Shown piece after piece: positions 1 through 64,000 of a stretch of DNA of 64,000 nucleotides. Both the position numbers and the translations under genes were made by a program. The DNA comes from Balneola sp. (lineage in GTDB: Bacteria > Bacteroidota > Rhodothermia > Balneolales > Balneolaceae). The stretch covers positions 1 through 64,000 of the forward strand of contig RHLJ01000006.1 of the NCBI GenBank assembly GCA_003712055.1, written 5' to 3'. The notes beneath the pieces are model-generated. The model was not told the origin of the DNA. It did no database searches and saw nothing but the letters and a program-made list of their open reading frames with translations. The first letter of the stretch is position 1; each line of letters begins with the position of its first letter.

Positions 1-79
1 ACCCGTTCCCATCCCGAACACGGCCGTTAAGCCCTGCAGCGCCGATGGTACTGCTACGCGGTAGAGTAGGTCGCCGCCT
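1..79 (+). rRNA. rrf: 5S ribosomal RNA, 3' part (gene enters from outside the window)
   Basis: The sequence matches the conserved 3' two thirds of bacterial 5S rRNA: the CCCGAACACGG loop, GCCGATGGTACTGC and the terminal GTAGAGTAGGTCGCCGCC. The 5' part lies before base 1, so the upstream 16S and 23S genes are expected outside the window. A rho-independent terminator follows directly. Bases 23-98 recur without gaps at 2212-2287 with about five mismatches, so the 3' end of this gene is duplicated on the far side of a three-gene cargo. Confidence 0.93.
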
Positions 80-91
80 CTCCCCCTTTAA

Positions 92-127
92 AAAACCCCT
101 TCCCCACAAAGAAGGGGTTTTTTTATT
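92..127 (+). terminator. Rho-independent terminator of the rRNA operon
   Basis: A nine-base-pair stem (AACCCCTTC at 94-102, GAAGGGGTT at 111-119) with an 8-nt loop is followed by a run of T. It lies 13 nt after the 5S end, as expected for the end of an rrn operon. Confidence 0.88.
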
Positions 128-254
128 TAAACGCTTTTCAAATTTATCATCTACACATAGTCTACACTTAAGACTTATTAATGATAATAGACACATTATT
201 GTAAATAAATATATATACTGACATGACTAAAACTTTTAACTAAAATATTTACAA

Positions 255-512
255 ATGAAAAAGGGGATAATAAAAATAACAGGTATGTTATGCTTAATTG
301 CTATAATAACTGTAAACATAACTTCTACTTTTCAAATAAGTCTAGGTGGTGAGGAAGTAAGGGCAAGTGATCCAGATAAAATACCTTGCTATTCCGCATA
401 TTCACACAGCACTGGACATACTCTTGTATTTTGTCTAGGGTGTACAGAAAAGAAAGGGCAACATTCTGGAACAGCAGGAGAATGTACACCTGAAGATTTA
501 GGCGAAAATTAA
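255..512 (+). CDS. Small secreted Cys-containing peptide precursor, NVEALA-like (cassette A)
   Basis: An 85-residue protein with a hydrophobic N-terminal export segment (residues 5-29), then LGGEEVRAS and a polar tail with cysteines at 45, 60, 63 and 77 (C-x14-C-x2-C-x13-C). The peptide of cassette D (51734-51994) has cysteines at exactly 45, 60 and 63 and at 78, and the same GGE(E/D) segment, so the two are homologues. The layout recalls the NVEALA small-protein family of Bacteroidota, which I recall lying beside beta-propeller lipoproteins; that assignment is by resemblance only. The gene is 50 nt ahead of a propeller lipoprotein gene, with a hairpin in the gap. Unlike cassettes B to D, no AraC-type regulator precedes it. 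The role is unknown; a processed extracellular peptide with disulfides is inferred. Confidence 0.7.
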   Translation: MKKGIIKITGMLCLIAIITVNITSTFQISLGGEEVRASDPDKIPCYSAYSHSTGHTLVFCLGCTEKKGQHSGTAGECTPEDLGEN

Positions 513-524
513 GCTAAATATTTA

Positions 525-550
525 AAGGTGATCTTATTGAAGATCACCTT
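525..550 (+). promoter_or_regulatory. Intercistronic hairpin between peptide and propeller genes (cassette A)
   Basis: A perfect 10-bp stem (AAGGTGATCT / AGATCACCTT) with a 6-nt loop lies 12 nt after the peptide stop and 11 nt before the propeller start. It lacks a strong T run, so it may act as a weak attenuator or mRNA 3'-end stabiliser rather than a full terminator. Cassettes C and D have hairpins in the same place. Confidence 0.6.
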
Positions 551-561
551 ATTTGAAATAA

Positions 562-1653
562 ATGAAAAAATCTATCTTTATTGTCTTTTTGCTGGTTATC
601 GGTTGCTCGGATACTTATGAGAAAATAGATGCAACCTATATAAAGCCGATGCCTGAGCCAATTGAACTAGTAGGTGAGAAAATTGAAACAGAAGAAAATG
701 AACTTTACAGATTATTCTACTTGGATTTCATTGATTCTAATTTAGTGGTGACGACGGCAAATGAAAATATGTTAATTGGAATATATGATCGAAATGGTAA
801 ATTCAGAACAAGATTTGGAAGGATAGGTAAAGGGCCAAATGAATTCAACGATTTAGTAGAAATATATGATTTTCATAGAGAAGAAGATTTAATAGCAACA
901 AACGTTGATGTAAATTTGTTGACATTAGACAAAATAAATCTTAGTAAATCAATAGAAAATGAAAACCCATATATGGAAAATTCTTATGAGTTTCCGCGGG
1001 AGCTACGTCGTATATCAAGGGCGTTTTATATAGATAGCACTAAAATTATAGGAGTCTATTCAGGTCATTATTATAAGAATTTGGATCAAAGAACAGGTTT
1101 ATTTGACTTTGATCCGAGTGCTAACAAATTCAATTATTATCGATTACCAAATCTAGATTTTAGGCCTAGCGATCCTACTGATATTGCATATCGTCAGAAT
1201 ATGTCTACCCTAAATTCGAGACATATAGATCTTTCGCCTTCAAATAATAAATTAGCAATTGCAATGCGCTATTCGCCTTTGTTGCAAATTTACGAAGTGG
1301 GTGATAAGAATTTTGAGTTGAGAAAGAGTTCTTACATGCAAGAAGAAAATACGGGGCCAGAATATGAGATGGTATTATTTGAACAATGGGCATATCCAGA
1401 ATTTTTTCATGATATAACAGTAACTGATGATTATATATATCTATTAAAAAATGCCAAGTATTTATTAGATGAGGAAGAAAAAGAGGTGCATGTACAAGTT
1501 CTTGACTGGGAAGGGGAGCCTGTGAAAGTTTTTAGTTTGGGTTCGGAATATGATATAGACAGGTTTACTGTAAATCAGGGCGATTCAATAATTTTTGGTA
1601 TGAGTTATTCTCGAGACGCGCTTTTTAAGTTTTCTTATGGTAATTCAAAATGA
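562..1653 (+). CDS. Six-bladed beta-propeller lipoprotein (cassette A)
   Basis: A 363-residue protein with a lipoprotein signal (lipobox VIGC, Cys15), so it is probably anchored in the outer membrane or periplasm. The body shows propeller-type repeats, including the blade motif RFGRIGKGPNEF around residues 84-95, typical of the TolB-like/BF3164-like six-bladed propellers of Bacteroidota. It aligns along its length with the propeller of cassette D: FPREL, YIDSTKIIGVYSGH and the SPSNNKLAIA segment all have counterparts. It follows the peptide gene and overlaps the thioredoxin gene by 4 nt (ATGA), indicating translational coupling. Binding partner and function are unknown; holding or sensing the adjacent peptide is inference. 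Confidence 0.82.
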   Translation: MKKSIFIVFLLVIGCSDTYEKIDATYIKPMPEPIELVGEKIETEENELYRLFYLDFIDSNLVVTTANENMLIGIYDRNGKFRTRFGRIGKGPNEFNDLVEIYDFHREEDLIATNVDVNLLTLDKINLSKSIENENPYMENSYEFPRELRRISRAFYIDSTKIIGVYSGHYYKNLDQRTGLFDFDPSANKFNYYRLPNLDFRPSDPTDIAYRQNMSTLNSRHIDLSPSNNKLAIAMRYSPLLQIYEVGDKNFELRKSSYMQEENTGPEYEMVLFEQWAYPEFFHDITVTDDYIYLLKNAKYLLDEEEKEVHVQVLDWEGEPVKVFSLGSEYDIDRFTVNQGDSIIFGMSYSRDALFKFSYGNSK

Positions 1654-2219
1654 AAAAATTAGAATCAACTATACTTATTGGTATTTTAATAGTTTTGAAT
1701 GTATGGCTATTATACAATAACCAACAAAAAAATCTCATAATAGAAGAGCTTCATGAAAACTCAAATTCATCAAGTTGGAATGTTGAGACTTTAGATAGTA
1801 CTCTTATTCATATAGTCAATGATAGAGTACTAATACCTCAAAATGAGATTCAACTTAAGGTTTTCTTTTCTGATCAAGGCTGCCAAACATGTATACAAGA
1901 TGAGGTAAATCTATTAAATGAAGTTTATAATTTACATCCTAAGAAGTTTAATGCATACTTAATAACACAAAAGGCTCCTACATATTTAACTCGTATGTTT
2001 GGCGCTAGTTTTAAGTATGAATTGATTAGTCCCGAAAAAGATATCTTTGATGTTAGATATGAGTTCGTAAACCCAATTGCGGTTTTAGTAGATTCCACAG
2101 GGTTAGTACATAGAGTTCATAAAGCTGAGGTAGCAAATAAAGATAAGAGTGAACAATTTTACAATCAGGTTAAAAATTTATTTGAAGAATTAGATACTCG
2201 CAGGAACAAAAGCCGTTAA
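1650..2219 (+). CDS. Membrane-anchored thioredoxin-like protein (cassette A)
   Basis: A 189-residue protein with one N-terminal membrane anchor (residues 8-22) and a periplasmic thioredoxin-like domain. The redox site is GCQTC (Cys78, Cys81) at the end of a beta strand (LKVFFSDQ), and a cis-proline-like NPIAVL follows near residue 142. The cassette D homologue shares GCxxCIQ(D/N)EVNLLN and NPIA(V/F)L. TlpA/AhpC-type thiol-disulfide exchange is the likely activity; acting on the cysteines of the neighbouring peptide is inference. The last codons (AAC AAA AGC CGT TAA) fall in the edge of the duplicated 5S rRNA piece, so the stop codon is supplied by rRNA-derived DNA and the original C-terminus may have been cut. 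Confidence 0.75.
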   Translation: MKKLESTILIGILIVLNVWLLYNNQQKNLIIEELHENSNSSSWNVETLDSTLIHIVNDRVLIPQNEIQLKVFFSDQGCQTCIQDEVNLLNEVYNLHPKKFNAYLITQKAPTYLTRMFGASFKYELISPEKDIFDVRYEFVNPIAVLVDSTGLVHRVHKAEVANKDKSEQFYNQVKNLFEELDTRRNKSR

Positions 2220-2268
2220 GTCCTGCAGCGCCGATGGTACTGCTTTGCGGTAGAGTAGGTCGCCACCT
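2204..2268 (+). pseudogene. Truncated second copy of the 5S rRNA 3' end
   Basis: Bases 2212-2268 align without gaps to 23-79 of the intact 5S copy with 4 mismatches in 57; weaker similarity begins at GAACA (2204). The homology runs on through the C-rich and A-rich stretch to about 2287. The 5' half of 5S is missing, so it cannot make a 5S rRNA. It marks the distal boundary of cargo A and overlaps the stop of the thioredoxin gene. Confidence 0.92.
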
Positions 2269-2278
2269 TTCCCCCTTT

Positions 2279-2318
2279 AAAAAACCCTCTCGGATTTCCG
2301 AAAGGGTTTTTTTATTCC
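2279..2318 (+). terminator. Rho-independent terminator after the 5S remnant
   Basis: The stem AAACCCT...TCGG / CCGA...AGGGTTT ends in seven T residues. It occupies the same place relative to the 5S remnant as the terminator of the intact copy, but its stem sequence differs. About 20 nt further on, GCTTTTCAAATTT (2337-2349) repeats bases 133-145, so the duplicated unit includes the terminator region. Confidence 0.8.
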
Positions 2319-2402
2319 CATTATTTTTATTCGAGAGCTTTTCAAATTTTAAGGGTTTTAAGTCGTATATTACCAAACTTAATTATCCATCTAAGGCACA
2401 CT

Positions 2403-3905
2403 ATGCTTGATTTTGAATCATTCTTAAAAGAATACAAAGACAAACTTTCAAAAATTTTTAAGAGAGATTTAGAGACGAATAAAGATTCTCTTAAAAGAGG
2501 AATAGCAGATGAAGATTTAGCGAGTATTTTGAGTCCTACTCCGCTAGCAGCATTTATTCCTTCCAATTATGGGGGATTTGGAGGTCACACAGCAGAAGCA
2601 TTAGCAATGCTGGAAGCTAGTTCATATGAGTCCCTGCCACTATCATTGATGATGGGTATCAACGGAGCTTTGTTTATTCAACCTGTAGCAAATTATGCTC
2701 AGGAGGGTACAAAAGAAGAAATTTATCAACGTATCCTGAATGATCGAAAAATGGGTGGTTTGATGATTACTGAGCCTGATTTTGGATCTGAGGCTTTAAA
2801 GATGGAAACCTCTTTTGTTAGGGAAATTGCTACTGATTCATACTCGATTAAGGGTTTGAAACACTGGGCCGGGTTAACCGGAAAAGCGGATTATTGGCTT
2901 ATGACTGCAAGAGAAAAAAGTAAGGATGGTCAATTAGGTAGAGATATTTCTTTCTTCATTCATGACACTAGAAATGGAGGAATTAATGTAGAAGAATACT
3001 ACAATAATCTTGGATTGTACCCAATTCCTTATGGAAAGAATCGGGTGAATATTGAAGTTCCATCGGAATACAAATTAGAGCCTAAAGGTACAGGCATTAC
3101 ATTAATGCTCGACCTTCTTCATAGAAGCCGACTTCAATTTCCTGGAATGGGAGCAGGATTTTTGAGAAGAATGATGGATGAGGCTATTACACACTGTCGT
3201 CAAAGATTTGTTGGCGGACGTAGACTGATCGATTATGACCAGGTGAAATCAAGAATTAACAAGCTTCAATCCTATTTTACAGTGTGTTCTGCAATGTGCA
3301 ACTTCACAAGCTTGAATATTCCACTTGAGAAAAACACAGCGAAAATGGATGTAGAGGCTAATGCTATTAAATCAGTGATTACAGATTATATGCAGAAAGC
3401 TTCTCAATCATTATTACAGCTCACAGGGGCTAAAGGCTACCGTTTAGATCATATTGCAGGAAGATCAACAGTTGATAGTCGTCCATTTCAGATTTTTGAA
3501 GGTTCAAATGATATTCTATATCAGCAGATCAGTGAGTCAGTACTCAAAATGATGAGAAAATTTAAGAGTACAAACCTATATGACTTTTTAAAGAACTATG
3601 AACTAACTATAAATGCTTCCGACTATTTTAAAGAAGGTCTAAATTTTGAAATAGATGCTAAGATGCCACAAAGGAAGCTGGTTGAGCTAGGAAGAGCTTT
3701 AGGACGAATCATCTCTATGGAGTTTACAATTAATTTAGGAGAGCAAGGGTTTAACTCTGAAATGATTGACAATGCCCTGGCTGTACTTCAGGAAGAGGTA
3801 GACAACCTTTTAAATTCATTCAAGTCTTCTCAAATACTAGAAGTAGTTGAAGATTACCTCACCGAAAGTAATTGGTTTAGTCTTGCTACTGTAGATGCCC
3901 GTTAA
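2403..3905 (+). CDS. Acyl-CoA dehydrogenase family protein
   Basis: A 500-residue FAD enzyme of the acyl-CoA dehydrogenase fold: N-terminal helical domain, middle beta domain (GGLMITEPDFGSEA near 117-130, the FAD/substrate loop), and a C-terminal helical domain ending in RPFQIFEGSNDILYQQI, the usual C-terminal signature. An extra tail of about 110 residues follows, as in some long-chain ACAD members. It should catalyse alpha,beta-dehydrogenation of an acyl-CoA with electrons passed to ETF; the chain length cannot be read. It is first in an operon with a sirtuin (11-nt overlap) and an SGNH hydrolase. Confidence 0.88.
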   Translation: MLDFESFLKEYKDKLSKIFKRDLETNKDSLKRGIADEDLASILSPTPLAAFIPSNYGGFGGHTAEALAMLEASSYESLPLSLMMGINGALFIQPVANYAQEGTKEEIYQRILNDRKMGGLMITEPDFGSEALKMETSFVREIATDSYSIKGLKHWAGLTGKADYWLMTAREKSKDGQLGRDISFFIHDTRNGGINVEEYYNNLGLYPIPYGKNRVNIEVPSEYKLEPKGTGITLMLDLLHRSRLQFPGMGAGFLRRMMDEAITHCRQRFVGGRRLIDYDQVKSRINKLQSYFTVCSAMCNFTSLNIPLEKNTAKMDVEANAIKSVITDYMQKASQSLLQLTGAKGYRLDHIAGRSTVDSRPFQIFEGSNDILYQQISESVLKMMRKFKSTNLYDFLKNYELTINASDYFKEGLNFEIDAKMPQRKLVELGRALGRIISMEFTINLGEQGFNSEMIDNALAVLQEEVDNLLNSFKSSQILEVVEDYLTESNWFSLATVDAR

Positions 3906-4596
3906 AGACATTGTAGTTCTATCTGGTGCAGGGGTAAGCTCCGAAAGTGGATTGGCAACTTTTCGAGACTCAGGAGGTTTATGGGAAGGATACAATGTTC
4001 ATGAAGTTGCTTCAATAGATGGGTGGAATAAGGATCCTGAGAAGGTATTGGCCTTTTATAACTTAAGGAGAAAACAAGCTTCACAGGCGGGACCTAACGC
4101 GGCACATTACTTTATAGGTAGGTTGGAAAAAGACTATGAGGTAACAGTTATTACCCAAAATGTAGATGATTTACACGAAAGAGGAGGTTCTTCAAATGTA
4201 ATACATCTTCATGGTGAGTTATCAAAAGCAAGGGGTGAATTTGATGATTCTCATATTATTGAGATTGGAACAAATGACATAAATCCAGGAGATAAGGCAC
4301 CTGATGGTTCTCAGTTAAGACCAGCAATCGTTTGGTTTGGAGAAATGGTTCCGCTAATTGAAATTGCGGCTCAGATAGTTGCACAGGCTGATTTACTCAT
4401 TGTAATTGGTACATCATTAGTCGTCTATCCTGCTGCAAGTCTTGTAAACTATGCAAAAAAAGGTATTCCCAAATTTATAATTGACCCTTCAACTCCTGAG
4501 CTTTTCAGCTATGCAGATTGGATTCATATAAAACAGAGTGCATGTGCCGGAGTTGAAGAACTTGAACAGCATTTAATACACTTAAGAAATGAGTAA
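3895..4596 (+). CDS. cobB: NAD-dependent protein deacylase, class III sirtuin without zinc cysteines
   Basis: A 233-residue Sir2 domain with the NAD motif GAGVSSESGLATFRD (11-25), TQNVDDLHERGG (87-98) and the catalytic His106 in HLHGEL. The FYNLRR segment gives the Tyr55-x2-Arg58 pair that in SIRT5 and E. coli CobB recognises succinyl/malonyl-lysine, so desuccinylase/demalonylase activity is likely. The usual four zinc cysteines are absent between residues 110 and 150, as known for some bacterial short sirtuins. It overlaps the acyl-CoA dehydrogenase gene by 11 nt and the next gene by 8 nt, so co-translation is likely. The substrate may be acylated metabolic enzymes; this is inference from context. 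Confidence 0.9.
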   Translation: MPVKDIVVLSGAGVSSESGLATFRDSGGLWEGYNVHEVASIDGWNKDPEKVLAFYNLRRKQASQAGPNAAHYFIGRLEKDYEVTVITQNVDDLHERGGSSNVIHLHGELSKARGEFDDSHIIEIGTNDINPGDKAPDGSQLRPAIVWFGEMVPLIEIAAQIVAQADLLIVIGTSLVVYPAASLVNYAKKGIPKFIIDPSTPELFSYADWIHIKQSACAGVEELEQHLIHLRNE

Positions 4597-5452
4597 AGAG
4601 AAATTATCAGATGAAGAAAAAGGAATTTTAGAACAGTTTATTATTCCCTTTTATCACATTGAAAAAAAGCTTCAGCTTTTTCCTGGCAACAAAAGTAAAG
4701 AAGCCGAAGCAGCTCTACTGGGAATCTCTTTAGACGAATTAGAAACTTATAGATGTAATCTTGAAGAGAACGCCAAACAAGCCGCTCTTGAACTATTGAA
4801 AGAGGAAGAGGTTATTGATCTTATCGATAAACTACCGTTTGACGGAGAGGAGACTATTGTAGCATTTGGTGACTCTATTACCGAAGACGATCAAAGTTGG
4901 TTCAGTATTCTGAGAAACCTTCTTGAGATCTCATTTGAAAAACCGGCTTTTAACTTCATTAACTCAGGAGTCTCATATAATACAACTTCTGAAGCCTTAA
5001 GAAGGATGGACAGAGATGTACTAATACATAACCCAGATTGGGTTTTTGTTGCTCTAGGTACTTTTGATGTTCAGCGATTGAATATAGCTTCAGACCGTAC
5101 ACTCATACCTTTATCTGAAACGTGGGAAAATCTCAACACCATTTCGCTCATACTTGATGATCAGGTAGAAAATCCAACTCTGTGGATGACTCCATCTCCG
5201 GTAATATCTGAACTTCTGGATTCCAATCCATTATATGAATTCTCAATTGAGGCTCAAGACTTGGAACAAGTAAGGCAGTTAGTATCTGGTAAAACGGGTG
5301 GAATCGTTGACCCAAAAGGGTTGAGAATGGGAGAAGGTGAGCCCAAAGCCTGGAATTATTTGAGTGATGGGTTACATCATTCTCTAAGTGGCCATGTAAA
5401 TACGGTAAGGGAAGTATTAAGGACGTTAGCTGAAGTTAAGATCAAAAGTTAA
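4589..5452 (+). CDS. SGNH/GDSL-type hydrolase with N-terminal helical domain
   Basis: A 287-residue protein. Residues 1-85 form a charged helical region unlike the family core. The hydrolase part starts with VAFGDSITEDD (nucleophile Ser96) and ends with SDGLHHSLSGH (Asp/His of block V). Block II glycine is in NSGVSYNTTSE. Block III reads LGTFDVQ instead of the usual GxND, so the oxyanion-hole Asn is not obvious. No signal peptide is seen, so it is probably cytoplasmic. It is third in the ACAD-sirtuin operon. Esterase or deacylase activity is expected; substrate unknown. Confidence 0.78.
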   Translation: MSKEKLSDEEKGILEQFIIPFYHIEKKLQLFPGNKSKEAEAALLGISLDELETYRCNLEENAKQAALELLKEEEVIDLIDKLPFDGEETIVAFGDSITEDDQSWFSILRNLLEISFEKPAFNFINSGVSYNTTSEALRRMDRDVLIHNPDWVFVALGTFDVQRLNIASDRTLIPLSETWENLNTISLILDDQVENPTLWMTPSPVISELLDSNPLYEFSIEAQDLEQVRQLVSGKTGGIVDPKGLRMGEGEPKAWNYLSDGLHHSLSGHVNTVREVLRTLAEVKIKS

Positions 5453-6110
5453 ATCGGAAGTTTACAAGATCAAGCTTTGGCTGAATTTGTGAATTAATAT
5501 CCGATGAATTAACATCGATCCCATAAAATAACGACGGTTGCACCAGTCCAAGTGAAGTGCCGTTCTCGAAATCAATTCCTACAAGTCCGCCCGCATTATT
5601 ATTTGGTCTGTAATCAGAAGCAATTGAAGCCGTAGTTCTTTTTGCAAGGAAAAACGTATCAAAAACTCCGAAGCCAAAACCCACCCAGGCACCTATCGCT
5701 GCACCATATTGTAGCCCATCAACAAGAGGTTCATTAGCCACAAGCATTACTGAAGTAACAATAACAGCGCCAGCTGCAGCTCCATAAAAGGTATCTAGTA
5801 AAACAATGATGGAGCTATTACTTCCATCGTTGAATAATCCCGATACTAGAATTTCCTGACCCTGGCCATGTACAATGTCGTAGGCTCCCATTCCAATTCC
5901 ATACAGCGTGCCCAATCCGAGTCCAACCTGAAGGGGATAAAAGTCATCATTGTTTGCCAAAGCCATTGATGCCCCCCCTAAAATGGTTCCATTCATAGCC
6001 CCATTTAGTGTATTGCCGGCTAATAGTTCTACCGTTTGGGCTTTAGATTCGAAGGTGAAAGTTGAGAGGAAGAGCGCTGTAAAACAAATGATCGTACCGA
6101 AATGCTTCAT
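5442..6110 (-). CDS. Exported glycine-zipper protein with internal repeat, function unknown
   Basis: A 222-residue protein with a clear signal peptide (residues 1-25, ending ESKAQ). The mature part has two similar glycine-rich hydrophobic units: one around LNGAMNGTILGGASMALAN then GTLYGIGMGAYD, the other around FYGAAAGAVIVTSVMLVAN then GAWVGFGFGVFD. Each ends in an acidic aromatic step (AYDIV / VFDTFF). This looks like a duplicated glycine-zipper membrane unit. The gene is convergent with the SGNH hydrolase and overlaps it by 11 nt. No family recognised. Confidence 0.65.
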   Translation of the reverse strand: MKHFGTIICFTALFLSTFTFESKAQTVELLAGNTLNGAMNGTILGGASMALANNDDFYPLQVGLGLGTLYGIGMGAYDIVHGQGQEILVSGLFNDGSNSSIIVLLDTFYGAAAGAVIVTSVMLVANEPLVDGLQYGAAIGAWVGFGFGVFDTFFLAKRTTASIASDYRPNNNAGGLVGIDFENGTSLGLVQPSLFYGIDVNSSDINSQIQPKLDLVNFRFNF

Positions 6111-6169
6111 CTAGAAGTAAGTAGTTTTGGTTTGGACAAAGTTAACAAAATGACCTGCCTTTGAACAAA

Positions 6170-6862
6170 CTAATTAGGATTATTTAAAGAGACTGGGAGA
6201 ATTCTTCCATTGAAGTAGTTGTGTCCGTTAAGCGCAAAGTCGGATATGAAAGCAGCCATTTGTTCCGGAGAAGTAGGGGCCTGGTAACCAGGAAAAGCTT
6301 CTCTCAACATCTTTGTTTGAACTGCTCCAAGGCACAAACAGTTTACTGCTATTCCTGAATTTGCGAATTCTACACTAAGGCTTTCAGTAAGAATTGATAA
6401 AGCTCCTTTAGAAGCACTATAAGCAGACAGACCCTCAAATTTTGCACTTCCCTGGAAACCACCCATACTTCCAATGTTAAGGATATGGCTGCCCCTCCTT
6501 AGATTGGGGTGAATTCTTTTAATCAATCGAACAGGGGCAATCAAGTTTACCTCTAACTGCTCCTGCCAGTCATCTATAGACGTTTTTAAAAAGGGTTTAT
6601 TAATTAATAGCCCTGCATTATTAATTAAAGCATCAATAGATGTTTCACTACCGATTGTTTTTACTATATGATCAATATCATTTTCATCAGTTAAGTCTGC
6701 AGTAAGCGTTACAATATCTCCCTTGTAATTTTCGAGGATCAGATTCTTTAGTGCGCGCTCGGTACGTGCAATCGCAAATACCTTATGCCCTTTTTGAGCG
6801 AGTAGAATAGTAACAGCTCTTCCTATTCCTTTACTAGCACCTGTAACAATAATGTTTTTCAT
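6170..6862 (-). CDS. Short-chain dehydrogenase/reductase
   Basis: A 230-residue SDR. It has the cofactor motif GASKGIGRA (8-16), the structural NNAG (81-84), and a catalytic Ser132, Tyr148 and Lys152 (YSASK), which are all the classical SDR elements. The end of strand 2 reads IARTERA with an Arg after the Ala, favouring NADPH. Substrate cannot be predicted. It is divergent from the HisC-like aminotransferase. Confidence 0.88.
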   Translation of the reverse strand: MKNIIVTGASKGIGRAVTILLAQKGHKVFAIARTERALKNLILENYKGDIVTLTADLTDENDIDHIVKTIGSETSIDALINNAGLLINKPFLKTSIDDWQEQLEVNLIAPVRLIKRIHPNLRRGSHILNIGSMGGFQGSAKFEGLSAYSASKGALSILTESLSVEFANSGIAVNCLCLGAVQTKMLREAFPGYQAPTSPEQMAAFISDFALNGHNYFNGRILPVSLNNPN

Positions 6863-6949
6863 AATCCTAAAGTACGTATTGAGAGTTCATTCTGAAAGTT
6901 AGTTTCATTGATCGTACCTTATGATTTAAATTAGTTGGAGAATCAAAAC

Positions 6950-8056
6950 ATGACGAGTAAGCATAGCCTGGTGCCTGCGAATATAGAACAGTTAAAGCCG
7001 TACGTACCAGGTAAAACAATTGCAGAGGTTGTAGAAGAATATCAACCGGATCAAATCTCGAAGCTAGCTTCAAATGAAAATCGAGTAGGCTTCAGTAAAC
7101 ACGTCTATCCGGCAATTCAGGAGGCTTTGTCATATGCTCATGAGTATCCTGATCCTTTAACAAAAAAGCTTACTAAAGAAATTGCTAACGAAAACGGAGT
7201 CGATCAGAGTCAGGTAATTTTTGGGGCAGGATCAGAAAGCGTTCTTTCGATGCTCTGCAAGACATTCTTTCTTAATAAGCAGAACATAGTTACCTCAAAT
7301 GCCACTTTTATTGGAATGTATGTTCAGGCTCAGATCCGTGGAGTAAAGGTTAAGAAAACCCCTTTAACGAGAGAGTATAAGTTTGATGTAAAAGCTTTGG
7401 TAAATGCCATAGATGACGATACCAAGATGGTTTATATCGCAAATCCGAATAACCCTACTGGCACCTACATCACAACTGAAGAGTTTGAATGGCTCATGGA
7501 ACATATTCCCAGTGATGTGATGGTCATTATGGATGAGGCTTATTACGAGTACACTTACGAAGTAAATGATTATCCCGATGTATTAAGCTACAACTATGAG
7601 AACGTGGTCGTATTAAGAACTTTTTCGAAAGGATATGGTTTAGCAGGATTTAGAATTGGTTATGCGATTGCTAGTAAAGAAATAATCGGGTATCTCTATA
7701 AAACTAAAATGCCTTTTGAGCCTACTGTTATTGCTCAGGCGGCTGCTTTGGCAGCTTTTAAAGACATTGAATTTTTAAAAAATTCAAGGAGTATTGTAAA
7801 ACAGGAAAAAGAAAAACTGTACGATTTTTTTGATCAGAAAAGAGTTCAATACATCCCATCAATAGCGAATTTTGTTGTAATGGTTTTTGAAACGGAAGAG
7901 GAAGCCATTTTCTTTACTTCAACTATGTTGAAGAAGGGAGTGATTTTAAGAAGGATTCAGGCATTTGGTCTTCCTACATGTGTGAGAGTCACTATTGGGA
8001 CTGAAAAAGAAATGGAGCACTTCAAGCGTTCCTTTTCAGAAGTACTAAATAGGTAG
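6950..8056 (+). CDS. Histidinol-phosphate aminotransferase-like PLP enzyme
   Basis: A fold-type I aminotransferase of the HisC family, about 368 residues. It shows LKPYVPGK near the N-terminus, the substrate-side ASNEN, NPNNPTGTY (PLP-ring Asn), DEAYYEY (Asp contacting the pyridine N), and RTFSKGYGLAGFRIGYA with the Schiff-base Lys near residue 227. I chose ATG 6950 because GGAG lies 10 nt upstream; an in-frame TTG at 6935 is the alternative. It stands alone with no his operon nearby, so it may serve another aromatic or imidazole amino acid step. Confidence 0.87.
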   Translation: MTSKHSLVPANIEQLKPYVPGKTIAEVVEEYQPDQISKLASNENRVGFSKHVYPAIQEALSYAHEYPDPLTKKLTKEIANENGVDQSQVIFGAGSESVLSMLCKTFFLNKQNIVTSNATFIGMYVQAQIRGVKVKKTPLTREYKFDVKALVNAIDDDTKMVYIANPNNPTGTYITTEEFEWLMEHIPSDVMVIMDEAYYEYTYEVNDYPDVLSYNYENVVVLRTFSKGYGLAGFRIGYAIASKEIIGYLYKTKMPFEPTVIAQAAALAAFKDIEFLKNSRSIVKQEKEKLYDFFDQKRVQYIPSIANFVVMVFETEEEAIFFTSTMLKKGVILRRIQAFGLPTCVRVTIGTEKEMEHFKRSFSEVLNR

Positions 8057-8190
8057 ACAATTCTGAACTCATTTTAGAGAACGAGTCATTCGTAGAGAAC
8101 GCTATCCTTGAAATGTTACATGAGTCTTTTCTAATTCGTTTAAGTTGTTATTTCTATTATTATCAAATACTAATTTGTTAAGAGGCTATT

Positions 8191-10020
8191 TTGAAATTAG
8201 GAAACAAAATCATATTAAGTTTTGTCTGCATCAGCTTGTTAATAGCATCCCTGGGGGTGTTGTCAAGTTGGTATTCGGGTAAAATTCAAAATCACCTGGT
8301 TATAAACAGTGCCCAAACGAATCGGTTAGTTGAAATTACTTCCAGCCTCGAGATTGGGTTATATGAAAGCCTGGTCTACTTATCTGCTATTAAGGAATCT
8401 AATGGTATTCTCGAAGGTCAAACTACTCTGAATGAACCTACCTTAACCCTTTTAATCCAACAATTTGAAGAACAGATTGACAGGATTGAAATGGACTATG
8501 ATCGTATGTACGATTTTTTTGAAAATTCCCATCTTCAAAGCAGTGGTGAGAATTTAGAAGAGGCTAATCGGCTAAGTGAAAGAATCAAATTATATACAAA
8601 CCTATCGAAAGAATGGCTGATACTTTTGGAGGAAGATGCAGAACAAGCCAGTGTTCAGTTTAATACATCCATAAGTCCATTCTTCCGAAACAATATCACA
8701 CCAGCTATTTCGCAGCTTAGAGAGCAAACCTTGATTTACCACACAGAAGAAAAGAAAGAGTTAAGCCTACAATTATCCAGGCTAAATAAGATTTTAGGTA
8801 TAGCATTCGGAGCTAGTGTTCTTCTGGCTGTTCTTATTTCACTCTATATCTATCGGTCGATAGCAAATCCGCTTAAGAAGCTTCGAGATGGAGCTCAACA
8901 ATTAGGACAGGGTAACTTAGATAAAGAAATAGAAATTCAAAGCACGGATGAAATCGGTGAGTTAGCGAAATCTTTCAATGATATGGCCTCTAACCTCAAG
9001 AAGAGAACCCTGGCTCGTGATTATCTTGATAGCATTATTGAGTCTTTACAAGAATCTCTAATAGTTACCGACGAGGAGAAAGCTATTATTGGAATCAATA
9101 AGGCTGGTTTAAAAATGCTAAACTATTCTCGGGAAGAAATTATTGGTCTCCCGGTTACGCAATTTTATGATATGGAGTCGATGGGGGATATTTATAAAGA
9201 GAAACAGAATGATGGTAGTATTTTTGAATTTCAGTTACTCGCGAAAGAAGACATGCAAATCCCTGTACTTTTTTCTGAATCAGATTTAATTAATTATGAA
9301 GGAGAGAAGGTAGGTTCTGTATGTATAGCTACTGACATTACTGAAAGAAAGAAATCGGATCAGGCGATAAGAGATTCTTTGAGGGAGAAAGAAGTCTTGC
9401 TTTCCGAAATCCATCATCGTGTAAAGAACAATCTTGCTGTTGTATCTGGAATTTTACAATTACAAGCATATGCATCCAGCAATGATGAGGTAACAAAAGC
9501 ATTGACGGAAAGCCAGGCTAGAATTCGGTCTATCTCGCTGGTTCACGAGATGTTATACCATGATCACACTCTTGCTTATATAAACTATAAGATCTACGTA
9601 AATGATCTACTCGACGCTATAAGCAAGATGTATATGAGTGATACAAAGGATATTTCTTTAAATGCTGAGGTAGAAGATATATCGCTTGATGTTAATCTAG
9701 CTATCCCCTGTTCGTTATTACTTAATGAGATTGTAGTAAACTCTTACAAGCATGCTTTTGATGGGGTTGGGGAGGGAAAGATCTGTGTCTCTATGATGGA
9801 AAACGGTGAGTATTATATGCTTGCTGTTGAGGATAACGGAGCCGGGTTGGAAGAAGATGAACTTAAAGACTCCAAATCTCTGGGTAAGACCCTCATAAAA
9901 ACCCTTACCTCACAGTTAAAAGGGGAGTACCAAATCTTGTCTGGAAAAGAAGGCAAAGGAACAAGAATAGAAGTCAAATTTCCGAAAAGGAAGTTGAATT
10001 CGGCTCGTAAGTCTTATTGA
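8191..10020 (+). CDS. Membrane sensor histidine kinase (HAMP-PAS-HisKA_2)
   Basis: A 609-residue kinase: TM1 (7-25), a periplasmic helical sensor of about 170 residues, TM2 (about 202-222), HAMP (222-275, with IANPLKKLRDGAQQL), a PAS domain (about 285-395), then the HisKA_2 dimerisation box EIHHRVKNNLAVVSG with the phospho-His near 408, and an HATPase_c domain (NEIVVNSYKHAF, DNGAGL). The start is TTG with AGAGG upstream. The HisKA_2 module is close in wording to that of the kinase at 14532-17540, so they are paralogous in this part. No response regulator is adjacent. Confidence 0.9.
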   Translation: MKLGNKIILSFVCISLLIASLGVLSSWYSGKIQNHLVINSAQTNRLVEITSSLEIGLYESLVYLSAIKESNGILEGQTTLNEPTLTLLIQQFEEQIDRIEMDYDRMYDFFENSHLQSSGENLEEANRLSERIKLYTNLSKEWLILLEEDAEQASVQFNTSISPFFRNNITPAISQLREQTLIYHTEEKKELSLQLSRLNKILGIAFGASVLLAVLISLYIYRSIANPLKKLRDGAQQLGQGNLDKEIEIQSTDEIGELAKSFNDMASNLKKRTLARDYLDSIIESLQESLIVTDEEKAIIGINKAGLKMLNYSREEIIGLPVTQFYDMESMGDIYKEKQNDGSIFEFQLLAKEDMQIPVLFSESDLINYEGEKVGSVCIATDITERKKSDQAIRDSLREKEVLLSEIHHRVKNNLAVVSGILQLQAYASSNDEVTKALTESQARIRSISLVHEMLYHDHTLAYINYKIYVNDLLDAISKMYMSDTKDISLNAEVEDISLDVNLAIPCSLLLNEIVVNSYKHAFDGVGEGKICVSMMENGEYYMLAVEDNGAGLEEDELKDSKSLGKTLIKTLTSQLKGEYQILSGKEGKGTRIEVKFPKRKLNSARKSY

Positions 10021-10113
10021 TCAACGTTCTCCTCAGAGCTTGTTTGACAGGTTCTACACTCCATGATTAATTTTACCCTAAAACCAGAAAAAGTAAAAGT
10101 GCTTTTCCTGATT

Positions 10114-11013
10114 TCATTTAGCTCTGCCTATCACAAATATTCCAGAGATGATTATAAGTGCGCCGATGACTTGAGTGAATGTAAGCATCTCGCCAAGAAA
10201 AGCGACAGAAAGTAGAATAGTAGAAACAGGTCCCAAACTTCCAATAATGGATACGGAAGGAGCGCCAATTCTCTTAATGGCTTCATTGATTAAGAAAGAA
10301 GGGATTACGGTAGAAAAAATAGCCATTACAAAACTAAGCAGATATACCTCTTTGGGATAATGGAATAATTGGAGATCAGTTGTAATCAAATAATGGGTGA
10401 TTACAGCTGAACAGGAAATCAATAAAGAGAAGGTGGTTAATCGAACACTACCTACTTTCTCGATTAGAGAGTTGGCTCCAACCAGATAAGCAGCGTAGGT
10501 AATGGCACTTATAACAATCAAAAGTGAACCAAAGAGGACTTCTTGAGGATCTCCGGCAGTAATACCATCCCTGTCAAAAAAGATGACAACGATCCCAGTG
10601 TAAGTGATGCCAATAGATATCAACTGTGTTTTTGTAATCTTCTTCTTTAGGAAAAGAGCACTTAAGATGAGCACGAAGGTAGGATAGGTGAACAGGATCA
10701 AACGCTCCAGGCTGGCAGTGATGTATGTGAGTCCCTGAAAATCAAAATAGCTTGCCAGGTAGTAGCCAAATAATCCCAGAAAAATGAGTGTTATAACCTG
10801 TTTTTTAGAAAGAGGGTCTTGTCTCCACTCTTTATAATGGTATCCCCAAATAGCGAGGTAGAATGGGAGAGCAAACAGCATTCTTAGCAACAGCAAAGAA
10901 ATGGAATCAATGTCATATCGATAGGCTAATTTTATAATTACTGCTTTAGTTGAGAATAGAAGTACTCCCAGGGCAGCAATAATAAAAGCCAGATAACGCG
11001 CTCGGTTACTCAA
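10114..11013 (-). CDS. EamA/DMT-family transporter
   Basis: A 299-residue polytopic protein with about ten hydrophobic helices in two EamA halves (roughly 10-140 and 155-295). Typical pieces are ALGVLLFSTKAVIIKLAY, RILFTYPTFVLILSALFLKK-like helix 4, and LGPVSTILLSVAFLGE in the second half. A drug/metabolite or amino-acid exporter of the inner membrane is likely; substrate unknown. Single gene between two unrelated transcripts. Confidence 0.88.
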   Translation of the reverse strand: MSNRARYLAFIIAALGVLLFSTKAVIIKLAYRYDIDSISLLLLRMLFALPFYLAIWGYHYKEWRQDPLSKKQVITLIFLGLFGYYLASYFDFQGLTYITASLERLILFTYPTFVLILSALFLKKKITKTQLISIGITYTGIVVIFFDRDGITAGDPQEVLFGSLLIVISAITYAAYLVGANSLIEKVGSVRLTTFSLLISCSAVITHYLITTDLQLFHYPKEVYLLSFVMAIFSTVIPSFLINEAIKRIGAPSVSIIGSLGPVSTILLSVAFLGEMLTFTQVIGALIIISGIFVIGRAK

Positions 11014-11051
11014 TAGATAGTGATAATAGTTTTGACGAAGAAGCTACAAAT

Positions 11052-11084
11052 AAAAAGAGCCAATCCTTTGACCGGATTAGCTCT
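11052..11084 (-). terminator. Rho-independent terminator of the amidohydrolase gene
   Basis: On the minus strand an 11-bp stem (AGAGCTAATCC / GGATTGGCTCT, with one G-T pair) is followed by TTTTTATTT. It lies about 20 nt past the stop of the large amidohydrolase gene. Confidence 0.75.
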
Positions 11085-11105
11085 CAATAATTAATGTAGT
11101 TGAGA

Positions 11106-14100
11106 TTACTGTCTATTGAAACAAGAGCATTGTAATCCGGCAGCTTCTAAAGTTATTGCATGCCAATCGAATTGATCGCCATAACCATCACGCTCCCACC
11201 AGAAAGGAAGTCGATTATTAGTTTGATTTCCTATTTCATTAAGCGTAGCGGCATCAAGTAACCTGCCATTTACCATAGTATACCGTACTGTATTTGTGTT
11301 ATTGATATCCTCTAGTGGATTCGCATCCAGTACAATTAAATCAGCAAGCTTACCTACTTCGAGAGATCCAATATCATCATCAAGGCCGAGGTAGTGCGCG
11401 CCGTTTATAGTTGCCACTCTTAGGGCTTCCATGTTTGTCATTCCGCCCTGGCTCATCATCCAAAGCTCCCAGTGAGCTCCGAGTCCCTGAAGTTGACCAT
11501 GTGCTCCCAAGTTCACCTTCACGCCTGCATCGGTGAGTAATTTGGAAGACTCAGCAGCAAGGATATGACCATGATCATATTCTTCATCCGGGATCATAGT
11601 GCGATGTCTGGAACGGGGATCAATTACACTTCTTGGAGTGAATGAGAGCAGTTTCTTATTTTCCCACACATTGTACTTTTGGTAGAAATAGTACTCACCA
11701 GTTACGCTGCCATAATTGACAATATGAGTAGGAGTGTACCCTGTTTCTGAGTTACTCCAAAGTTCACTTACGTCTTTATAGAGTGGTACAACCGGGATAT
11801 TATGTTCTACTCCTGTATGACCATCAAGGATCATACTCATGTTATGAAAGAAGAAAGAACCACCTTCAGGTACAACCATCATCTCAAGTTCTTTAGCAGC
11901 TTTCATTACTTGTTGTCGCTGATCTCTTCGAGGTTGGTTATAGCTCTTAACAGTAAAAGCACCAAAAGCTTTGGTTCTCTTAAGTGCGAAGTAAGCATCT
12001 TCATAATTATTGATCACTGCTTTAAAATCTCCATCTGCACCATAAAGTATAATTCCTGTTGAGTACAATCTCGGTCCTATCATGTTACCTGCTTTGATGG
12101 CTTCTGAATGAGAGAAGATCATCTCAGTGTTTGAAGAAGGGTCATGAGCAGTAGTCACACCATATGCGAGGTTCGCGAAATATTCCCATTGTTGCTGAGG
12201 ACTAATTCCCAATCGGAAGTTACCAAGATGGGCATGCGCATCAATTATACCTGGCATAATCGTTTTTCCGGCTACATCCATTACTTTTGCTCCCGAAGGC
12301 ACATTTACATTTGAACCGATAGCTGTAATCTTGTTTCCTTCTACAACAATAGTTCCATTTTCGATAACCTCATCTCCATTCATGGTGATAATTCTCGCAT
12401 TGGTAAATGCGATAGTTCCTTCAGGTACATGAGTATCTAATTCAAGCCCTATGGATATGCCTTCTTTCGGAGGTTCGGGAAGGCTGTCAGGGGCACCTTC
12501 CACAAAGGTAAATGCATTTTTTAAATCGATAGTGAAATACTCTTCCCCTAGTGTCCAATGAAGTTGCTGACCGTTAGAAGACCAATGCATATGATATCCA
12601 CCTTCGCTGGCTACTTCTTTTACCGGAATGGCTTTTGTGGTTGGACTAAGAGCAATGGGTTTGCCTGTCATAGTCATCGGAGCAAGGTACACCTTGTACA
12701 GGTTTGAAAATGCGATCCATTTGTTGTCAGGACTTGGAACAAATTCGTGCCCATAACTGGAAGTGAAATGTGTTTTCTCATCTTCTCCATTCAGATCAAC
12801 GCTTCGATAGGTTTTATTGATAGAACCAAAAATATACCCACCGGTTTGGTAGAAAATGCGATCACCCGTTGAATTAAACCTTGGGAATGCACCAGTTTCT
12901 GTGATTTGAGTTACCATTCCACCATTGGTAGGTATGGTAAAGATTCCAGGATTGATAGTGTAAGCGAAACCCTGCTGACCATTTCCACTTTCTTTTCTGA
13001 AAGCAATTGTCCTTCCATCCGGAGAAAAATCTGGTTCGCGGTAAATACCTTTCTCAGAACTAAGCTTATTAGGCCTTTTAAAACGCCCTCTACTATCCAG
13101 ATTCACTGTATTTAGTGCTCCCATGTTTTCATCACTCCAACTTACATAAGCCAGTGTTTTACCATCAGGAGAGAAGGCGGGTTCAAATTCAAAATCTAAT
13201 CCCTCCGTAAGCCTTCTTGGAGTGCCATTTGGTAATTCTTTTATCCAGAGATAGCCAGCAGCGTTAAATATCAGTGTTTTGCCATCAGGAGAGGTTATGG
13301 CATTTCGAATTGCTCTTGCCGTAAATGTTTCCGGAGAAACATCTTGCTTATATCGGGCTGCTTTTACGATTTCATGATTAGACTCAACTTCAAATGGGAT
13401 AATGGAAGATTCTCCGGTTTCAACATTAATTTTATTGATCTTTCCGTTAGCCCATATGATGATATTTTCACCATCCGGAGTCCAGTTGAAACTTGTGTAC
13501 ACTCCAAAAATAGCCCATGCTTCTTGCTGGTCTTTACTCAGGTCTTCAAAGAGAGGCCGCTCCATACCTGATTTCATATCTCTGAGATATAGAACAGATT
13601 TAGTTCTTACTCTTCTTACAAAAGCGAGGGTATTTCCATCTGGTGAGATTTGTGGTCGTGCAGCACCACCATTTCCTCCAGTTACGGTTTCAATATCACC
13701 TTCTTCGCGATCATATCTTCGGATTACATAGATCTGGCTGTTTGGATCCTTATTGTACTGGAAAAAACCACCTGGGTAATTATCCTCGCTATAATAAATG
13801 TAACGCCCATCCGGAGATACGGAAGGCTCTCCAATATCCTGCTGAGCATTTTTCTTTTCCACCAACTGAATCCCTGCTCCTCCGGTTTTGTGAAACATCC
13901 AAATTTCGCCTGCCCCTAACGAGCGAGTAGAAGAGAAGTGTTTTTTGGCGATAATATATTCTCCATCGGGCATCCAGGTAGAATTGTTTAATAACCTGAA
14001 ATTTTCTTTTGTGATTTGAGTGGCATCCGAACCATCTACTTTCATGACCCAAATATTATCACCTCCCCCAGCATCACTGGTAAAAGAAATGTGAGAGCCA

Positions 14101-14378
14101 TCAGGGCTAAATCGGGGTTGTACTTCATAAGGCAATCCCCCTCGTAGTAGGGTTGCTTTGCCACCAGAAATAGGCATTATGTAAATGTCACCCAGGATAT
14201 CAAAAACAATTTGCTCTCCATCAGGACTAACATCCAGGTTCATCCAGGTACCTTCATCTGTAGTAAAAGAAAGGGAAGTAGTTTCACCAAGATCAGGATT
14301 TGAGACATCCCATTTATCCTGTGCAGTAGAAAGGCTTACAAGGATTAAGGAAAGAAGAAAAGTCAAAAAAGATTTCAT
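11106..14378 (-). CDS. Exported amidohydrolase with PD40/TolB-type propeller
   Basis: About 1090 residues with a signal peptide (MKSFLTFLLSLILVSLSTAQ). Residues 40-640 hold repeated SPDG blades (LDVSPDGEQIVF, FSPDGSHISF, SVSPDGRYIYY and others), a TolB/PD40-like propeller. Residues 650-1060 are an amidohydrolase of the imidazolonepropionase/PHP-like group: DVAGKTIMPGIIDAHAHLG (metal HxH), later GVEHNIP and VNLGAHGQLQGLG, ending DLIVLDANPL. Such secreted propeller-amidohydrolases are common in Bacteroidota; substrate unknown. An ATG at 14378 is preferred over the GTG one codon earlier. Confidence 0.9.
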   Translation of the reverse strand: MKSFLTFLLSLILVSLSTAQDKWDVSNPDLGETTSLSFTTDEGTWMNLDVSPDGEQIVFDILGDIYIMPISGGKATLLRGGLPYEVQPRFSPDGSHISFTSDAGGGDNIWVMKVDGSDATQITKENFRLLNNSTWMPDGEYIIAKKHFSSTRSLGAGEIWMFHKTGGAGIQLVEKKNAQQDIGEPSVSPDGRYIYYSEDNYPGGFFQYNKDPNSQIYVIRRYDREEGDIETVTGGNGGAARPQISPDGNTLAFVRRVRTKSVLYLRDMKSGMERPLFEDLSKDQQEAWAIFGVYTSFNWTPDGENIIIWANGKINKINVETGESSIIPFEVESNHEIVKAARYKQDVSPETFTARAIRNAITSPDGKTLIFNAAGYLWIKELPNGTPRRLTEGLDFEFEPAFSPDGKTLAYVSWSDENMGALNTVNLDSRGRFKRPNKLSSEKGIYREPDFSPDGRTIAFRKESGNGQQGFAYTINPGIFTIPTNGGMVTQITETGAFPRFNSTGDRIFYQTGGYIFGSINKTYRSVDLNGEDEKTHFTSSYGHEFVPSPDNKWIAFSNLYKVYLAPMTMTGKPIALSPTTKAIPVKEVASEGGYHMHWSSNGQQLHWTLGEEYFTIDLKNAFTFVEGAPDSLPEPPKEGISIGLELDTHVPEGTIAFTNARIITMNGDEVIENGTIVVEGNKITAIGSNVNVPSGAKVMDVAGKTIMPGIIDAHAHLGNFRLGISPQQQWEYFANLAYGVTTAHDPSSNTEMIFSHSEAIKAGNMIGPRLYSTGIILYGADGDFKAVINNYEDAYFALKRTKAFGAFTVKSYNQPRRDQRQQVMKAAKELEMMVVPEGGSFFFHNMSMILDGHTGVEHNIPVVPLYKDVSELWSNSETGYTPTHIVNYGSVTGEYYFYQKYNVWENKKLLSFTPRSVIDPRSRHRTMIPDEEYDHGHILAAESSKLLTDAGVKVNLGAHGQLQGLGAHWELWMMSQGGMTNMEALRVATINGAHYLGLDDDIGSLEVGKLADLIVLDANPLEDINNTNTVRYTMVNGRLLDAATLNEIGNQTNNRLPFWWERDGYGDQFDWHAITLEAAGLQCSCFNRQ

Positions 14379-14531
14379 CACATATGGTTAGTTAATTGCA
14401 CGGCATAATACCGTTTGAAGAGCTAAATAAGGATATTTTTCATGAGTTTTTTCAAATAGCGTGTATTTGACTATTTTATTTCGATCAAAACGGATATGCG
14501 CTGTATTAGAATTCGGCTTCAGCTTTAAGGA

Positions 14532-17500
14532 GTGTTTATTAAAAGGTTTTTTCTGTGTCTTACGATTACCTTGTTAGGGTATACCTTGGCTTTGTCTCAG
14601 AAGTACAATGTAAAGACCTATTCAGTGAATGATGGTCTACCTTCGAGCTTTGTGTATGATGTGCTTATAGATGACATAGGGTACGCCTGGTTTGCAACTG
14701 CAAATGGGCTGGTCCGATTTGATGGTAAAAACTTCAAAAACTATACTACTGATCACGGACTAAAAGACCCGTTGATTTATGATATCCATAAAGATCAAAA
14801 GGGTAATTTTTGGGTATCTACGGAATTTGGGGGAATGGCGTTGTTCAGAAATGACTCTCTGATTTATCTTCCTGAATTAGCGAATCTTGATTCTCTTCTA
14901 ATCAATATTATTGCTGATACCCCTGATAACAAACTCTGGATAGGTACTAATGAATATGGGATTTTTGAGCTAGGTGAGGATGGTTCCTTATCTCGAATTC
15001 TAAATACAGAAAATGGGCTTCCTGATAATCAAGTTTGGGGGATTGAGTTTGATGATGATGGAAATTCATGGGTTGCTACTTCAACTGGAGTAGCAAAATA
15101 CGAGCATGGTAACGAAGTAGTACAAGTCATTAATCGAGAAAATGGTCTTTCAGGTACCATAGCTTATCAGGTATATATAGCTAGTGATGGGAAGAAATGG
15201 ATACCGACTAGTAATGGAGTTACAGTAATTAATCCTGATGGATCTCTTGATACAATTATTGAAGTTAACGGTGAGGCACTGAATTATGTGTACAACATTG
15301 TAGAAGGAAATGATGGAGTAATTTGGATAGGTACGGAAAGAGATGGTCTCTACTGGTTTGATGGGAAAGAGTATGTGCATGTTACTAAGAGCAATGGCTT
15401 AAGTAGCAATTACATATACAGGTTGATTAAAGATGAGCAAGGAACTATATGGGTAAGTACTGATGGGAATGGGGTAAATATTTTTAAGGATCGCGGTTTT
15501 GAAATCTACGATGGAACCTCTGAATTAGATGTGAATTCAATTTACAGTATCCTGGAAGCTTCTGATGGAACACTTTGGTTTGGTACCCAGGATGGCATTA
15601 GTTCTTATAAAAATGGAACGTTTAGAAATATCGCACTCCCCGAAAGATACTTCGATCAGGACGAGATTTGGGATATAGAAGAGCTTTCTAATGGGGATCT
15701 GCTTATGCTCACTTTCGATCAGCAATTGATACAGTATGATGGAAATACTTTCTTCAGACCTTCATTTAGTGATGAACTATATCTTTACTATTTGAGTGAT
15801 ATCTTAGTAGATGATGATGGCTCTATTTGGTTTACTGCTTATCAAAACTTGCTGAAATATAAGGATGGAGAGTTAACCACTTTCGAAACAACTACCGATT
15901 ATTATTGGCAGACCGAGCTCAACTTCATAAAAAAAGACTCTCGTGGATTTTTTTGGATTGGTACCGAAGGTGGGATTGCAAATTTTGACGGAAAATCTTT
16001 TAGATATATTTCCGAAAGTGCAGGCCTAATGGGGGGGGGTATTTATGATTTAGCAGAAGATAATGAAGGAAGTATTTGGGTTGGTACCAATAAAGGAATA
16101 AGCGTACTCAGTGATTTTGATGATAGCGGAATGCCTGCAAAAATTACACCTTTTGAAACCCATGACCAGTATTTGCAAGAGACTATTTTCCTTGTATTTG
16201 ATCAATTTGGAAATCTCTGGCAGGGGACCAATGGTGGACTCAATTACTTCGATATTGATGCATGGAAAGGGCATGGTATTTCAATGCAGCAACACTTTCC
16301 TTTTTCAGACTATGGATTAGGGGTAGAATTCAATGGTCTCGCTGCCATTCTAGATCAAAGCGGTAAGCTTTGGTTTGGGAGTAACTCTAAAGGGCTAATT
16401 ACCTTTGTCTTTCCAGATGATGAAACAAAGCTCGTACCATCTGCTTCCCCAAAGGTATTCCTAAGAGATATCCAGATAGATATGGAAACCGTTTATCATC
16501 AGCTTCAATCCAATGATGAGCTTCCCGAAATTCATACCAGTTTCGATCAGAATAATATTTACTTCAATGTGAATGCAGTGGATTTTAAAAATCCCAGCAG
16601 GATCTTGTATTCCTATAAATTGGATGGATTTGATGACAATTGGAATGTAGTAGAAGATGTAAATGAAATAAGGTACACCAATCTCCCTCCAGGGGAATAC
16701 GCTTTTATGGTGAAAGCTAAATCTATCAATTCGAACTGGGGCGAAGAGCAGGTATTGGCAAGTATTAATGTAGACCAGGTTTTCTGGAAAACATCCAGGT
16801 TCTACATTATGATGGCTATAGCCATATTTGTACTAATACTTATGTTGAACCAGGTAGCTCTTGAGCGCTATGAAAAGAAAAAGTTAAAAGAATTAGTAAA
16901 CGAGCAAACCAAAGATCTAACAGCCGCGGTAGAAGAGAAGGAAGTACTCATTAAAGAAATTCATCATCGGGTTAAAAATAATCTAGCAGTTATCTCAGGA
17001 TTATTGGAATTGCAGAGTTGGAATGTCAAAGAACCTTTGGCCAAGCATGCAATTTATGAGAGTAAAATGAGAGTGTTGGCTATGTCCAAGATTCATGAAA
17101 ACCTGTATCAAAATGATGATCTGGCTAATGTTAATTTCAAGAAGTTCTTAGAGGATTTAGTAGGAGGTATTTCTACAACCATGAGACAGACCGAGCAGGA
17201 TATTGAGGTAAACTTAGATGTTCAGGATATATCTATAAATGTTAATAGAGGTATTCCACTTGGTTTGATCGTGAACGAAGCTGTTAGTAATTGTTATAAG
17301 CATGCGTTTGATCAGGAAATATCAGGAAGAATAGACTTAGTATTCAGAGAAGAAGGGGAAAATTATTTTCTGGAAATTTACGATGACGGAAAGGGATCTG
17401 AAGAAGGTTTACTAAAGAAAAAAGGTACTTCTCTAGGGATCAGCTTAATCAAATCATTGGCTGCTCAGCTCAAGGCACAGGTAAGCCATTCAGGAGAAAA

Positions 17501-17540
17501 TGGCACTCGCTTTATTTTTTCAATCCCAAAGGAAGCATAA
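14532..17540 (+). CDS. Two-component propeller / Y_Y_Y sensor histidine kinase (HisKA_2)
   Basis: About 1002 residues with a signal peptide (IKRFFLCLTITLLGYTLALSQ). The periplasmic part has roughly fourteen Reg_prop blades (YAWFATANGLVRFDGK, KLWIGTNEYGIF and similar), then a Y_Y_Y domain (SYKLDGFDDNWN...YTNLPPGEYAFMVKAK), one membrane segment (about 755-775), a short coiled coil, the HisKA_2 box EIHHRVKNNLAVISG with His near 811, and HATPase_c. It is the hybrid-type layout used for polysaccharide or metabolite sensing in Bacteroidota, but without a receiver or AraC tail. Start uncertain: GTG 14532 overlaps the AAGGAG Shine-Dalgarno, while ATT 14538 lies 5 nt after it. Confidence 0.9.
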   Translation: MFIKRFFLCLTITLLGYTLALSQKYNVKTYSVNDGLPSSFVYDVLIDDIGYAWFATANGLVRFDGKNFKNYTTDHGLKDPLIYDIHKDQKGNFWVSTEFGGMALFRNDSLIYLPELANLDSLLINIIADTPDNKLWIGTNEYGIFELGEDGSLSRILNTENGLPDNQVWGIEFDDDGNSWVATSTGVAKYEHGNEVVQVINRENGLSGTIAYQVYIASDGKKWIPTSNGVTVINPDGSLDTIIEVNGEALNYVYNIVEGNDGVIWIGTERDGLYWFDGKEYVHVTKSNGLSSNYIYRLIKDEQGTIWVSTDGNGVNIFKDRGFEIYDGTSELDVNSIYSILEASDGTLWFGTQDGISSYKNGTFRNIALPERYFDQDEIWDIEELSNGDLLMLTFDQQLIQYDGNTFFRPSFSDELYLYYLSDILVDDDGSIWFTAYQNLLKYKDGELTTFETTTDYYWQTELNFIKKDSRGFFWIGTEGGIANFDGKSFRYISESAGLMGGGIYDLAEDNEGSIWVGTNKGISVLSDFDDSGMPAKITPFETHDQYLQETIFLVFDQFGNLWQGTNGGLNYFDIDAWKGHGISMQQHFPFSDYGLGVEFNGLAAILDQSGKLWFGSNSKGLITFVFPDDETKLVPSASPKVFLRDIQIDMETVYHQLQSNDELPEIHTSFDQNNIYFNVNAVDFKNPSRILYSYKLDGFDDNWNVVEDVNEIRYTNLPPGEYAFMVKAKSINSNWGEEQVLASINVDQVFWKTSRFYIMMAIAIFVLILMLNQVALERYEKKKLKELVNEQTKDLTAAVEEKEVLIKEIHHRVKNNLAVISGLLELQSWNVKEPLAKHAIYESKMRVLAMSKIHENLYQNDDLANVNFKKFLEDLVGGISTTMRQTEQDIEVNLDVQDISINVNRGIPLGLIVNEAVSNCYKHAFDQEISGRIDLVFREEGENYFLEIYDDGKGSEEGLLKKKGTSLGISLIKSLAAQLKAQVSHSGENGTRFIFSIPKEA

Positions 17541-17546
17541 GCGATT

Positions 17547-18302
17547 CTAATTCCTCTTAAAAGATCGAATAAATGCTTTAGTGAATTCGCTTTGAGCCAA
17601 TAATCCGGTAATTTTAGCTCTTTGGTCAACCAGTGTTTTGAGGGATTCAGTATCACCCCACATAACTTCTTTAATTTTTCTCATGGCCTCTGGGCTTGAG
17701 CTGGCAAGTCGTTTTGCAAGCAGGTCGATTTTTTCATCCAGTTCAGCTTTTTCTGAAGCAATGTCATTATATAAACCATTCTGGAATGCCCAATCTGCAT
17801 TTTTCCATTCCCATGCATTAATACTAAGAGTAGCAAATGCAGTAAATCCCAATTTCTTCTGAACTAGTGGAGCGATTACGAAAGGGCCAATCCCAATGCT
17901 TAACTCACTTAACTTTACAGAAGCGTCTTTTCCGGCGATAGCATAATCTGAAGAAGCAATAATGCCTACACCGCCACCAACAGCTTTTCCCTGCACCCTG
18001 GTTATGATGAACTTTGGACAGGAAATCATTGCAGTAATTACTCTCCCAAATCCAGAGAAGAAAGCTCTTCCGGTCTCTGCATCTTCTATGGCAATTAATT
18101 CATCAAAGGAGGCTCCGGCGCAGAAAGCTCCATCACCTTTACTCCTTAGAATTATAACAGAGATATCTGAGGATTCACCTGCAGTAGTAATAGCATCAGA
18201 CAATTGCTGAAGCAGAGCACCTGGTAGGGAATTCCCTTTGGGATGAAAAAACTCGATGGTTCCAATACCATCCTGAATGGAGAGATGTACACTTCCTTCC
18301 AT
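17547..18302 (-). CDS. Enoyl-CoA hydratase/isomerase family protein
   Basis: A 251-residue crotonase-fold protein. The oxyanion-hole segments are GAFCAGASFDEL (about 55-66) and VQGKAVGGGVGIIASSDYAIA (about 103-123). In the second active-site segment ELSIGIGPFVIAP the usual catalytic Glu of hydratases (PE.GL.G) is not present in the standard form, so the reaction may be an isomerase or thioesterase-like variant. The start codon overlaps the stop of the upstream small exported protein (18302), so the two form an operon. Confidence 0.85.
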   Translation of the reverse strand: MEGSVHLSIQDGIGTIEFFHPKGNSLPGALLQQLSDAITTAGESSDISVIILRSKGDGAFCAGASFDELIAIEDAETGRAFFSGFGRVITAMISCPKFIITRVQGKAVGGGVGIIASSDYAIAGKDASVKLSELSIGIGPFVIAPLVQKKLGFTAFATLSINAWEWKNADWAFQNGLYNDIASEKAELDEKIDLLAKRLASSSPEAMRKIKEVMWGDTESLKTLVDQRAKITGLLAQSEFTKAFIRSFKRN

Positions 18303-18652
18303 TATTCACTAAAAGTTTCTGTTTGTAAGGTAAAATAATAGCTTTGATAATGGCGGGAATAATCAGAAAAAGAAACCGGGTCAAACTTTCTTACATCAAA
18401 AAAAGGAATGGCATTAAACTCCTCTATAATCGATCGATATTTAATGCTTTCAAAAGCTTTTAGAGAATAGAATAACGGTTTGCTTATAGTAACTGGTGAA
18501 TAGTCGAACTCAAAGGTAAAACTCTCATCATATTGGAAGCTATCGGCTTGAAGAAGTAAATACTCAAATGAACCAGATGTTAGATCCACTTCTTGAGCCT
18601 GGCTATTAAGGCCCAAAAAAAGCAAAGCGGAACAAATAAAAAGTCTTTTCAT
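18302..18652 (-). CDS. Small exported protein, function unknown
   Basis: 116 residues with a signal peptide (MKRLFICSALLFLGLNSQAQ). The mature part is rich in Phe, Tyr and Ser and has no cysteine and no motif I recognise. Its stop overlaps the start of the crotonase-family gene, so it is translated from the same transcript. Nothing indicates a shared pathway. Confidence 0.6.
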   Translation of the reverse strand: MKRLFICSALLFLGLNSQAQEVDLTSGSFEYLLLQADSFQYDESFTFEFDYSPVTISKPLFYSLKAFESIKYRSIIEEFNAIPFFDVRKFDPVSFSDYSRHYQSYYFTLQTETFSE

Positions 18653-18770
18653 ATCAAAATATAGGTTAAAAAACTTACAATTAGCGAAGCAGTTTTAATT
18701 CTTTAACGCCGAGTTGGTTGCAACCCAAATTTATGCTCTTGATATTCCAGAGCTAAACAAATAGTAGATA

Positions 18771-20570
18771 ATGCATCGAGTCTCTTTCCCAACAATCGTT
18801 TTTTTGATTTTGATTTCATGGAAATCAGAAGCCCAAACTGCCAATGAATACACCATATCTTTTGAGAACGCTGTTCACCACGAAGCTAAGATTAGCGCCG
18901 TTTTCTCTAATCTGGATAACAGTCCATTGGAAATAAGGATGAGCAGAACTTCCCCAGGACGATATGCCATTCATAATTTTGCTAAGAATGTGTATGCAGT
19001 AAAAGCATTTGATAGCGAAGGAAATGAACTTGAAATATCCCGACCAAATCCTCAACAATGGGATGTCCATGGTCATAATGGAATGGTCAGGTTTGAATAT
19101 ACTCTGTTTGCTAACAGAGGAGACGGTACCTATTCTCAGGTTGATGAAGCTCATGCTCATTTAAACATACCCGCTACTTTTGTTTTTCCCAGAGACTATC
19201 AACACAGGCCGGTTTACGTAACCTTTGATGTTCGTGAAGACCTGAACTGGCAAGTAGCTACACAACTAAATAGGGTTGGAACCAATACCTATTATGCCCC
19301 TGATACTTATTATTTCATGGACAGCCCTATGCTACTAGCCGATTACCATTTAAGAGAAGAAATGGTGGACGGGCAGCTTATACGAATGGCTTTGCACACT
19401 CCAGCGAGCGAGCGGGAAATAAACGATTACTTTGAAAATGTGATGGGTATTGTAAGAGCTCAGAAAGAGATTTATGGAGAGCTGCCTGAATTCGATTATG
19501 GAGAGTATACCTTCCTGTTAAATTTTATGCCCAACGCAAGTGGGGATGGTATGGAACACAGAAATTCAACCATTGTGTCCGGATCTAAAGATCTGGAAGA
19601 CCCATTGGGCGATTACCGAATCAGTACGGTTTCTCACGAGTTTTTTCATGCCTGGAATGTGGAGCGAATTCGACCTGCGTCTCTAGAGCCATTTGACTTT
19701 GAAGAAGCAAATATGAGCGGTGAACTATGGTTTGCTGAAGGATTCACCAGCTATTATACCGGGTTAACCCTGGCAAGGGCTGGAATTAGAACTCATGAAG
19801 AATATGTGGAAGGACTGGATGGAGCGTTGAATTATGTAATCAACTCGCCAGGAAGACAGTTCTTCAATCCTATTGAGATGAGCTATAGGGCTCCTTTTGT
19901 AGATGCTGCAACATCTATTGATCCTACCAACAATACCAACACCTTTGTTTCCTATTACTCCTATGGAAGTGTGTTGGGGCTCGCACTCGACTTAATGCTT
20001 CGTACGGAGTTCAGAGATTTAAATCTGGATGACTTTATGCGTTTAGTTTGGGAAAAATATGGGGAATCAGAAATTCCCTATTCCATTCGGGATTTAGAAA
20101 CGCTTCTCGGAGAATATGCAGGAGAGGAATTCGCTTCAGCATTCTTTGGTGATTTCATTTATGATAGCGACATGCCCGACTATGAAAGTCTATTTGAACA
20201 AGTTGGGGTAATTTTTGAGCCTGAAAGTCGTGGTACAGCTTCGTTAGGTAATGCTATAAGAGAAAATGACGGGGTCTGGAGATTAACAGGAAATGCACGA
20301 ATTGGAAGTCCGCTTTATGAGGCAGGTATTAACGCACAGGATGAGATTATTTCGGTAGGAGGGGTCAGGCTCTCAACAGTAAACAATGTGGACGAGATTC
20401 TGGAACGCAGACGACCGGGACAAACAATCGAAATAGTATTTAATCGTCTAGGTGAACAAAAAAGGGTTCGGGTAACCCTAGGGGAATCAGATAGAATTAA
20501 AACAGAGCTGGACCGAAGACCAAGTAGGCAGCAAAGGGCTTTGCGAGACGCCTGGTTGAATGGTGAGTAG
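18771..20570 (+). CDS. M61 family metallopeptidase with C-terminal PDZ domain
   Basis: A 599-residue exported protease (signal peptide to about residue 22). An N-terminal beta domain is followed by the zinc motif HEFFHAWNVERIRP (HExxH near residue 288) and the third ligand in LWFAEGFTSYY (Glu near 321), diagnostic for the glycyl aminopeptidase M61 group. A PDZ domain occupies about 490-580 (GSPLYEAGINAQDEIISVGG). The enzyme is periplasmic. It lies upstream of an M24 aminopeptidase, separated by a palindromic repeat. Confidence 0.92.
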   Translation: MHRVSFPTIVFLILISWKSEAQTANEYTISFENAVHHEAKISAVFSNLDNSPLEIRMSRTSPGRYAIHNFAKNVYAVKAFDSEGNELEISRPNPQQWDVHGHNGMVRFEYTLFANRGDGTYSQVDEAHAHLNIPATFVFPRDYQHRPVYVTFDVREDLNWQVATQLNRVGTNTYYAPDTYYFMDSPMLLADYHLREEMVDGQLIRMALHTPASEREINDYFENVMGIVRAQKEIYGELPEFDYGEYTFLLNFMPNASGDGMEHRNSTIVSGSKDLEDPLGDYRISTVSHEFFHAWNVERIRPASLEPFDFEEANMSGELWFAEGFTSYYTGLTLARAGIRTHEEYVEGLDGALNYVINSPGRQFFNPIEMSYRAPFVDAATSIDPTNNTNTFVSYYSYGSVLGLALDLMLRTEFRDLNLDDFMRLVWEKYGESEIPYSIRDLETLLGEYAGEEFASAFFGDFIYDSDMPDYESLFEQVGVIFEPESRGTASLGNAIRENDGVWRLTGNARIGSPLYEAGINAQDEIISVGGVRLSTVNNVDEILERRRPGQTIEIVFNRLGEQKRVRVTLGESDRIKTELDRRPSRQQRALRDAWLNGE

Positions 20571-20651
20571 AATTGATTACTTTTCAAATCTGTTTTATCT
20601 GGAATTTGAGTTCAAGATACTATGTTCCATGAACTCAAAGCACAATTTTTA

Positions 20652-20746
20652 GTCATTCCCGCGCAGGCGGGAATCTAGATTTTGCTTTAATAGTAAAAGC
20701 TATTCTTTATATAAATCTAGATTCCGGCTTATGCTGCGGAATGACC
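20652..20746. repeat. REP-like inverted repeat (long imperfect hairpin)
   Basis: The segment begins GTCATTCCCGCGCAGG and ends with a matching, partly decayed inverse reading ...GCGGAATGAC; the inner arms AATCTAGATT and its complement pair well. It lies between two plus-strand peptidase genes and resembles dispersed REP/BIME-type elements. It could act as a terminator or RNA stabiliser. Confidence 0.75.
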
Positions 20747-20799
20747 AATTTTTAAAGCTTAAAGAGCTAATTAATCAAAACTAACTTATCGGTACAAAA

Positions 20800-22158
20800 A
20801 TGAAGGGTACACACGCTTTAGGGATCTTATTTTTATTCATCATTTGCTTTAGCATGATAGCTCAAGCTCAAAGCTATCCCGAAATTCTTCCTATGAAGCA
20901 ACGAGCAGAGGTGATCAATGATTTGTTGAAGGACAAAATTGAAACTGTGCTTCCCAATATAATGAGAAGAGAAGGCATTGATATGTGGGTAATTATTTCC
21001 AGGGAGTACAACGAAGATCCGGTAATTGAAACCATGTTACCTGCTACCTGGCTAGCTGCTCGGAGAAGAACTATTCTTGTTATATACGACCGGGGTGAGG
21101 AGGAAGGATTAGAAACTTTAGCTGTAGCCAGATATGATGTGGGTGAGATATTCAAAAAAGCATGGAATAAGGAAGTGCAACCCAATCAATGGGAAAGGCT
21201 GAAGGAGATTATTGAAGAACGTGATCCACAGCGAATTGGAATTAATAAATCCGAACATTTTGGCTTAGCAGATGGAATTGTAGCTACCGATTTGGAAGAG
21301 CTTCGGGTTAATATTGGAGAAAAGTATTCAAACCGAATAGTATCAGCAGAAAAGGTAGCTATTGGTTGGCTGGAAACCCGGACTCCAAAGGAAATGGTGC
21401 TCTATCCTCAAATAGTCAGGATTGCCCATGAGATAATAGCTGAAGGTTTTTCAGATAGAGTTATTCAGCCAGGGGTTACAACCACTGATGATGTGGTGTG
21501 GTGGTTCAGAGAAAAAGTGAGAGAATTAAAGTTAATAACCTGGTTTCATCCAAGTGTTTCCATTCAACGAGCTGATCCTGAATCTTTCGATCACCTCAGA
21601 ACATTCGATAGCCGACCGGGAGAAAATGTGATTTTACCGGGAGACCTTCTCCATGTCGATTTTGGAATTACTTACCTAAGGTTGAATACCGATACCCAGC
21701 AACATGCCTATATACTAAAACCTGGTGAAACAGAGGTTCCTGGGTATCTTCAAGAAGCATTTAGAAATGGAAACAGGCTTCAGGATATCTTTACAAACAA
21801 TTTTAGAGAAGGTAGAACCGGAAACGAAGTACTAAAGATGTCTCGTGAAGAAGCTATCGATGAAGGCATTAAACCTTCCATTTATACTCATCCATTGGGG
21901 TACCATGGCCATGCTGCTGGTACTACCTTAGGGATGTGGGATTCTCAGGGGGGTGTTCCTGTAAAAGGAGATTACCCATTACATCTTAATACAGCATATT
22001 CCATTGAACTAAACGCTGCTACCTATATCGAAGAATGGGGAAAGGAAATTCGAATCATGCTAGAAGAAGATGCTTTCTTCGATGAAACCGGGGTTTGGTA
22101 TTTGGATGGTCGCCAAAGAGAGATTTTTACCATACCAAGAATTGCCGCTGAAAAGTGA
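20800..22158 (+). CDS. M24 family metallopeptidase (Xaa-Pro aminopeptidase-like), exported
   Basis: A 452-residue protein with a signal peptide (to AQAQ, about residue 24). The pita-bread domain shows the metal ligands: LLHVDFGITYLRLNTD (first Asp near 287, second about eleven residues later), THPLGYHGHAAG (His), and SIELNAA and IRIMLEEDAF (two Glu). The N-terminal creatinase-like domain spans about 30-200. It should remove N-terminal residues from proline-containing peptides in the periplasm. The next gene starts within its stop codon region (4-nt overlap). Confidence 0.88.
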   Translation: MKGTHALGILFLFIICFSMIAQAQSYPEILPMKQRAEVINDLLKDKIETVLPNIMRREGIDMWVIISREYNEDPVIETMLPATWLAARRRTILVIYDRGEEEGLETLAVARYDVGEIFKKAWNKEVQPNQWERLKEIIEERDPQRIGINKSEHFGLADGIVATDLEELRVNIGEKYSNRIVSAEKVAIGWLETRTPKEMVLYPQIVRIAHEIIAEGFSDRVIQPGVTTTDDVVWWFREKVRELKLITWFHPSVSIQRADPESFDHLRTFDSRPGENVILPGDLLHVDFGITYLRLNTDTQQHAYILKPGETEVPGYLQEAFRNGNRLQDIFTNNFREGRTGNEVLKMSREEAIDEGIKPSIYTHPLGYHGHAAGTTLGMWDSQGGVPVKGDYPLHLNTAYSIELNAATYIEEWGKEIRIMLEEDAFFDETGVWYLDGRQREIFTIPRIAAEK

Positions 22159-22601
22159 CGATTACTGATACTTTTTACTACTACATCATAAAAGGGAGTT
22201 TGATTGTTCAGGTTCCTTTTATTGGTTTCATTATTTATGAATTAATCGTGGGTTACAACTCAAGCGGGGCATCGGATGGTAATTGGTGGAATATTTCTTT
22301 TTTGTTGATAATCCCGATATCAGTACTGGTTCTTAATTTTGTTAAATGGAGTGGGTTAGAAGTAATTGTTATGACTGATAAAGGGTTTCAATTAAAAGAG
22401 GAGTTGGTTCCTTGGGAGAAGGTTCACAGGATTTATCTGAAAGACTCGAATGATATTCTGGTAATAGAGTTCTATAAACAAAAAGAGTTATATATTGCTA
22501 AAACAATAGTAGCACCTGGCAATCATGGCAATTCTGGCAAGGCTAAAAAAATACTAGATCAAGTATATGGAGCCTGGGGAAATTCAAAAGCAGAATCTTA
22601 A
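22155..22601 (+). CDS. Membrane protein with two TM helices, function unknown
   Basis: 148 residues starting at a GTG that overlaps the M24 stop. Two hydrophobic helices (about 15-32 and 47-64) are followed by a soluble beta-rich part (VIVMTDKGFQL, VPWEKVHRIYL, ILVIEFYKQKE) that looks like the PH-like domain seen in YcxB-type small membrane proteins. Function unknown; translational coupling to the peptidase is likely. Confidence 0.6.
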   Translation: MTITDTFYYYIIKGSLIVQVPFIGFIIYELIVGYNSSGASDGNWWNISFLLIIPISVLVLNFVKWSGLEVIVMTDKGFQLKEELVPWEKVHRIYLKDSNDILVIEFYKQKELYIAKTIVAPGNHGNSGKAKKILDQVYGAWGNSKAES

Positions 22602-22607
22602 TTCACT

Positions 22608-23494
22608 TCATTCAACTGCCATAGTTGATTCTGTATCAATTGCTTCTTCAGTAAGTTCCTGTTGCACCCAAAAAACATAGCCTATCCCAAAAGCAGAAAT
22701 GGTATGCCAAATGGCATGTCCCTGGATAATGCAGTGCTCACCAAAAATTCCGCAAAAAGTGGAATCAAGTTGCCTAAAAACAATGGCTATAATAAAAATG
22801 ACTAAGCACCAAAGCACTCTCCCATGATGTGGCTTACCTCTACTCGAAATAATAAGAGGAATAAGAATGATGGCTGCGATCGTACCAAGTGCTAATACAT
22901 CACCTGAAACCGATCTTAAAAAGAATTGCATCCATGTGAGTACAGCAGTTAGAACGATGAGTAGCAGAATATTTTTTTATCAAGCAAAACAAGAACACTG
23001 TTCGCTGCCAGGAAACCAAACACGATGAACATCCCGAAAACGTCTGCAAGTTCACCATTTGGGGTGCCAGCTGCATGAAAGAGGCCGCTTCCAAATCCCA
23101 ATATCAAGGCTACCACAGTAAATAGGATAGCAGTAATATTTGTACGAATGCGTTGGGCGAGGGGAAGCAGAGCAATCACTAGATAAGCTACATTACTCCA
23201 TGTATCCGAAGGGGCAATTGGAACTGAAATGGCAACACCTTTTTTATCCTCATAAGAACTCATGTGTGAGCATACTTCTGACTTGGAAGCCGATGGATCA
23301 CCGACAGCGGCCTGAACACAAGCCGTTCCATTTTCGCAGTACTCGCAACAGTAACCCTTAAGTTGGGGGACAGATCCGTCCGGATAAACAATTTTTAGAG
23401 AAAGCCAAAGGGATAGGAATCCTACAATGGTACTTATTACCAGAAAAAGACCAATTCGTTTATGAAACTCTAAATCAAGAAATGCACCCATCAT
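22608..23494 (-). pseudogene. Ceramidase-like membrane protein split by a frameshift
   Basis: Two adjacent reading frames together make one polytopic protein. The upstream piece (start ATG 23494 with AAAGG before it) has APSDTWSNVAYLVIALLPLAQR and FGSGLFHAAGTPNGELAD. The downstream piece has IIQGHAIWHTISAFGIGYVFW, the C-terminal part of alkaline ceramidase-like (CREST superfamily) proteins. The frames join at an A7 run (minus strand; T7 at 22972-22978): one extra A would restore ...LLDKKNILLLIVLTAVLTWMQFF. A sequencing error, a real mutation, phase variation or slippage at A7 are all possible. The N-terminal part also has a Cys-rich loop (YCCEYCENGTAC). Confidence 0.72.
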
Positions 23495-23656
23495 AATACC
23501 CTTTAATATGTTAAGTCTAACACCAATAAAAAATATGTACATCCTGCTACCCAAATGCAATTTATGTCTTAACTATCCAAAATCACTGCGCAACAATAAC
23601 CTAACTTGTTCGATAGAACCCGATCGTTTATTTTAAGCCAATCAATTAATCGGGTT

Positions 23657-25555
23657 ATGTTAGCAATTAGGGTTATTTGGTTCTCCATTTCTCTACTACT
23701 TATTATTTCCGGAACAGCCAATGCACAACATGGCCATGGAGCTTCCCAGCTTGATGAGCTCACTCAGCAATTGGAAAACAGTGCGGGTTCCGACCGTATA
23801 GAGATTTTGCACCGACTTTCATCAAGAATATCTTTTCAAAATACCCAACTAGCTACCGAATATGCCCAGGAGGCGCTGGATCTATCCAAAGCATTAAATA
23901 GTGATAGTCTGATAGCCGAAAGTCATTACTTTTTAGGGTATGCCTTTGCATTTACGGATAAAAAGTCAGCAGCTATAAACAATTTCCTGGACGCTCAAAT
24001 CATCTTTGAGCGACTTGGAGAAAAGGCGAATGAACTTAGGGTTCTACAGGTGTTAGGTTCTTCATATGTAGATATCTCAGAATATGAGCGAGCTTCAGAA
24101 CTATACTTCAAATCGCTGGAATATGCCCGAGAACTAGGGAATGAACGCGGTGAGGTTTTTGCACTTACTAAGCTGGGACTGGTTCAGCAAAACCTTGAAG
24201 AATACAGAATAGCTCAGCGTTTTTTACACGATGCCATACACAAAGCCCAGGAAATAGGAGATTGGGGAGGAGAATCGATTGCACTTTCAGAAGCTGGATT
24301 TCTGGAAGAGAAAAACGGGAATCTTGAGAAAGCAGCGGAGTATTATCAAAAAGCGATATCCTTGTTTAAGGATAAGGGCTACCAGCATGCTGTGCCGCAG
24401 CTCATGCTTAACATTGCGAATATTTACCAGGATGAAGACAGGTTATCAGAAGCCCTTGAAATGGCTAACAATGCAGTAAAACTAGCCGATTCATTAGGCA
24501 ATACGTTTATGGCCTTGCACAACCTTGACGAAGTTGCCGAAGTGTACTATGAAATGGGTAATTATGATCGGGCCACCAATATTCTGGAAGAAGGAATTGA
24601 GAAGGCAGAGCAGGCCGGGTTCTCCAATACTACTCAGTTTTTATTGAATAAACTTTCCCATATGCACCTTAACAAAGGTGATTTAGCAGACTCCAGAGAC
24701 GCGGCCTTCAAAGCTAAAACATTGGCTTTGTCAGTGAATGACTGGAGGATGGCAGAAAACAATATTGAGGTACTTATTCAGGTTGCCAAAGAGACTGGAG
24801 CTTATGATGAAGCAACAGCATACCATGAAGAATTAATTGCTGTTCGGGATTCTATTTTAGACGAAGAGCGAGCAAAGAATCTGGTAGAGTTTGAAGCCCG
24901 GTTCCGAATTGGAGAAAGGGAACAGGAAATCGCTGCTCTACAGGCCGAAAATGAAAGAAGGAGTATCATACAGGCTTCACTGGTTGGTGGATTGGCTCTC
25001 TTTATCGTGATAGGTTTATTAATAGTCAGAAGTCAGCGGCATAAGATTCAAAAAGGAGAGGCAGAACTTGAAGTATCGAAGTTGAAAAGAAAAGAACTTC
25101 AACGGGATATTGAGTTTAAGAATAAGCAGCTTACTACTCATAGCCTCAATATGGTGCAGAAAAATGAGATGATGGAAGAAATGAAGGAAAAGGTTGAAAA
25201 CCTGAAGAGAGAGGTTTCTTCTCGTGAATTAAATAGCCTTTCTCGACTCGTTGATCAAAGTTTTAGCCTTGATGAGGACTGGAAGCAATTCAAGATGCAT
25301 TTCGAAGAAGTACATTCCGGGTTTTACCACATCCTTAAAGAACGCTATTCCGACCTGACTCCCAATGAAATGAGGCTTTCTGCCTTAGTAAAACTAAATC
25401 TTACCATTAAAGAGATGGCTGCCATTCTGGGTATTTCTCCTGATTCCGTTAAAACAGCCCGCTATCGTCTTAGAAAAAAACTGGATTTGAATACCGAGGA
25501 TAATCTCACCGAGTTTATGATAGCGCTCGAAAAAGAGTCACTTGAGGTTTCATAG
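23657..25555 (+). CDS. TPR sensor with C-terminal LuxR-type HTH regulator
   Basis: About 632 residues. A signal/anchor (MLAIRVIWFSISLLL, to ANAQ) leads to tandem TPR units (about 45-390: YAQEALDLSKALN, AAEYYQKAISLF and others), a coiled coil, one TM helix (about 435-455), another coiled coil (455-530), and a C-terminal helix-turn-helix (SDLTPNEMRLSALVKLN, then MAAILGISPDSVKTARYRLRKKL). This TPR-TM-HTH layout is common in Bacteroidota and Balneolota. I chose ATG 23657 because it gives a clean signal sequence; a TTG at 23606 also reads in frame. Ligand and targets unknown. Confidence 0.85.
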   Translation: MLAIRVIWFSISLLLIISGTANAQHGHGASQLDELTQQLENSAGSDRIEILHRLSSRISFQNTQLATEYAQEALDLSKALNSDSLIAESHYFLGYAFAFTDKKSAAINNFLDAQIIFERLGEKANELRVLQVLGSSYVDISEYERASELYFKSLEYARELGNERGEVFALTKLGLVQQNLEEYRIAQRFLHDAIHKAQEIGDWGGESIALSEAGFLEEKNGNLEKAAEYYQKAISLFKDKGYQHAVPQLMLNIANIYQDEDRLSEALEMANNAVKLADSLGNTFMALHNLDEVAEVYYEMGNYDRATNILEEGIEKAEQAGFSNTTQFLLNKLSHMHLNKGDLADSRDAAFKAKTLALSVNDWRMAENNIEVLIQVAKETGAYDEATAYHEELIAVRDSILDEERAKNLVEFEARFRIGEREQEIAALQAENERRSIIQASLVGGLALFIVIGLLIVRSQRHKIQKGEAELEVSKLKRKELQRDIEFKNKQLTTHSLNMVQKNEMMEEMKEKVENLKREVSSRELNSLSRLVDQSFSLDEDWKQFKMHFEEVHSGFYHILKERYSDLTPNEMRLSALVKLNLTIKEMAAILGISPDSVKTARYRLRKKLDLNTEDNLTEFMIALEKESLEVS

Positions 25556-25764
25556 AAACCTCAATAAAACCAGTTTTAGCACAAAAAAATTAGGCTGATC
25601 ACCTAATGTTTACTCCTACCTTAGTGTACCTGTACACCCATTGTTGACGCAAGGACTCGCATCCCACCTGGTCTAACTGCGTAATTTTTACCGCATCAGA
25701 AATGAGGCGTCAAGATTGAATAATCACTAAGAAAAATAAACTTAACATTTAGGTAGTAATAACA

Positions 25765-27429
25765 ATGAGACAAATAATAATGGGTGTGCTGATCGTGACG
25801 GCATCAGCACAATTAGCTTTAAGTCAGCCTATGCAAGGTGACAAGTTGTTTAAGGCACAACATGCACCTCTATTCGAGGGTATGGGGATGCATGACTTTG
25901 AGATCTCTTCTAAAGATGATCTGGCTAGTATTTTCTTTAATCAGGCAATTGCACTTACGTATGGATTTAATCATTTGGAAGCAGCTCGTTCTTATGAACA
26001 AGTAGCACTTATTGACCCTAACTCGGCAATTGCATACTGGGGACAGGCTCTGGTATTAGGTTCAAATATCAATGCTGCAATGGAGCCAGCTGCGGTAATA
26101 CCAGCATACGAAGCTATTCAGAAGGCGGTGAGTCTTAAAAAATATGCATCACAAAAGGAACGCGATTTAGTAGACGCATTAGCTACACGCTATTCTGCTG
26201 ATGAAACACTTTCTGATCGGACGGAACTGGATGCTGCATACGCTAGAGCCATGAAGAAAGTAGTAAAGAAATATCCTAACGACCCTAATGTACGCACCAT
26301 GCTTGCGGAAGCACTTATGGTGATTCATGCCTGGGACTATTGGGAAAGTAATGGCCGGCCAAAAGAGTGGACACCAGAAATACTTGAGGTATTAGAAGAA
26401 GGATTAGAACAGCATCCAAAGCATGCAGGTCTGATTCACTATTACATCCATGTAGTTGAAGCATCGAAGACTTCTGAAAGAGCACTAAAATATGCCAAGA
26501 CACTCGAAGATTTGGTTCCGGCGTCTGGTCACCTTGTTCATATGCCAAGCCATATTTATATCCGAACCGGGTTATACCAGGAAGGAGTAGAAGCTAATGA
26601 ACGTGCTATTCTTGTGGACGAGGATTATGTAAATCAGTGTAGAAGACAAGGACTATATCCATTGGCTTATGTACCTCATAATCAACATTTCCTATGGGCA
26701 ATGGCTACTCTTCAAGGAAATAGCAAGAAAGCGATAATGGCCGCGGAGCATATGGCTCATCATGTAGATGAAGATAACATGAGAACCCCAGGGCTTGGAA
26801 CACTTCAACACTATTGGGTAACTCCATTATATGCTTATGTGAGGTTCGGAAAATGGGAAAAGATTATGGCTACTCCTGAGCCAGCTGAAGATTTAGTATA
26901 TCCAAGAGCAATTTGGCATTATGCCAGAGGTATTGCTTATACCGCTGAAGGAAATACTGATGCTGCGCGAAATGAATTAAAAGCTTTAGATAAACTTCGT
27001 GAGGATGCGCGTTTAGAGGGAATCACTGTTTGGGAAATAAACTCAGCTGTTGATGTTCTATCTATAGCTTCCCTTACCCTTGAAGGAGAAATCGAAGGGA
27101 AGGATGAAAACTACGATAAAGCGATCTTCATCCTTAGAAAAGCAGTTGAGCTTGAAGACGAACTCAATTATAACGAGCCATCTGACTGGCACTATCCAGT
27201 CCGCCAATCTTTAGGGGCTGTTCTACTAAAAGCTAAAAGGATTGCAGAAGCTCAGGAGGTGTATAAAGAAGACCTGGAGATTTTTCCAGAAAACGGATGG
27301 TCGTTGTTCGGTTTATACAATAGTTATATCAACCAAGGAGATTACAAGGAGGCAGAGGGGATTAAGATAAGATTGAGAGAGGCTTGGAAATGGGCGGATA
27401 TAAATCTGGAAGAGTCAAGGGTGTTATAG
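25765..27429 (+). CDS. Exported tetratricopeptide-repeat protein
   Basis: 554 residues with a signal peptide (to ALSQ, residue 21). TPR-like helical pairs run through the protein (AARSYEQVALIDPNSAIAYWGQA, then SGHLVHMPSHIYIRTGLYQEG and others). The conserved His-rich segments HMPSHIY and PHNQHFLWAM are typical of a TPR family often found as stand-alone exported proteins; enzymatic function not established. It ends in a strong terminator. In the 209-nt upstream gap GTGTACCTGTACAC (25624-25637) is a perfect short dyad that could bind a regulator. Confidence 0.82.
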   Translation: MRQIIMGVLIVTASAQLALSQPMQGDKLFKAQHAPLFEGMGMHDFEISSKDDLASIFFNQAIALTYGFNHLEAARSYEQVALIDPNSAIAYWGQALVLGSNINAAMEPAAVIPAYEAIQKAVSLKKYASQKERDLVDALATRYSADETLSDRTELDAAYARAMKKVVKKYPNDPNVRTMLAEALMVIHAWDYWESNGRPKEWTPEILEVLEEGLEQHPKHAGLIHYYIHVVEASKTSERALKYAKTLEDLVPASGHLVHMPSHIYIRTGLYQEGVEANERAILVDEDYVNQCRRQGLYPLAYVPHNQHFLWAMATLQGNSKKAIMAAEHMAHHVDEDNMRTPGLGTLQHYWVTPLYAYVRFGKWEKIMATPEPAEDLVYPRAIWHYARGIAYTAEGNTDAARNELKALDKLREDARLEGITVWEINSAVDVLSIASLTLEGEIEGKDENYDKAIFILRKAVELEDELNYNEPSDWHYPVRQSLGAVLLKAKRIAEAQEVYKEDLEIFPENGWSLFGLYNSYINQGDYKEAEGIKIRLREAWKWADINLEESRVL

Positions 27430-27482
27430 GAACAAAATCACAATCATACCCTAAAACAATATGTCAAGAGAGTTAAAGCCTA

Positions 27483-27518
27483 ACCACGGTGGTACCCTAC
27501 CACCGTGGTATTTTTTTA
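27483..27518 (+). terminator. Strong rho-independent terminator
   Basis: A perfect 12-bp stem (ACCACGGTGGTA / TACCACCGTGGT) with a 3-nt loop and a run of seven T follows the TPR gene by about 50 nt. Confidence 0.93.
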
Positions 27519-27538
27519 GTTAGTCATCCTTGTAGATA

Positions 27539-27893
27539 TCAGGTAATTCGTTGACAACTCTGAATGCTTGGTTTCATGAATCTATACAAAACTTTCAATC
27601 TCAGAGTCATCCCGAACTTGTTTCGGGATCTTTGTGAGGATTGGAACTATAAAGCACCTCAAAAATATAACAAGGAAGGTACCTCTGGTTAATCAACACC
27701 CTAAGAGCATCAAACTCTACCTCTGAGCAATGAATTGGTAGTATTCTTCCCGGTGTAAGGGGTAGCGATGAATAGTACATTTCCAGCCATTCCATAAGAT
27801 CCCGAAACAAGTTCGGGATGACTTCATTAAAAAATGGTTAGAAGTGAATAATGACTCACTGAGTTTAACCAAAACTGTCAACGAATTACCTGA
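27539..27893. repeat. Nested fold-back element, MITE-like
   Basis: Outer perfect 18-bp inverted repeats (TCAGGTAATTCGTTGACA at 27539-27556 and its complement at 27876-27893) enclose inner perfect 25-bp inverted repeats (27606-27630 and 27798-27822, each itself a small GATCCCGAA-type hairpin). The 355-bp unit has no convincing gene. It fills most of the 533-nt gap between the TPR gene and the permease. A non-autonomous repeat element is the likely identity; no target-site duplication was identified. Confidence 0.7.
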
Positions 27894-27901
27894 CATATAC
27901 A

Positions 27902-27953
27902 ATCCTGAGCGAAAGCGAAGGATCAGCTGATCCTTCGGCGGCGGCCTCAGGAT
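27902..27953. repeat. REP-like hairpin with 20-bp perfect palindrome
   Basis: GAAGGATCAGCTGATCCTTC (27917-27936) is a perfect palindrome, flanked by ATCCTGAG and CTCAGGAT outer arms. It lies ten bases past the stop of the minus-strand permease gene and may end its transcript. Related GAAGGATC / GATCCTTC arms occur at 31024-31090. Confidence 0.7.
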
Positions 27954-27962
27954 GACTTTCAG

Positions 27963-30608
27963 TTACTCACTTCTTAAGCTCTTAATTGGATTAGATAAAG
28001 CAGCTTTTATGGATTGATAACTCACTGATACCCACGCTATTCCAAAAACACTAGCTGCAGTAATTAAAATGGTGATAGCGTTTATATTCGTTTTATAGGC
28101 AAAACTTTCAAGCCATTTACCCATTCCGAAATAAGCCACTGGAATAGCAATTAAAAGGGAAATGGCTACAAATTTTGTGAATTGCTTAGCCATCATGAAG
28201 ACCACTTCTCTTACAGAAGCTCCAAGTACTTTTCGGATACCAATTTCTTTCGTTCTCTTTTCTGTGATAAAAGAAGCTAAGCCAAACAGGCCGATTGCCG
28301 AGATAATTATAGCCAACAAGGTGGAGTAGTTGAGCAAGTTTTGTGTACTCTGTTCCTGGTAGTACAAACCCTGATAATAACTATCAAAAAAGATGCTGGA
28401 GAAAGGGTTCACAGGGTCGAACTTCTCCCAGGTACTTTGAATATGAGCAAGGCTTTCTTCTACATTATCAGGAGAAATTCGGATGGTATAGTAGGTGTAC
28501 CAATCAGCTGTAGGGATAAATAGCATGATGGGGGAGATAGCTTCTCTAAACGACCTAAAATGAAAGTCTTCAAGAACACCAATTACCGGTGCAGGACCAA
28601 AACCAATTGCATCGATTGATATCCTGTGATCAAGAGGGTTTTCCCACCCTAATTGTCTCGCAGCCTCCTCGTTTATCAGTACAGAACCAAAAGCATCGGT
28701 AGTAATATCCCTTGAGAAACTTCTGCCCTGAGCTACTTTCATTCCGAAGGTTTCAACGAACTCGTGATCTACAGCAAGTACTCGCATAGGGGGGCGTTGC
28801 TCTTCAGGAATCCCTTCAGGCTGACTTGGTATTCCATAATCGGTTCCGCCTGGGAAGTTTGCTGATATAGAAGCATTAATGATATTAGGGTTTCGAAGGA
28901 GCTCTTCTTTAAAAGTATCAGCCTGTTCTCTCAAGCTATTATCTCTGATTCTCAATATAACCAGTTGTTCTTTGTCGAAACCAAGATCCTGGTTTTGTAC
29001 ATAATTTAGCTGTTGAATTACAACACTTGTTGCAAGAATCAATGCAGTAGTAATTGCAAACTGGAATACGATTAATCCACTTCTTACTGTGTTGCTCCCG
29101 GATATCTTAATTTCTCCTTTCAGAGATTGTACAGGCTTAAATGCGGATAACAGGAAAGCAGGATAGCTTCCGGATAAGATTCCGATAAAGACAATTAAAA
29201 TGAGTATCCAACTTATAAGCTGGAAGTCAAATAAGTCGGAAACAGTAAAGCTTTGTAGGGTAATTTGGTTGAAAAGATTAAGTGCAGCAATAGCCAGTCC
29301 AATTGCAAAAATTGAAGAAATGGCTGTGTATACAATAGACTCACCAAGGAACTGAGCTCGTAGAGTTGATTTCAAAGCACCTGCAGATTTTCTTACTCCT
29401 ATTTCCCTGGCCCTGTTCATAGCTTTTGCTGTAGCAAGGTTTGTGAAATTGACACAAGCTATAAGGAGAATCAGAAGGGCAATTGCAGAAAATACATATA
29501 CATAAATGATGTTCGAGTTGGCAGTTATTTCCCTGAATAAATCAGAGTTAAGATGGATATCCGAGATCAACTGTAAGCTTGCGTTATAGTTGGGTAAAGC
29601 GTCCTCACTAATATAAGTTGGCAATATCTCCTGGAATTTCTGCGCCACTACATCAGGAGTAGCTTCTTCAGCCAGTAAGAGATAGGTATAAAATTGGTTC
29701 CAGCGTATCCAGTCGTCCCTTTCCGGGTGAGTAAGACTTGACATAGAAACCAGGTAGCGGAATGAAATATGTGTATTTCCAGGTATGTCTTCTAGCAGAG
29801 CAGTAACGGTATATTCAACTCCATCCATGGTAAGTGATTTACCAACGGGGTCTTCGTTAGGGAAGTAAATTTCTGCAACCTGTTCAGTAAGTGCGACTGA
29901 ATTCGGATTAACCAGCGCGGTTTTGGGATCACCGCTAATCATTTCATACCCAAAAACATCAAACACCGAAGCATCAGCATAGAACCCAGAAACTTCGTAA
30001 TTGGAAGTTTCGCCACGTTGTACAATGGGAGTTGTGAAAAAGACAAATCGGGTTACATTATCTACCTCCGGAATATTCTCATTTGCAGTTACTCCCCAGG
30101 GACCATTTACCTTTGCAATACCCTGTTGACCAGAAGTAGGGTTCTCATTTATAAGCCTGTAAATCCGGTCTGAATTAGTATGAAAAGTATCATAGCTGAG
30201 CTCATGCTTTACATACATCATTATCAAAATGGTAGTAGCTATACCGACTGCCAGTCCCAGAATATTTATTATAGAATATCCTTTTTGCCTGTAAAGCTGA
30301 CGCAGAGCTACCTTGAAATAATTAGGTATGAGCATCCAAAAAGAAACTTTGGTGCCTTTTATTATAGGTCGCTTTTTGGCTTTGCTAAATTCAGAAGCGA
30401 AAGAACTAACAGCTCCTGGGATTTCAGAGGAAGCCCTATTAAATGCTTCTTCTTCACTTAACCCCTCAGATTTTAGCGAGTCAATTTTATCATAAAGATG
30501 TGTTTCTAACTCTTCAATTACCCCGGGTTCAAGATCAGGGTGCTTTTTGAGTTTTTTGTGCCACTCTCTTACGGCGTTTTCCAGGTTAAACATAGTTTTA
30601 TTACTCAA
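27963..30608 (-). CDS. MacB/FtsX-type ABC transporter permease
   Basis: 881 residues. An N-terminal helical prefix (about 1-75, WHKKLKKHPDLEPGVIEELE) precedes two FtsX units. Each unit has a MacB-type periplasmic domain and membrane helices: TM1 around 108-130 (IINILGLAVGIATTILIMMYV), then a bundle at about 375-480, a second periplasmic domain, and a final bundle at 755-875. The motif KRTKEIGIRKVLGAS is typical. This long fused permease of the Bacteroidota type probably works with an ATPase encoded elsewhere. It overlaps the PadR gene by 8 nt, so the regulator and permease form one operon. Confidence 0.9.
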   Translation of the reverse strand: MSNKTMFNLENAVREWHKKLKKHPDLEPGVIEELETHLYDKIDSLKSEGLSEEEAFNRASSEIPGAVSSFASEFSKAKKRPIIKGTKVSFWMLIPNYFKVALRQLYRQKGYSIINILGLAVGIATTILIMMYVKHELSYDTFHTNSDRIYRLINENPTSGQQGIAKVNGPWGVTANENIPEVDNVTRFVFFTTPIVQRGETSNYEVSGFYADASVFDVFGYEMISGDPKTALVNPNSVALTEQVAEIYFPNEDPVGKSLTMDGVEYTVTALLEDIPGNTHISFRYLVSMSSLTHPERDDWIRWNQFYTYLLLAEEATPDVVAQKFQEILPTYISEDALPNYNASLQLISDIHLNSDLFREITANSNIIYVYVFSAIALLILLIACVNFTNLATAKAMNRAREIGVRKSAGALKSTLRAQFLGESIVYTAISSIFAIGLAIAALNLFNQITLQSFTVSDLFDFQLISWILILIVFIGILSGSYPAFLLSAFKPVQSLKGEIKISGSNTVRSGLIVFQFAITTALILATSVVIQQLNYVQNQDLGFDKEQLVILRIRDNSLREQADTFKEELLRNPNIINASISANFPGGTDYGIPSQPEGIPEEQRPPMRVLAVDHEFVETFGMKVAQGRSFSRDITTDAFGSVLINEEAARQLGWENPLDHRISIDAIGFGPAPVIGVLEDFHFRSFREAISPIMLFIPTADWYTYYTIRISPDNVEESLAHIQSTWEKFDPVNPFSSIFFDSYYQGLYYQEQSTQNLLNYSTLLAIIISAIGLFGLASFITEKRTKEIGIRKVLGASVREVVFMMAKQFTKFVAISLLIAIPVAYFGMGKWLESFAYKTNINAITILITAASVFGIAWVSVSYQSIKAALSNPIKSLRSE

Positions 30609-30945
30609 ATGATAGTTTCGGATTAGGCCCCCATAGGCTTATTAGGGCATTATGTACTTTCATCCAGCGTTGTTTTTCTACTTGCAGTGCTTCTTTACCT
30701 TTTGAAGTAAGGCTGTAGTATTTACGTTTTCGGCCGTTCTCAAGAATAGCCCATCTGGATTGGATCAATCCGTCAGCATCAAGTCGATGGAGAACAGGGT
30801 AGAGCATCGCTTCTGACCATTCCCATTCGCCTCCTGAAATCTGCTCGATTTTTTGGATAATCTCGTATCCGTAGCTCTCACCTCTGCTTAAGATGGATAG
30901 GATTAATGGTTTTGATGAAGCTGCTTTTAGTTCTCGTGAAATCAT
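30601..30945 (-). CDS. PadR family transcriptional regulator
   Basis: 114 residues of winged-helix PadR type: LILSILSRGESYGYEIIQKIEQISGG, then EWSEAMLYPVLHRLDADGLIQSRW (recognition helix and wing) and KRKYYSLTSKGKEAL. It is first in an operon with the MacB-like permease, a pairing common for ABC permeases of Bacteroidota. Two 19-bp dyads sit upstream in its own promoter region, so autoregulation is likely. PadR proteins are usually repressors released by small molecules; the inducer here is unknown. Confidence 0.92.
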   Translation of the reverse strand: MISRELKAASSKPLILSILSRGESYGYEIIQKIEQISGGEWEWSEAMLYPVLHRLDADGLIQSRWAILENGRKRKYYSLTSKGKEALQVEKQRWMKVHNALISLWGPNPKLSFE

Positions 30946-30964
30946 GACAAAATTTTTGCGTGCA

Positions 30965-30983
30965 TACCTAATTGTGTTAGGTA
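30965..30983. promoter_or_regulatory. Probable PadR operator 1
   Basis: TACCTAATTGTGTTAGGTA is a 19-bp dyad with six-base arms, 20 bp ahead of the padR start on the minus strand. It pairs with a near-identical dyad 35 bp upstream. Confidence 0.72.
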
Positions 30984-30999
30984 AGTTGCAAAAATTTCA

Positions 31000-31018
31000 T
31001 ACCTAAATCAATTAGGTA
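31000..31018. promoter_or_regulatory. Probable PadR operator 2
   Basis: TACCTAAATCAATTAGGTA has the same TACCTA/TAGGTA arms and the same 19-bp length as the dyad at 30965-30983; centres are 35 bp apart. Two copies in the padR promoter point to autoregulation. Confidence 0.72.
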
Positions 31019-31023
31019 AATCA

Positions 31024-31090
31024 GGATAGTCATCCTGAGCATACCTGCGAAGGATCTAACTGGGTTTAAATATAGTTTGATCCTTCGACT
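31024..31090. repeat. REP-like imperfect inverted repeat
   Basis: GAAGGATC and GATCCTTC arms flank an AT-rich centre, with GTCATCCTGAGC at the left edge, wording shared with the repeat at 27902-27953. It lies between the padR promoter and cassette B, marking the edge of that island. Confidence 0.5.
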
Positions 31091-31196
31091 TCACTGATGA
31101 TTACCAAAGGTATTCGGTTAAAAGACAGGTTGAACCAAAATAAATTTTGAATGCTAAAAATCGTGAATTACTTTTTGTCCGTAACTAAAAAGAAAC

Positions 31197-31607
31197 ATGA
31201 TAGATAGGTTTAAGAGAATTCAAGTAATCAAGGAGCAGTACACTTTAAAGTTTGATAATTGCAAAGAAGAATGGCCAATAGATGTGCAAAGAGTGTATAA
31301 GTTTGTACATGAACATTTATTCGAATCTGATCTCAACGTATCAATAGCATTGAAACAATGTTGTATATCAAATAAAAATTTCTCGGGTAAATTTAAACAC
31401 TACGTCGGGCACGGTTTGAAAAACTACATCCTTCATTTAAGGATTGAAGCTTCAAAAGAAATCTTAGGAAGTATGGAGAAAGAAGAAAACATATGCTGTG
31501 CTGGTTTTGAAGTTGGCTTTATAAGCTACAGTGCGTTTAGTAGATCATTTTCTAAAGCAGTTGGAATGACACCAAAAAATTTCAAGGAAAAAATTGAGGA
31601 GAATTGA
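31197..31607 (+). CDS. Stand-alone AraC-type DNA-binding regulator (cassette B)
   Basis: 136 residues, almost all an AraC-family DNA-binding domain: the first helix-turn-helix around LNVSIALKQCCISNKNFSGKFKHYVG, the linker helix LKNYILHLRIEASKEIL, and the second around CCAGFEVGFISYSAFSRSFSKAVGMTPKNF. The sensory domain usual for AraC proteins is missing. The N-terminal 30 residues match nothing I know. It lies 61 nt upstream of the cassette B peptide gene, so control of that peptide is likely. No 13-bp tandem array is present here, unlike cassettes C and D. Confidence 0.82.
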   Translation: MIDRFKRIQVIKEQYTLKFDNCKEEWPIDVQRVYKFVHEHLFESDLNVSIALKQCCISNKNFSGKFKHYVGHGLKNYILHLRIEASKEILGSMEKEENICCAGFEVGFISYSAFSRSFSKAVGMTPKNFKEKIEEN

Positions 31608-31668
31608 AGCAATAGAATAGTTTAAGATTATTACCCTATTTCTCAACCTCAACTAAATATCTAAAGAG

Positions 31669-31896
31669 ATGAAAAATTTTTTTAAGCTCAGTTCAGTTTT
31701 ATTAATGTTATTATTCTTTACAAGTGATTCTTTTTCAAATGACCCGGGAGCCTGTGAAATTGGCTTAATAGTTTGTATTAATTCTAACCCTTATGACCCA
31801 TCTATACCCGACCAATATGCAGCAGCTGTTATTCATGTTATGGCATGTAACACGTCATATTATGCATGTACAATAGCAGAAGCAGAAGGTTTTTAG
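31669..31896 (+). CDS. Small secreted Cys-containing peptide precursor (cassette B)
   Basis: 75 residues: a signal peptide (to about residue 23, SFS) and a mature part of about 52 residues with four cysteines arranged as two C-x6-C pairs (Cys29/Cys36 and Cys60/Cys67). The pattern differs from cassettes A and D and there is no thioredoxin gene here. The gene is followed within 20 nt by the propeller lipoprotein gene, without a hairpin in the gap. Function unknown; assigned to the same class by size, export signal, cysteines and position. Confidence 0.6.
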   Translation: MKNFFKLSSVLLMLLFFTSDSFSNDPGACEIGLIVCINSNPYDPSIPDQYAAAVIHVMACNTSYYACTIAEAEGF

Positions 31897-31915
31897 TTAA
31901 TTGAGGAGCAGAAAA

Positions 31916-33058
31916 TTGAGAAATCTAAGTTTCATCATTTGCGTAACCTTTCTGTTCCTTTCTTTTTTTCTTGCTACATGTAAAAAAAAGAGCTCTAAGA
32001 AGGAGGAGGAAAAAAGTCAGACTTTTTCTTCCTTTGTAGCGAATTTAAATCAAGTTCAAATAGAATCTGAGCAGGAGCCATTTACAAGTGAAAACATCAT
32101 AATACCATTTCGTCTAGATTTGGATAATTATGGAAATGTTCTAGCTGTTAGTCCTAGTGATTGGAATTTGCAGTTACTTGATAAAAATGGAGTAAGCTTG
32201 GGAATTCAAGGTGGTAATGGAATGGGGCCAGGTGAATTTCAAGTGGTTAATTCTATTTATGTAGATGAAAAGAATAACATTTTCATCTTAGATATGAGAG
32301 GAAATAAAATTGAATCATATGGTGTCCGAAACGATTCACTTATATACAGAATGGGTTTCTCTCTTCCAAGTTATTATCCATTTCTTATATATGATTTTGC
32401 AAAAGTAGGAGATCAGTATTTTGGAATTTTCAAAGATGTTTTTTCCCAGCATTCTGATGGTAAAAATGATCAATCTTTTATTCTATACTCGTTAAATGAT
32501 AAACTCGAAATGGAAGAGGAATTGTATGTATTACCTACAGGGGTAGTGGCTGATAGAAAGGGAAATGGTATAATGCAAAATGAATTTCTAAGCTATGAGA
32601 CGTATCGGATATTTAGAAATAGCAAGCTCTTCATAGCTAACTCAAAAGAATTCTCAGTTACAGAAGTTGATTTGGTTACTCGATCAGTAAAAAACTACGA
32701 TTTAGGATATTTTCCGAAAAGAAAGAAAAAAGAAGAAGAGGTAGACTATATTTTAGATGAGTACGAAGGATTAACAACGATATTCCCAAATGTTGAAAAC
32801 AATTTAAGAGAGCCGGGGAATTTTCCTCTTTTTAGTGTTTTCGATGTTACCTCTGAATATGCCTACTTTCGTATTTATAATTTTTCGGAGGAGAGCAACA
32901 GCCAGATCATTAGGATTAATCTTTCAAGTAATGAAAAAGAATTAATTACAGTATCGAAAAACTTCTATTTCTATAGAGCTACAGATGAAGCTGTATATGG
33001 TATATACGAGGGATTAGATAGAAGATATCCTATGCGCATACAATTAGATAATTTATAG
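31916..33058 (+). CDS. Six-bladed beta-propeller lipoprotein (cassette B)
   Basis: About 380 residues with an N-terminal signal ending in LATC, a lipobox-like site (its Cys starts a Lys-rich stretch). Blade motifs include QGGNGMGPGEFQVVNSIY and NNIFILDMRGNKIESYG, the TolB-like/6-bladed propeller signature GxGPxEF. I chose TTG 31916 because GAGGAG lies 7 nt upstream; TTG 31901 is the alternative. Its 3' end overlaps the 3' end of the convergent purine nucleoside phosphorylase gene by 6 nt, so the cassette abuts the core gene exactly. Confidence 0.8.
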   Translation: MRNLSFIICVTFLFLSFFLATCKKKSSKKEEEKSQTFSSFVANLNQVQIESEQEPFTSENIIIPFRLDLDNYGNVLAVSPSDWNLQLLDKNGVSLGIQGGNGMGPGEFQVVNSIYVDEKNNIFILDMRGNKIESYGVRNDSLIYRMGFSLPSYYPFLIYDFAKVGDQYFGIFKDVFSQHSDGKNDQSFILYSLNDKLEMEEELYVLPTGVVADRKGNGIMQNEFLSYETYRIFRNSKLFIANSKEFSVTEVDLVTRSVKNYDLGYFPKRKKKEEEVDYILDEYEGLTTIFPNVENNLREPGNFPLFSVFDVTSEYAYFRIYNFSEESNSQIIRINLSSNEKELITVSKNFYFYRATDEAVYGIYEGLDRRYPMRIQLDNL

Positions 33059-33832
33059 CGCTTCAATCAATCCCTTAACAAGCTTAGCAAAAACTTCTTT
33101 CTTCGCCTCAGCAGCATCTTTTACCTCAGAATGATCGAGCTTTTGGTCAGTAACACCTGCTGCAGCATTGGTGATTAAGGAAATGGCAGCTGCTTTCACA
33201 CCCAAACGCTCCGCTTCAATAAGCTCAGGAGCCGTGCTCATTCCTACAGCGTCTCCTCCAAGAAATCGGAAAGCATGGATTTCTGATTTGGTCTCATAGT
33301 TGGGGCCGGTTACATAGAGGTAGGAGCCTTTCTTTGTAGGGACGCTTAAAGAAGAAGCAATGTCCCGGACGGATAGGGCAATTTCAGAAAGTTGGGTGCC
33401 TGAAGTGATATTCAACTCTTTAGCTGGACTCATAATCGTATCGATTACCATCAGATCACCGACCTGGAAATCCAGGTTTATGCCTCCGGCTGCATTGGAA
33501 ATAAGTAGTTTATCGGTTTCGAAAGCTTTTGCTAGTTGGACTGGAAGCACTGTTTTTTCTAAATCATAACCTTCATAGAAATGAAATCGACCAGAGAAGG
33601 CTAGTACAGATTTATTATTGATAGTCCCAAAGATTAAGGAACCGGAATGCCCTTGTACTGTTGATTGAGGAAAGCCAGGAATTTCTGAGTAAGGGACTGT
33701 AATTGGGTTTTCAATTTCACCGCCAAAGCTTCCCAACCCCGACCCCAGAATAACAACAGCATCAATTTTTGATGGGAAGCCTTTTTCCTCAAGAACCTCT
33801 TTTATACTTAATACATGCTTAGGAAGGGACAT
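33053..33832 (-). CDS. Purine nucleoside phosphorylase
   Basis: 259 residues of the trimeric PNP type: VILGSGLGSFG (phosphate loop), QGHSGSLIFG, ISNAAGGINLDFQVGDLM, and GDAVGMSTAPELIEA (base/ribose site). It should phosphorolyse purine nucleosides to free base and ribose-1-phosphate. The start overlaps the MBL hydrolase gene by 14 nt, giving a PhoH-MBL-PNP transcript on the minus strand. Its 3' end is overlapped by cassette B. Confidence 0.93.
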   Translation of the reverse strand: MSLPKHVLSIKEVLEEKGFPSKIDAVVILGSGLGSFGGEIENPITVPYSEIPGFPQSTVQGHSGSLIFGTINNKSVLAFSGRFHFYEGYDLEKTVLPVQLAKAFETDKLLISNAAGGINLDFQVGDLMVIDTIMSPAKELNITSGTQLSEIALSVRDIASSLSVPTKKGSYLYVTGPNYETKSEIHAFRFLGGDAVGMSTAPELIEAERLGVKAAAISLITNAAAGVTDQKLDHSEVKDAAEAKKEVFAKLVKGLIEAL

Positions 33833-34670
33833 AAGATTCTAGTGCTTCGGTTTGATAACCAGTTTTTTCGTCATACCCCGTAATCTTAACAATGGGATCC
33901 TGGTCATCATGAAATCCAAGGACGATATAGCCTTCATCAAAAGCAAGTTTGGCCAACCTCTCTCTTTGAGCCTGACTGGTTTGAGGATCAAAATCATATT
34001 TAGCAGCAAATTTTCTATTGATCTGACTCCGGGTTGCTATGACATCTCCAGCCTGAAGGAATTTGTTGGTTCCATCATTAAAAAGAAGAACTAAGTGATG
34101 TTCAGTATGACCGCCAATCTTTTCAACAGAGATTTCTGGATAAGGTTGGTCTTGTTCATTCAAAAAGTGTATATCTGCCCGTGCATCAACGAAGGAAAGA
34201 AATTCCGTTTTCTCCTCATCATACCATACCTCTTTTGCGGTAGCTCTTTCCCAATCTTTTTCAGAAGTCCATATTTTTGCATCGGGGAAAGTGAGTTCCC
34301 AGTACCCGTTCTCCTTATTTGCTAACCCACCAATATGGTCATAATGAAGATGACTCAAGAAAACATCGGTTATGTCAAACTCGGTGAGTCCATGCTCTTC
34401 AAGATTCTTTCGAATAAAATGCGGTCCGGTATCCTCACCAAATTCGCCTATCCCACAATCAAAAAGGATATTCCTATCTGGAGTAACAATCAGGAAGGGG
34501 TTAAGTGAGATTTTAAGTGCGCCTTTCGCTGGTTGACCATCTTTTGGGATGCGATTGAATATTCGATCAAGGCCTACAGAAAAAGTTCCTTCATAGAGGG
34601 CTGCAACGTATGTTTGATTTGTACTCAAATTAGGATTCTTCCTGCTCTTCGTCGTAGCGGTCATATGCAT
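33819..34670 (-). CDS. MBL-fold metallohydrolase
   Basis: 283 residues with the metal motif HLHYDHIGG (HxHxDH), a downstream GGHTEHH, QAGDVIAT (Asp ligand) and a terminal GFHDDQDP. It belongs to the quorum-quenching lactonase/AttM-like branch by general layout, but substrate cannot be read. No signal peptide. It overlaps phoH by 41 nt if ATG 34670 is used. TTG 34628, just after the phoH stop and preceded by AGGA, is the more natural start; both are open. Confidence 0.85.
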   Translation of the reverse strand: MHMTATTKSRKNPNLSTNQTYVAALYEGTFSVGLDRIFNRIPKDGQPAKGALKISLNPFLIVTPDRNILFDCGIGEFGEDTGPHFIRKNLEEHGLTEFDITDVFLSHLHYDHIGGLANKENGYWELTFPDAKIWTSEKDWERATAKEVWYDEEKTEFLSFVDARADIHFLNEQDQPYPEISVEKIGGHTEHHLVLLFNDGTNKFLQAGDVIATRSQINRKFAAKYDFDPQTSQAQRERLAKLAFDEGYIVLGFHDDQDPIVKITGYDEKTGYQTEALESYVPS

Positions 34671-35556
34671 TAATGATATCCTTAACCAGCTTATGTCTTA
34701 CAACATCTTCATCTCGTAAGTACACAAAGTCGATCCCTTCAATATCTGCCAGAATTTTTTGGATGGAAACTAGTCCTGATTGTTGCCTTTTCGGGAGGTC
34801 GGTTTGAGTAATGTCTCCGGTAATAATTGCTCTGCTATTGAAGCCAATTCTTGTCAGGAACATCTTCATTTGTGTATTTGTCGCATTTTGGGCTTCATCC
34901 AAAATCACGAAAGCATTATTTAATGTACGGCCTCTCATATATGCCAGAGGAGCAATCTCTATCACATTTTTCGAAAGATGAAGGTTCAGTTTTTCCTGAT
35001 CAATCATATCCTCTAAAGCATCATAGAGAGGGCGGAGGTAAGGGTCAATTTTTTCCTTTAAATCTCCAGGAAGAAAGCCCAGATTTTCGCCAGCCTCAAC
35101 GGCAGGTCTTGCAAGAATGATTTTTTGAACTCTGCGTTCTTTAAGGGCTTTAACTGCTAAAGCGACCGAGGTATAAGTTTTTCCGGTACCTGCAGGTCCA
35201 ATGGCGAATACAATATCATTGGCGGCAGAAGATTTATAAATCCGCTTTTGTCCCGGCGTTTTAGCAAGGATGGCTTCTCCTTTATGAGTATAAAGAATGA
35301 GTTCCCCATCCCCTGTATAAGCAGGGTGCTTACGCTCTTTCGCCTGGAGTTCTCCACTTTTAAGTGCTATTAAGGTATTTACATCGTCCTCGGTAACCTT
35401 CGACTTTCGCTGAGCTACCTCAATCATGCCTTCTATTATTTCCTTAACAAGAGATACTTCAGAACTAGGTCCGGTTATCTTAACCCGTTCTCCCCGGGCG
35501 TTGATTTTAGTTTCGGGAAAATTGGTATCTAGCACTCTTATGTTTTGGTCATGCAA
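34630..35556 (-). CDS. phoH: PhoH-like ATPase
   Basis: 308 residues from the first conventional start (TTG 35556). It has the Walker A motif GPAGTGKT (120-127) and Walker B region NAFVILDEAQN, then ITGDITQTDLP, all diagnostic for the PhoH/YbeZ family linked to ribosome and RNA maintenance. The reading frame continues upstream to 35655 and encodes residues that look like the normal PhoH N-terminus (SLFGLHDQNIR), yet this stretch holds no ATG, GTG or TTG. The real start is therefore probably upstream and unusual. First gene of the PhoH-MBL-PNP group. Confidence 0.92.
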   Translation of the reverse strand: MHDQNIRVLDTNFPETKINARGERVKITGPSSEVSLVKEIIEGMIEVAQRKSKVTEDDVNTLIALKSGELQAKERKHPAYTGDGELILYTHKGEAILAKTPGQKRIYKSSAANDIVFAIGPAGTGKTYTSVALAVKALKERRVQKIILARPAVEAGENLGFLPGDLKEKIDPYLRPLYDALEDMIDQEKLNLHLSKNVIEIAPLAYMRGRTLNNAFVILDEAQNATNTQMKMFLTRIGFNSRAIITGDITQTDLPKRQQSGLVSIQKILADIEGIDFVYLRDEDVVRHKLVKDIINAYDRYDEEQEES

Positions 35557-35747
35557 ACCAAAAAGTGAAACAGGATCAGTATCGCCAAGCTGGACTACTA
35601 ACTCGAGTAATGTACGTGCGTCTTCTATGGTCTTTAATCTAAAAGTGAATATGAACTAAAAGGTAAGGATTCGGCAAAATCTATACCAACCAGAAGTAGT
35701 AGTACCTAATACAATGAGCTAAAGTAATAACTTATTTCAATCTTTAA

Positions 35748-35881
35748 ATTTAACCCACCCCTCAATCCCCTCCAATGGAGGGGAGGATTGACTTTTGATT
35801 ATTGAAGAGAGTTGTTCACTTTCAGTAATGAAACTTTATCAAAGAGTTCCCCTCCTCGGAGGGGAAAGGGGTGGGTTAAAT
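35748..35881. repeat. Long inverted repeat with internal GC hairpins
   Basis: ATTTAACCCACCCCT at the left and AGGGGTGGGTTAAAT at the right are perfect complements 134 bp apart, end to end. Each arm contains its own CCCCTCC / GGAGGGG hairpin. It lies between the phoH upstream region and the convergently placed cupin gene 3' end, fits a REP/MITE-type dispersed repeat, and carries no gene. The remaining intergenic sequence (35656-35934) shows nothing else. Confidence 0.7.
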
Positions 35882-35934
35882 AAATTATGCACTAATGCCG
35901 GTTTGAATGACTAGAAAATTCTTTAAATCAATAG

Positions 35935-36441
35935 TCAAAACCTGGTAAGTCGATTTATAATTTGTTCATGGGAGGGGAAGGATTCGATTAGATTTTTTCT
36001 GTCAGCTAACTCAAAATCAGAGAAATCAAAACCAGGGGAAACAGTGCATCCAATCAGGGTGTAGCTATTTGGGTCTTCAACCTCAGCAGCAAACCAATAC
36101 CCCCGGGGAACTGTAAACTGAGGAGATTGTTGATCCCCCAATTCGAGGCCTAATCGATGAAATGAATACTTACCTCGCTCATCAATCATGTGGATAGTCA
36201 ATGGAGAACCTTCGTAGAAGTGCCACATCTCATCCTGTTTGATTCGATGGAATGCAGAAAAGGTATCCGAAGTGAGAAGGAAGTAAATGCCGGTAGAATA
36301 ATTTCGAGATCCTTCGAATTCTTCTGAAAGGCTTCCTTCGGATATGCTTCCTTCACTTCTGTAGGTTTCTTTAAAGAAACCGCCTTCTACATGTTGGGAA
36401 AGTTCGAGCTTTTCGATGAGCTCATTAACCCTGTTTTGCAT
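35935..36441 (-). CDS. Cupin domain protein, DUF985 family
   Basis: 168 residues of the DUF985/cupin_5 type: HVEGGFFKETYRS, FSAFHRIKQDEMWHFYEG, LTIHMIDERG, and LIGCTVSPGFDFSDFELA at the end. A small beta-barrel, likely metal-binding through His residues in FHRIKQDEMWHF. No substrate known for the family to my knowledge. It is 5 nt downstream of the M16 protease gene on the same strand, so they are probably co-transcribed. Confidence 0.88.
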   Translation of the reverse strand: MQNRVNELIEKLELSQHVEGGFFKETYRSEGSISEGSLSEEFEGSRNYSTGIYFLLTSDTFSAFHRIKQDEMWHFYEGSPLTIHMIDERGKYSFHRLGLELGDQQSPQFTVPRGYWFAAEVEDPNSYTLIGCTVSPGFDFSDFELADRKNLIESFPSHEQIINRLTRF

Positions 36442-36446
36442 GGAGC

Positions 36447-39281
36447 TTAATTTCCTTCTCTAAAATTCTCGCTTATTAAAATTGGTTTACCAAAACCAAG
36501 AGCCTCCAATCTATCCATTTGAGTAGCGGCATCTCCAACCACTAAATAGATCATTCGATTTGGATTGGCATATTCTCCTGCAAGTTCCGAAATACGATCA
36601 ATGGTCATGTCCTGAACTATTTGTTCTCTTTCCAGGATGTAATTCGGACTCCATCCATAATCTGAGATGTTTTCGACCATATTCAGTTTTGCACCTAAGG
36701 TCTCAAATCGACGGGCATTACTCTTTAATAGAAAACTCTTAGTGGTTTCAAGATCCTGTTCGGTAAAAGTAGTTGGATACTGCTCCAGAATTTCTTTGAC
36801 CAAAGCCGCTGATTCGTAGGTAACATTAGTTCGTACTCCACTACTAATGGTAAATGGACCTGGAAGGGCAGAACCACCAAATCCTGATCCAATTCCATAT
36901 GTGTATCCCTTTCCTTCTCGAAGTTCCTGGGTAAATCTTGAAGCAAAGCCACCGCCACCCAGGATATAATTCATAACTGTAGCAGGGTAATAATTTTCGT
37001 CGGTAACGGGCATAGCCAGGTAACCAAAACGGATTACGGATTGCTTTGCATTAGGTACGTCATAGAAATATACCTGCGATTCAGAGGGAGCCTCAGGAAA
37101 AGTAAGTTCAGGAAGCTGTACATCTTTCGCAGCCCAACCTTCCTGTATTCCTCGAAGTGCTGAAGTAACTGCTCGTTCATTTACAGATCCTACAACCATG
37201 TAACTAGCAAGAGTAGGAGAGAAGTTACTTTCGTAATACGATTTCAGATCATCAATCGTGATAGTTTCAACACTTTCAGTAGTTCCAATGGAGTTATTGG
37301 ATAGAATGTTATCTTCACCATAAATCAATTTGTTATAGGCGTTGGCTGCTATACTATTTGGATTAGCACTTTGCGCTGCAATTTGACTTAAAGTGCTTTG
37401 TTTAGCTAAATCGAACTCAGTTTCATCCCATCTAGGTTCCAAAAGCATTTCCTGAACCAGAGCCATTGTAGCTGAATAGTTTCGTGAAAGAGTATTACCA
37501 GTAATGCTGATGCTTTGCTGTCCTGAACTAATATTTATGGATGCACCCAGATCATCAATAGCTTCTTCTAATTCTTCCGGAGTTTTATTTGCCGTTCCTC
37601 TGGTCATAACTTCAGCTACAAGGTTAGCTACCCCTACTTTATCAGGATCATCTAGCAACAAGCCTCCTTTTAGCTTTAACTCAAACTGAACGAGCGGTAA
37701 TTCTGTGTTTTCAATGCCGTAAACTTTCAATCCATTAGAAAGCTCAGTTTCCCAAATCTCAGGGATTTTAATCGTTGGGCTTTCTCCATATGGTGGCTCA
37801 ACAGTTCGGTCGAAACTAGAAGCGGTACGCTCATAATCAGTTTCTTCGGGAAGGGTGAAAGACTCATCAGCACCGCTTTCAGCGATTACCTCTTCCTCAA
37901 CACTAGCTAGTTCAGAGCCATCAAGAATTAAATCGGTTTGGCCTCTTGGGACAAAACTGGTAGCTACAAAATCCTTTCCTTTGATGTATTGCTCATAAAC
38001 TCGCATTACATCTTCACGGGTAACCGCTAAGGTTTTTTTGATGTCTTCATTAATGTATCCGGGATCATCAGCAAAAATATTGTACTGAGCAAGGTTGAAC
38101 GCTTTACCCAATACACTTGAAAGGCCATTATAAAATTGAGTTTCAATACCTGCTTTGATTCTGTTTAAATCGGCATCGGTAAACCCTTCTTCTTCAAACC
38201 TGGTGAAAGCTTCTTCTACGGCTACATGTACTTCGTTCAAGTCGGTACCAGGGAATGCCCTGGTAATAAAACCAACTTCACCAGCTATCTCAGAATTGTT
38301 GCTGAACATGAACACCGTCGAAGTAAGTTCTTTCTCATCGATCAATACTTTATTAAGTGGAGCTTTTTTACCAGAAGCCAATAATTCCATCAAAATGTCC
38401 AATGCATAGGAGTCTGGATGGTAAAGGTCGACACCTGGCCAGTACATTCTTAATTCAGGAAGGCGAGCAAAATTATCTTCGTAATAAAGTTTTTTAGTTT
38501 CAGCAAGAACTGCTGGTCGATCTTCAATTGGTTCGATCTCAATTCCCCTTGGAATTTCATCAAAGTATTTGTGTATCCATTCTTTTGCCTGCACAGGATC
38601 AAAATCTCCGGCTATCACTAGTGTAGCATTATTTGGTGTGTACCAGGTATTATAGAATTCCTTTACATCAGCTAAGGTGGCATTTTGCAGATCTTCGAGC
38701 GATCCAATCACCTGCCAGTTATATGGGTGCTCTTCGGGATACATGTTCTTACCGATCACATAATTGGCATGGCCATAAGGCTGATTATCAATTCCCTGGC
38801 GCTTTTCATTCTTTACAACCTGCTTCTCCTTTGCTACAACAGCTTCCGTAACTGTGTTGATGAAGTACCCAAGTTTATCTGCTTCAGCCCAAATCATTTT
38901 TTCAAGAGCGTCGTTGGGTACAGTTTGGAAATAGTTGGTACGATCACGACTTGTTGATCCATTGGCACCTGAACCACCAATTCTACTACTCATTTGATCA
39001 AGACCACCTTTACCCAGGTTTTCTGATTCTAAGAATAGGAGGTGTTCAAACAAATGAGCAAAACCGGTTTTGCCTTCTTTCTCTCTGGAAGATCCAACAT
39101 GAAAAGTTAGAGCTACCGCAGTAACAGGATCGGAGTCATCCTGATGGAAGATTACTTCAAGACCGTTATCAAGTGTAAATTTTTCATAGTCGACAGAGAA
39201 TTCCTGTTCATTTAATCCTGAGCAACCTGCAAGGACGATGATGAACGTGAAAATAGAAAGAGAAGAAACCGATAATTTCAT
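36447..39281 (-). CDS. M16 family zinc protease, two-domain, lipoprotein
   Basis: 944 residues. The lipobox LAGC (Cys20) indicates lipid anchoring. The N-terminal half has the inverted zinc motif HLFEH (His76, Glu79, His80) and the downstream Glu region VTEAVVAKEKQVVKNEKR. The C-terminal half (from about residue 500, PEIWETELSNGLKVYGIEN) is the second M16 pair, which lacks the zinc motif, as usual for the inactive half. It is a pitrilysin/insulinase-type periplasmic peptidase, paired with the cupin gene. Confidence 0.92.
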   Translation of the reverse strand: MKLSVSSLSIFTFIIVLAGCSGLNEQEFSVDYEKFTLDNGLEVIFHQDDSDPVTAVALTFHVGSSREKEGKTGFAHLFEHLLFLESENLGKGGLDQMSSRIGGSGANGSTSRDRTNYFQTVPNDALEKMIWAEADKLGYFINTVTEAVVAKEKQVVKNEKRQGIDNQPYGHANYVIGKNMYPEEHPYNWQVIGSLEDLQNATLADVKEFYNTWYTPNNATLVIAGDFDPVQAKEWIHKYFDEIPRGIEIEPIEDRPAVLAETKKLYYEDNFARLPELRMYWPGVDLYHPDSYALDILMELLASGKKAPLNKVLIDEKELTSTVFMFSNNSEIAGEVGFITRAFPGTDLNEVHVAVEEAFTRFEEEGFTDADLNRIKAGIETQFYNGLSSVLGKAFNLAQYNIFADDPGYINEDIKKTLAVTREDVMRVYEQYIKGKDFVATSFVPRGQTDLILDGSELASVEEEVIAESGADESFTLPEETDYERTASSFDRTVEPPYGESPTIKIPEIWETELSNGLKVYGIENTELPLVQFELKLKGGLLLDDPDKVGVANLVAEVMTRGTANKTPEELEEAIDDLGASINISSGQQSISITGNTLSRNYSATMALVQEMLLEPRWDETEFDLAKQSTLSQIAAQSANPNSIAANAYNKLIYGEDNILSNNSIGTTESVETITIDDLKSYYESNFSPTLASYMVVGSVNERAVTSALRGIQEGWAAKDVQLPELTFPEAPSESQVYFYDVPNAKQSVIRFGYLAMPVTDENYYPATVMNYILGGGGFASRFTQELREGKGYTYGIGSGFGGSALPGPFTISSGVRTNVTYESAALVKEILEQYPTTFTEQDLETTKSFLLKSNARRFETLGAKLNMVENISDYGWSPNYILEREQIVQDMTIDRISELAGEYANPNRMIYLVVGDAATQMDRLEALGFGKPILISENFREGN

Positions 39282-39423
39282 AGGAAGATTAGATTTAGTT
39301 CAATCGTGAAGATAGTTGGGAATAGGTTATCAAATTGTTAAAGAATGCTTTGAAATAATGTTCCAAAAAGAATAGTTATCAATAGGATATTTCGGATTGG
39401 CACGATGTTTGTATATTGGGCCG

Positions 39424-40008
39424 ATGATCAAAGTACAGGATACCATAATAGCGGATGATGTAGCAACAGCAAAGTTTGCTTGTGACCTTCCTCGATGCAA
39501 GGGAGCTTGCTGTGTAGTTGGTGACGCTGGTGCCCCGGTTTCTAAAGATGAAGTACCTATACTCCACAAAGCTTATCGACTTCTAAAAGATGAATTGCGA
39601 CCTGAAGCGGTAGAAGTAGCTGATCGGGAAGGGGTTGTAATAGGCTCCAAAGAAAAGGGATATGAAATCTCATGTGTGGGTGGGGCTGAATGTGTATTTG
39701 TGAATTATGATGAACATGATGTCGCCTATTGTACTATTCAAAAGGCTTATTTCGAAGGTCGCTTTAATTGGGAGAAACCTCTGAGTTGCCATCTTTTTCC
39801 TGTTCGATTGAAAAAAATTGCTGGGTTTGACTACGCTAATTTCGAATATGTACCAAATATTTGTTCTCCTGCATGTGAGAAAGGTAAGGAGGAAGGTACT
39901 TATCTGGCTGAGTTTCTTGAGGCTCCGTTAGTAAGGAGATACGGTCAGGATTGGTACGATGAGTTTATTGCTGCTTGCGAATATGTAAGGTCAAAAGAGG
40001 AGGAGTAA
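39424..40008 (+). CDS. DUF3109 family cysteine-rich protein
   Basis: About 194 residues, with DLPRCKGACCVVGDAGAP at the N-terminus and further conserved cysteines in CVGGAECVF, AYCTIQKAYFEG, LSCHLFPVR and ICSPACEKGKEEG. This matches the DUF3109 family of Bacteroidota, where a metal or Fe-S site is presumed from the cysteines. ATG 39424 aligns with the usual family start (MIKVQDTII); TTG 39397 is unlikely. It abuts rpoN with no gap, so they form one operon. Confidence 0.9.
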   Translation: MIKVQDTIIADDVATAKFACDLPRCKGACCVVGDAGAPVSKDEVPILHKAYRLLKDELRPEAVEVADREGVVIGSKEKGYEISCVGGAECVFVNYDEHDVAYCTIQKAYFEGRFNWEKPLSCHLFPVRLKKIAGFDYANFEYVPNICSPACEKGKEEGTYLAEFLEAPLVRRYGQDWYDEFIAACEYVRSKEEE

Positions 40009-41514
40009 ATGCTCCGTAATCAACAGAATATTAGCCAAAAGCTTCAGCAGGGGCTTCAGCAAAAGCTATCTCCCCAACAGTTGCAGTATATAAAGCTATT
40101 GCAGCTACCTACAATTGCCCTGGAGCAAAGGATAAAGGAAGAAATTGAAATGAATCCTATTCTGGAAGAATTGGATGGGATGCAGCAAATTCAGGAAAGG
40201 ATTGATCAACAAGAGGAAGACCCAAAAGAAGAACGGGAAGAGGCTTTAGAAAGCCTGGAAGAGCATGAAGTAGATTGGGATGAATTTGATAAAAACACTG
40301 AGTTCGAAGGAGAGACGTACTCAATCCCTGTAAATCCGGATATAGAAGAATGGAGAGACCTTCCCAATCCATATAATGAGTCGTTGCTAGAAGAGCTGGA
40401 GAAGCAGGTTTCGCTGCTTGATTTGTCTGAAGATGAGCGGCTTATTGCCGATCAAATTTTAGGTTCTTTAGATGAAGATGGATACTTCAGGCGCGAATTA
40501 ATTGCTGTTGCTGATAATATCGCCTTCAATCATGGAATTTATCTGGAAGAGGAAGATGTGGAGCGAATACGAAAGCAGATTCAGCTCCTGGATCCAATAG
40601 GGATTGCTTCTACAAGCTTACAAGACTGTTTATTAGTACAACTCCGGGAAGCAGATGAAATGTTACCGGGAAGAGAGTTGGCAATCGAAGTAGTTAATAG
40701 GACCTGGGCAGCATTTGAAAAAAAGCACTTCGATAAGATTATTCAGAGATTGAACACCGATGAAGAATCATTAAAAGAGGCTTTTGAAGCCATTAGAAGA
40801 ATGGACCCTCGTCCTGGTGCAGTAAGTGACGGCCTGGAAGAAACTCAAAACTATATCGAACCTGATTTTGAAGTGTATTGGAGGGGAGAACATCAAAGTG
40901 AAACCGGGAATGGGGAGTTTGTTATTCATCTGAATCAACGCAACGCTCCTTCTCTTAGGATTTCTCCGGAGTACAAACAGATGTGGGATGAGATTAAAGC
41001 CAAAAAGGATAAGGCAGATGCTCAGACACAACAATTCATGAAAGGGAAGATAGATTCGGCTAACTGGTTTATTGAATCAATAAGGCAACGTCAGAATACA
41101 CTCATGAATACCATGAAAACGATGGTAGCTCTGCAGGAAGATTTTTTCAAGTTCGGAGACGGATTAAAACCCATGATTCTGAAAGATGTAGCTGAGCGAA
41201 TTGGGATGGATATCTCTACGGTATCTCGTGTAGTAAACGGGAAGTACGTGCAGACCAATTTTGGAGTGTATGAGCTTAAATACTTCTTTAACGAAGGATT
41301 AGAAACCGAAAGTGGAGAAGAAGTCTCAAACCGGGAAGTCAAGAATATCCTTCAAACAATTATTGATAATGAAGACAAGAGAAATCCTTTGAGTGACCAG
41401 GCATTAGCGGATGCTCTTAATGAAAAAGGATATAAAGTAGCCCGAAGGACAGTAAGTAAATACCGGGAGCAATTGAATGAGCCCGTGGCCAGGTTGAGGA
41501 AACAGATTATATAG
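40009..41514 (+). CDS. rpoN: RNA polymerase sigma-54 factor
   Basis: 501 residues. Region I has LQQGLQQKLSPQQLQYIKLLQLP (residues 12-34). The core-binding domain follows (YFRRE...LDPIGIAS), then the DNA-binding part with ERIGMDISTVSRVVNGKYV and the RpoN box ARRTVSKYRE (about 478-487). It directs sigma-54 promoters and needs enhancer-binding ATPases, none of which is visible here. The last 90 bp have a diverged second copy at 55610-55699. Confidence 0.96.
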   Translation: MLRNQQNISQKLQQGLQQKLSPQQLQYIKLLQLPTIALEQRIKEEIEMNPILEELDGMQQIQERIDQQEEDPKEEREEALESLEEHEVDWDEFDKNTEFEGETYSIPVNPDIEEWRDLPNPYNESLLEELEKQVSLLDLSEDERLIADQILGSLDEDGYFRRELIAVADNIAFNHGIYLEEEDVERIRKQIQLLDPIGIASTSLQDCLLVQLREADEMLPGRELAIEVVNRTWAAFEKKHFDKIIQRLNTDEESLKEAFEAIRRMDPRPGAVSDGLEETQNYIEPDFEVYWRGEHQSETGNGEFVIHLNQRNAPSLRISPEYKQMWDEIKAKKDKADAQTQQFMKGKIDSANWFIESIRQRQNTLMNTMKTMVALQEDFFKFGDGLKPMILKDVAERIGMDISTVSRVVNGKYVQTNFGVYELKYFFNEGLETESGEEVSNREVKNILQTIIDNEDKRNPLSDQALADALNEKGYKVARRTVSKYREQLNEPVARLRKQII

Positions 41515-41534
41515 CTAGATGTAACGAAATCTTG

Positions 41535-41562
41535 ATTTTGATCTTTTAAAATTAATTCTTTC
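41535..41562 (+). promoter_or_regulatory. Conserved AT-rich element upstream of cassette C regulators
   Basis: ATTTTGATCTTTTAAAATTA and the following bases match 51155-51182 with few mismatches in 28. Here the element ends 79 nt before the small reading frame at 41641; in cassette D it ends 76 nt before the homologous regulator. The constant distance suggests a shared promoter or operator. Confidence 0.5.
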
Positions 41563-41640
41563 ATTTCCAACGGCTTAAGAATAGAGAGAAGTAAAAAAGC
41601 CGTCTTGTCAAAATGGTCATCAATAAATATGAACTCAAAT

Positions 41641-41703
41641 GCAACACATAGAGAATGCTGTTGATATTTTAGGGCAGCATATCAGTTCGATTATTGAGTA
41701 AGT
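41641..41703 (+). pseudogene. Truncated 5' fragment of an AraC-type regulator gene
   Basis: A 20-codon frame MQHIENAVDILGQHISSIIE then TAA. It matches the start of the cassette D regulator (MHKIENAVDILGEHI) and, more weakly, the start of the intact regulator 26 nt downstream. It is therefore the leftover 5' end of a third regulator allele, sitting with its own upstream element. It could also act as a leader peptide, which is not supported by anything else. Confidence 0.7.
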
Positions 41704-41728
41704 ATTAAAACAAAATTCATATCTATTC

Positions 41729-42034
41729 ATGAAAAAAGATATAGCTGAAGCCCTAGATGTACTTCAAGAATATCGCTCCGAACTAAAATCTATTTATCAA
41801 TGGGCGCAAAAGATGGGCTATACTTCCTCAAAAAAATTCTCCAGAAGTTTCTTACACCATTTTGGTGAAAGACCAAAAGATGTACACGATCGAATTTGGA
41901 CAGTAGCTACCGTTAATGCACTTAGAAATAGTGACAAAGAAACTACTATGTATGCTATCGCGAGAGAACTTGGATTTGATAATGATGACTGTATGTACCG
42001 TTTCGTGAAAAGAACCACCCAAAAGCCTAAATAA
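41729..42034 (+). CDS. Stand-alone AraC-type DNA-binding regulator (cassette C)
   Basis: 101 residues made only of two helix-turn-helix units: IYQWAQKMGYTSSKKFSRSF and, after a linker helix, MYAIARELGFDNDDCMYRFVKR. It aligns along its length with the cassette D regulator (EWAELMGYSSADYFSKKVK ... CIARELGFANDTALYKFVNR). No ligand domain is present. It is followed by a 13-bp tandem array and the cassette C peptide gene, so binding to that array is a natural guess. Confidence 0.8.
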   Translation: MKKDIAEALDVLQEYRSELKSIYQWAQKMGYTSSKKFSRSFLHHFGERPKDVHDRIWTVATVNALRNSDKETTMYAIARELGFDNDDCMYRFVKRTTQKPK

Positions 42035-42070
42035 ATTTGCAATCCTTCGATAGTGGTTACACCTTTTTTT

Positions 42071-42158
42071 TGGGGAATAATCATGGGGAATAATCATGGG
42101 GAATAATCATGGGGAATAATCATGGGGAATAATCATGGGGAATAATCATGGGGATAAT
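42071..42158 (+). repeat. 13-bp tandem array (TGGGGAATAATCA), six full units plus one decayed
   Basis: Units start at 42071, 42084, 42097, 42110, 42123 and 42136, all identical; a seventh has lost an A. The array lies between the cassette C regulator and peptide genes and ends 59 nt before the GTG/62 nt before the ATG of the peptide. Perfect identity implies recent expansion by slippage. Its position suggests an operator or spacer array. Confidence 0.93.
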
Positions 42159-42220
42159 AGTTTGAGAATACAGCTCTGGTAGAATAGATTTGATCTTCAA
42201 TTTTAAATAACTATACAGTG

Positions 42221-42469
42221 ATGAAAAAAAGTAAAATAATATTTAGCTGTTTCTTTGTAATGCTACTTTGTATGTTTATGGACGTTAGAGCATCTTATGC
42301 TGATTGGTGGCAGTGTACCAATTCTTCAGGTAGTGTTATCATAGATATAGTTAATAATGATAATGATACCGTGTCTTGGATCATGTATACTTCAGACGGA
42401 ATTTTTCTCGAAGAAGGCACTATTGGAGGACAATATGATGGAGGAGATGATTGGTGTTATCCTTCATAA
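42221..42469 (+). CDS. Small secreted peptide precursor (cassette C)
   Basis: 82 residues from ATG 42221 (a GTG one codon earlier is possible). A signal peptide ends about SYA, giving a mature peptide near 54 residues beginning DWWQC and ending DDWCYPS. Only two cysteines remain in the mature part, near each end, so one long-range disulfide is possible. The centre is acidic and Asn/Asp-rich (IVNNDNDTVSW). It has the same size, export signal and position as the peptides of cassettes A, B and D but little sequence similarity. Function unknown. Confidence 0.6.
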   Translation: MKKSKIIFSCFFVMLLCMFMDVRASYADWWQCTNSSGSVIIDIVNNDNDTVSWIMYTSDGIFLEEGTIGGQYDGGDDWCYPS

Positions 42470-42501
42470 CCACTATAATTAACTGTTATTTTCAAACAAT
42501 C

Positions 42502-42531
42502 AAAGCAATGACCTAGTCGTTGCTTTTTATA
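42502..42531 (+). terminator. Terminator-like hairpin between peptide and propeller genes (cassette C)
   Basis: An 11-bp stem (AAAGCAATGAC / GTCGTTGCTTT, one T-G pair) with a 3-nt loop and T-rich sequence after it lies directly before the propeller start. It should reduce read-through from the peptide gene into the lipoprotein gene. Confidence 0.68.
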
Positions 42532-42534
42532 TTT

Positions 42535-43617
42535 ATGCGATTATTATTTTTAATATTAAGTGTATTCATACTAAGTTGTAAAAATGAGCACAGTGTACCA
42601 GGGTATGTGTCAGAATTGGAATTAGATTCTTTTGATTATATAGGATTAACAGTATCAGATGAAGTTATTAATTCGGATACATTAGTTTTCGAGTCTCTGT
42701 ATGATATCGAAACAGCTAATGGGAGTGATCCAATATCGAACTTCCCCGTAGATATAGGAAAAGTAGGTGAACAGTACTGGATTTTGGATGTGCGAGGAGG
42801 TGCCATTCATGTATATGAAGCGAATGGTGAATATGTGAAAACTATAGCTCAAAAAGGAAAGGGGCCTAATGAATTACTAAAGCCTGCATCCATCAATACC
42901 ATCGTGGAGAATCAAGAGCAAATCAGGATATTTGTTTTGGATACTGGTTTAAGCAGTTTAATTGAGTACGATAAACATGGAAAAGAAATTGACCGAACTG
43001 TAAGTGAGTTTATTAATACAAATTATTGGTCACTTGACTTAGTGAACGGTGATAACAATACCTTCTTTATTCAACAATCACCATACAAAGATTCATTGCT
43101 CATCCAAATCGATACTGAAGCCAAATTGGTGAATAAATTTATTCCCAGAATTACACCATTAAATGATTCATACATATCCCATAATCGTATTACTCATGAT
43201 TATAACGATACACAACGTATGCTAACCTATGGATTTAAAGGCCTTCCATTAATCTTTATTGTAACCGAATCTGAAAAATATGTATTCAATCTTCTTCCGG
43301 ATAAAGAATTAACGGAATTCAATAAGCCTTTTATGAGAAAAACGAAAACGTCATTTACTGGAAATGCCAATGATCTAATAGGCCAGGGAATTAATATTAT
43401 CCTTCATGATTTATCGATTACGAAAGAAAAGATTTACTTTAGCTATATGGGAAAGCTCCATTCGATTGATTTAGCTACAAAAAAAGTGACCAAATATATA
43501 TTAGTTGAAAGTACAGGTGACCCCATAAGCGGGTTTACAAGGTTAAAGATCAGGGACAATGAAATTTTTTTAATTAACTCCGTCAAAAAAAAGATTCATA
43601 AGAGCTTCATTAACTGA
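42535..43617 (+). CDS. Six-bladed beta-propeller lipoprotein (cassette C)
   Basis: About 360 residues with the signal MRLLFLILSVFILSC (lipobox ILSC). Blade motifs include IHVYEANGEYVKTIAQKGKG followed by PNELLKPASINTI, and FVLDTGLSSLIEYDKHGKEI, matching the 6-bladed propeller family of the other cassettes. I chose ATG 42535 over TTG 42520 because it gives a clean lipoprotein signal. There is no thioredoxin gene after it; the next genes encode an RND pump. Confidence 0.8.
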   Translation: MRLLFLILSVFILSCKNEHSVPGYVSELELDSFDYIGLTVSDEVINSDTLVFESLYDIETANGSDPISNFPVDIGKVGEQYWILDVRGGAIHVYEANGEYVKTIAQKGKGPNELLKPASINTIVENQEQIRIFVLDTGLSSLIEYDKHGKEIDRTVSEFINTNYWSLDLVNGDNNTFFIQQSPYKDSLLIQIDTEAKLVNKFIPRITPLNDSYISHNRITHDYNDTQRMLTYGFKGLPLIFIVTESEKYVFNLLPDKELTEFNKPFMRKTKTSFTGNANDLIGQGINIILHDLSITKEKIYFSYMGKLHSIDLATKKVTKYILVESTGDPISGFTRLKIRDNEIFLINSVKKKIHKSFIN

Positions 43618-43892
43618 TTGCGCTTATCGATATAAGTAAATGTTCAAGCTGGAATAATGCACGGGTACGTGTTCGTCAATGCTCCGTGTCTTAGTTTGCT
43701 TTTGTATTTATACCACAGAGATTAACCCCACGGCTTCTAGTTCACCCGAGATTCCAAGCTGGGAAGATGCCAACTTTAGAATTGTACAACCTTACTTAAA
43801 TATTGGTTAATTAAAGCATAATTTTCTCTATGAAAGTTGGACTTCAAATAATCATATCAGTACTATTCTTTAAGTAACTAAAATAACTCTAT

Positions 43893-46800
43893 TTGCTTCT
43901 TAGAAAACCCATTGCCTCGGTTATCATTGTTCTAGCCGTTTTAATTTTTGGTGGGATTTCTCTGTCCCGGTTATCCGTAGAATTGCTACCGGATGTAAGC
44001 CAGCCGAGCTTACTTATTTCGACGGAGTATATTGGAGCCCCAGCTTCGGAAGTAGAGTACCGGATTAATGAGCCACTGGAAGGGATTATGGGTTCGGTGA
44101 AAGGGGTAAAAGAAATTCGTGGGTTAGCCCGTCAAGGCAAGAGCCTATTGTTCCTCACCTTTAACTGGGGAACCGATATGGATTTGGCATTTCTGAATGT
44201 GAGAGAAAAGCTGGACCAGGCCCGGTATTTACTGCCAGAACAGTCCGAAAGGCCGCAAATCATATACGCCTCAGGTTCCGATCAGCCTGTCGCGACTTTG
44301 TCGCTTTCCAATAAGAATCAGGAGATTCAAAGTTTTAGTGACCAGCTAGAATTAAAGCAATGGGCAGAGCAGGTATTTACCCGAAGGTTAGAGCAGCAAG
44401 AAGGGATAGCTCAGGCCATACTGGTTGGTGCAGTAGAGCCAGAAGTGCAAATCAATTATGACCCTTCTTTACTTGATCGCTTTGATGTTTCCCTGGCCCA
44501 GGTGCAACAGGTGGTTCAGGATGCAAACCTGTTTTCTTCGACAGGAGAGCTTAGAGACGGCTGGTATCGCTATGCCTTAAAAATTGAAAGCCGAATAAAT
44601 TCGATAGAAGATATTCGCCAAACTCCGGTCAAGTCGCTGGCTAATGGGAGAGTGCTACTTCTTGATGAACTGGCTGATATTACCCTTACTGAAGCAGATC
44701 CTACATCCTTTGCACTATTGGATGATAAAGAGATACTAAGTGTTCAGGTAAAAAAAGAGTTTGGGTCAAATACAGTATCTGTATTTGAAACTTTATTGGA
44801 AACCTTAGGAGAGATAGAAACTCAATACCCGGAAATAGAAATCGGGATTGTACTCGAGGATGCTACCTATATTCAGAACTCCATCTCTAACTTACTTCAG
44901 ACCTTGCTTATAGGTGGTGTGCTGGCATTTATGGTGCTGTTTCTTTTTCTAAACGATGCCCGAACTCCTTTCACTATTGGGATTTCAATTCCAGCAAGCA
45001 TTTTCCTCACTTTTACCCTTATGTTTGTTCTCGACATTCAATTGAACATCATTTCTTTGAGTGGATTGACATTAGGTATTGGGCTGCTTTTAGATAACTC
45101 AATTGTTGTGCTGGAGAATATCAATCGATATAAAGAGCAAGGCTTAGACAGGTTCACCGCTTCGCTAAAAGGGACAAGGGAAATAGCCCTGGCGGTAACT
45201 GCATCAACTTTCACAACCGTATCCGTATTTCTACCACTGCTTTTTTTAGGTGGATTCGAAGGAGCCTTTTTTCGAGATCTTGCCGCTACCTTATCTATCA
45301 GTCTGCTTTCATCGTTATTAGTGGCATTAATAATTCTTCCTGTTTTTGTAGCACAATTTTCGTCTGATAAGGAAAGTAAAATTCTTGGGCGTATTTCAAT
45401 ATGGCTGACAAATCTCGTTCAGGCTTATGAAAGAAGTCTTTCAAAAGTAAAAAAAAGACCACTCGTTGTTTTTGTAGTTGCTTCGCTACTCATAGCAAGT
45501 ACTATTGGTACCTTTCTATATATAGATAAAGCTTCTCTTCCGGAAAGTGAACCGGATCAACTTGAATATCTAATCACTTTGCCGGGTAATACCTCGCTTA
45601 GATCTACTCAGGAAATAGCTTTTGAAGTAGTACGAACGATTCAGAGCAACAGTGATATTGAAGGGATTCTAGCCTATGCAGGATATACCGATGATATAAG
45701 CCTAAATACGGTTACCGATGAGGCTCTCAATAAACTTCATCTCTCTATTCCGGTAAGTAATCAGGAACAAATTTTTCAAGTCGAAACCATTTTCGAGCAA
45801 TTGCTTGCCAGTTATGATACCTGGGATATAATTCAAAAAGCTACCAGAGGTTTTACTGTTGTGGAATCTTCCAGTGAAGTTCCGGTAGAAGTATCCATTA
45901 TTGGAGAAGACAGAACATTTAGTAAACGGGTAGGGAGTGCTTTATTTGAGGAGCTATCGGATGATTTTCCTAGCCTTCAAACCCAGGAAAAATACCCTCA
46001 GAGAGTATCGGTGTATCAACTCCGGTTCAAAAGCAAAGAGTTACTTAACTATGGTATTTCGGAAAGAGAAGTTATAAACTATCTCGAATCTGTTTCCAGG
46101 GGAAAGTGGATTACGGATTGGACAAGGCAGGATGAAAATGTTTCGGTAAGGCTTAGAGCTCAGGGTCAGCAAGTCATACACCCTGACGATATCAGCTTGA
46201 ATTTTGATGATAAAATTATCCCTCTTTCTGACCTGGTTATTATTACAGAAGCAGAAGAAGCCGAGCAGATTGAGCGGATTGGGCAAGCTCCTGTGCTTAC
46301 ATTTACAACTAATCTTAGTTATACAGATTGGTGGTGGAAGTCAGCGTTAATCAATGAGGAAATCCAGCAGTTTATGAGAGAAACAAGTCAGGAGGTTCGG
46401 GTTTTTGGCCAAGCTCCGGAGCTCATTGAATTATTAAAACAATTAGGAATGCTTTTGTCGCTAAGCGTCCTTCTAATCTACCTGATTCTTGCTATCCAAT
46501 ATGAAAACCTGCTCTATCCTTTGCTCATTATTTTAGCTATTCCATTTGCATGGATTGGCTCTATAGGAATACTCTTTGTTACAGGCTTAAGTTTGAATGC
46601 TCTCTCTTTTATGGGAATTTTAATACTTACTGGTATTGCAGTAAATGATTCTATTTTGAAAATAGATTTTATGAGAAGATATCTCGCTGAGACAGGAGAT
46701 CTGGACGCTGCCATACAACAAGCGGGCATTAATAGGTTCAGACCTGTGGTTATGACAAGTTTGACAACTATTTTGGGTCTAATACCCATGCTTATTCCTA

Positions 46801-46946
46801 TTGGAGATGGGTATGTATTTCGTCAGTCTTTGGCAATTGCTTTGGTTGGGGGCCTATTTACGAGTACATTACTAACATTGTACATAATTCCTACCGTATT
46901 CAGAGTTATTAATCGTAAGAAATATCAATTAAATAAAACGTCATAA
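43893..46946 (+). CDS. RND efflux permease subunit 1 (HAE1/AcrB-like)
   Basis: 1017 residues with the RND layout: TM1 (about 6-26), a first large periplasmic loop, TM2-6 (about 330-470), a second loop, and TM8-12 (about 845-1000). The proton-relay helix reads GLTLGIGLLLDNSIVVLENI, with one acidic residue where AcrB has two (DD), so proton coupling may rely on the single Asp. The start is TTG 43893. Stop and the next start overlap (TAATG), so it is coupled to the membrane-fusion gene. Confidence 0.92.
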   Translation: MLLRKPIASVIIVLAVLIFGGISLSRLSVELLPDVSQPSLLISTEYIGAPASEVEYRINEPLEGIMGSVKGVKEIRGLARQGKSLLFLTFNWGTDMDLAFLNVREKLDQARYLLPEQSERPQIIYASGSDQPVATLSLSNKNQEIQSFSDQLELKQWAEQVFTRRLEQQEGIAQAILVGAVEPEVQINYDPSLLDRFDVSLAQVQQVVQDANLFSSTGELRDGWYRYALKIESRINSIEDIRQTPVKSLANGRVLLLDELADITLTEADPTSFALLDDKEILSVQVKKEFGSNTVSVFETLLETLGEIETQYPEIEIGIVLEDATYIQNSISNLLQTLLIGGVLAFMVLFLFLNDARTPFTIGISIPASIFLTFTLMFVLDIQLNIISLSGLTLGIGLLLDNSIVVLENINRYKEQGLDRFTASLKGTREIALAVTASTFTTVSVFLPLLFLGGFEGAFFRDLAATLSISLLSSLLVALIILPVFVAQFSSDKESKILGRISIWLTNLVQAYERSLSKVKKRPLVVFVVASLLIASTIGTFLYIDKASLPESEPDQLEYLITLPGNTSLRSTQEIAFEVVRTIQSNSDIEGILAYAGYTDDISLNTVTDEALNKLHLSIPVSNQEQIFQVETIFEQLLASYDTWDIIQKATRGFTVVESSSEVPVEVSIIGEDRTFSKRVGSALFEELSDDFPSLQTQEKYPQRVSVYQLRFKSKELLNYGISEREVINYLESVSRGKWITDWTRQDENVSVRLRAQGQQVIHPDDISLNFDDKIIPLSDLVIITEAEEAEQIERIGQAPVLTFTTNLSYTDWWWKSALINEEIQQFMRETSQEVRVFGQAPELIELLKQLGMLLSLSVLLIYLILAIQYENLLYPLLIILAIPFAWIGSIGILFVTGLSLNALSFMGILILTGIAVNDSILKIDFMRRYLAETGDLDAAIQQAGINRFRPVVMTSLTTILGLIPMLIPIGDGYVFRQSLAIALVGGLFTSTLLTLYIIPTVFRVINRKKYQLNKTS

Positions 46947-48010
46947 TGAGAACCAGGTCTAAATACATATTAAACATGATACCTGTATTGGCCCTTTTTT
47001 TGTTAGTTGGCTGTATAGGTGAGAAAGAGAGAGTAGAGCAACCTGATTTAGATAGTATAGAAATACGTCCTGAAGTAGTCTTTACTGTAGTTGATGCAGA
47101 ACCACTACAATTTTTTGTAGAAAGCAGGGGAGTAATAGAACCGGATCAAAAAATTTCTCTCGCACCAAGAATAGGTGGATTCCTTGAAAACCATAATATT
47201 GTTGAAGGCAAAGTAATTGAGGAAGGAGAACTCATCTTTCAACTGAATAAGGAAGAATGGGAATTGAGGGAGCAAGAGGCTTATAATAACTATCTGAAAG
47301 CTAAAGCTGATTTTGAAGTAGAAGCACAACTTCGTGGTACTAATGGAAATACGAATGACCTGGAAGGGTATCGAATTACCTCCGGACTTGCTGATGCAGA
47401 GATCGCTTATGACCGAGCGAAGCTGGACCTTTCCTATACCACATTGAAAGCTCCTTTTTCAGGTATAATATCCACGAAAGAAGTAATTACGAATGGGGCA
47501 TATATTTCTGCTGGAAAGGAACTGGGGGTGCTAATCAATAGTGAAATTGTATATGTTCGCTTCGATGTACTGGAATCAGAGATTAGTGGCTTAAACTCAG
47601 GAATGGAGATTCAACTAGAAGATCCATCAGGCAATTCTTTTTCTGGTGTGATATCAGCTATTTCACCTGAAATAAATCTGGATACCAAAACAGGACAGGT
47701 AGTTGCAAAGGTGGAAAACCCCCAAGAGTATTTAAAACCGGGAATGACGGTTGAAGGAAGAGTTTTTGTAAGAAGCGAAACAAGTAAAGTGAGAATGCCC
47801 AGAGAGGCATTGCTGGAAAGAGATGGACGAACGTTGGTATTCAAGCTTAATAAGGATGAAGTTGAGTGGATTTATGTAACTCCGGAGGCTATGACCACTG
47901 AATGGGTACTCGTAAATCATCCGGATATTTTTCCAGGGGATACCTTAGCTATAGACAAACATTTTAGTATCAGCCATCAGCAAAAAGTGGTGCCATTGTT
48001 AGATAATTAA
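46946..48010 (+). CDS. RND periplasmic adaptor (membrane-fusion) lipoprotein
   Basis: 354 residues with a lipoprotein signal (LLVGC, Cys23). Lipoyl-like halves (SLAPRIGGFLENHNIVEGKV and LSYTTLKAPFSGIISTKEV) flank a helical hairpin (about 110-150), followed by a beta barrel (VRFDVLESEISGLNSGMEIQ) and a membrane-proximal part (RMPREALLERDG). This is the HlyD/AcrA-type adaptor joining pump and outer-membrane channel. It is placed between two permease genes; no TolC-type channel gene is nearby. Confidence 0.92.
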   Translation: MRTRSKYILNMIPVLALFLLVGCIGEKERVEQPDLDSIEIRPEVVFTVVDAEPLQFFVESRGVIEPDQKISLAPRIGGFLENHNIVEGKVIEEGELIFQLNKEEWELREQEAYNNYLKAKADFEVEAQLRGTNGNTNDLEGYRITSGLADAEIAYDRAKLDLSYTTLKAPFSGIISTKEVITNGAYISAGKELGVLINSEIVYVRFDVLESEISGLNSGMEIQLEDPSGNSFSGVISAISPEINLDTKTGQVVAKVENPQEYLKPGMTVEGRVFVRSETSKVRMPREALLERDGRTLVFKLNKDEVEWIYVTPEAMTTEWVLVNHPDIFPGDTLAIDKHFSISHQQKVVPLLDN

Positions 48011-48014
48011 AGCA

Positions 48015-51000
48015 ATGGAAGAATTACTGAGGCGCAAATACCTGATCTCCTTTTTTTACCTGATGGTATGTTTGGTAGGATTTGTAGCTTGGAATTCTAT
48101 AAGTATTGAGCAAACACCTGAACTCAACTTACCATCCATTACAGTTTCTTATTCGTGGGGAAGCACTGTTCCTGAGATTATGGAACAGGAGATTACGCGA
48201 AAAGTGGAAAGTGCTGCAAATCGTCTGCGAGATGTTTCAGAAATACGATCTATTACCCAGGAAGGAAGGAGTTCAGTTACCATTACCTTTTTCAAAAATG
48301 CGCCGGTAGAATTCCGGGCTCTTGAAATGCGGGAGTATTTGAATACTCTGGAGGCTGATCTCCCCACTAATATTTCTCCGGCATCTATTTCTCGACAGGT
48401 GCCCCAGGAATTAGAGGACCAGCAAACTTTTCTGATTTTTACCCTTAGTGGAGAATTGCAGGGAAAAACATTGCTCGAATACGCCCGGCAAAATATAAAA
48501 ACCCAATTGCTGGGGACTGAGGGATTAGCTGATATAAAACTGGAAGGGGTAGAAGACCCGGCATTAATCATTGAATTTGATCGTGATCAACTTGAAAAAT
48601 ATGATATTTCCCCCAGCCTTGTTTTAGTAGAGATAAGGGATAAACTCTCCTGGAATGGTGCGGGTTTTGTAGATGGAATGGGAGAACGAACAAGCCTGAT
48701 ATTACCTCCGGTATTTAACCAGCGAGCTGATATTGCCGGAATGAGAATATCACTTCCAGGCTCTCAAAGACAATTATTACTCGAAGAAATTGCTTCAGTA
48801 AGTGTTACCGATTATCCTTCTAAAACAAAGAGAAGGATAAATGGGAATCCTGCATTAACTATAGAATTCGTGAAAGAAGGAGGGGCAGATGCTTTAGAAC
48901 TTGCGAAAGAGATTATTGAAAAAATGGAGATAATAGAGTCCAAGATTCCTGAAGGGATGGAACTAAGAATGCAGTTTGATTCGACAGAGGAATTGAGGGA
49001 ACAATTTGATGAATTAGCTACTCAGGCTATGTTAAGTGGAGTGCTAGTATTTGTCATTGTACTGCTATTCATCCGGAGCTTACGGGCCCCGCTAATTATC
49101 ATCGGTAGTGTGCTTTTCTCAGTATTAATGAGCATAGCGTTGCTCTTGGTTTTTAATTATACACTCAATGTAATTACTCTCGCGGGCATAACCATTGCAC
49201 TTGGGATGTTGATTGACAACGCAGTGGTGGTTTTTGAGCAGATTAATTCTGAGTTGCCTCTCTCAAGGCAGGAAAGGAGTAAGCATATAATTGGAAAACT
49301 TGGGAATGCTGTTGTTCCTGTATTTGGCAGCACATTTACAACCATAGGTATTTTTATTCCGCTTCTTTTTGCCCTGGATGAACTGAAATTATTCCTAATG
49401 CCACTTGCAGTGGCATTAACCCTCACTCTTGTTTGTTCTGTACTAATCGCTTTTACCTGGATTCCTTATGCTTTGATATGGCTTACCTCCGAAAAAGAAA
49501 ATGGCTCTGCCAAAAAGCCCAGGAGAAATATTGTTTCAAACAAACTTGGACTTCAACTTCTCTTTTACCGAAACAAATTAAAGTGGGTTGTTTTAGCAGC
49601 ATTGATATGGCTGATTGGTGTTCCTCTGTTTCTTATTCCTGATCCTGACTGGGAAAGCACCAATTGGCCGGAATTCACACAGGTTTATTTTGATAATCGT
49701 GATAATATCGATCCGTGGATAGGAGGAATCACACAGAAATTTGTAAGTGAAACCTATTTTGGAAGTCCATGGAGTAGAAGCGAACAAGAGTATATAACGG
49801 TTTATATCCGCTCTCCTCAAGGCACGCCGCTTTCCGAGATCGATAAGATTGTAGCTAACTACGAGACAATTGTAAAACCCTATCAGCAGGCCTTCACCTA
49901 CTATGAAGCTCAGATGTCAGAATACTATGGTGCTCATATCAGGTTTGCCGTTGACCCTGATTATTTATTTAATCCCGACCCTTATTATTTCTTTGGAGAG
50001 GCAATGTACCTGGCAGCTCGTACAGGTAATGTAGCTACTTCTGTTTCGGGTTTTGGTGACGGGATAAGTACTGGCTTTGGAGGGCAGTCTTCTTCTCATA
50101 GGATTCAGCTAACGGGATATTCCTATGATGAGCTTTATGAATTGGCTGGAGAAATTCAGAGAAGACTGGAGAGGAATCGACGTGTAAGAGAGGTAGATAT
50201 TAATTCAAGCTCCTACTTCAGTAGAAACGATTTTCAACAATATAAGCTAGAGTTGGATAATGAAACGATAGTCGCGAAAGGTTTAGATCGAAGAGAAGTA
50301 TTACAGGCTTTATCCATAGACTTGAATCCAACTAATACGGTTAGCAAAGTGGAGTTCGAAGGTCAAAAAATGTACCTGATAGGTACCACTGGAGCAGAAC
50401 TAATGTATGAAGAAGATCTCATGAACACACCAAGGGAAACCCAAAATGCTTCCTTTAACCTTGCTCGAATAAGTGAAATTCAAAAAGAGAAAGCGTTAAC
50501 AGAGATTCGAAGAAATAACCAATCTTATGAACGAACAATTACCTTAAATTTTTTGGGGAATTTCCGAATGGGAAGGGAATATATCCAGCAAACTTTAGAT
50601 GCAGTTCCTGTTCCAGTAGGGGCAAGCATTAACTATGGTTTTTCTTTTTTTGGAAGGGATAACGAAGAGACTACTAGAAATTTATGGTTCATAGCTTTTC
50701 TAAGTGTATTAAGTGTCTGGATGATTGTTTCAGCACTACTTGAGAGCTGGAAAGGGCCGCTTTTTGTGATTCTTGCTGTTCCGTTATGTGGTATAGGTAT
50801 TATGCTTGGCACTCTTTCTAACGATCTTGCATTTGATCGAGGAGCAATAGCCGGGGCATTGTTAAGTATCGGGGTAGTAGTTAATAATGCAATTCTTTTG
50901 ATCCATCAGCATCAGTTGGAATTAAAAAAAGGAATAGGTGGACTTAGAAACTGGCTGTATGTATTTAGAAAAAAGATTCGGACAATTTTAATTACAACCA

Positions 51001-51143
51001 CTACTACCATAGCAGGATTAACCCCTATGCTAATTTTTGGTTCCAACGAGTTTTGGGAGCCACTTGCAGTTATTGTGATCTGGGGATTGTTGTTTAGTAC
51101 TGGGTTACTGCTTTTTGTTTCTGGAATGTGGGTGAAAAAGTAG
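48015..51143 (+). CDS. RND efflux permease subunit 2
   Basis: 1042 residues with the full RND layout. TM1 spans about 10-28, the central helices 340-480, the last block 895-1035. The relay helix reads GITIALGMLIDNAVVVFEQI, again one Asp followed by Asn. Similarity to subunit 1 is general only, so they are not recent duplicates. The RND-MFP-RND order suggests a heteromeric pump in which two different permeases share one adaptor, as in the MdtBC type. Substrate unknown. Confidence 0.92.
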   Translation: MEELLRRKYLISFFYLMVCLVGFVAWNSISIEQTPELNLPSITVSYSWGSTVPEIMEQEITRKVESAANRLRDVSEIRSITQEGRSSVTITFFKNAPVEFRALEMREYLNTLEADLPTNISPASISRQVPQELEDQQTFLIFTLSGELQGKTLLEYARQNIKTQLLGTEGLADIKLEGVEDPALIIEFDRDQLEKYDISPSLVLVEIRDKLSWNGAGFVDGMGERTSLILPPVFNQRADIAGMRISLPGSQRQLLLEEIASVSVTDYPSKTKRRINGNPALTIEFVKEGGADALELAKEIIEKMEIIESKIPEGMELRMQFDSTEELREQFDELATQAMLSGVLVFVIVLLFIRSLRAPLIIIGSVLFSVLMSIALLLVFNYTLNVITLAGITIALGMLIDNAVVVFEQINSELPLSRQERSKHIIGKLGNAVVPVFGSTFTTIGIFIPLLFALDELKLFLMPLAVALTLTLVCSVLIAFTWIPYALIWLTSEKENGSAKKPRRNIVSNKLGLQLLFYRNKLKWVVLAALIWLIGVPLFLIPDPDWESTNWPEFTQVYFDNRDNIDPWIGGITQKFVSETYFGSPWSRSEQEYITVYIRSPQGTPLSEIDKIVANYETIVKPYQQAFTYYEAQMSEYYGAHIRFAVDPDYLFNPDPYYFFGEAMYLAARTGNVATSVSGFGDGISTGFGGQSSSHRIQLTGYSYDELYELAGEIQRRLERNRRVREVDINSSSYFSRNDFQQYKLELDNETIVAKGLDRREVLQALSIDLNPTNTVSKVEFEGQKMYLIGTTGAELMYEEDLMNTPRETQNASFNLARISEIQKEKALTEIRRNNQSYERTITLNFLGNFRMGREYIQQTLDAVPVPVGASINYGFSFFGRDNEETTRNLWFIAFLSVLSVWMIVSALLESWKGPLFVILAVPLCGIGIMLGTLSNDLAFDRGAIAGALLSIGVVVNNAILLIHQHQLELKKGIGGLRNWLYVFRKKIRTILITTTTTIAGLTPMLIFGSNEFWEPLAVIVIWGLLFSTGLLLFVSGMWVKK

Positions 51144-51154
51144 CAGTAAGAATT

Positions 51155-51182
51155 ATTTTGATTTTTTAAAAGTAATTACTTT
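51155..51182 (+). promoter_or_regulatory. Conserved AT-rich element upstream of cassette D regulator
   Basis: It matches 41535-41562 with few mismatches in 28 (core TTTTGATNTTTTAAAA and TAATT). It ends 76 nt before the cassette D regulator start. AT-rich chance similarity cannot be excluded, but the spacing is the same in both places. Confidence 0.5.
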
Positions 51183-51257
51183 TTTAACAAAGTCTTGAAG
51201 AGAAATAGGTTAGGTAGTTCTGCAAGCGCTAAGAACTTTGTAATTAATTAACTTCCA

Positions 51258-51590
51258 ATGCACAAAATAGAGAATGCAGTTGATATATTAGGAGAGCATA
51301 TTACGAGAGTTACTACCGTAGCTGAGTGGGCAGAGCTCATGGGGTATTCTTCGGCAGATTATTTTTCAAAAAAAGTTAAGACTCATTATGGCTGTTCTCC
51401 GAAAGAAATTTATATACAACAAAAAATCAAGAAGATAAAAGAATGTCTCAGAACATCTCCTGACGATATTTATTATTGTATTGCCCGAGAATTAGGTTTT
51501 GCAAATGATACTGCTTTATACAAGTTTGTTAACAGGCATACTGGTATGTGTATAGGGAGTCTGAAAAGGGAGTCTGAAAAGGGAGTCTGA
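51258..51590 (+). CDS. Stand-alone AraC-type DNA-binding regulator (cassette D)
   Basis: 110 residues with two helix-turn-helix units (VAEWAELMGYSSADYFSKKV and YYCIARELGFANDTALYKF), homologous to the cassette C regulator. No sensor domain. The 3' end runs into the 13-bp array: the last residues, SLKRESEKGV, are read from repeat units and the stop TGA lies in the third unit, so changes in copy number would not alter the first part of the tail but the C-terminus is repeat-derived. Likely controls the peptide gene 143 nt downstream. Confidence 0.8.
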   Translation: MHKIENAVDILGEHITRVTTVAEWAELMGYSSADYFSKKVKTHYGCSPKEIYIQQKIKKIKECLRTSPDDIYYCIARELGFANDTALYKFVNRHTGMCIGSLKRESEKGV

Positions 51591-51676
51591 AAAGGGAGTC
51601 TGAAAAGGGAGTCTGAAAAGGGAGTCTGAAAAGGGAGTCTGAAAAGGGAGTCTGAAAAGGGAGTCTGAAAAGGGAG
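51555..51676 (+). repeat. 13-bp tandem array (GGGAGTCTGAAAA), nine full units plus GGGAG
   Basis: Nine identical units start at 51555 and every 13 bases to 51659; the array ends 58 nt before the cassette D peptide start. Its unit sequence differs from the array in cassette C, but period, GGG-rich start, place and distance to the peptide gene agree. The first three units are also coding for the regulator C-terminus. Confidence 0.94.
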
Positions 51677-51733
51677 AAACTCATCTCCTGAAAACATAAA
51701 TTTTTATGTCAACTTGAACTAATCATTGTAACA

Positions 51734-51994
51734 ATGGAGAAAATTAAATATAAAATTATAATTTTGTTTGCGTTTATTTTTTTAATTACCATAAACTTAT
51801 CTGAAGAACATAATATAACGATTGGAGGTGAAGATGCTTATGCTAGATCTGGAGATCTTATACCATGTTGGTCTCAATCAAAAATAAATTTGACATATGA
51901 CTATACCAATTGTACTACTTGTACTACAGTACAATTTAGAAGGGGGTTGGCACCTCAATCTGAATGTACTACGTCAAATCCTGGCGAAGAATAG
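51734..51994 (+). CDS. Small secreted Cys-containing peptide precursor, NVEALA-like (cassette D)
   Basis: 86 residues: an N-terminal hydrophobic segment (6-22), then ITIGGEDAYARSGDLIPC and a polar tail with cysteines at 45, 60, 63 and 78 (C-x14-C-x2-C-x14-C). Cysteine positions and the GGE(D/E) segment match cassette A, so the two peptides are orthologous in type. Thr- and Asn-rich between the cysteines (NCTTCTTVQ). It is followed by a hairpin, a propeller lipoprotein and a thioredoxin. Function unknown; a disulfide-containing secreted peptide is inferred. Confidence 0.72.
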   Translation: MEKIKYKIIILFAFIFLITINLSEEHNITIGGEDAYARSGDLIPCWSQSKINLTYDYTNCTTCTTVQFRRGLAPQSECTTSNPGEE

Positions 51995-52017
51995 CCTAAA
52001 TAATTAATAAAATTTGT

Positions 52018-52043
52018 GCAAAGGTATATTTATATACCTTTGC
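52018..52043 (+). promoter_or_regulatory. Intercistronic hairpin between peptide and propeller genes (cassette D)
   Basis: A perfect 11-bp stem (GCAAAGGTATA / TATACCTTTGC) with a TTTA loop lies 23 nt after the peptide stop and 11 nt before the propeller start. Same distance to the propeller start as in cassette A. Confidence 0.65.
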
Positions 52044-52054
52044 CTTATAAGTAA

Positions 52055-53101
52055 ATGAAATTTTCAAACATATTTTTTCTAGCAAGCATAATCCTGATAC
52101 TAAATTGTGTAGAACAAAAGAATAATAATATAGAAGTAGTAACAAATTTTCCTGAGCCTATAGACTTAAAAGAAGAAATAATTCTTGAAGATCAGTTTGG
52201 AAATTTTTTTATAAAACCATTAGATAGTTTATTATTACTAAGTACAATTCAGTTAGATTCTTTATACCATGTTTACAATGAGGATCTCTATAAAATTGGA
52301 GTGTTCGGCAAAATTGGCCCTGGCCCTGATGAGTTATTGATTCCTTATCATATATATGACAATACTAATAGTAGTGTTTTTATATTTGATGCACAGTTAC
52401 TTAAACTAAAAGAAATCGATTTAACACTTTCTATTGATTCATCACGAATTATAGTAAAAAGAGAAATTAATTTGCCTAGAGAGTTTATCGGATTAAGAGA
52501 AATTTTTTACTTAGATAAAGCAAATCTTATCGGAATCTATGACGATCATATTCATCAAAGGATTGATTCAAAAAAAGGAATCGTAATCTACAATTTTCAA
52601 AAAGATGAATATGACATAATTGAACTTATAAATTTTAAGCTAAATCCCTATGATAGAACTGAACAAATTAATATTAATTCAAGAACTCCTGTTTTATCCC
52701 GGAATAATAATAAATTAGCTTTAATTAGTGTACATGCACCACTCCTTGAAATAATTGATATAAATACAAAAGAAAAAAGAAATTTTATCTTAGAGGAAGA
52801 TTCTAAATTGGATTTAGAATATCCATTATCTGAATTTATAGATATGAATTTAATTCAATATTACGTTTTTGCTACAGCTAATGATGATAATATTTATCTA
52901 CTTTACAGGGGAAGTAATGAACTCACAGCTCCAGATAATTTTTACATAAAAGTAATTACTTGGGATGGTATTCCAATTGAACAATATAAAGTAAATGGAA
53001 ATTTAGATATATCTATGATAAGTATAGATGTAAATGAAAATTATATTTACGCTATAAGTTTTAATAATGATGAGATTTATAGATTTAAATTGGATAACTA
53101 A
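52055..53101 (+). CDS. Six-bladed beta-propeller lipoprotein (cassette D)
   Basis: 348 residues; lipoprotein signal ends in LILNC (Cys18). It has the blade motif GVFGKIGPGPDELLIPYHIY (about 82-101) and aligns with the cassette A propeller, for example LPREFIGLREIFYLDKANLIG against the FPREL...FYIDSTKIIG segment. The gene is clearly more AT-rich than the flanking pump genes, a sign of separate origin. It overlaps the thioredoxin gene by 35 nt. Confidence 0.82.
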   Translation: MKFSNIFFLASIILILNCVEQKNNNIEVVTNFPEPIDLKEEIILEDQFGNFFIKPLDSLLLLSTIQLDSLYHVYNEDLYKIGVFGKIGPGPDELLIPYHIYDNTNSSVFIFDAQLLKLKEIDLTLSIDSSRIIVKREINLPREFIGLREIFYLDKANLIGIYDDHIHQRIDSKKGIVIYNFQKDEYDIIELINFKLNPYDRTEQININSRTPVLSRNNNKLALISVHAPLLEIIDINTKEKRNFILEEDSKLDLEYPLSEFIDMNLIQYYVFATANDDNIYLLYRGSNELTAPDNFYIKVITWDGIPIEQYKVNGNLDISMISIDVNENYIYAISFNNDEIYRFKLDN

Positions 53102-53630
53102 AAAAGAGTTATTGGTAGGAATTTTTATTTTGCTAGCAATAAATATTTATTCCATTTCAAAAAATAAAAGCTATAAAACTATATTAAATAGTATACCTAT
53201 AAATAGCTACTATCAAGACGATAATGGTCTAAAAGAATTTAAGTTAAATAAAACCTTAGTTAACGCAGGGCATGGTGATATACATCTATATATTTTTTTT
53301 AAAAGTACTGGTTGTATTGAGTGTATTCAAAATGAAGTTAATTTATTGAATGACAATCTTGAAATAAATCACTCTTTTTTTACTGTTTTTTTGATAGGAA
53401 ATGATTCGACATTACTCGAAAGGTTATATGAAGCTGAATTCGGATATAAGTTACTGCAATCTAATACAACAATAGTTAACGAGGATCTAAATTTTGATAA
53501 TCCGATCGCTTTTCTAGTTACATCTACAGGAAAAGTTTTAGATACTCATTATTCCGAAATAGATAAGCCGAATAAAAGTATAGTTTTTTATAGACGTAAT
53601 TTTAGGTTAATTAAATTTTTAAGTAACTAA
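53067..53630 (+). CDS. Membrane-anchored thioredoxin-like protein (cassette D)
   Basis: 187 residues with one N-terminal membrane helix (about 14-31) and a thioredoxin-like domain with GCIEC (Cys83, Cys86) and NPIAFL. The block GCxxCIQ(N/D)EVNLLN is shared with cassette A. The start at 53067 overlaps the propeller gene by 35 nt; a later, weaker start is possible. Periplasmic thiol redox activity is likely. Only the two cassettes whose peptides have the CxxC-containing four-Cys pattern carry this gene. Confidence 0.76.
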   Translation: MMRFIDLNWITKKELLVGIFILLAINIYSISKNKSYKTILNSIPINSYYQDDNGLKEFKLNKTLVNAGHGDIHLYIFFKSTGCIECIQNEVNLLNDNLEINHSFFTVFLIGNDSTLLERLYEAEFGYKLLQSNTTIVNEDLNFDNPIAFLVTSTGKVLDTHYSEIDKPNKSIVFYRRNFRLIKFLSN

Positions 53631-53707
53631 AAAAGAGATAAATAATAGATTATTAGGTCAGTTATATAAATCCAAATTACTTTTCATATTTTATTCATTT
53701 AGGTATA

Positions 53708-54577
53708 ATGTGTAGATTTGACAATAAAAATAATACCTTATTTATATCATTTTTCTTCCTAATATTTTCTATAGGTTTTTATAATCTGTGTAATTCACAA
53801 GTTGGAATTACAAGTACGATAGTGAGTGATTCTACTGGTTTACCCTTACCATATGTTAATATTGGAGTGCTAGGAACTAGAATCGGTACAGTAAGTAGTA
53901 TTGATGGGAGTTTTTTATTAGTTAGCGATAAAATCGAGATTTCTGATTCTGTTAAGTTTTCTTATGTAGGGTATGAGAATATAGTTTTGGTTGTTGATCA
54001 GGTTAAAGAATTGAACGAAATTCGTATGGTTCCTGTAAAATTTAGTTTTACAGAAATAACAGTTAATTCGAATAGGTTAGGTAAAGAAAAAATATTTGGG
54101 AATGACTCTAAAAGAAAGGGTGGAACGGTTCTTTCCAATTGGAGGTCAGGAGATGAAATAGCTACAAAAATTAGTTTTGAAAAACCAACATATATCACAA
54201 GTGCAAATTTTAAAATCAGCCAAATTGTAGGGGATAGTATGTTTTTCAGGATAAATATTTATGATTTTCAAGATGGTAAAGTTGGAGAAAATCTAATTAG
54301 AGATAATGTTTATTTGAAAGAAAAACAAAAAACAGGGGTTGTTACCAAAGATATTAGTTTTCTTAATCTGATACTCAATGGGGATGTTCTATTATCTTTA
54401 GAGAGAATTCGAATAGACGGAGAAGTTGAGAATCGAAATCTATTATTTAGATATAAAATTTCTAATCCAGGGAATTTTTTTGCGAGAGATCTAAATTACT
54501 CCTCGAATATAAATGATGAATTTAGATTGGTTGCTAAAACAGAACTACAATTCTTTTTTCGAGGTATTGAGCTTTAG
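53708..54577 (+). CDS. Exported carboxypeptidase-regulatory-like domain protein
   Basis: 289 residues with a signal peptide (to about residue 29, CNSQ) and a CarboxypepD_reg-like domain: STGLPLPYVNIGVLGTRIGT, SSIDGSFLL, DSVKFSYVGYEN. The C-terminal 170 residues have no motif I recognise. This domain is typical of surface proteins of Bacteroidota. It lies just before a truncated 3' copy of the membrane-protein gene (54663), as the similar gene at 55769 lies just before the intact copy. Confidence 0.78.
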   Translation: MCRFDNKNNTLFISFFFLIFSIGFYNLCNSQVGITSTIVSDSTGLPLPYVNIGVLGTRIGTVSSIDGSFLLVSDKIEISDSVKFSYVGYENIVLVVDQVKELNEIRMVPVKFSFTEITVNSNRLGKEKIFGNDSKRKGGTVLSNWRSGDEIATKISFEKPTYITSANFKISQIVGDSMFFRINIYDFQDGKVGENLIRDNVYLKEKQKTGVVTKDISFLNLILNGDVLLSLERIRIDGEVENRNLLFRYKISNPGNFFARDLNYSSNINDEFRLVAKTELQFFFRGIEL

Positions 54578-54662
54578 TTTTTCAAAGATTGATACTTCAA
54601 AAACTGAGCCTGTCTAAAGTAGAGTCAACTTTTAACTGGCTCAAAAAACCGGGAAGCTGGCA

Positions 54663-54925
54663 CTACAAAAAAATAATCAACGGTAGCATATCCATTATCC
54701 AGGCATTTGTAAAAATAAACACAAGGATGGCAATATTTACCACGGTATGTAAACCGAAGGTATAGAAGATATATTTGATTCTTCCTCTTTGTAAGTATTT
54801 AGAACTATCAAGAGATGTGAGTAAAAATCCTGTTAGCCAAACCACGAGATAAAGGATAGAGAGAATAATGATTAGAGTGGGACTACCACCCGACAGGTAA
54901 ACTGCCAGCATAAACACATACACCT
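54663..54925 (-). pseudogene. Truncated 3' end of the membrane-protein gene at 56852-58309
   Basis: The encoded piece (YLQRGRIKYIFYTFGLHTVV, AWIMDMLPLI) matches the last 85 or so residues of the intact 485-residue protein with mostly conservative changes; the DNA is roughly 85% identical by eye. The 5' end is lost at about 54925, where the sequence switches to the DUF4143 fragment. It is a diverged allele rather than a fresh duplicate. Confidence 0.9.
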
Positions 54926-54926
54926 T

Positions 54927-55562
54927 CAATCAAAAGAAGAGAAAGAAGTCTATTTAAGAGAATTGACTGAAACATATCTATTGAAAGATATTTTGGCTTT
55001 AGAAAACATAAGAAATGCTTCAAAAATAAAAGACCTGCTTAGGTTGATCGCTTTTCAGGTTGGAAACCAGGTTTCTTATCAAGAATTGGGTAGTCAACTT
55101 GGAATGAGCAAGAATACGGTTGAGAAATACCTTGATTTACTCCAAAAAGTATTCGTGTTATTCAAAGTAGAAGGATTCAGTAGAAATTTGCGAAAAGAGA
55201 TTACTAAATCCAGTAAATGGTATTTCTTTGATAATGGGCTAAGAAATGTTCTTATCGCTAATTTTAAGGGTATATCTTCCCGGTTAGATATAGGGCAACT
55301 TTGGAAGAATTACATTATAAGTGAAAGAGTGAAGCGATTGAGTTATTCAAACATACTGGTGAACAGCTATTTTTGGAGAACCTATGACCAACAAGAAATA
55401 GATTGGGTAGAAGAGCGAAGCGGAAAGCTATACGCTTATGAAATGAAGTGGAATCCCAAAAAGAAAAGTAAAATACCTGTGGCTTGGGAAAAGGCGTATG
55501 CTCATTCATTTTTTAAGCAAATTAATCCCTCCAATTATTTAGAGTGGATACTTCCTAAATAA
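54927..55562 (+). pseudogene. 5'-truncated ATP-binding protein, DUF4143 domain only
   Basis: The frame is open from about 54927 and reads SKEEKEVYLRELTETYLLKD, then a winged-helix-like part (SYQELGSQLGMSKNTVEKYL), FFDNGLRNVLI, WKNYIISERVKRLS, YFWRTYDQQEIDWVEERSG and YAYEMKWNPK. This is the C-terminal DUF4143 half of AAA_14-type ATPases; the ATPase half with the Walker motifs is missing. The break coincides with the end of the truncated membrane-protein copy. TTG 54963 could serve as a start, but activity is doubtful. Confidence 0.82.
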
Positions 55563-55609
55563 AAGAAACTAATTAAGTGATCAGGTTTTTTAGTCATATC
55601 TTGAGTTTA

Positions 55610-55699
55610 AAAGGACATAAAGTGGGTCGAAGGACGGTAAGTAAATATCGGGAGCAATTAAATGAGCCAGTTGCCAGGTTGAGGAAGCAGATTATTTAA
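55610..55699 (+). pseudogene. Diverged second copy of the rpoN 3' end
   Basis: Ninety bases encode KGHKVGRRTVSKYREQLNEP and the rest of the sigma-54 C-terminus with TAA. Against 41425-41514 there are 12 base differences in 90; of 11 changed codons only two change the residue (Tyr to His, Ala to Gly). Such a pattern arises under selection, so this is the end of a once-functional rpoN allele from a diverged lineage. Similarity stops abruptly upstream of 55610. Confidence 0.93.
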
Positions 55700-55768
55700 T
55701 ATCACTATTTCATTTTTATATCCTTTTAATTTTATTGATAAAATAGAAATTAGATTTAAGAGAAAAGT

Positions 55769-56860
55769 ATGTTTGTTCGTCTGGTAGTTAGAATGGTCAT
55801 TTTTGTTTGTATCCTATTTAGTACAAATCTTACAATAGCTCAAAGTATCTCAATAAGCGGAAGTGTACTTGAACGAGAAACGGAGGAGCCTCTAATAGGG
55901 GTGAATGTATATCTTGCAGGTACTAGCATTGGAGCCTCAACGAATGCAAATGGAGAGTTCGAATTTGAAACAAATTTAAAAGGTCGTTTTGACCTTGTTG
56001 TAAGTTTCCTGGGTTTTGAAACTGAAATGAGGGAAATTATATTGGATGGAAAAGAAGATTTTTCATTTAGATTTGAGTTGGTTGAAAACTCATTACAGAT
56101 GGATGAGCTTAAGGTTTCTGCTGAACGGGACAAAGAATGGCAAGAACAGTTCAAAAATTTCCGGAGATTTTTTTTGGGATGGGATTCCTACTCAGACCAG
56201 ACGATAATTGTTAACCCCGAATACATTGATTTTGAAGAGTACGGCAGGAGCGAGCTCATGGTCTTTTTTAAGCAGCCAATTGTATTAAATAATAATGAGC
56301 TGGGTTATAAAATTGTTATCGAAAACCAACGGATAATATTCAATCCATACGATCATACTGGGTTTTGGAGTGTGAAACCTCGTTTCGAGGAGATGGAGCC
56401 AAGAAACTATAGGGAAAAAAGAAAATGGGATCAGAATAGAGAACGCGCATTTGAAGGATCTTCAAAACATTTTCTGAAAAGTGTGATCGAGGATGAGGTG
56501 AAACGGGAAAATTTCGCGGTAATGCCTAAGTCTGACATACTGGAAAAGGTGGATAATGAGGAGCTAATTAAACGAGTATTCCCAAGAAAATGGAAAGTGA
56601 TAGTAGATAACTATCATGTTTTTCGATTAGTTAGGTATGAGTTTGGTGTACTCCACAAACCAGTTTATACCAGAGGAGATCGTTTATCTCCGGATCAGGT
56701 ATTCACCAATTTTCAAATCAATAACCAGGCAAGCCTTATTGTAGTGGATGATTATGGAAATATTTTTAATCCGGAAGATGTAATTTTTTATGGGCCATGG
56801 TCTAACGATCGATTTGCAAAAACCCTCCCAATAGATTATATCACTGAATCGCTACAATAA
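55769..56860 (+). CDS. Exported carboxypeptidase-regulatory-like domain protein
   Basis: 363 residues with a signal peptide (to about residue 25, IAQ) and a CarboxypepD_reg-like domain: ISGSVLERETEEPLIGVNVY, GASTNANGEFEFET, LVVSFLGFETEMREI. The remaining 240 residues are charged and aromatic-rich (GWDSYSDQTIIVNPEYIDFE), as in a Bacteroidota family of such surface proteins. The gene follows the rpoN 3' remnant by 70 nt and its 3' end overlaps the convergent membrane-protein gene by 9 nt. Confidence 0.82.
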   Translation: MFVRLVVRMVIFVCILFSTNLTIAQSISISGSVLERETEEPLIGVNVYLAGTSIGASTNANGEFEFETNLKGRFDLVVSFLGFETEMREIILDGKEDFSFRFELVENSLQMDELKVSAERDKEWQEQFKNFRRFFLGWDSYSDQTIIVNPEYIDFEEYGRSELMVFFKQPIVLNNNELGYKIVIENQRIIFNPYDHTGFWSVKPRFEEMEPRNYREKRKWDQNRERAFEGSSKHFLKSVIEDEVKRENFAVMPKSDILEKVDNEELIKRVFPRKWKVIVDNYHVFRLVRYEFGVLHKPVYTRGDRLSPDQVFTNFQINNQASLIVVDDYGNIFNPEDVIFYGPWSNDRFAKTLPIDYITESLQ

Positions 56861-58309
56861 TGTAATCAGTTGTAGTACATCCATTGTCCAAGCATTCGCA
56901 AAAACAAACACCAGAATGCCAATGTTTACGAGAGTGTGTAAGCCAAAGGTGTAAAAGATATATTTGATTCTTCCTCTTTGTAAGTACTTCGAACTATCAA
57001 GAGATGTGAGTAAAAACCCTGTTAGCCAAACCAAGAGGTAAAGGATAGAGAGAATAATGATTAACGTAGAGCTACCCCCGGCCAGGTAAACAACCAGCAT
57101 AATGCTTACAATCAGAAAATCGAGATGGAAAATCCAGGTGTATAAATTCATGACCTGGCTCAAGTGTGTCATTGCCTTATTAGGTAGGTATAACCAAATG
57201 ACTCCTATTACCTGAACTAACGATGAGAGCAAAACTCCAATTATGAAAACGGAGAAATAGTTTTTCCCGACAATAGCTAGTAAAGGCATGAAATGATAAA
57301 ATGCTTCCAACCCTTTTTCCGAAACGAGGGTAGAGAACACGAGATAAAGAGTTATTCCTGATAAGAAAGCATGTTGGAGAAACAGGAAGATACCACTTGT
57401 CATTGACCGCTCCCTATATCTCATAATATCATCTACAAAAAAGCGATGACCTGTGAAGAAACGGAATAATAGAGTGCGGTAATTTTGAGAGACTTTTAGA
57501 TGAAGTCCTACACTTAGCCAAACCAGCATAAAAACAATTACCGGCCAGTTTAATGGATCAGAAGAGGCTTCCGTTTTTTGTTCTGGTAATATGAATGGGC
57601 TTCCGTTTTTTACTTCTCCAAGTGACAGAAGTAGCCTTGGGTGAATATGGATAGCATTAAAAAACCAGGTAGAATTGATAAATAGAAGTTCCGTTCGTGA
57701 ATTAAATAAATCATTTAAAAGTTTGGCATCATTAATCGAGTTCTCTTTCGAAAGAAGCAGGGCGGTATTTTCTACAATAATCGAATCAGCGGTTATTTCT
57801 GTAATAGAGAAATCCAGTGCCGTGGTGTTTCCTGAAGTAACTTCATAGAAGCTTCTATTTGTATTCTTTTTAAGCTCAGTAGTAATTGATTCAAACTCTC
57901 TGGTAAAATTTTCATCAAAAGACTGGCTATAACTGTATAAACCAAATGCCGCAATCTGAGTATGTTCGGAATAACCATTTATAAGTGTGTTATACTCTTG
58001 AACAAGATTTTCCCGAGTCTCAGTTATTTTAGTAGCAGTAAGAAAGTTATGGTTAAAACGGATATATACTTCAAAGGGGTAATTTGAAATGGAATCGAGC
58101 AATGTAGTGCTCACCGGATGTGTCAATTCCAATACCTCTATACCTATATTCTCGAAAGTGTTTAATTGAGCAGATATTTGGTTAGGTGTATTTGGAAGGA
58201 AAGACCAGCTTATACCAAGTCTGGGGTTTTGTGCAGAAACAGAATTAATAGAAGTGGCAACAAGCCAGCAAAAAAGAGAAAGAAAAAAATATGTGGATTT
58301 AATTCTCAC
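56852..58309 (-). CDS. Multi-pass membrane protein with exported N-terminal domain, function unknown
   Basis: 485 residues: a signal peptide (to SVSAQ, residue 27), an extracytoplasmic domain of about 225 residues (LGISWSFLPNTPNQI, VLELTHPVSTTLLDS), then six or seven membrane helices (about 253-480), with a long C-terminal block resembling DUF4271-type membrane proteins of Bacteroidota in general style. The N-terminal part has a TIM-barrel-like feel but no catalytic motif I can name. It starts directly upstream of nothing else on its strand except miaB, whose stop abuts its start by 0 nt, so they are co-transcribed. Confidence 0.72.
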   Translation of the reverse strand: MRIKSTYFFLSLFCWLVATSINSVSAQNPRLGISWSFLPNTPNQISAQLNTFENIGIEVLELTHPVSTTLLDSISNYPFEVYIRFNHNFLTATKITETRENLVQEYNTLINGYSEHTQIAAFGLYSYSQSFDENFTREFESITTELKKNTNRSFYEVTSGNTTALDFSITEITADSIIVENTALLLSKENSINDAKLLNDLFNSRTELLFINSTWFFNAIHIHPRLLLSLGEVKNGSPFILPEQKTEASSDPLNWPVIVFMLVWLSVGLHLKVSQNYRTLLFRFFTGHRFFVDDIMRYRERSMTSGIFLFLQHAFLSGITLYLVFSTLVSEKGLEAFYHFMPLLAIVGKNYFSVFIIGVLLSSLVQVIGVIWLYLPNKAMTHLSQVMNLYTWIFHLDFLIVSIMLVVYLAGGSSTLIIILSILYLLVWLTGFLLTSLDSSKYLQRGRIKYIFYTFGLHTLVNIGILVFVFANAWTMDVLQLITLL

Positions 58310-59668
58310 TTAGGCTTCTACAGCAGCTCCATAAAATTCTACAATCGAAGACTTACGAATCGGGTTGCCCAGGAGGGTTGCCGAGGTAGAATCGGTAATT
58401 TCTACTTCAACGTAATCACCTTTTTCATAATCATTTCGATCGAAAACAACCATTTTGTTTGTATCGGTACGTCCACTTACCTGCTCTTCTGATCGTTTAC
58501 TGGTTCCTTCTACTAAAACAAGGTGTCTTCTTCCTATCTCCAACAGGTTTCTTTCTTTCTGTATCTCCATCTGTTGATTAATGATCTCAGTCAATCGGCG
58601 CTTTTTGATTTCTTCAGGGACGTCATCCTCAAACTTTCGATAAGCAAGTGTTCGTTCTCGTTCTGAGTATGCGAACATATAAGCTAGATCGTACCCAACT
58701 TCCTTCATTAGAGTCATTGTTCCTTCATGTTCTTCTTCGGTCTCACCGCAGAAACCTGCAATGATATCAGTTGAAAGAGCAAGACCAGGAATAATTTCGT
58801 GCATTTTTTGGATGAGCTCCAAATACTGTTGGCGAGTATAAGGTCTCCTCATACGCTCCAACATAGTGTCGCTTCCTGCCTGAGCAGGGATGTGAATGTA
58901 ATTACACAGATTCGGGCGTTCCGCAATCAAATGCAGAAGGTCATCCGGAAAATCTTTTGGATGAGGGGAAGAGAATCTGAACCGTATTTCTGGATCAATT
59001 AAGCTGGCAGCATCCATTAATGTGGTAAATGTGTTTTCTCCGTCCCGATAGGAATTCACATTTTGCCCGAGGAAGGTTACTTCTTTGTAGCCTTCGTTGC
59101 TAAGCTGACGAACTTCCTGCAAGATGCTTTCCATTGGTCTGCTTCTTTCTCTACCACGAGTAAAGGGTACCACACAGAATGAACACATGTTGTCACATCC
59201 GCGCATGATAGAAACGAAAGAAGAAACTCCATTCCCGGTAGTTCGAACCGGGGCTATATCTGCATAAGTTTCTTCCAACGATAGAAGAACATTTACTGCT
59301 TTTCTTCCGTCATCAACTTCGGCCAATAACCTTGGGATATCACGATATGCATCAGGTCCAACAACAATATCAACCAGGTGTTCTTTTTCTATGATTCGGT
59401 CTTTGATGCGTTCGGCCATACATCCTAACACACCAACCGTAAGTTCAGAATTTGTTTTTTTAAGCGTTCTTAATTCCTTGAGGCGATTCCAAACTTTAGT
59501 TTCTGCATTTTCTCTGATGGAACAGGTATTTACCAAAATTACATCGGCTTTCTCAGGGGTATCTGCTACAGTCATACCATCTTCAAGCAGAATTGAGTTG
59601 ACGATCTCAGAATCTGCGAAGTTCATCTGGCATCCGTAAGTCTCTATGAAGAATTTCTTGTTACTCAC
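58310..59668 (-). CDS. miaB: tRNA-2-methylthio-N6-dimethylallyladenosine synthase
   Basis: 452 residues: the N-terminal UPF0004 domain with Cys13, Cys49 and Cys83 (auxiliary cluster), the radical SAM motif Cys158-x3-Cys162-x2-Cys165 in [20 protein letters not shown], and a C-terminal TRAM domain (about 380-445). This is the full MiaB set; [11 protein letters not shown] is typical of MiaB rather than MtaB or RimO. It methylthiolates i6A37 in tRNAs. The downstream gene begins immediately after its stop. Confidence 0.95.
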
Positions 59669-59677
59669 AATCGGAAA

Positions 59678-60322
59678 TTAATTATTAGGCCAGGTATCAG
59701 GGTTATTTCTCCAGTTTGACAATTGATCCAGGTCATCGCTGGTAACGAAACCCTTTTCAACAGCTACATCAACCAACGTACTGTAATCAGTTAGGTTGAA
59801 TACGGGAACATTAACCGATTCAAAATTCTCGGAGGATTTATCAAATCCATAATTAAAAATCGAAATAATAGCCTGTACATCGGCACCAACGAATTGAAGG
59901 GCATTAATTACAGAAAGTGCAGAACCACCTGTTGAAATTAAATCCTCTATTACTACAGTAGGCTGTCCTTTAGCTACACCACCTTCAATCTGATTACCCA
60001 TCCCATAGTTTTTTGGTTTTGCTCTCACATAAGCCATGGGCTTATTAAGTAAGTCAGCTACCCAGGCAGCATGAGGAATACCCGCTGTAGCTGTTCCCGT
60101 AATCACTTCTGTATTTGGAAACTCCTGGGTTATAATTTCACTGAATTTAGTCGCGATTTTCTTCCTAATCTCAGGGTGTCTAAGTGTTAATCGGTTATCG
60201 CAATAAATAGGAGAATGCCATCCTGATGCCCAGGTAAATGGATCATTTGGGCGTAGAATCACTGCATTAATTTCCAATAAGTCGGAGGCTAATTCTCTTG
60301 CAAATGTGGTGTCAATAATCAT
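59678..60322 (-). CDS. pyrE: Orotate phosphoribosyltransferase
   Basis: 214 residues with WASGWHSPIYCDNRL (orotate site), GTATAGIPHAAWVAD, YVRAKPKNYGMGNQIEG (flexible loop) and the PRPP motif VVIEDLISTGGSA (123-135). It makes OMP from orotate and PRPP in UMP synthesis. It lies upstream of miaB with a 9-nt gap on the same strand. Confidence 0.95.
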   Translation of the reverse strand: MIIDTTFARELASDLLEINAVILRPNDPFTWASGWHSPIYCDNRLTLRHPEIRKKIATKFSEIITQEFPNTEVITGTATAGIPHAAWVADLLNKPMAYVRAKPKNYGMGNQIEGGVAKGQPTVVIEDLISTGGSALSVINALQFVGADVQAIISIFNYGFDKSSENFESVNVPVFNLTDYSTLVDVAVEKGFVTSDDLDQLSNWRNNPDTWPNN

Positions 60323-60374
60323 TCGTTCTGTAAATCTTTTAACTGCTTTTTATCAAAATCCGCTTTTATTGCGG

Positions 60375-60851
60375 CTATACTATTTTCGAAGCAAAGAAAA
60401 TAAGAGTTTTTAAGCAGATTAACGCATATAAACCCGCAATTAAATCATCAAGTAGGATTCCCAAACCTCCACCCGTTTTTTGAACCTTCCGAATGCCCAG
60501 AGGTTTCCAGATGTCAAAAATTCGAAAAAGCAGAAATCCAACCCCCATAAGTAAGGCATCAAGGGTAGGCTCATTGAATAATGGTATGGAAATAAATACA
60601 ACTGCCTGCCCCGAAAATTCGTCGATTACTACTTTACCAGGATCTTTTCCCCATTCTTCCTCGCAGGTTTTTCCAACCCAAAGGGTAAGTAATCCTGCAG
60701 CTATCATAAAAATGACAGGTCCTAAATAGGGGTCAACCATTAACACAAAATACAATGCAATGGTAGCTACCAAGCTACCAATAGTACCAGGAGCCACTGG
60801 TGCCATACCAGAACCAAAGCCTGTTCCAATAAATAGTTTGAGGGATTTCAT
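60375..60851 (-). CDS. pgpA: Phosphatidylglycerophosphatase A
   Basis: 158 residues with the PgpA signature: GTGFGSGMAPVAPGTIGSLVA near the N-terminus, KVVIDEFSGQAVVF in the middle, RIFDIWKPLGIRKVQ, and GGLGILLDDLIAGLYA near the end. It is an inner-membrane phosphatase that makes phosphatidylglycerol from PGP. It sits 2 nt after pgsA, whose product makes its substrate, a functional operon. Confidence 0.94.
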   Translation of the reverse strand: MKSLKLFIGTGFGSGMAPVAPGTIGSLVATIALYFVLMVDPYLGPVIFMIAAGLLTLWVGKTCEEEWGKDPGKVVIDEFSGQAVVFISIPLFNEPTLDALLMGVGFLLFRIFDIWKPLGIRKVQKTGGGLGILLDDLIAGLYALICLKTLIFFASKIV

Positions 60852-60853
60852 GC

Positions 60854-61438
60854 TCAGGTAGTTTTTTTGAATACGCCTCTATTGATGTAGATGTACTCAA
60901 ATCCTGAATAGAGCGTCACAAAAGTCACAAAGATCATTAAGATCAAAAGAATATTTGTGGTCAGTAAAAGTTCAATCCAATCACCCACAAAAAAGTCTAC
61001 TCCCTGGAACAATCCTACCACAAGGCCTATGTAAAGAAATATCATTTGAATAGTGGTCTTGGCTTTGGCAGTAAAGCGAGTCTGCATGGGTTGTTTCTTT
61101 TTATTCATATATACCCTTAGTACAGTAATGAATACATCTCTGAAGATAATGAGTCCAATGGCCCACCACGGGAACTGAGAAGGGTCGATAAATGGTAGTA
61201 CAACAAATCCACTAAATGTGAGGAACTTATCAGCAAGTGGATCTAAAAAGATTCCCAGGTTGGTCTCTACCTGGTATTTGCGTGCGTAGTATCCATCAAA
61301 ATAATCGGTTACAGCAGCGACGATATAGATAGCTAAAGCAACTGCTTTTAGCCAGAATTCACCCTGGAACCATAGAACTAAAAAAACGGGTGACAGAATT
61401 ATTCTTGTACCACTTAGAATATTCGGAATGCGATGCAT
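60854..61438 (-). CDS. pgsA: CDP-diacylglycerol--glycerol-3-phosphate 3-phosphatidyltransferase
   Basis: 194 residues, about five TM helices, with the CDP-alcohol phosphotransferase motif complete: Asp45, Asp48-Gly49, Ala52-Arg53, Gly62, Asp66 and Asp70. It makes phosphatidylglycerophosphate. RIPNILSGTRIILSPVFL is the typical PgsA N-terminus. Followed by pgpA, so the two steps of PG synthesis are encoded together. Divergent from cinA, with a perfect hairpin between. Confidence 0.95.
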   Translation of the reverse strand: MHRIPNILSGTRIILSPVFLVLWFQGEFWLKAVALAIYIVAAVTDYFDGYYARKYQVETNLGIFLDPLADKFLTFSGFVVLPFIDPSQFPWWAIGLIIFRDVFITVLRVYMNKKKQPMQTRFTAKAKTTIQMIFLYIGLVVGLFQGVDFFVGDWIELLLTTNILLILMIFVTFVTLYSGFEYIYINRGVFKKTT

Positions 61439-61460
61439 GTGCGAAGATAGGAATTATTTG

Positions 61461-61516
61461 GTTTATGGTTAATGGTTATTGGAAGGGCGACTCACCAATA
61501 ACCATTAACCATAAAC
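61461..61516. promoter_or_regulatory. Perfect 22-bp inverted repeat between pgsA and cinA
   Basis: Arms at 61461-61482 and 61495-61516 are exact complements around a 12-nt loop; each arm contains the short words ATGGTTA repeated. It lies in the 134-nt gap between divergent genes. It might be a regulator site shared by both promoters, a small repeat element, or an RNA hairpin in the cinA leader; no T run is present. Confidence 0.75.
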
Positions 61517-61572
61517 GATTACTTTATTGTTACGGCTGGCATTTTGCTGTTGGAATGGTGAATTTTGAGCCC

Positions 61573-62859
61573 ATGCAAGCACAGTTGATATCCATTGGTA
61601 ATGAGCTTTTAATTGGTGACACAATAAACACGAATGCTTCCTGGATGGGGCAATTCCTTAATGATTTGGGTATTGAAGTTACCAGGGTACATACTATCTC
61701 GGATGATTCTGACTTAATAAAAAAAACGGTTAAGTCCTGTATGGAAGCTTCCGATTTAGTTATCACGACCGGAGGACTTGGGCCTACCCATGATGACATT
61801 ACCAAAACAAGTATTGCGGAGCTTTTTAACGTTGGCTTATACAAGAACGAAGAGGTAGATCAATACGTGAGGGAATTATTCAAAAGCAGGAATATTCCCT
61901 TTTCTGAATCAAATGCCTGGCAAGCGATGGTACCTGAGAATTGTGAAGTACTTTTTAATAAGGCTGGAACAGCTCCGGGGATGTGGTTTCACGAAATGGA
62001 TTGTTATCTAGCTGTACTTCCAGGAGTGCCTTATGAAATGAAATATTTGATGAAGCGGAGAGTAGCTTCAAAATTGAGAAATGTTTCTGAGAACATAGGA
62101 TACATTCACACAGAATACCTTAAGGTTGCGGGAATTGGAGAAAGTACTCTTAGCGATACAATTCTAGGGGATTTATCAAGCTTTTTAACTAATGGTGTAT
62201 CACTCGCTTTTTTGCCTTCCTTTGGTCAGGTAACACTTCGCATAACTGGTAAAGGTGAAACCAAAGAAGCAGCCACAGAACATGCTCAAAAACTGATTGA
62301 TTTCATACGCGAGAAAACAGATCCTTTTATTTATGGAGAAACCAAAGAGGCTTCAATAAGTGAATCTCTTGGTACGATACTCAAAGAAAAAGAATTTACT
62401 GTTGCCACTGCTGAAAGCTGTACAGGAGGACTCCTGGCCAGTAAAATCACAGATATTTCAGGAAGTAGTGCCTACATGTTAGGAGGGATTGTTTCCTACG
62501 CAAATGAAGTTAAAATCAAGCAGCTTGGAGTTCTTCAGCAAGACTTGGATACCGTTGGCGCAGTGAGCAAACAAGTGGCATTACAGATGGCAAAAGGAGT
62601 AGCCGAAAATCTGGGCGCGGATATAGGAATTTCAACCACTGGTATAGCCGGCCCCGGAGGGGGAAGCCCTGAAAAGCCAGTAGGTACGGTATGGATTGGA
62701 TTTTACAGCTCAGAACAACATTTTGCGGTAAAGGCGTTGTTTACCAAAGATCGACTTGTTAATAAAGAGCGTACGGTAGTCACGGCGCTTGAAATTATAC
62801 GTCGAGTTTTAATTGGGATAGAGGAACTCCCATATTCATTAAAAAAAGAAACTTCTTGA
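61573..62859 (+). CDS. cinA: CinA-like protein (competence/damage-inducible; pyrophosphatase and NMN deamidase domains)
   Basis: About 428 residues. The N-terminal MoCF-like (COG1058) domain has ISIGNELLIGDTINTNASW, TTGGLGPTHDDITK and LPGVPYEM. The C-terminal CinA/PncC amidase domain has ATAESCTGGLLASKITDISG and STTGIAGPGGGSPEKPVGTV. ATG 61573 matches the family start; longer in-frame extensions run through the hairpin and are unlikely. The enzyme recycles NMN by deamidation and hydrolyses ADP-ribose-type compounds in characterised members. Confidence 0.95.
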   Translation: MQAQLISIGNELLIGDTINTNASWMGQFLNDLGIEVTRVHTISDDSDLIKKTVKSCMEASDLVITTGGLGPTHDDITKTSIAELFNVGLYKNEEVDQYVRELFKSRNIPFSESNAWQAMVPENCEVLFNKAGTAPGMWFHEMDCYLAVLPGVPYEMKYLMKRRVASKLRNVSENIGYIHTEYLKVAGIGESTLSDTILGDLSSFLTNGVSLAFLPSFGQVTLRITGKGETKEAATEHAQKLIDFIREKTDPFIYGETKEASISESLGTILKEKEFTVATAESCTGGLLASKITDISGSSAYMLGGIVSYANEVKIKQLGVLQQDLDTVGAVSKQVALQMAKGVAENLGADIGISTTGIAGPGGGSPEKPVGTVWIGFYSSEQHFAVKALFTKDRLVNKERTVVTALEIIRRVLIGIEELPYSLKKETS

Positions 62860-64000
62860 TCAGCAGATGTACATTATTGGTCTTGGTGGTTGTTTGTTTA
62901 GCCACTGCTGAAATTTCAGCTCAAGTGCTGCCAGACTCGGTGTCTACAGATTCTTTAGCAATTGATACTCCTACTCCCGATTCATTGTTGAATGCTGAAA
63001 CGCTTCGCGATGTTAGTTTGCCCGAGGAAAAACTCCCTGAAAATATAATACCCTGGAAGCAATTCACTCCGGCCAGTTTTAGCCAGGTTTCTAATGATAG
63101 TCTTCTCCGCTGGCAGGTTTGGCCCAATTGGGGAGATTATTATGCTTATCGGCATGATGTGCTTTCATTTAGACAGGGAACCATTGGAAGGGTAGATGCT
63201 TTCCAAATCTCCGGGTACAATCCCTATGAGCAAAGCCTGACTCTTGACGGAATTGATCTTTCGAATCCAATAACAGGACTAATCAATTACAATTACGTTC
63301 CACATAGTAAAATTGGAGAAGTAATTGAGCAGAAAATGATTCGCTATCAATCTGAAGTGAGGCTTAAGAGGTATTATCTGGTTGAGCCACTGAGCTATAT
63401 GAATTACGATGAAGCCAAGTTTAATTACAGAAATCTCGAATTTTCGGTAGCTCAAAATTTTACCGAGAGAACAAACCTTGAATTATCTTTTTGGGATCGA
63501 AGAGATGGAGATAGCTATCCGAGAAATGATGTGCTTGGCAACCAAATTGTCGCTCGAGGTTATCACTACCTTAAGCCAAATCTCCAGTTGAGAAGTTTAT
63601 TTCTCCGCAATCAGTTTGAATTACAGGAGCCTTTCGGGTATGTAGTAAGCGACCCATTGGCCTTTTCCTTTGATCGATTCGCTTCCTCGGCCAATGTTAG
63701 CAACGCAGAGTCAAAAACAACTCGAAGAGATTGGTTAATTGGGCTATACCAAAGGCAGGATACGAACTCGGTAGAGACAAGGGGAATTGAATTCGTTGCT
63801 TCAAAGGACGACTTTAGCCTTCCTGCTTCATCAAGGGATACACTTAGTTGGGATATAAGAAATTATACCTTGAGTGCATTTAATATCAACAAGGTTGGAA
63901 ATCTGGAGATTAAGCTTAAAGCAAGCGGAAGTTATTTTCGAAGGGCTTCGGGTACTACTATTTCCAGAGATGATTGGTGGATTGGAAATGTATCTCCTCA
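62856..64000 (+). CDS. Outer-membrane receptor-like protein with plug-type domain, partial (runs off window)
   Basis: The frame is open from TTG 62856, which overlaps the cinA stop (TTGA), to the window end (381 codons). A signal peptide (LLVLVVVCLATAEISAQ) is followed by a Ser/Asp/Pro-rich linker and a TonB-plug-like stretch (YEQSLTLDGIDLSNPITGLI), then amphipathic strands typical of a beta barrel (LELSFWDRRDG, LKPNLQLRSLFLRNQFEL). No TonB box is evident. A TonB-dependent receptor-like porin is likely; the C-terminus lies outside. Confidence 0.75.
   Translation, partial: MISRCTLLVLVVVCLATAEISAQVLPDSVSTDSLAIDTPTPDSLLNAETLRDVSLPEEKLPENIIPWKQFTPASFSQVSNDSLLRWQVWPNWGDYYAYRHDVLSFRQGTIGRVDAFQISGYNPYEQSLTLDGIDLSNPITGLINYNYVPHSKIGEVIEQKMIRYQSEVRLKRYYLVEPLSYMNYDEAKFNYRNLEFSVAQNFTERTNLELSFWDRRDGDSYPRNDVLGNQIVARGYHYLKPNLQLRSLFLRNQFELQEPFGYVVSDPLAFSFDRFASSANVSNAESKTTRRDWLIGLYQRQDTNSVETRGIEFVASKDDFSLPASSRDTLSWDIRNYTLSAFNINKVGNLEIKLKASGSYFRRASGTTISRDDWWIGNVSP

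Follow-up and report, generated by a model that had tools for sequence, protein, structure and literature searches.

What do four recurring gene groups on one Balneola contig produce, and what decides when they are expressed? The window, the whole analysed stretch of 64,000 nucleotides (contig RHLJ01000006.1), carries four loci, here called cassettes A to D, which a sequence-only reading had described as a repeated unit of AraC-type regulator, small exported cysteine peptide, six-bladed propeller and CxxC thioredoxin. All four are real peptide-propeller cassettes and lie where that reading had placed them (Table 1). The proposed four-part order holds in its core, the peptide and the propeller; the AraC-type gene and the thioredoxin-like gene are optional. 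Cassettes B, C and D are indeed headed by AraC-type proteins of 101-136 aa without a sensor domain (HTH_18, 4e-9 to 3e-14). Cassette A has no AraC gene, and a 5S rRNA gene ending at position 82 lies upstream of it, so that at the contig end (positions 1-255) the rRNA gene directly precedes the cassette.

Table 1. Positions of the parts of cassettes A to D in the window.
Cassette	Feature	Position	Strand	Support
A	exported Cys peptide, homologue of that in D	255..512	+	four Cys and GGE motif in common
A	hairpin, peptide/propeller gap	525..550	+	z -5.1
A	propeller lipoprotein	562..1653	+	TolB_like 1.4e-8, DUF5128 5.4e-7
A	membrane-anchored CxxC protein, thioredoxin-like	1650..2219	+	low-confidence model, homology to D
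B	AraC-type regulator, distant family member only, without array	31197..31607	+	HTH_18 1.3e-10; family profile E 3.5e-7
B	exported peptide, CX6C..CX6C	31669..31896	+
B	propeller	31901..33058	+	DUF5128 1.9e-6
C	AraC-type regulator, 101 aa	41729..42034	+	HTH_18 4.1e-9
C	13-bp tandem array, 6.8 copies (TGGGGAATAATCA)	42071..42158	+	TRF
C	exported peptide, mature part with two Cys	42218..42469	+
C	terminator-like hairpin, peptide/propeller gap	42502..42526	+	z -4.8
C	propeller lipoprotein	42520..43617	+	DUF5128 2.1e-9
D	sensor-less AraC-type regulator, 110 aa	51258..51590	+	HTH_18 3.1e-14
D	13-bp tandem array, 9.5 perfect copies (AGGGAGTCTGAAA); putative operator array	51554..51676	+	TRF
D	exported Cys peptide, 86 aa, GGEDAYA motif	51734..51994	+
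D	hairpin, peptide/propeller gap	52018..52043	+	E -15.2, z -4.9
D	six-bladed propeller, putative lipoprotein	52055..53101	+	L039 homologue 6e-64; AlphaFold and Foldseek
D	membrane-anchored CxxC protein, thioredoxin-like	53067..53630	+	33% identity to the A CxxC protein

Cassettes A and D are homologous units of peptide, propeller and thioredoxin-like protein (27-28% identity between the propellers, 33% between the CxxC proteins), and a homologous D-type unit with a regulator fragment, peptide, propeller and CxxC protein is found in another genus (locus L039). The cysteine pattern of the B peptide recurs in similar form on contig C7 of the same genome and at locus L191. The true start of the C propeller may be an ATG at 42535. 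Upstream of the C regulator (41638-41700) lies the remnant start of a second, D-like regulator (MQHIENAVDILGQHISSIIE, followed by a stop), a sign of earlier regulator replacement or recombination.

The association is not confined to the window. All seven propellers of this type in the genome itself, those of A, B, C and D, one on contig C7 (a one-frame fusion) and one each on contigs C1 and C2, are either fused to an exported Cys peptide or have its gene immediately before them. The cassettes on C1 and C2 (L164, L165) have neither regulator nor array; that on C1 contains two tandem Cys-rich peptides and ends in a gene for a DsbA-like protein (Thioredoxin_4, 2.7e-26). The end of contig C7 (L034, 4342-6653) holds a second D-like regulator, an in-frame fusion of a peptide with its propeller and, behind a regulator fragment, a 13-bp array (TGAAAAGGGACAG) cut off by the contig end. 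The fusion may reflect loss of a stop codon and is given no weight as functional evidence.

A total of 110 small sensor-less AraC-type genes across the order were examined together with their surroundings. A propeller lies nearby in 43 of the 110 loci, on the same strand in 41 of them, and an exported peptide with at least two cysteines stands between regulator and propeller in 33 of the 43, as opposed to 4 of 46 other loci under the same test (p = 2e-11). The neighbourhood is thus kept far more often than chance would allow, it is conserved in other genera, and the earlier expectation of several variants per genome is borne out. Of 129 genomes from the order, 87 have profile matches to the regulator, a few of which are longer AraC proteins; none was found at E<=1e-14 among 394 genomes sampled from the phylum outside the order. 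A search of genome contigs with a narrow-alignment profile gave four loci, three of them in one MAG.

The same regulator family, in many cases accompanied by arrays, also heads other machinery: 18 contractile injection clusters (Pvc16_N, phage-type sheath, CIS_tube) and about eight loci with a C39-peptidase ABC exporter, while 48 regulator loci were classed as other, some of them without an evident secreted system. On the regulator tree, which is poorly resolved, the propeller label requires at least nine changes, which argues that regulators and payloads have been re-paired repeatedly. Five loci (L126, L131, L136, L137, L138) form a clade in which the regulator homologues are longer and no secreted system follows them; conserved genes, common to the clade, lie on the opposite strand. 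This is possibly a resident form.

The DNA-binding domain with its two helix-turn-helix motifs fills the whole of the B, C and D regulators, which have no ligand or dimerisation domain and thereby belong with the single-domain, MarA-like members of AraC/XylS. The profile of the D regulator family matches, over nearly its full length, MarA, SoxS and RamA, proteins of solved structure that likewise lack a sensor domain. MarA, SoxS and RamA are global stress regulators with dispersed sites, whereas the present regulators are linked to a cassette and to a private array.

As for the product, the production of a secreted peptide is well supported by sequence features. Purifying selection on the peptide is clear in the best close pair (dS 0.86, dN 0.07 over 85 codons; dN/dS 0.08); between the D peptide and its L039 relative, dN/dS is only 0.53 at dS 1.4. 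Some cassettes encode maturation proteins alongside, namely signal peptidase I (Peptidase_S26, 1.7e-31), MauE (7e-13) and DsbA-like or thioredoxin-like proteins, and the peptide is probably disulfide-bonded. The reading of the cassettes as a dedicated system for such a peptide stands as a sequence-based prediction, and its NVEALA label falls: none of the four peptides matches an NVEALA profile in Pfam or NCBIfam at E<=1, although, like members of that family, they are small and exported and carry an A-x-A-like motif ahead of a tail with Cys. The literature searched made no mention of NVEALA. The layout also resembles that of class II bacteriocin loci that use a C39 exporter, in having a small first-gene precursor followed by partner and processing genes, and C39-exporter loci are among those headed by this regulator family. 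The cassettes differ from class II bacteriocin loci by a Sec-type signal in place of a double-Gly leader, and an immunity gene is at most putative. Profile searches recognised no toxin domain in the cassettes.

The propellers of A, B and C reach the DUF5128 cut-off (PF17170), and that of A also reaches TolB_like (PF15869, BF3164-type), both being families listed without function; the D propeller remains below both cut-offs and has no Pfam match. The latter is nevertheless homologous to the propeller of the L039 unit, and its predicted model (pLDDT 76) matches NHL six-blade propellers, which supports the propeller fold. Among 38 propellers from 38 other genomes, chosen for strong PF17170 matches irrespective of any regulator, a peptide was flagged at 13 (about 11 by count, one being a false-looking frame and one a MauE-like protein). 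The propeller family is therefore broader than the cassette. The CxxC proteins of A and D, which had been called thioredoxins, find no thioredoxin profile in Pfam, that of D having no Pfam match at all; what supports the name is the low-confidence model of the A protein, which resembles TlpA/ResA/DsbE folds. GCxxC is kept in A, D and L039 and absent in L210 and L212.

Two further elements, both absent from the earlier note, bear on expression. The first is a hairpin between the peptide and propeller genes. Of the 30 cassettes that could be tested, 23 have one with z below -2, A, C and D among them, as do 6 of 45 control gene pairs (p = 4e-8). Its stem varies in sequence and its position is constant. 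Cassettes B, C1 and C2 have no space for it because their peptide and propeller genes nearly touch. By analogy with bacteriocin operons, the hairpin likely serves to keep the peptide in excess of the propeller.

The second element, which together with the regulator we regard as the most surprising part of the system, is the 13-bp array. The only two strong tandem repeats that TRF reports in the window are the arrays of C and D, which lie in the regulator-peptide gap, have units of different sequence and, in D, overlap the stop codon of the regulator. In 108 loci the stretch between 60 bp upstream and 250 bp downstream of the regulator stop codon was scanned, and 35 of them showed period 13; most other periods occur in 0-3 loci, with the exceptions of 20 (10 loci), 28 (6) and the harmonic 26 (21). 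Roughly two regulator loci in three show no detectable period-13 array. Across the 892 kb of DNA that was fetched, there are 18 period-13 arrays within 34 kb near stop codons of the family versus 5 in the remaining 857 kb, a 90-fold enrichment. Array units differ between cassettes and still have an A-tract plus GG in common; an alignment of the 33 better units yields a single motif, AAAATTnGGtAGT, with a score of 7.55 versus 6.01 +/- 0.07 for position-shuffled units. In the 74 loci without a detected array this motif persists at the stop codon (36 of 74, versus 19 of 72 for the region upstream and 36 of 137 for a region further downstream), with an orientation bias of 52:7 and commonest spacings of 13 and 26 bp. 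The distance from array end to the next start codon is 57-94 bp in about half of the loci.

Several observations accompany the arrays. In most of them the repeat unit itself supplies the stop codon of the regulator (TGA, TAA or TAG according to the unit; 51587-51590 in the window, and others). Loci L155, L162 and L163 show period 20 instead of 13 near the stop codon and keep the A-tract plus GG core. Contractile injection clusters at L051, L053, L088, L091 and others carry AAAATTnGGTAGT repeats at the same place, a candidate control element for these systems, and in two C39-type loci (L090, L084) a TCATTGGTTTT stretch, a candidate promoter element, follows directly 3' of the array. Contig C7 breaks off inside an array, and a G011 contig stops at the regulator's 3' end, as would be expected if long arrays break assemblies. 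A protein-coding repeat was ruled out, since coding cannot explain a period that is not a multiple of three, and a known RNA was also rejected, Rfam finding only the 5S rRNA in the window.

Array and regulator vary together. Distances between units correlate with those between regulators (Mantel r 0.675, p 0.0002, kinship ignored), and the second recognition helix retains a partial r of 0.37 with the rest of the protein held constant (p < 0.001, kinship again ignored). Windows over this helix rank top in the protein, and the first recognition helix gives no such signal. Linkage could also produce such co-variation, because the second helix adjoins the array. Judging from these sequence relations, the regulator likely binds its array as an operator. 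A working precedent is ToxT of Vibrio cholerae, an AraC-type activator whose binding site is a 13-bp A/T-tract box arranged in direct repeats; moving the boxes apart by 5 or 10 bp abolishes activation (PMC3089052). The arrays are likewise 13-bp direct repeats with an A/T tract upstream of an activated, here candidate, promoter. ToxT, however, possesses a sensing N-terminal domain and uses one or two boxes per promoter, whereas in the cassettes the regulator is a DNA-binding domain alone, as many as about 10 boxes stand in tandem at its own stop codon and the repeat sequence differs for each paralogue; the resemblance is one of working principle, drawn by analogy, and not of homology or family membership.

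The explanation that we modestly favour for the whole is a plug-in activator with its own operator array that would drive secreted-effector cassettes, with a hairpin raising peptide over propeller. The cassette would be an operon that moves horizontally and encodes a small disulfide peptide for secretion. Its first gene would encode a single-domain activator of MarA/SoxS type, a switch set by protein level rather than by ligand, which may bind the array at the 3' end of its own gene with roughly one monomer per repeat and thereby switch on the operon starting, in about half of the loci, 57-94 bp beyond. Paralogous cassettes in one genome can be insulated because each activator has its own repeat sequence, and repeat number might shift by slippage and so tune output. 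With the peptide gene placed first and the hairpin behind it, more peptide than propeller lipoprotein would be made. The peptide would be exported, probably cleaved after its A-x-A-like motif (in some cassettes by their own signal peptidase I) and oxidised by the thioredoxin-like, DsbA-like or MauE proteins; the propeller would be its cognate cell-envelope partner, most likely for immunity or display. A role as a weapon against competitors is favoured by association: it gains indirect support from the regulator family also heading contractile injection and C39-exporter clusters, and because the device precedes injection machines and bacteriocin-type exporters as well, it resembles a plug-in switch for weapons or signals that are secreted. 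Whether it is a lineage-wide device, in which a sensor-less AraC-type protein and its operator array repeatedly front secreted weapons of different kinds (a disulfide peptide with its propeller, contractile injection machinery or a peptide leaving through a C39 exporter) under private DNA codes and with array length as an evolvable expression dial, we consider evenly balanced.

Other roles for the secreted products fit parts of the evidence. The peptide might serve as a signal or as a tag for recognition, with the propeller receiving or displaying it, in a system for communication between cells or kin recognition; several divergent variants per genome, propellers of lipoprotein type and the lack of a recognised toxin domain agree with this, yet the cassettes contain no recurring sensor or signalling gene, their regulator has no ligand domain and its family also fronts injection systems and C39 exporters, and we regard such a role as rather unlikely. 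It is less likely still that the propeller is the effector, a surface enzyme or binding protein, with the small protein as an accessory subunit that is not released. Of the 38 strong family propellers elsewhere, 26 have no detectable peptide, and Foldseek matches of the D model include exported propellers of Bacteroides and the peptide-amidating lyase PAL; the peptide gene nonetheless comes first and is followed by the hairpin, which favours peptide excess, and the peptide comes with a signal peptidase I and a MauE dedicated to it.

For the arrays, a role in RNA is conceivable because they sit 3' of the regulator gene and are probably transcribed. As a transcribed leader governing translation or stability rather than a DNA operator, they would account for the overlap with the gene end and for the dominant orientation, and the D array folds somewhat better as RNA than its shuffles (z -2.5); the C array, in contrast, is not clearly above them (z -1.6), Rfam has no match, and units that differ between cassettes retain an A-tract plus GG and vary in step with a helix for DNA recognition, which leaves this reading improbable. 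Most doubtful of all is that the arrays are neutral minisatellites grown at a slippage-prone site. Copies are nearly identical within an array and unlike between arrays, and copy number varies among related genera and species, as neutral growth would have it, but a 90-fold enrichment at the stop codon of this gene family, one period in diverged members and one common motif that persists where arrays are gone all speak against it.

The cassettes give a testable operon logic to families that had no assigned function, the small exported Cys proteins and the DUF5128 propellers. If regulators with their own arrays have truly been re-paired with unrelated effectors, they would constitute a natural set of insulated switches, and the about 33 regulator-array pairs would allow an AraC recognition code to be read by comparison; should the peptides be antibacterial, they would represent a new class of disulfide bacteriocins from a little-studied lineage. 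No described case of AraC-type 13-bp arrays, of AraC regulators of contractile injection clusters or of a function of these propellers was found in the literature searched, which consisted mostly of papers outside subscription.

Some further features concern the mobility and surroundings of the cassettes. The propeller and CxxC genes of D have 25% GC versus 38% in the window, and two genomes of the same genus have no regulator and no close match to the efflux-pump gene (the second RND) before D. A fixed insertion hotspot behind rpoN was considered and rejected, as its contents vary and a cassette is found there in only a few genomes; membership in a defence system was likewise set aside, PADLOC giving no match. 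Between C and D (43893-51143) lies an efflux operon of RND, membrane-fusion and RND genes, and RND pumps also adjoin cassettes in several other genera.
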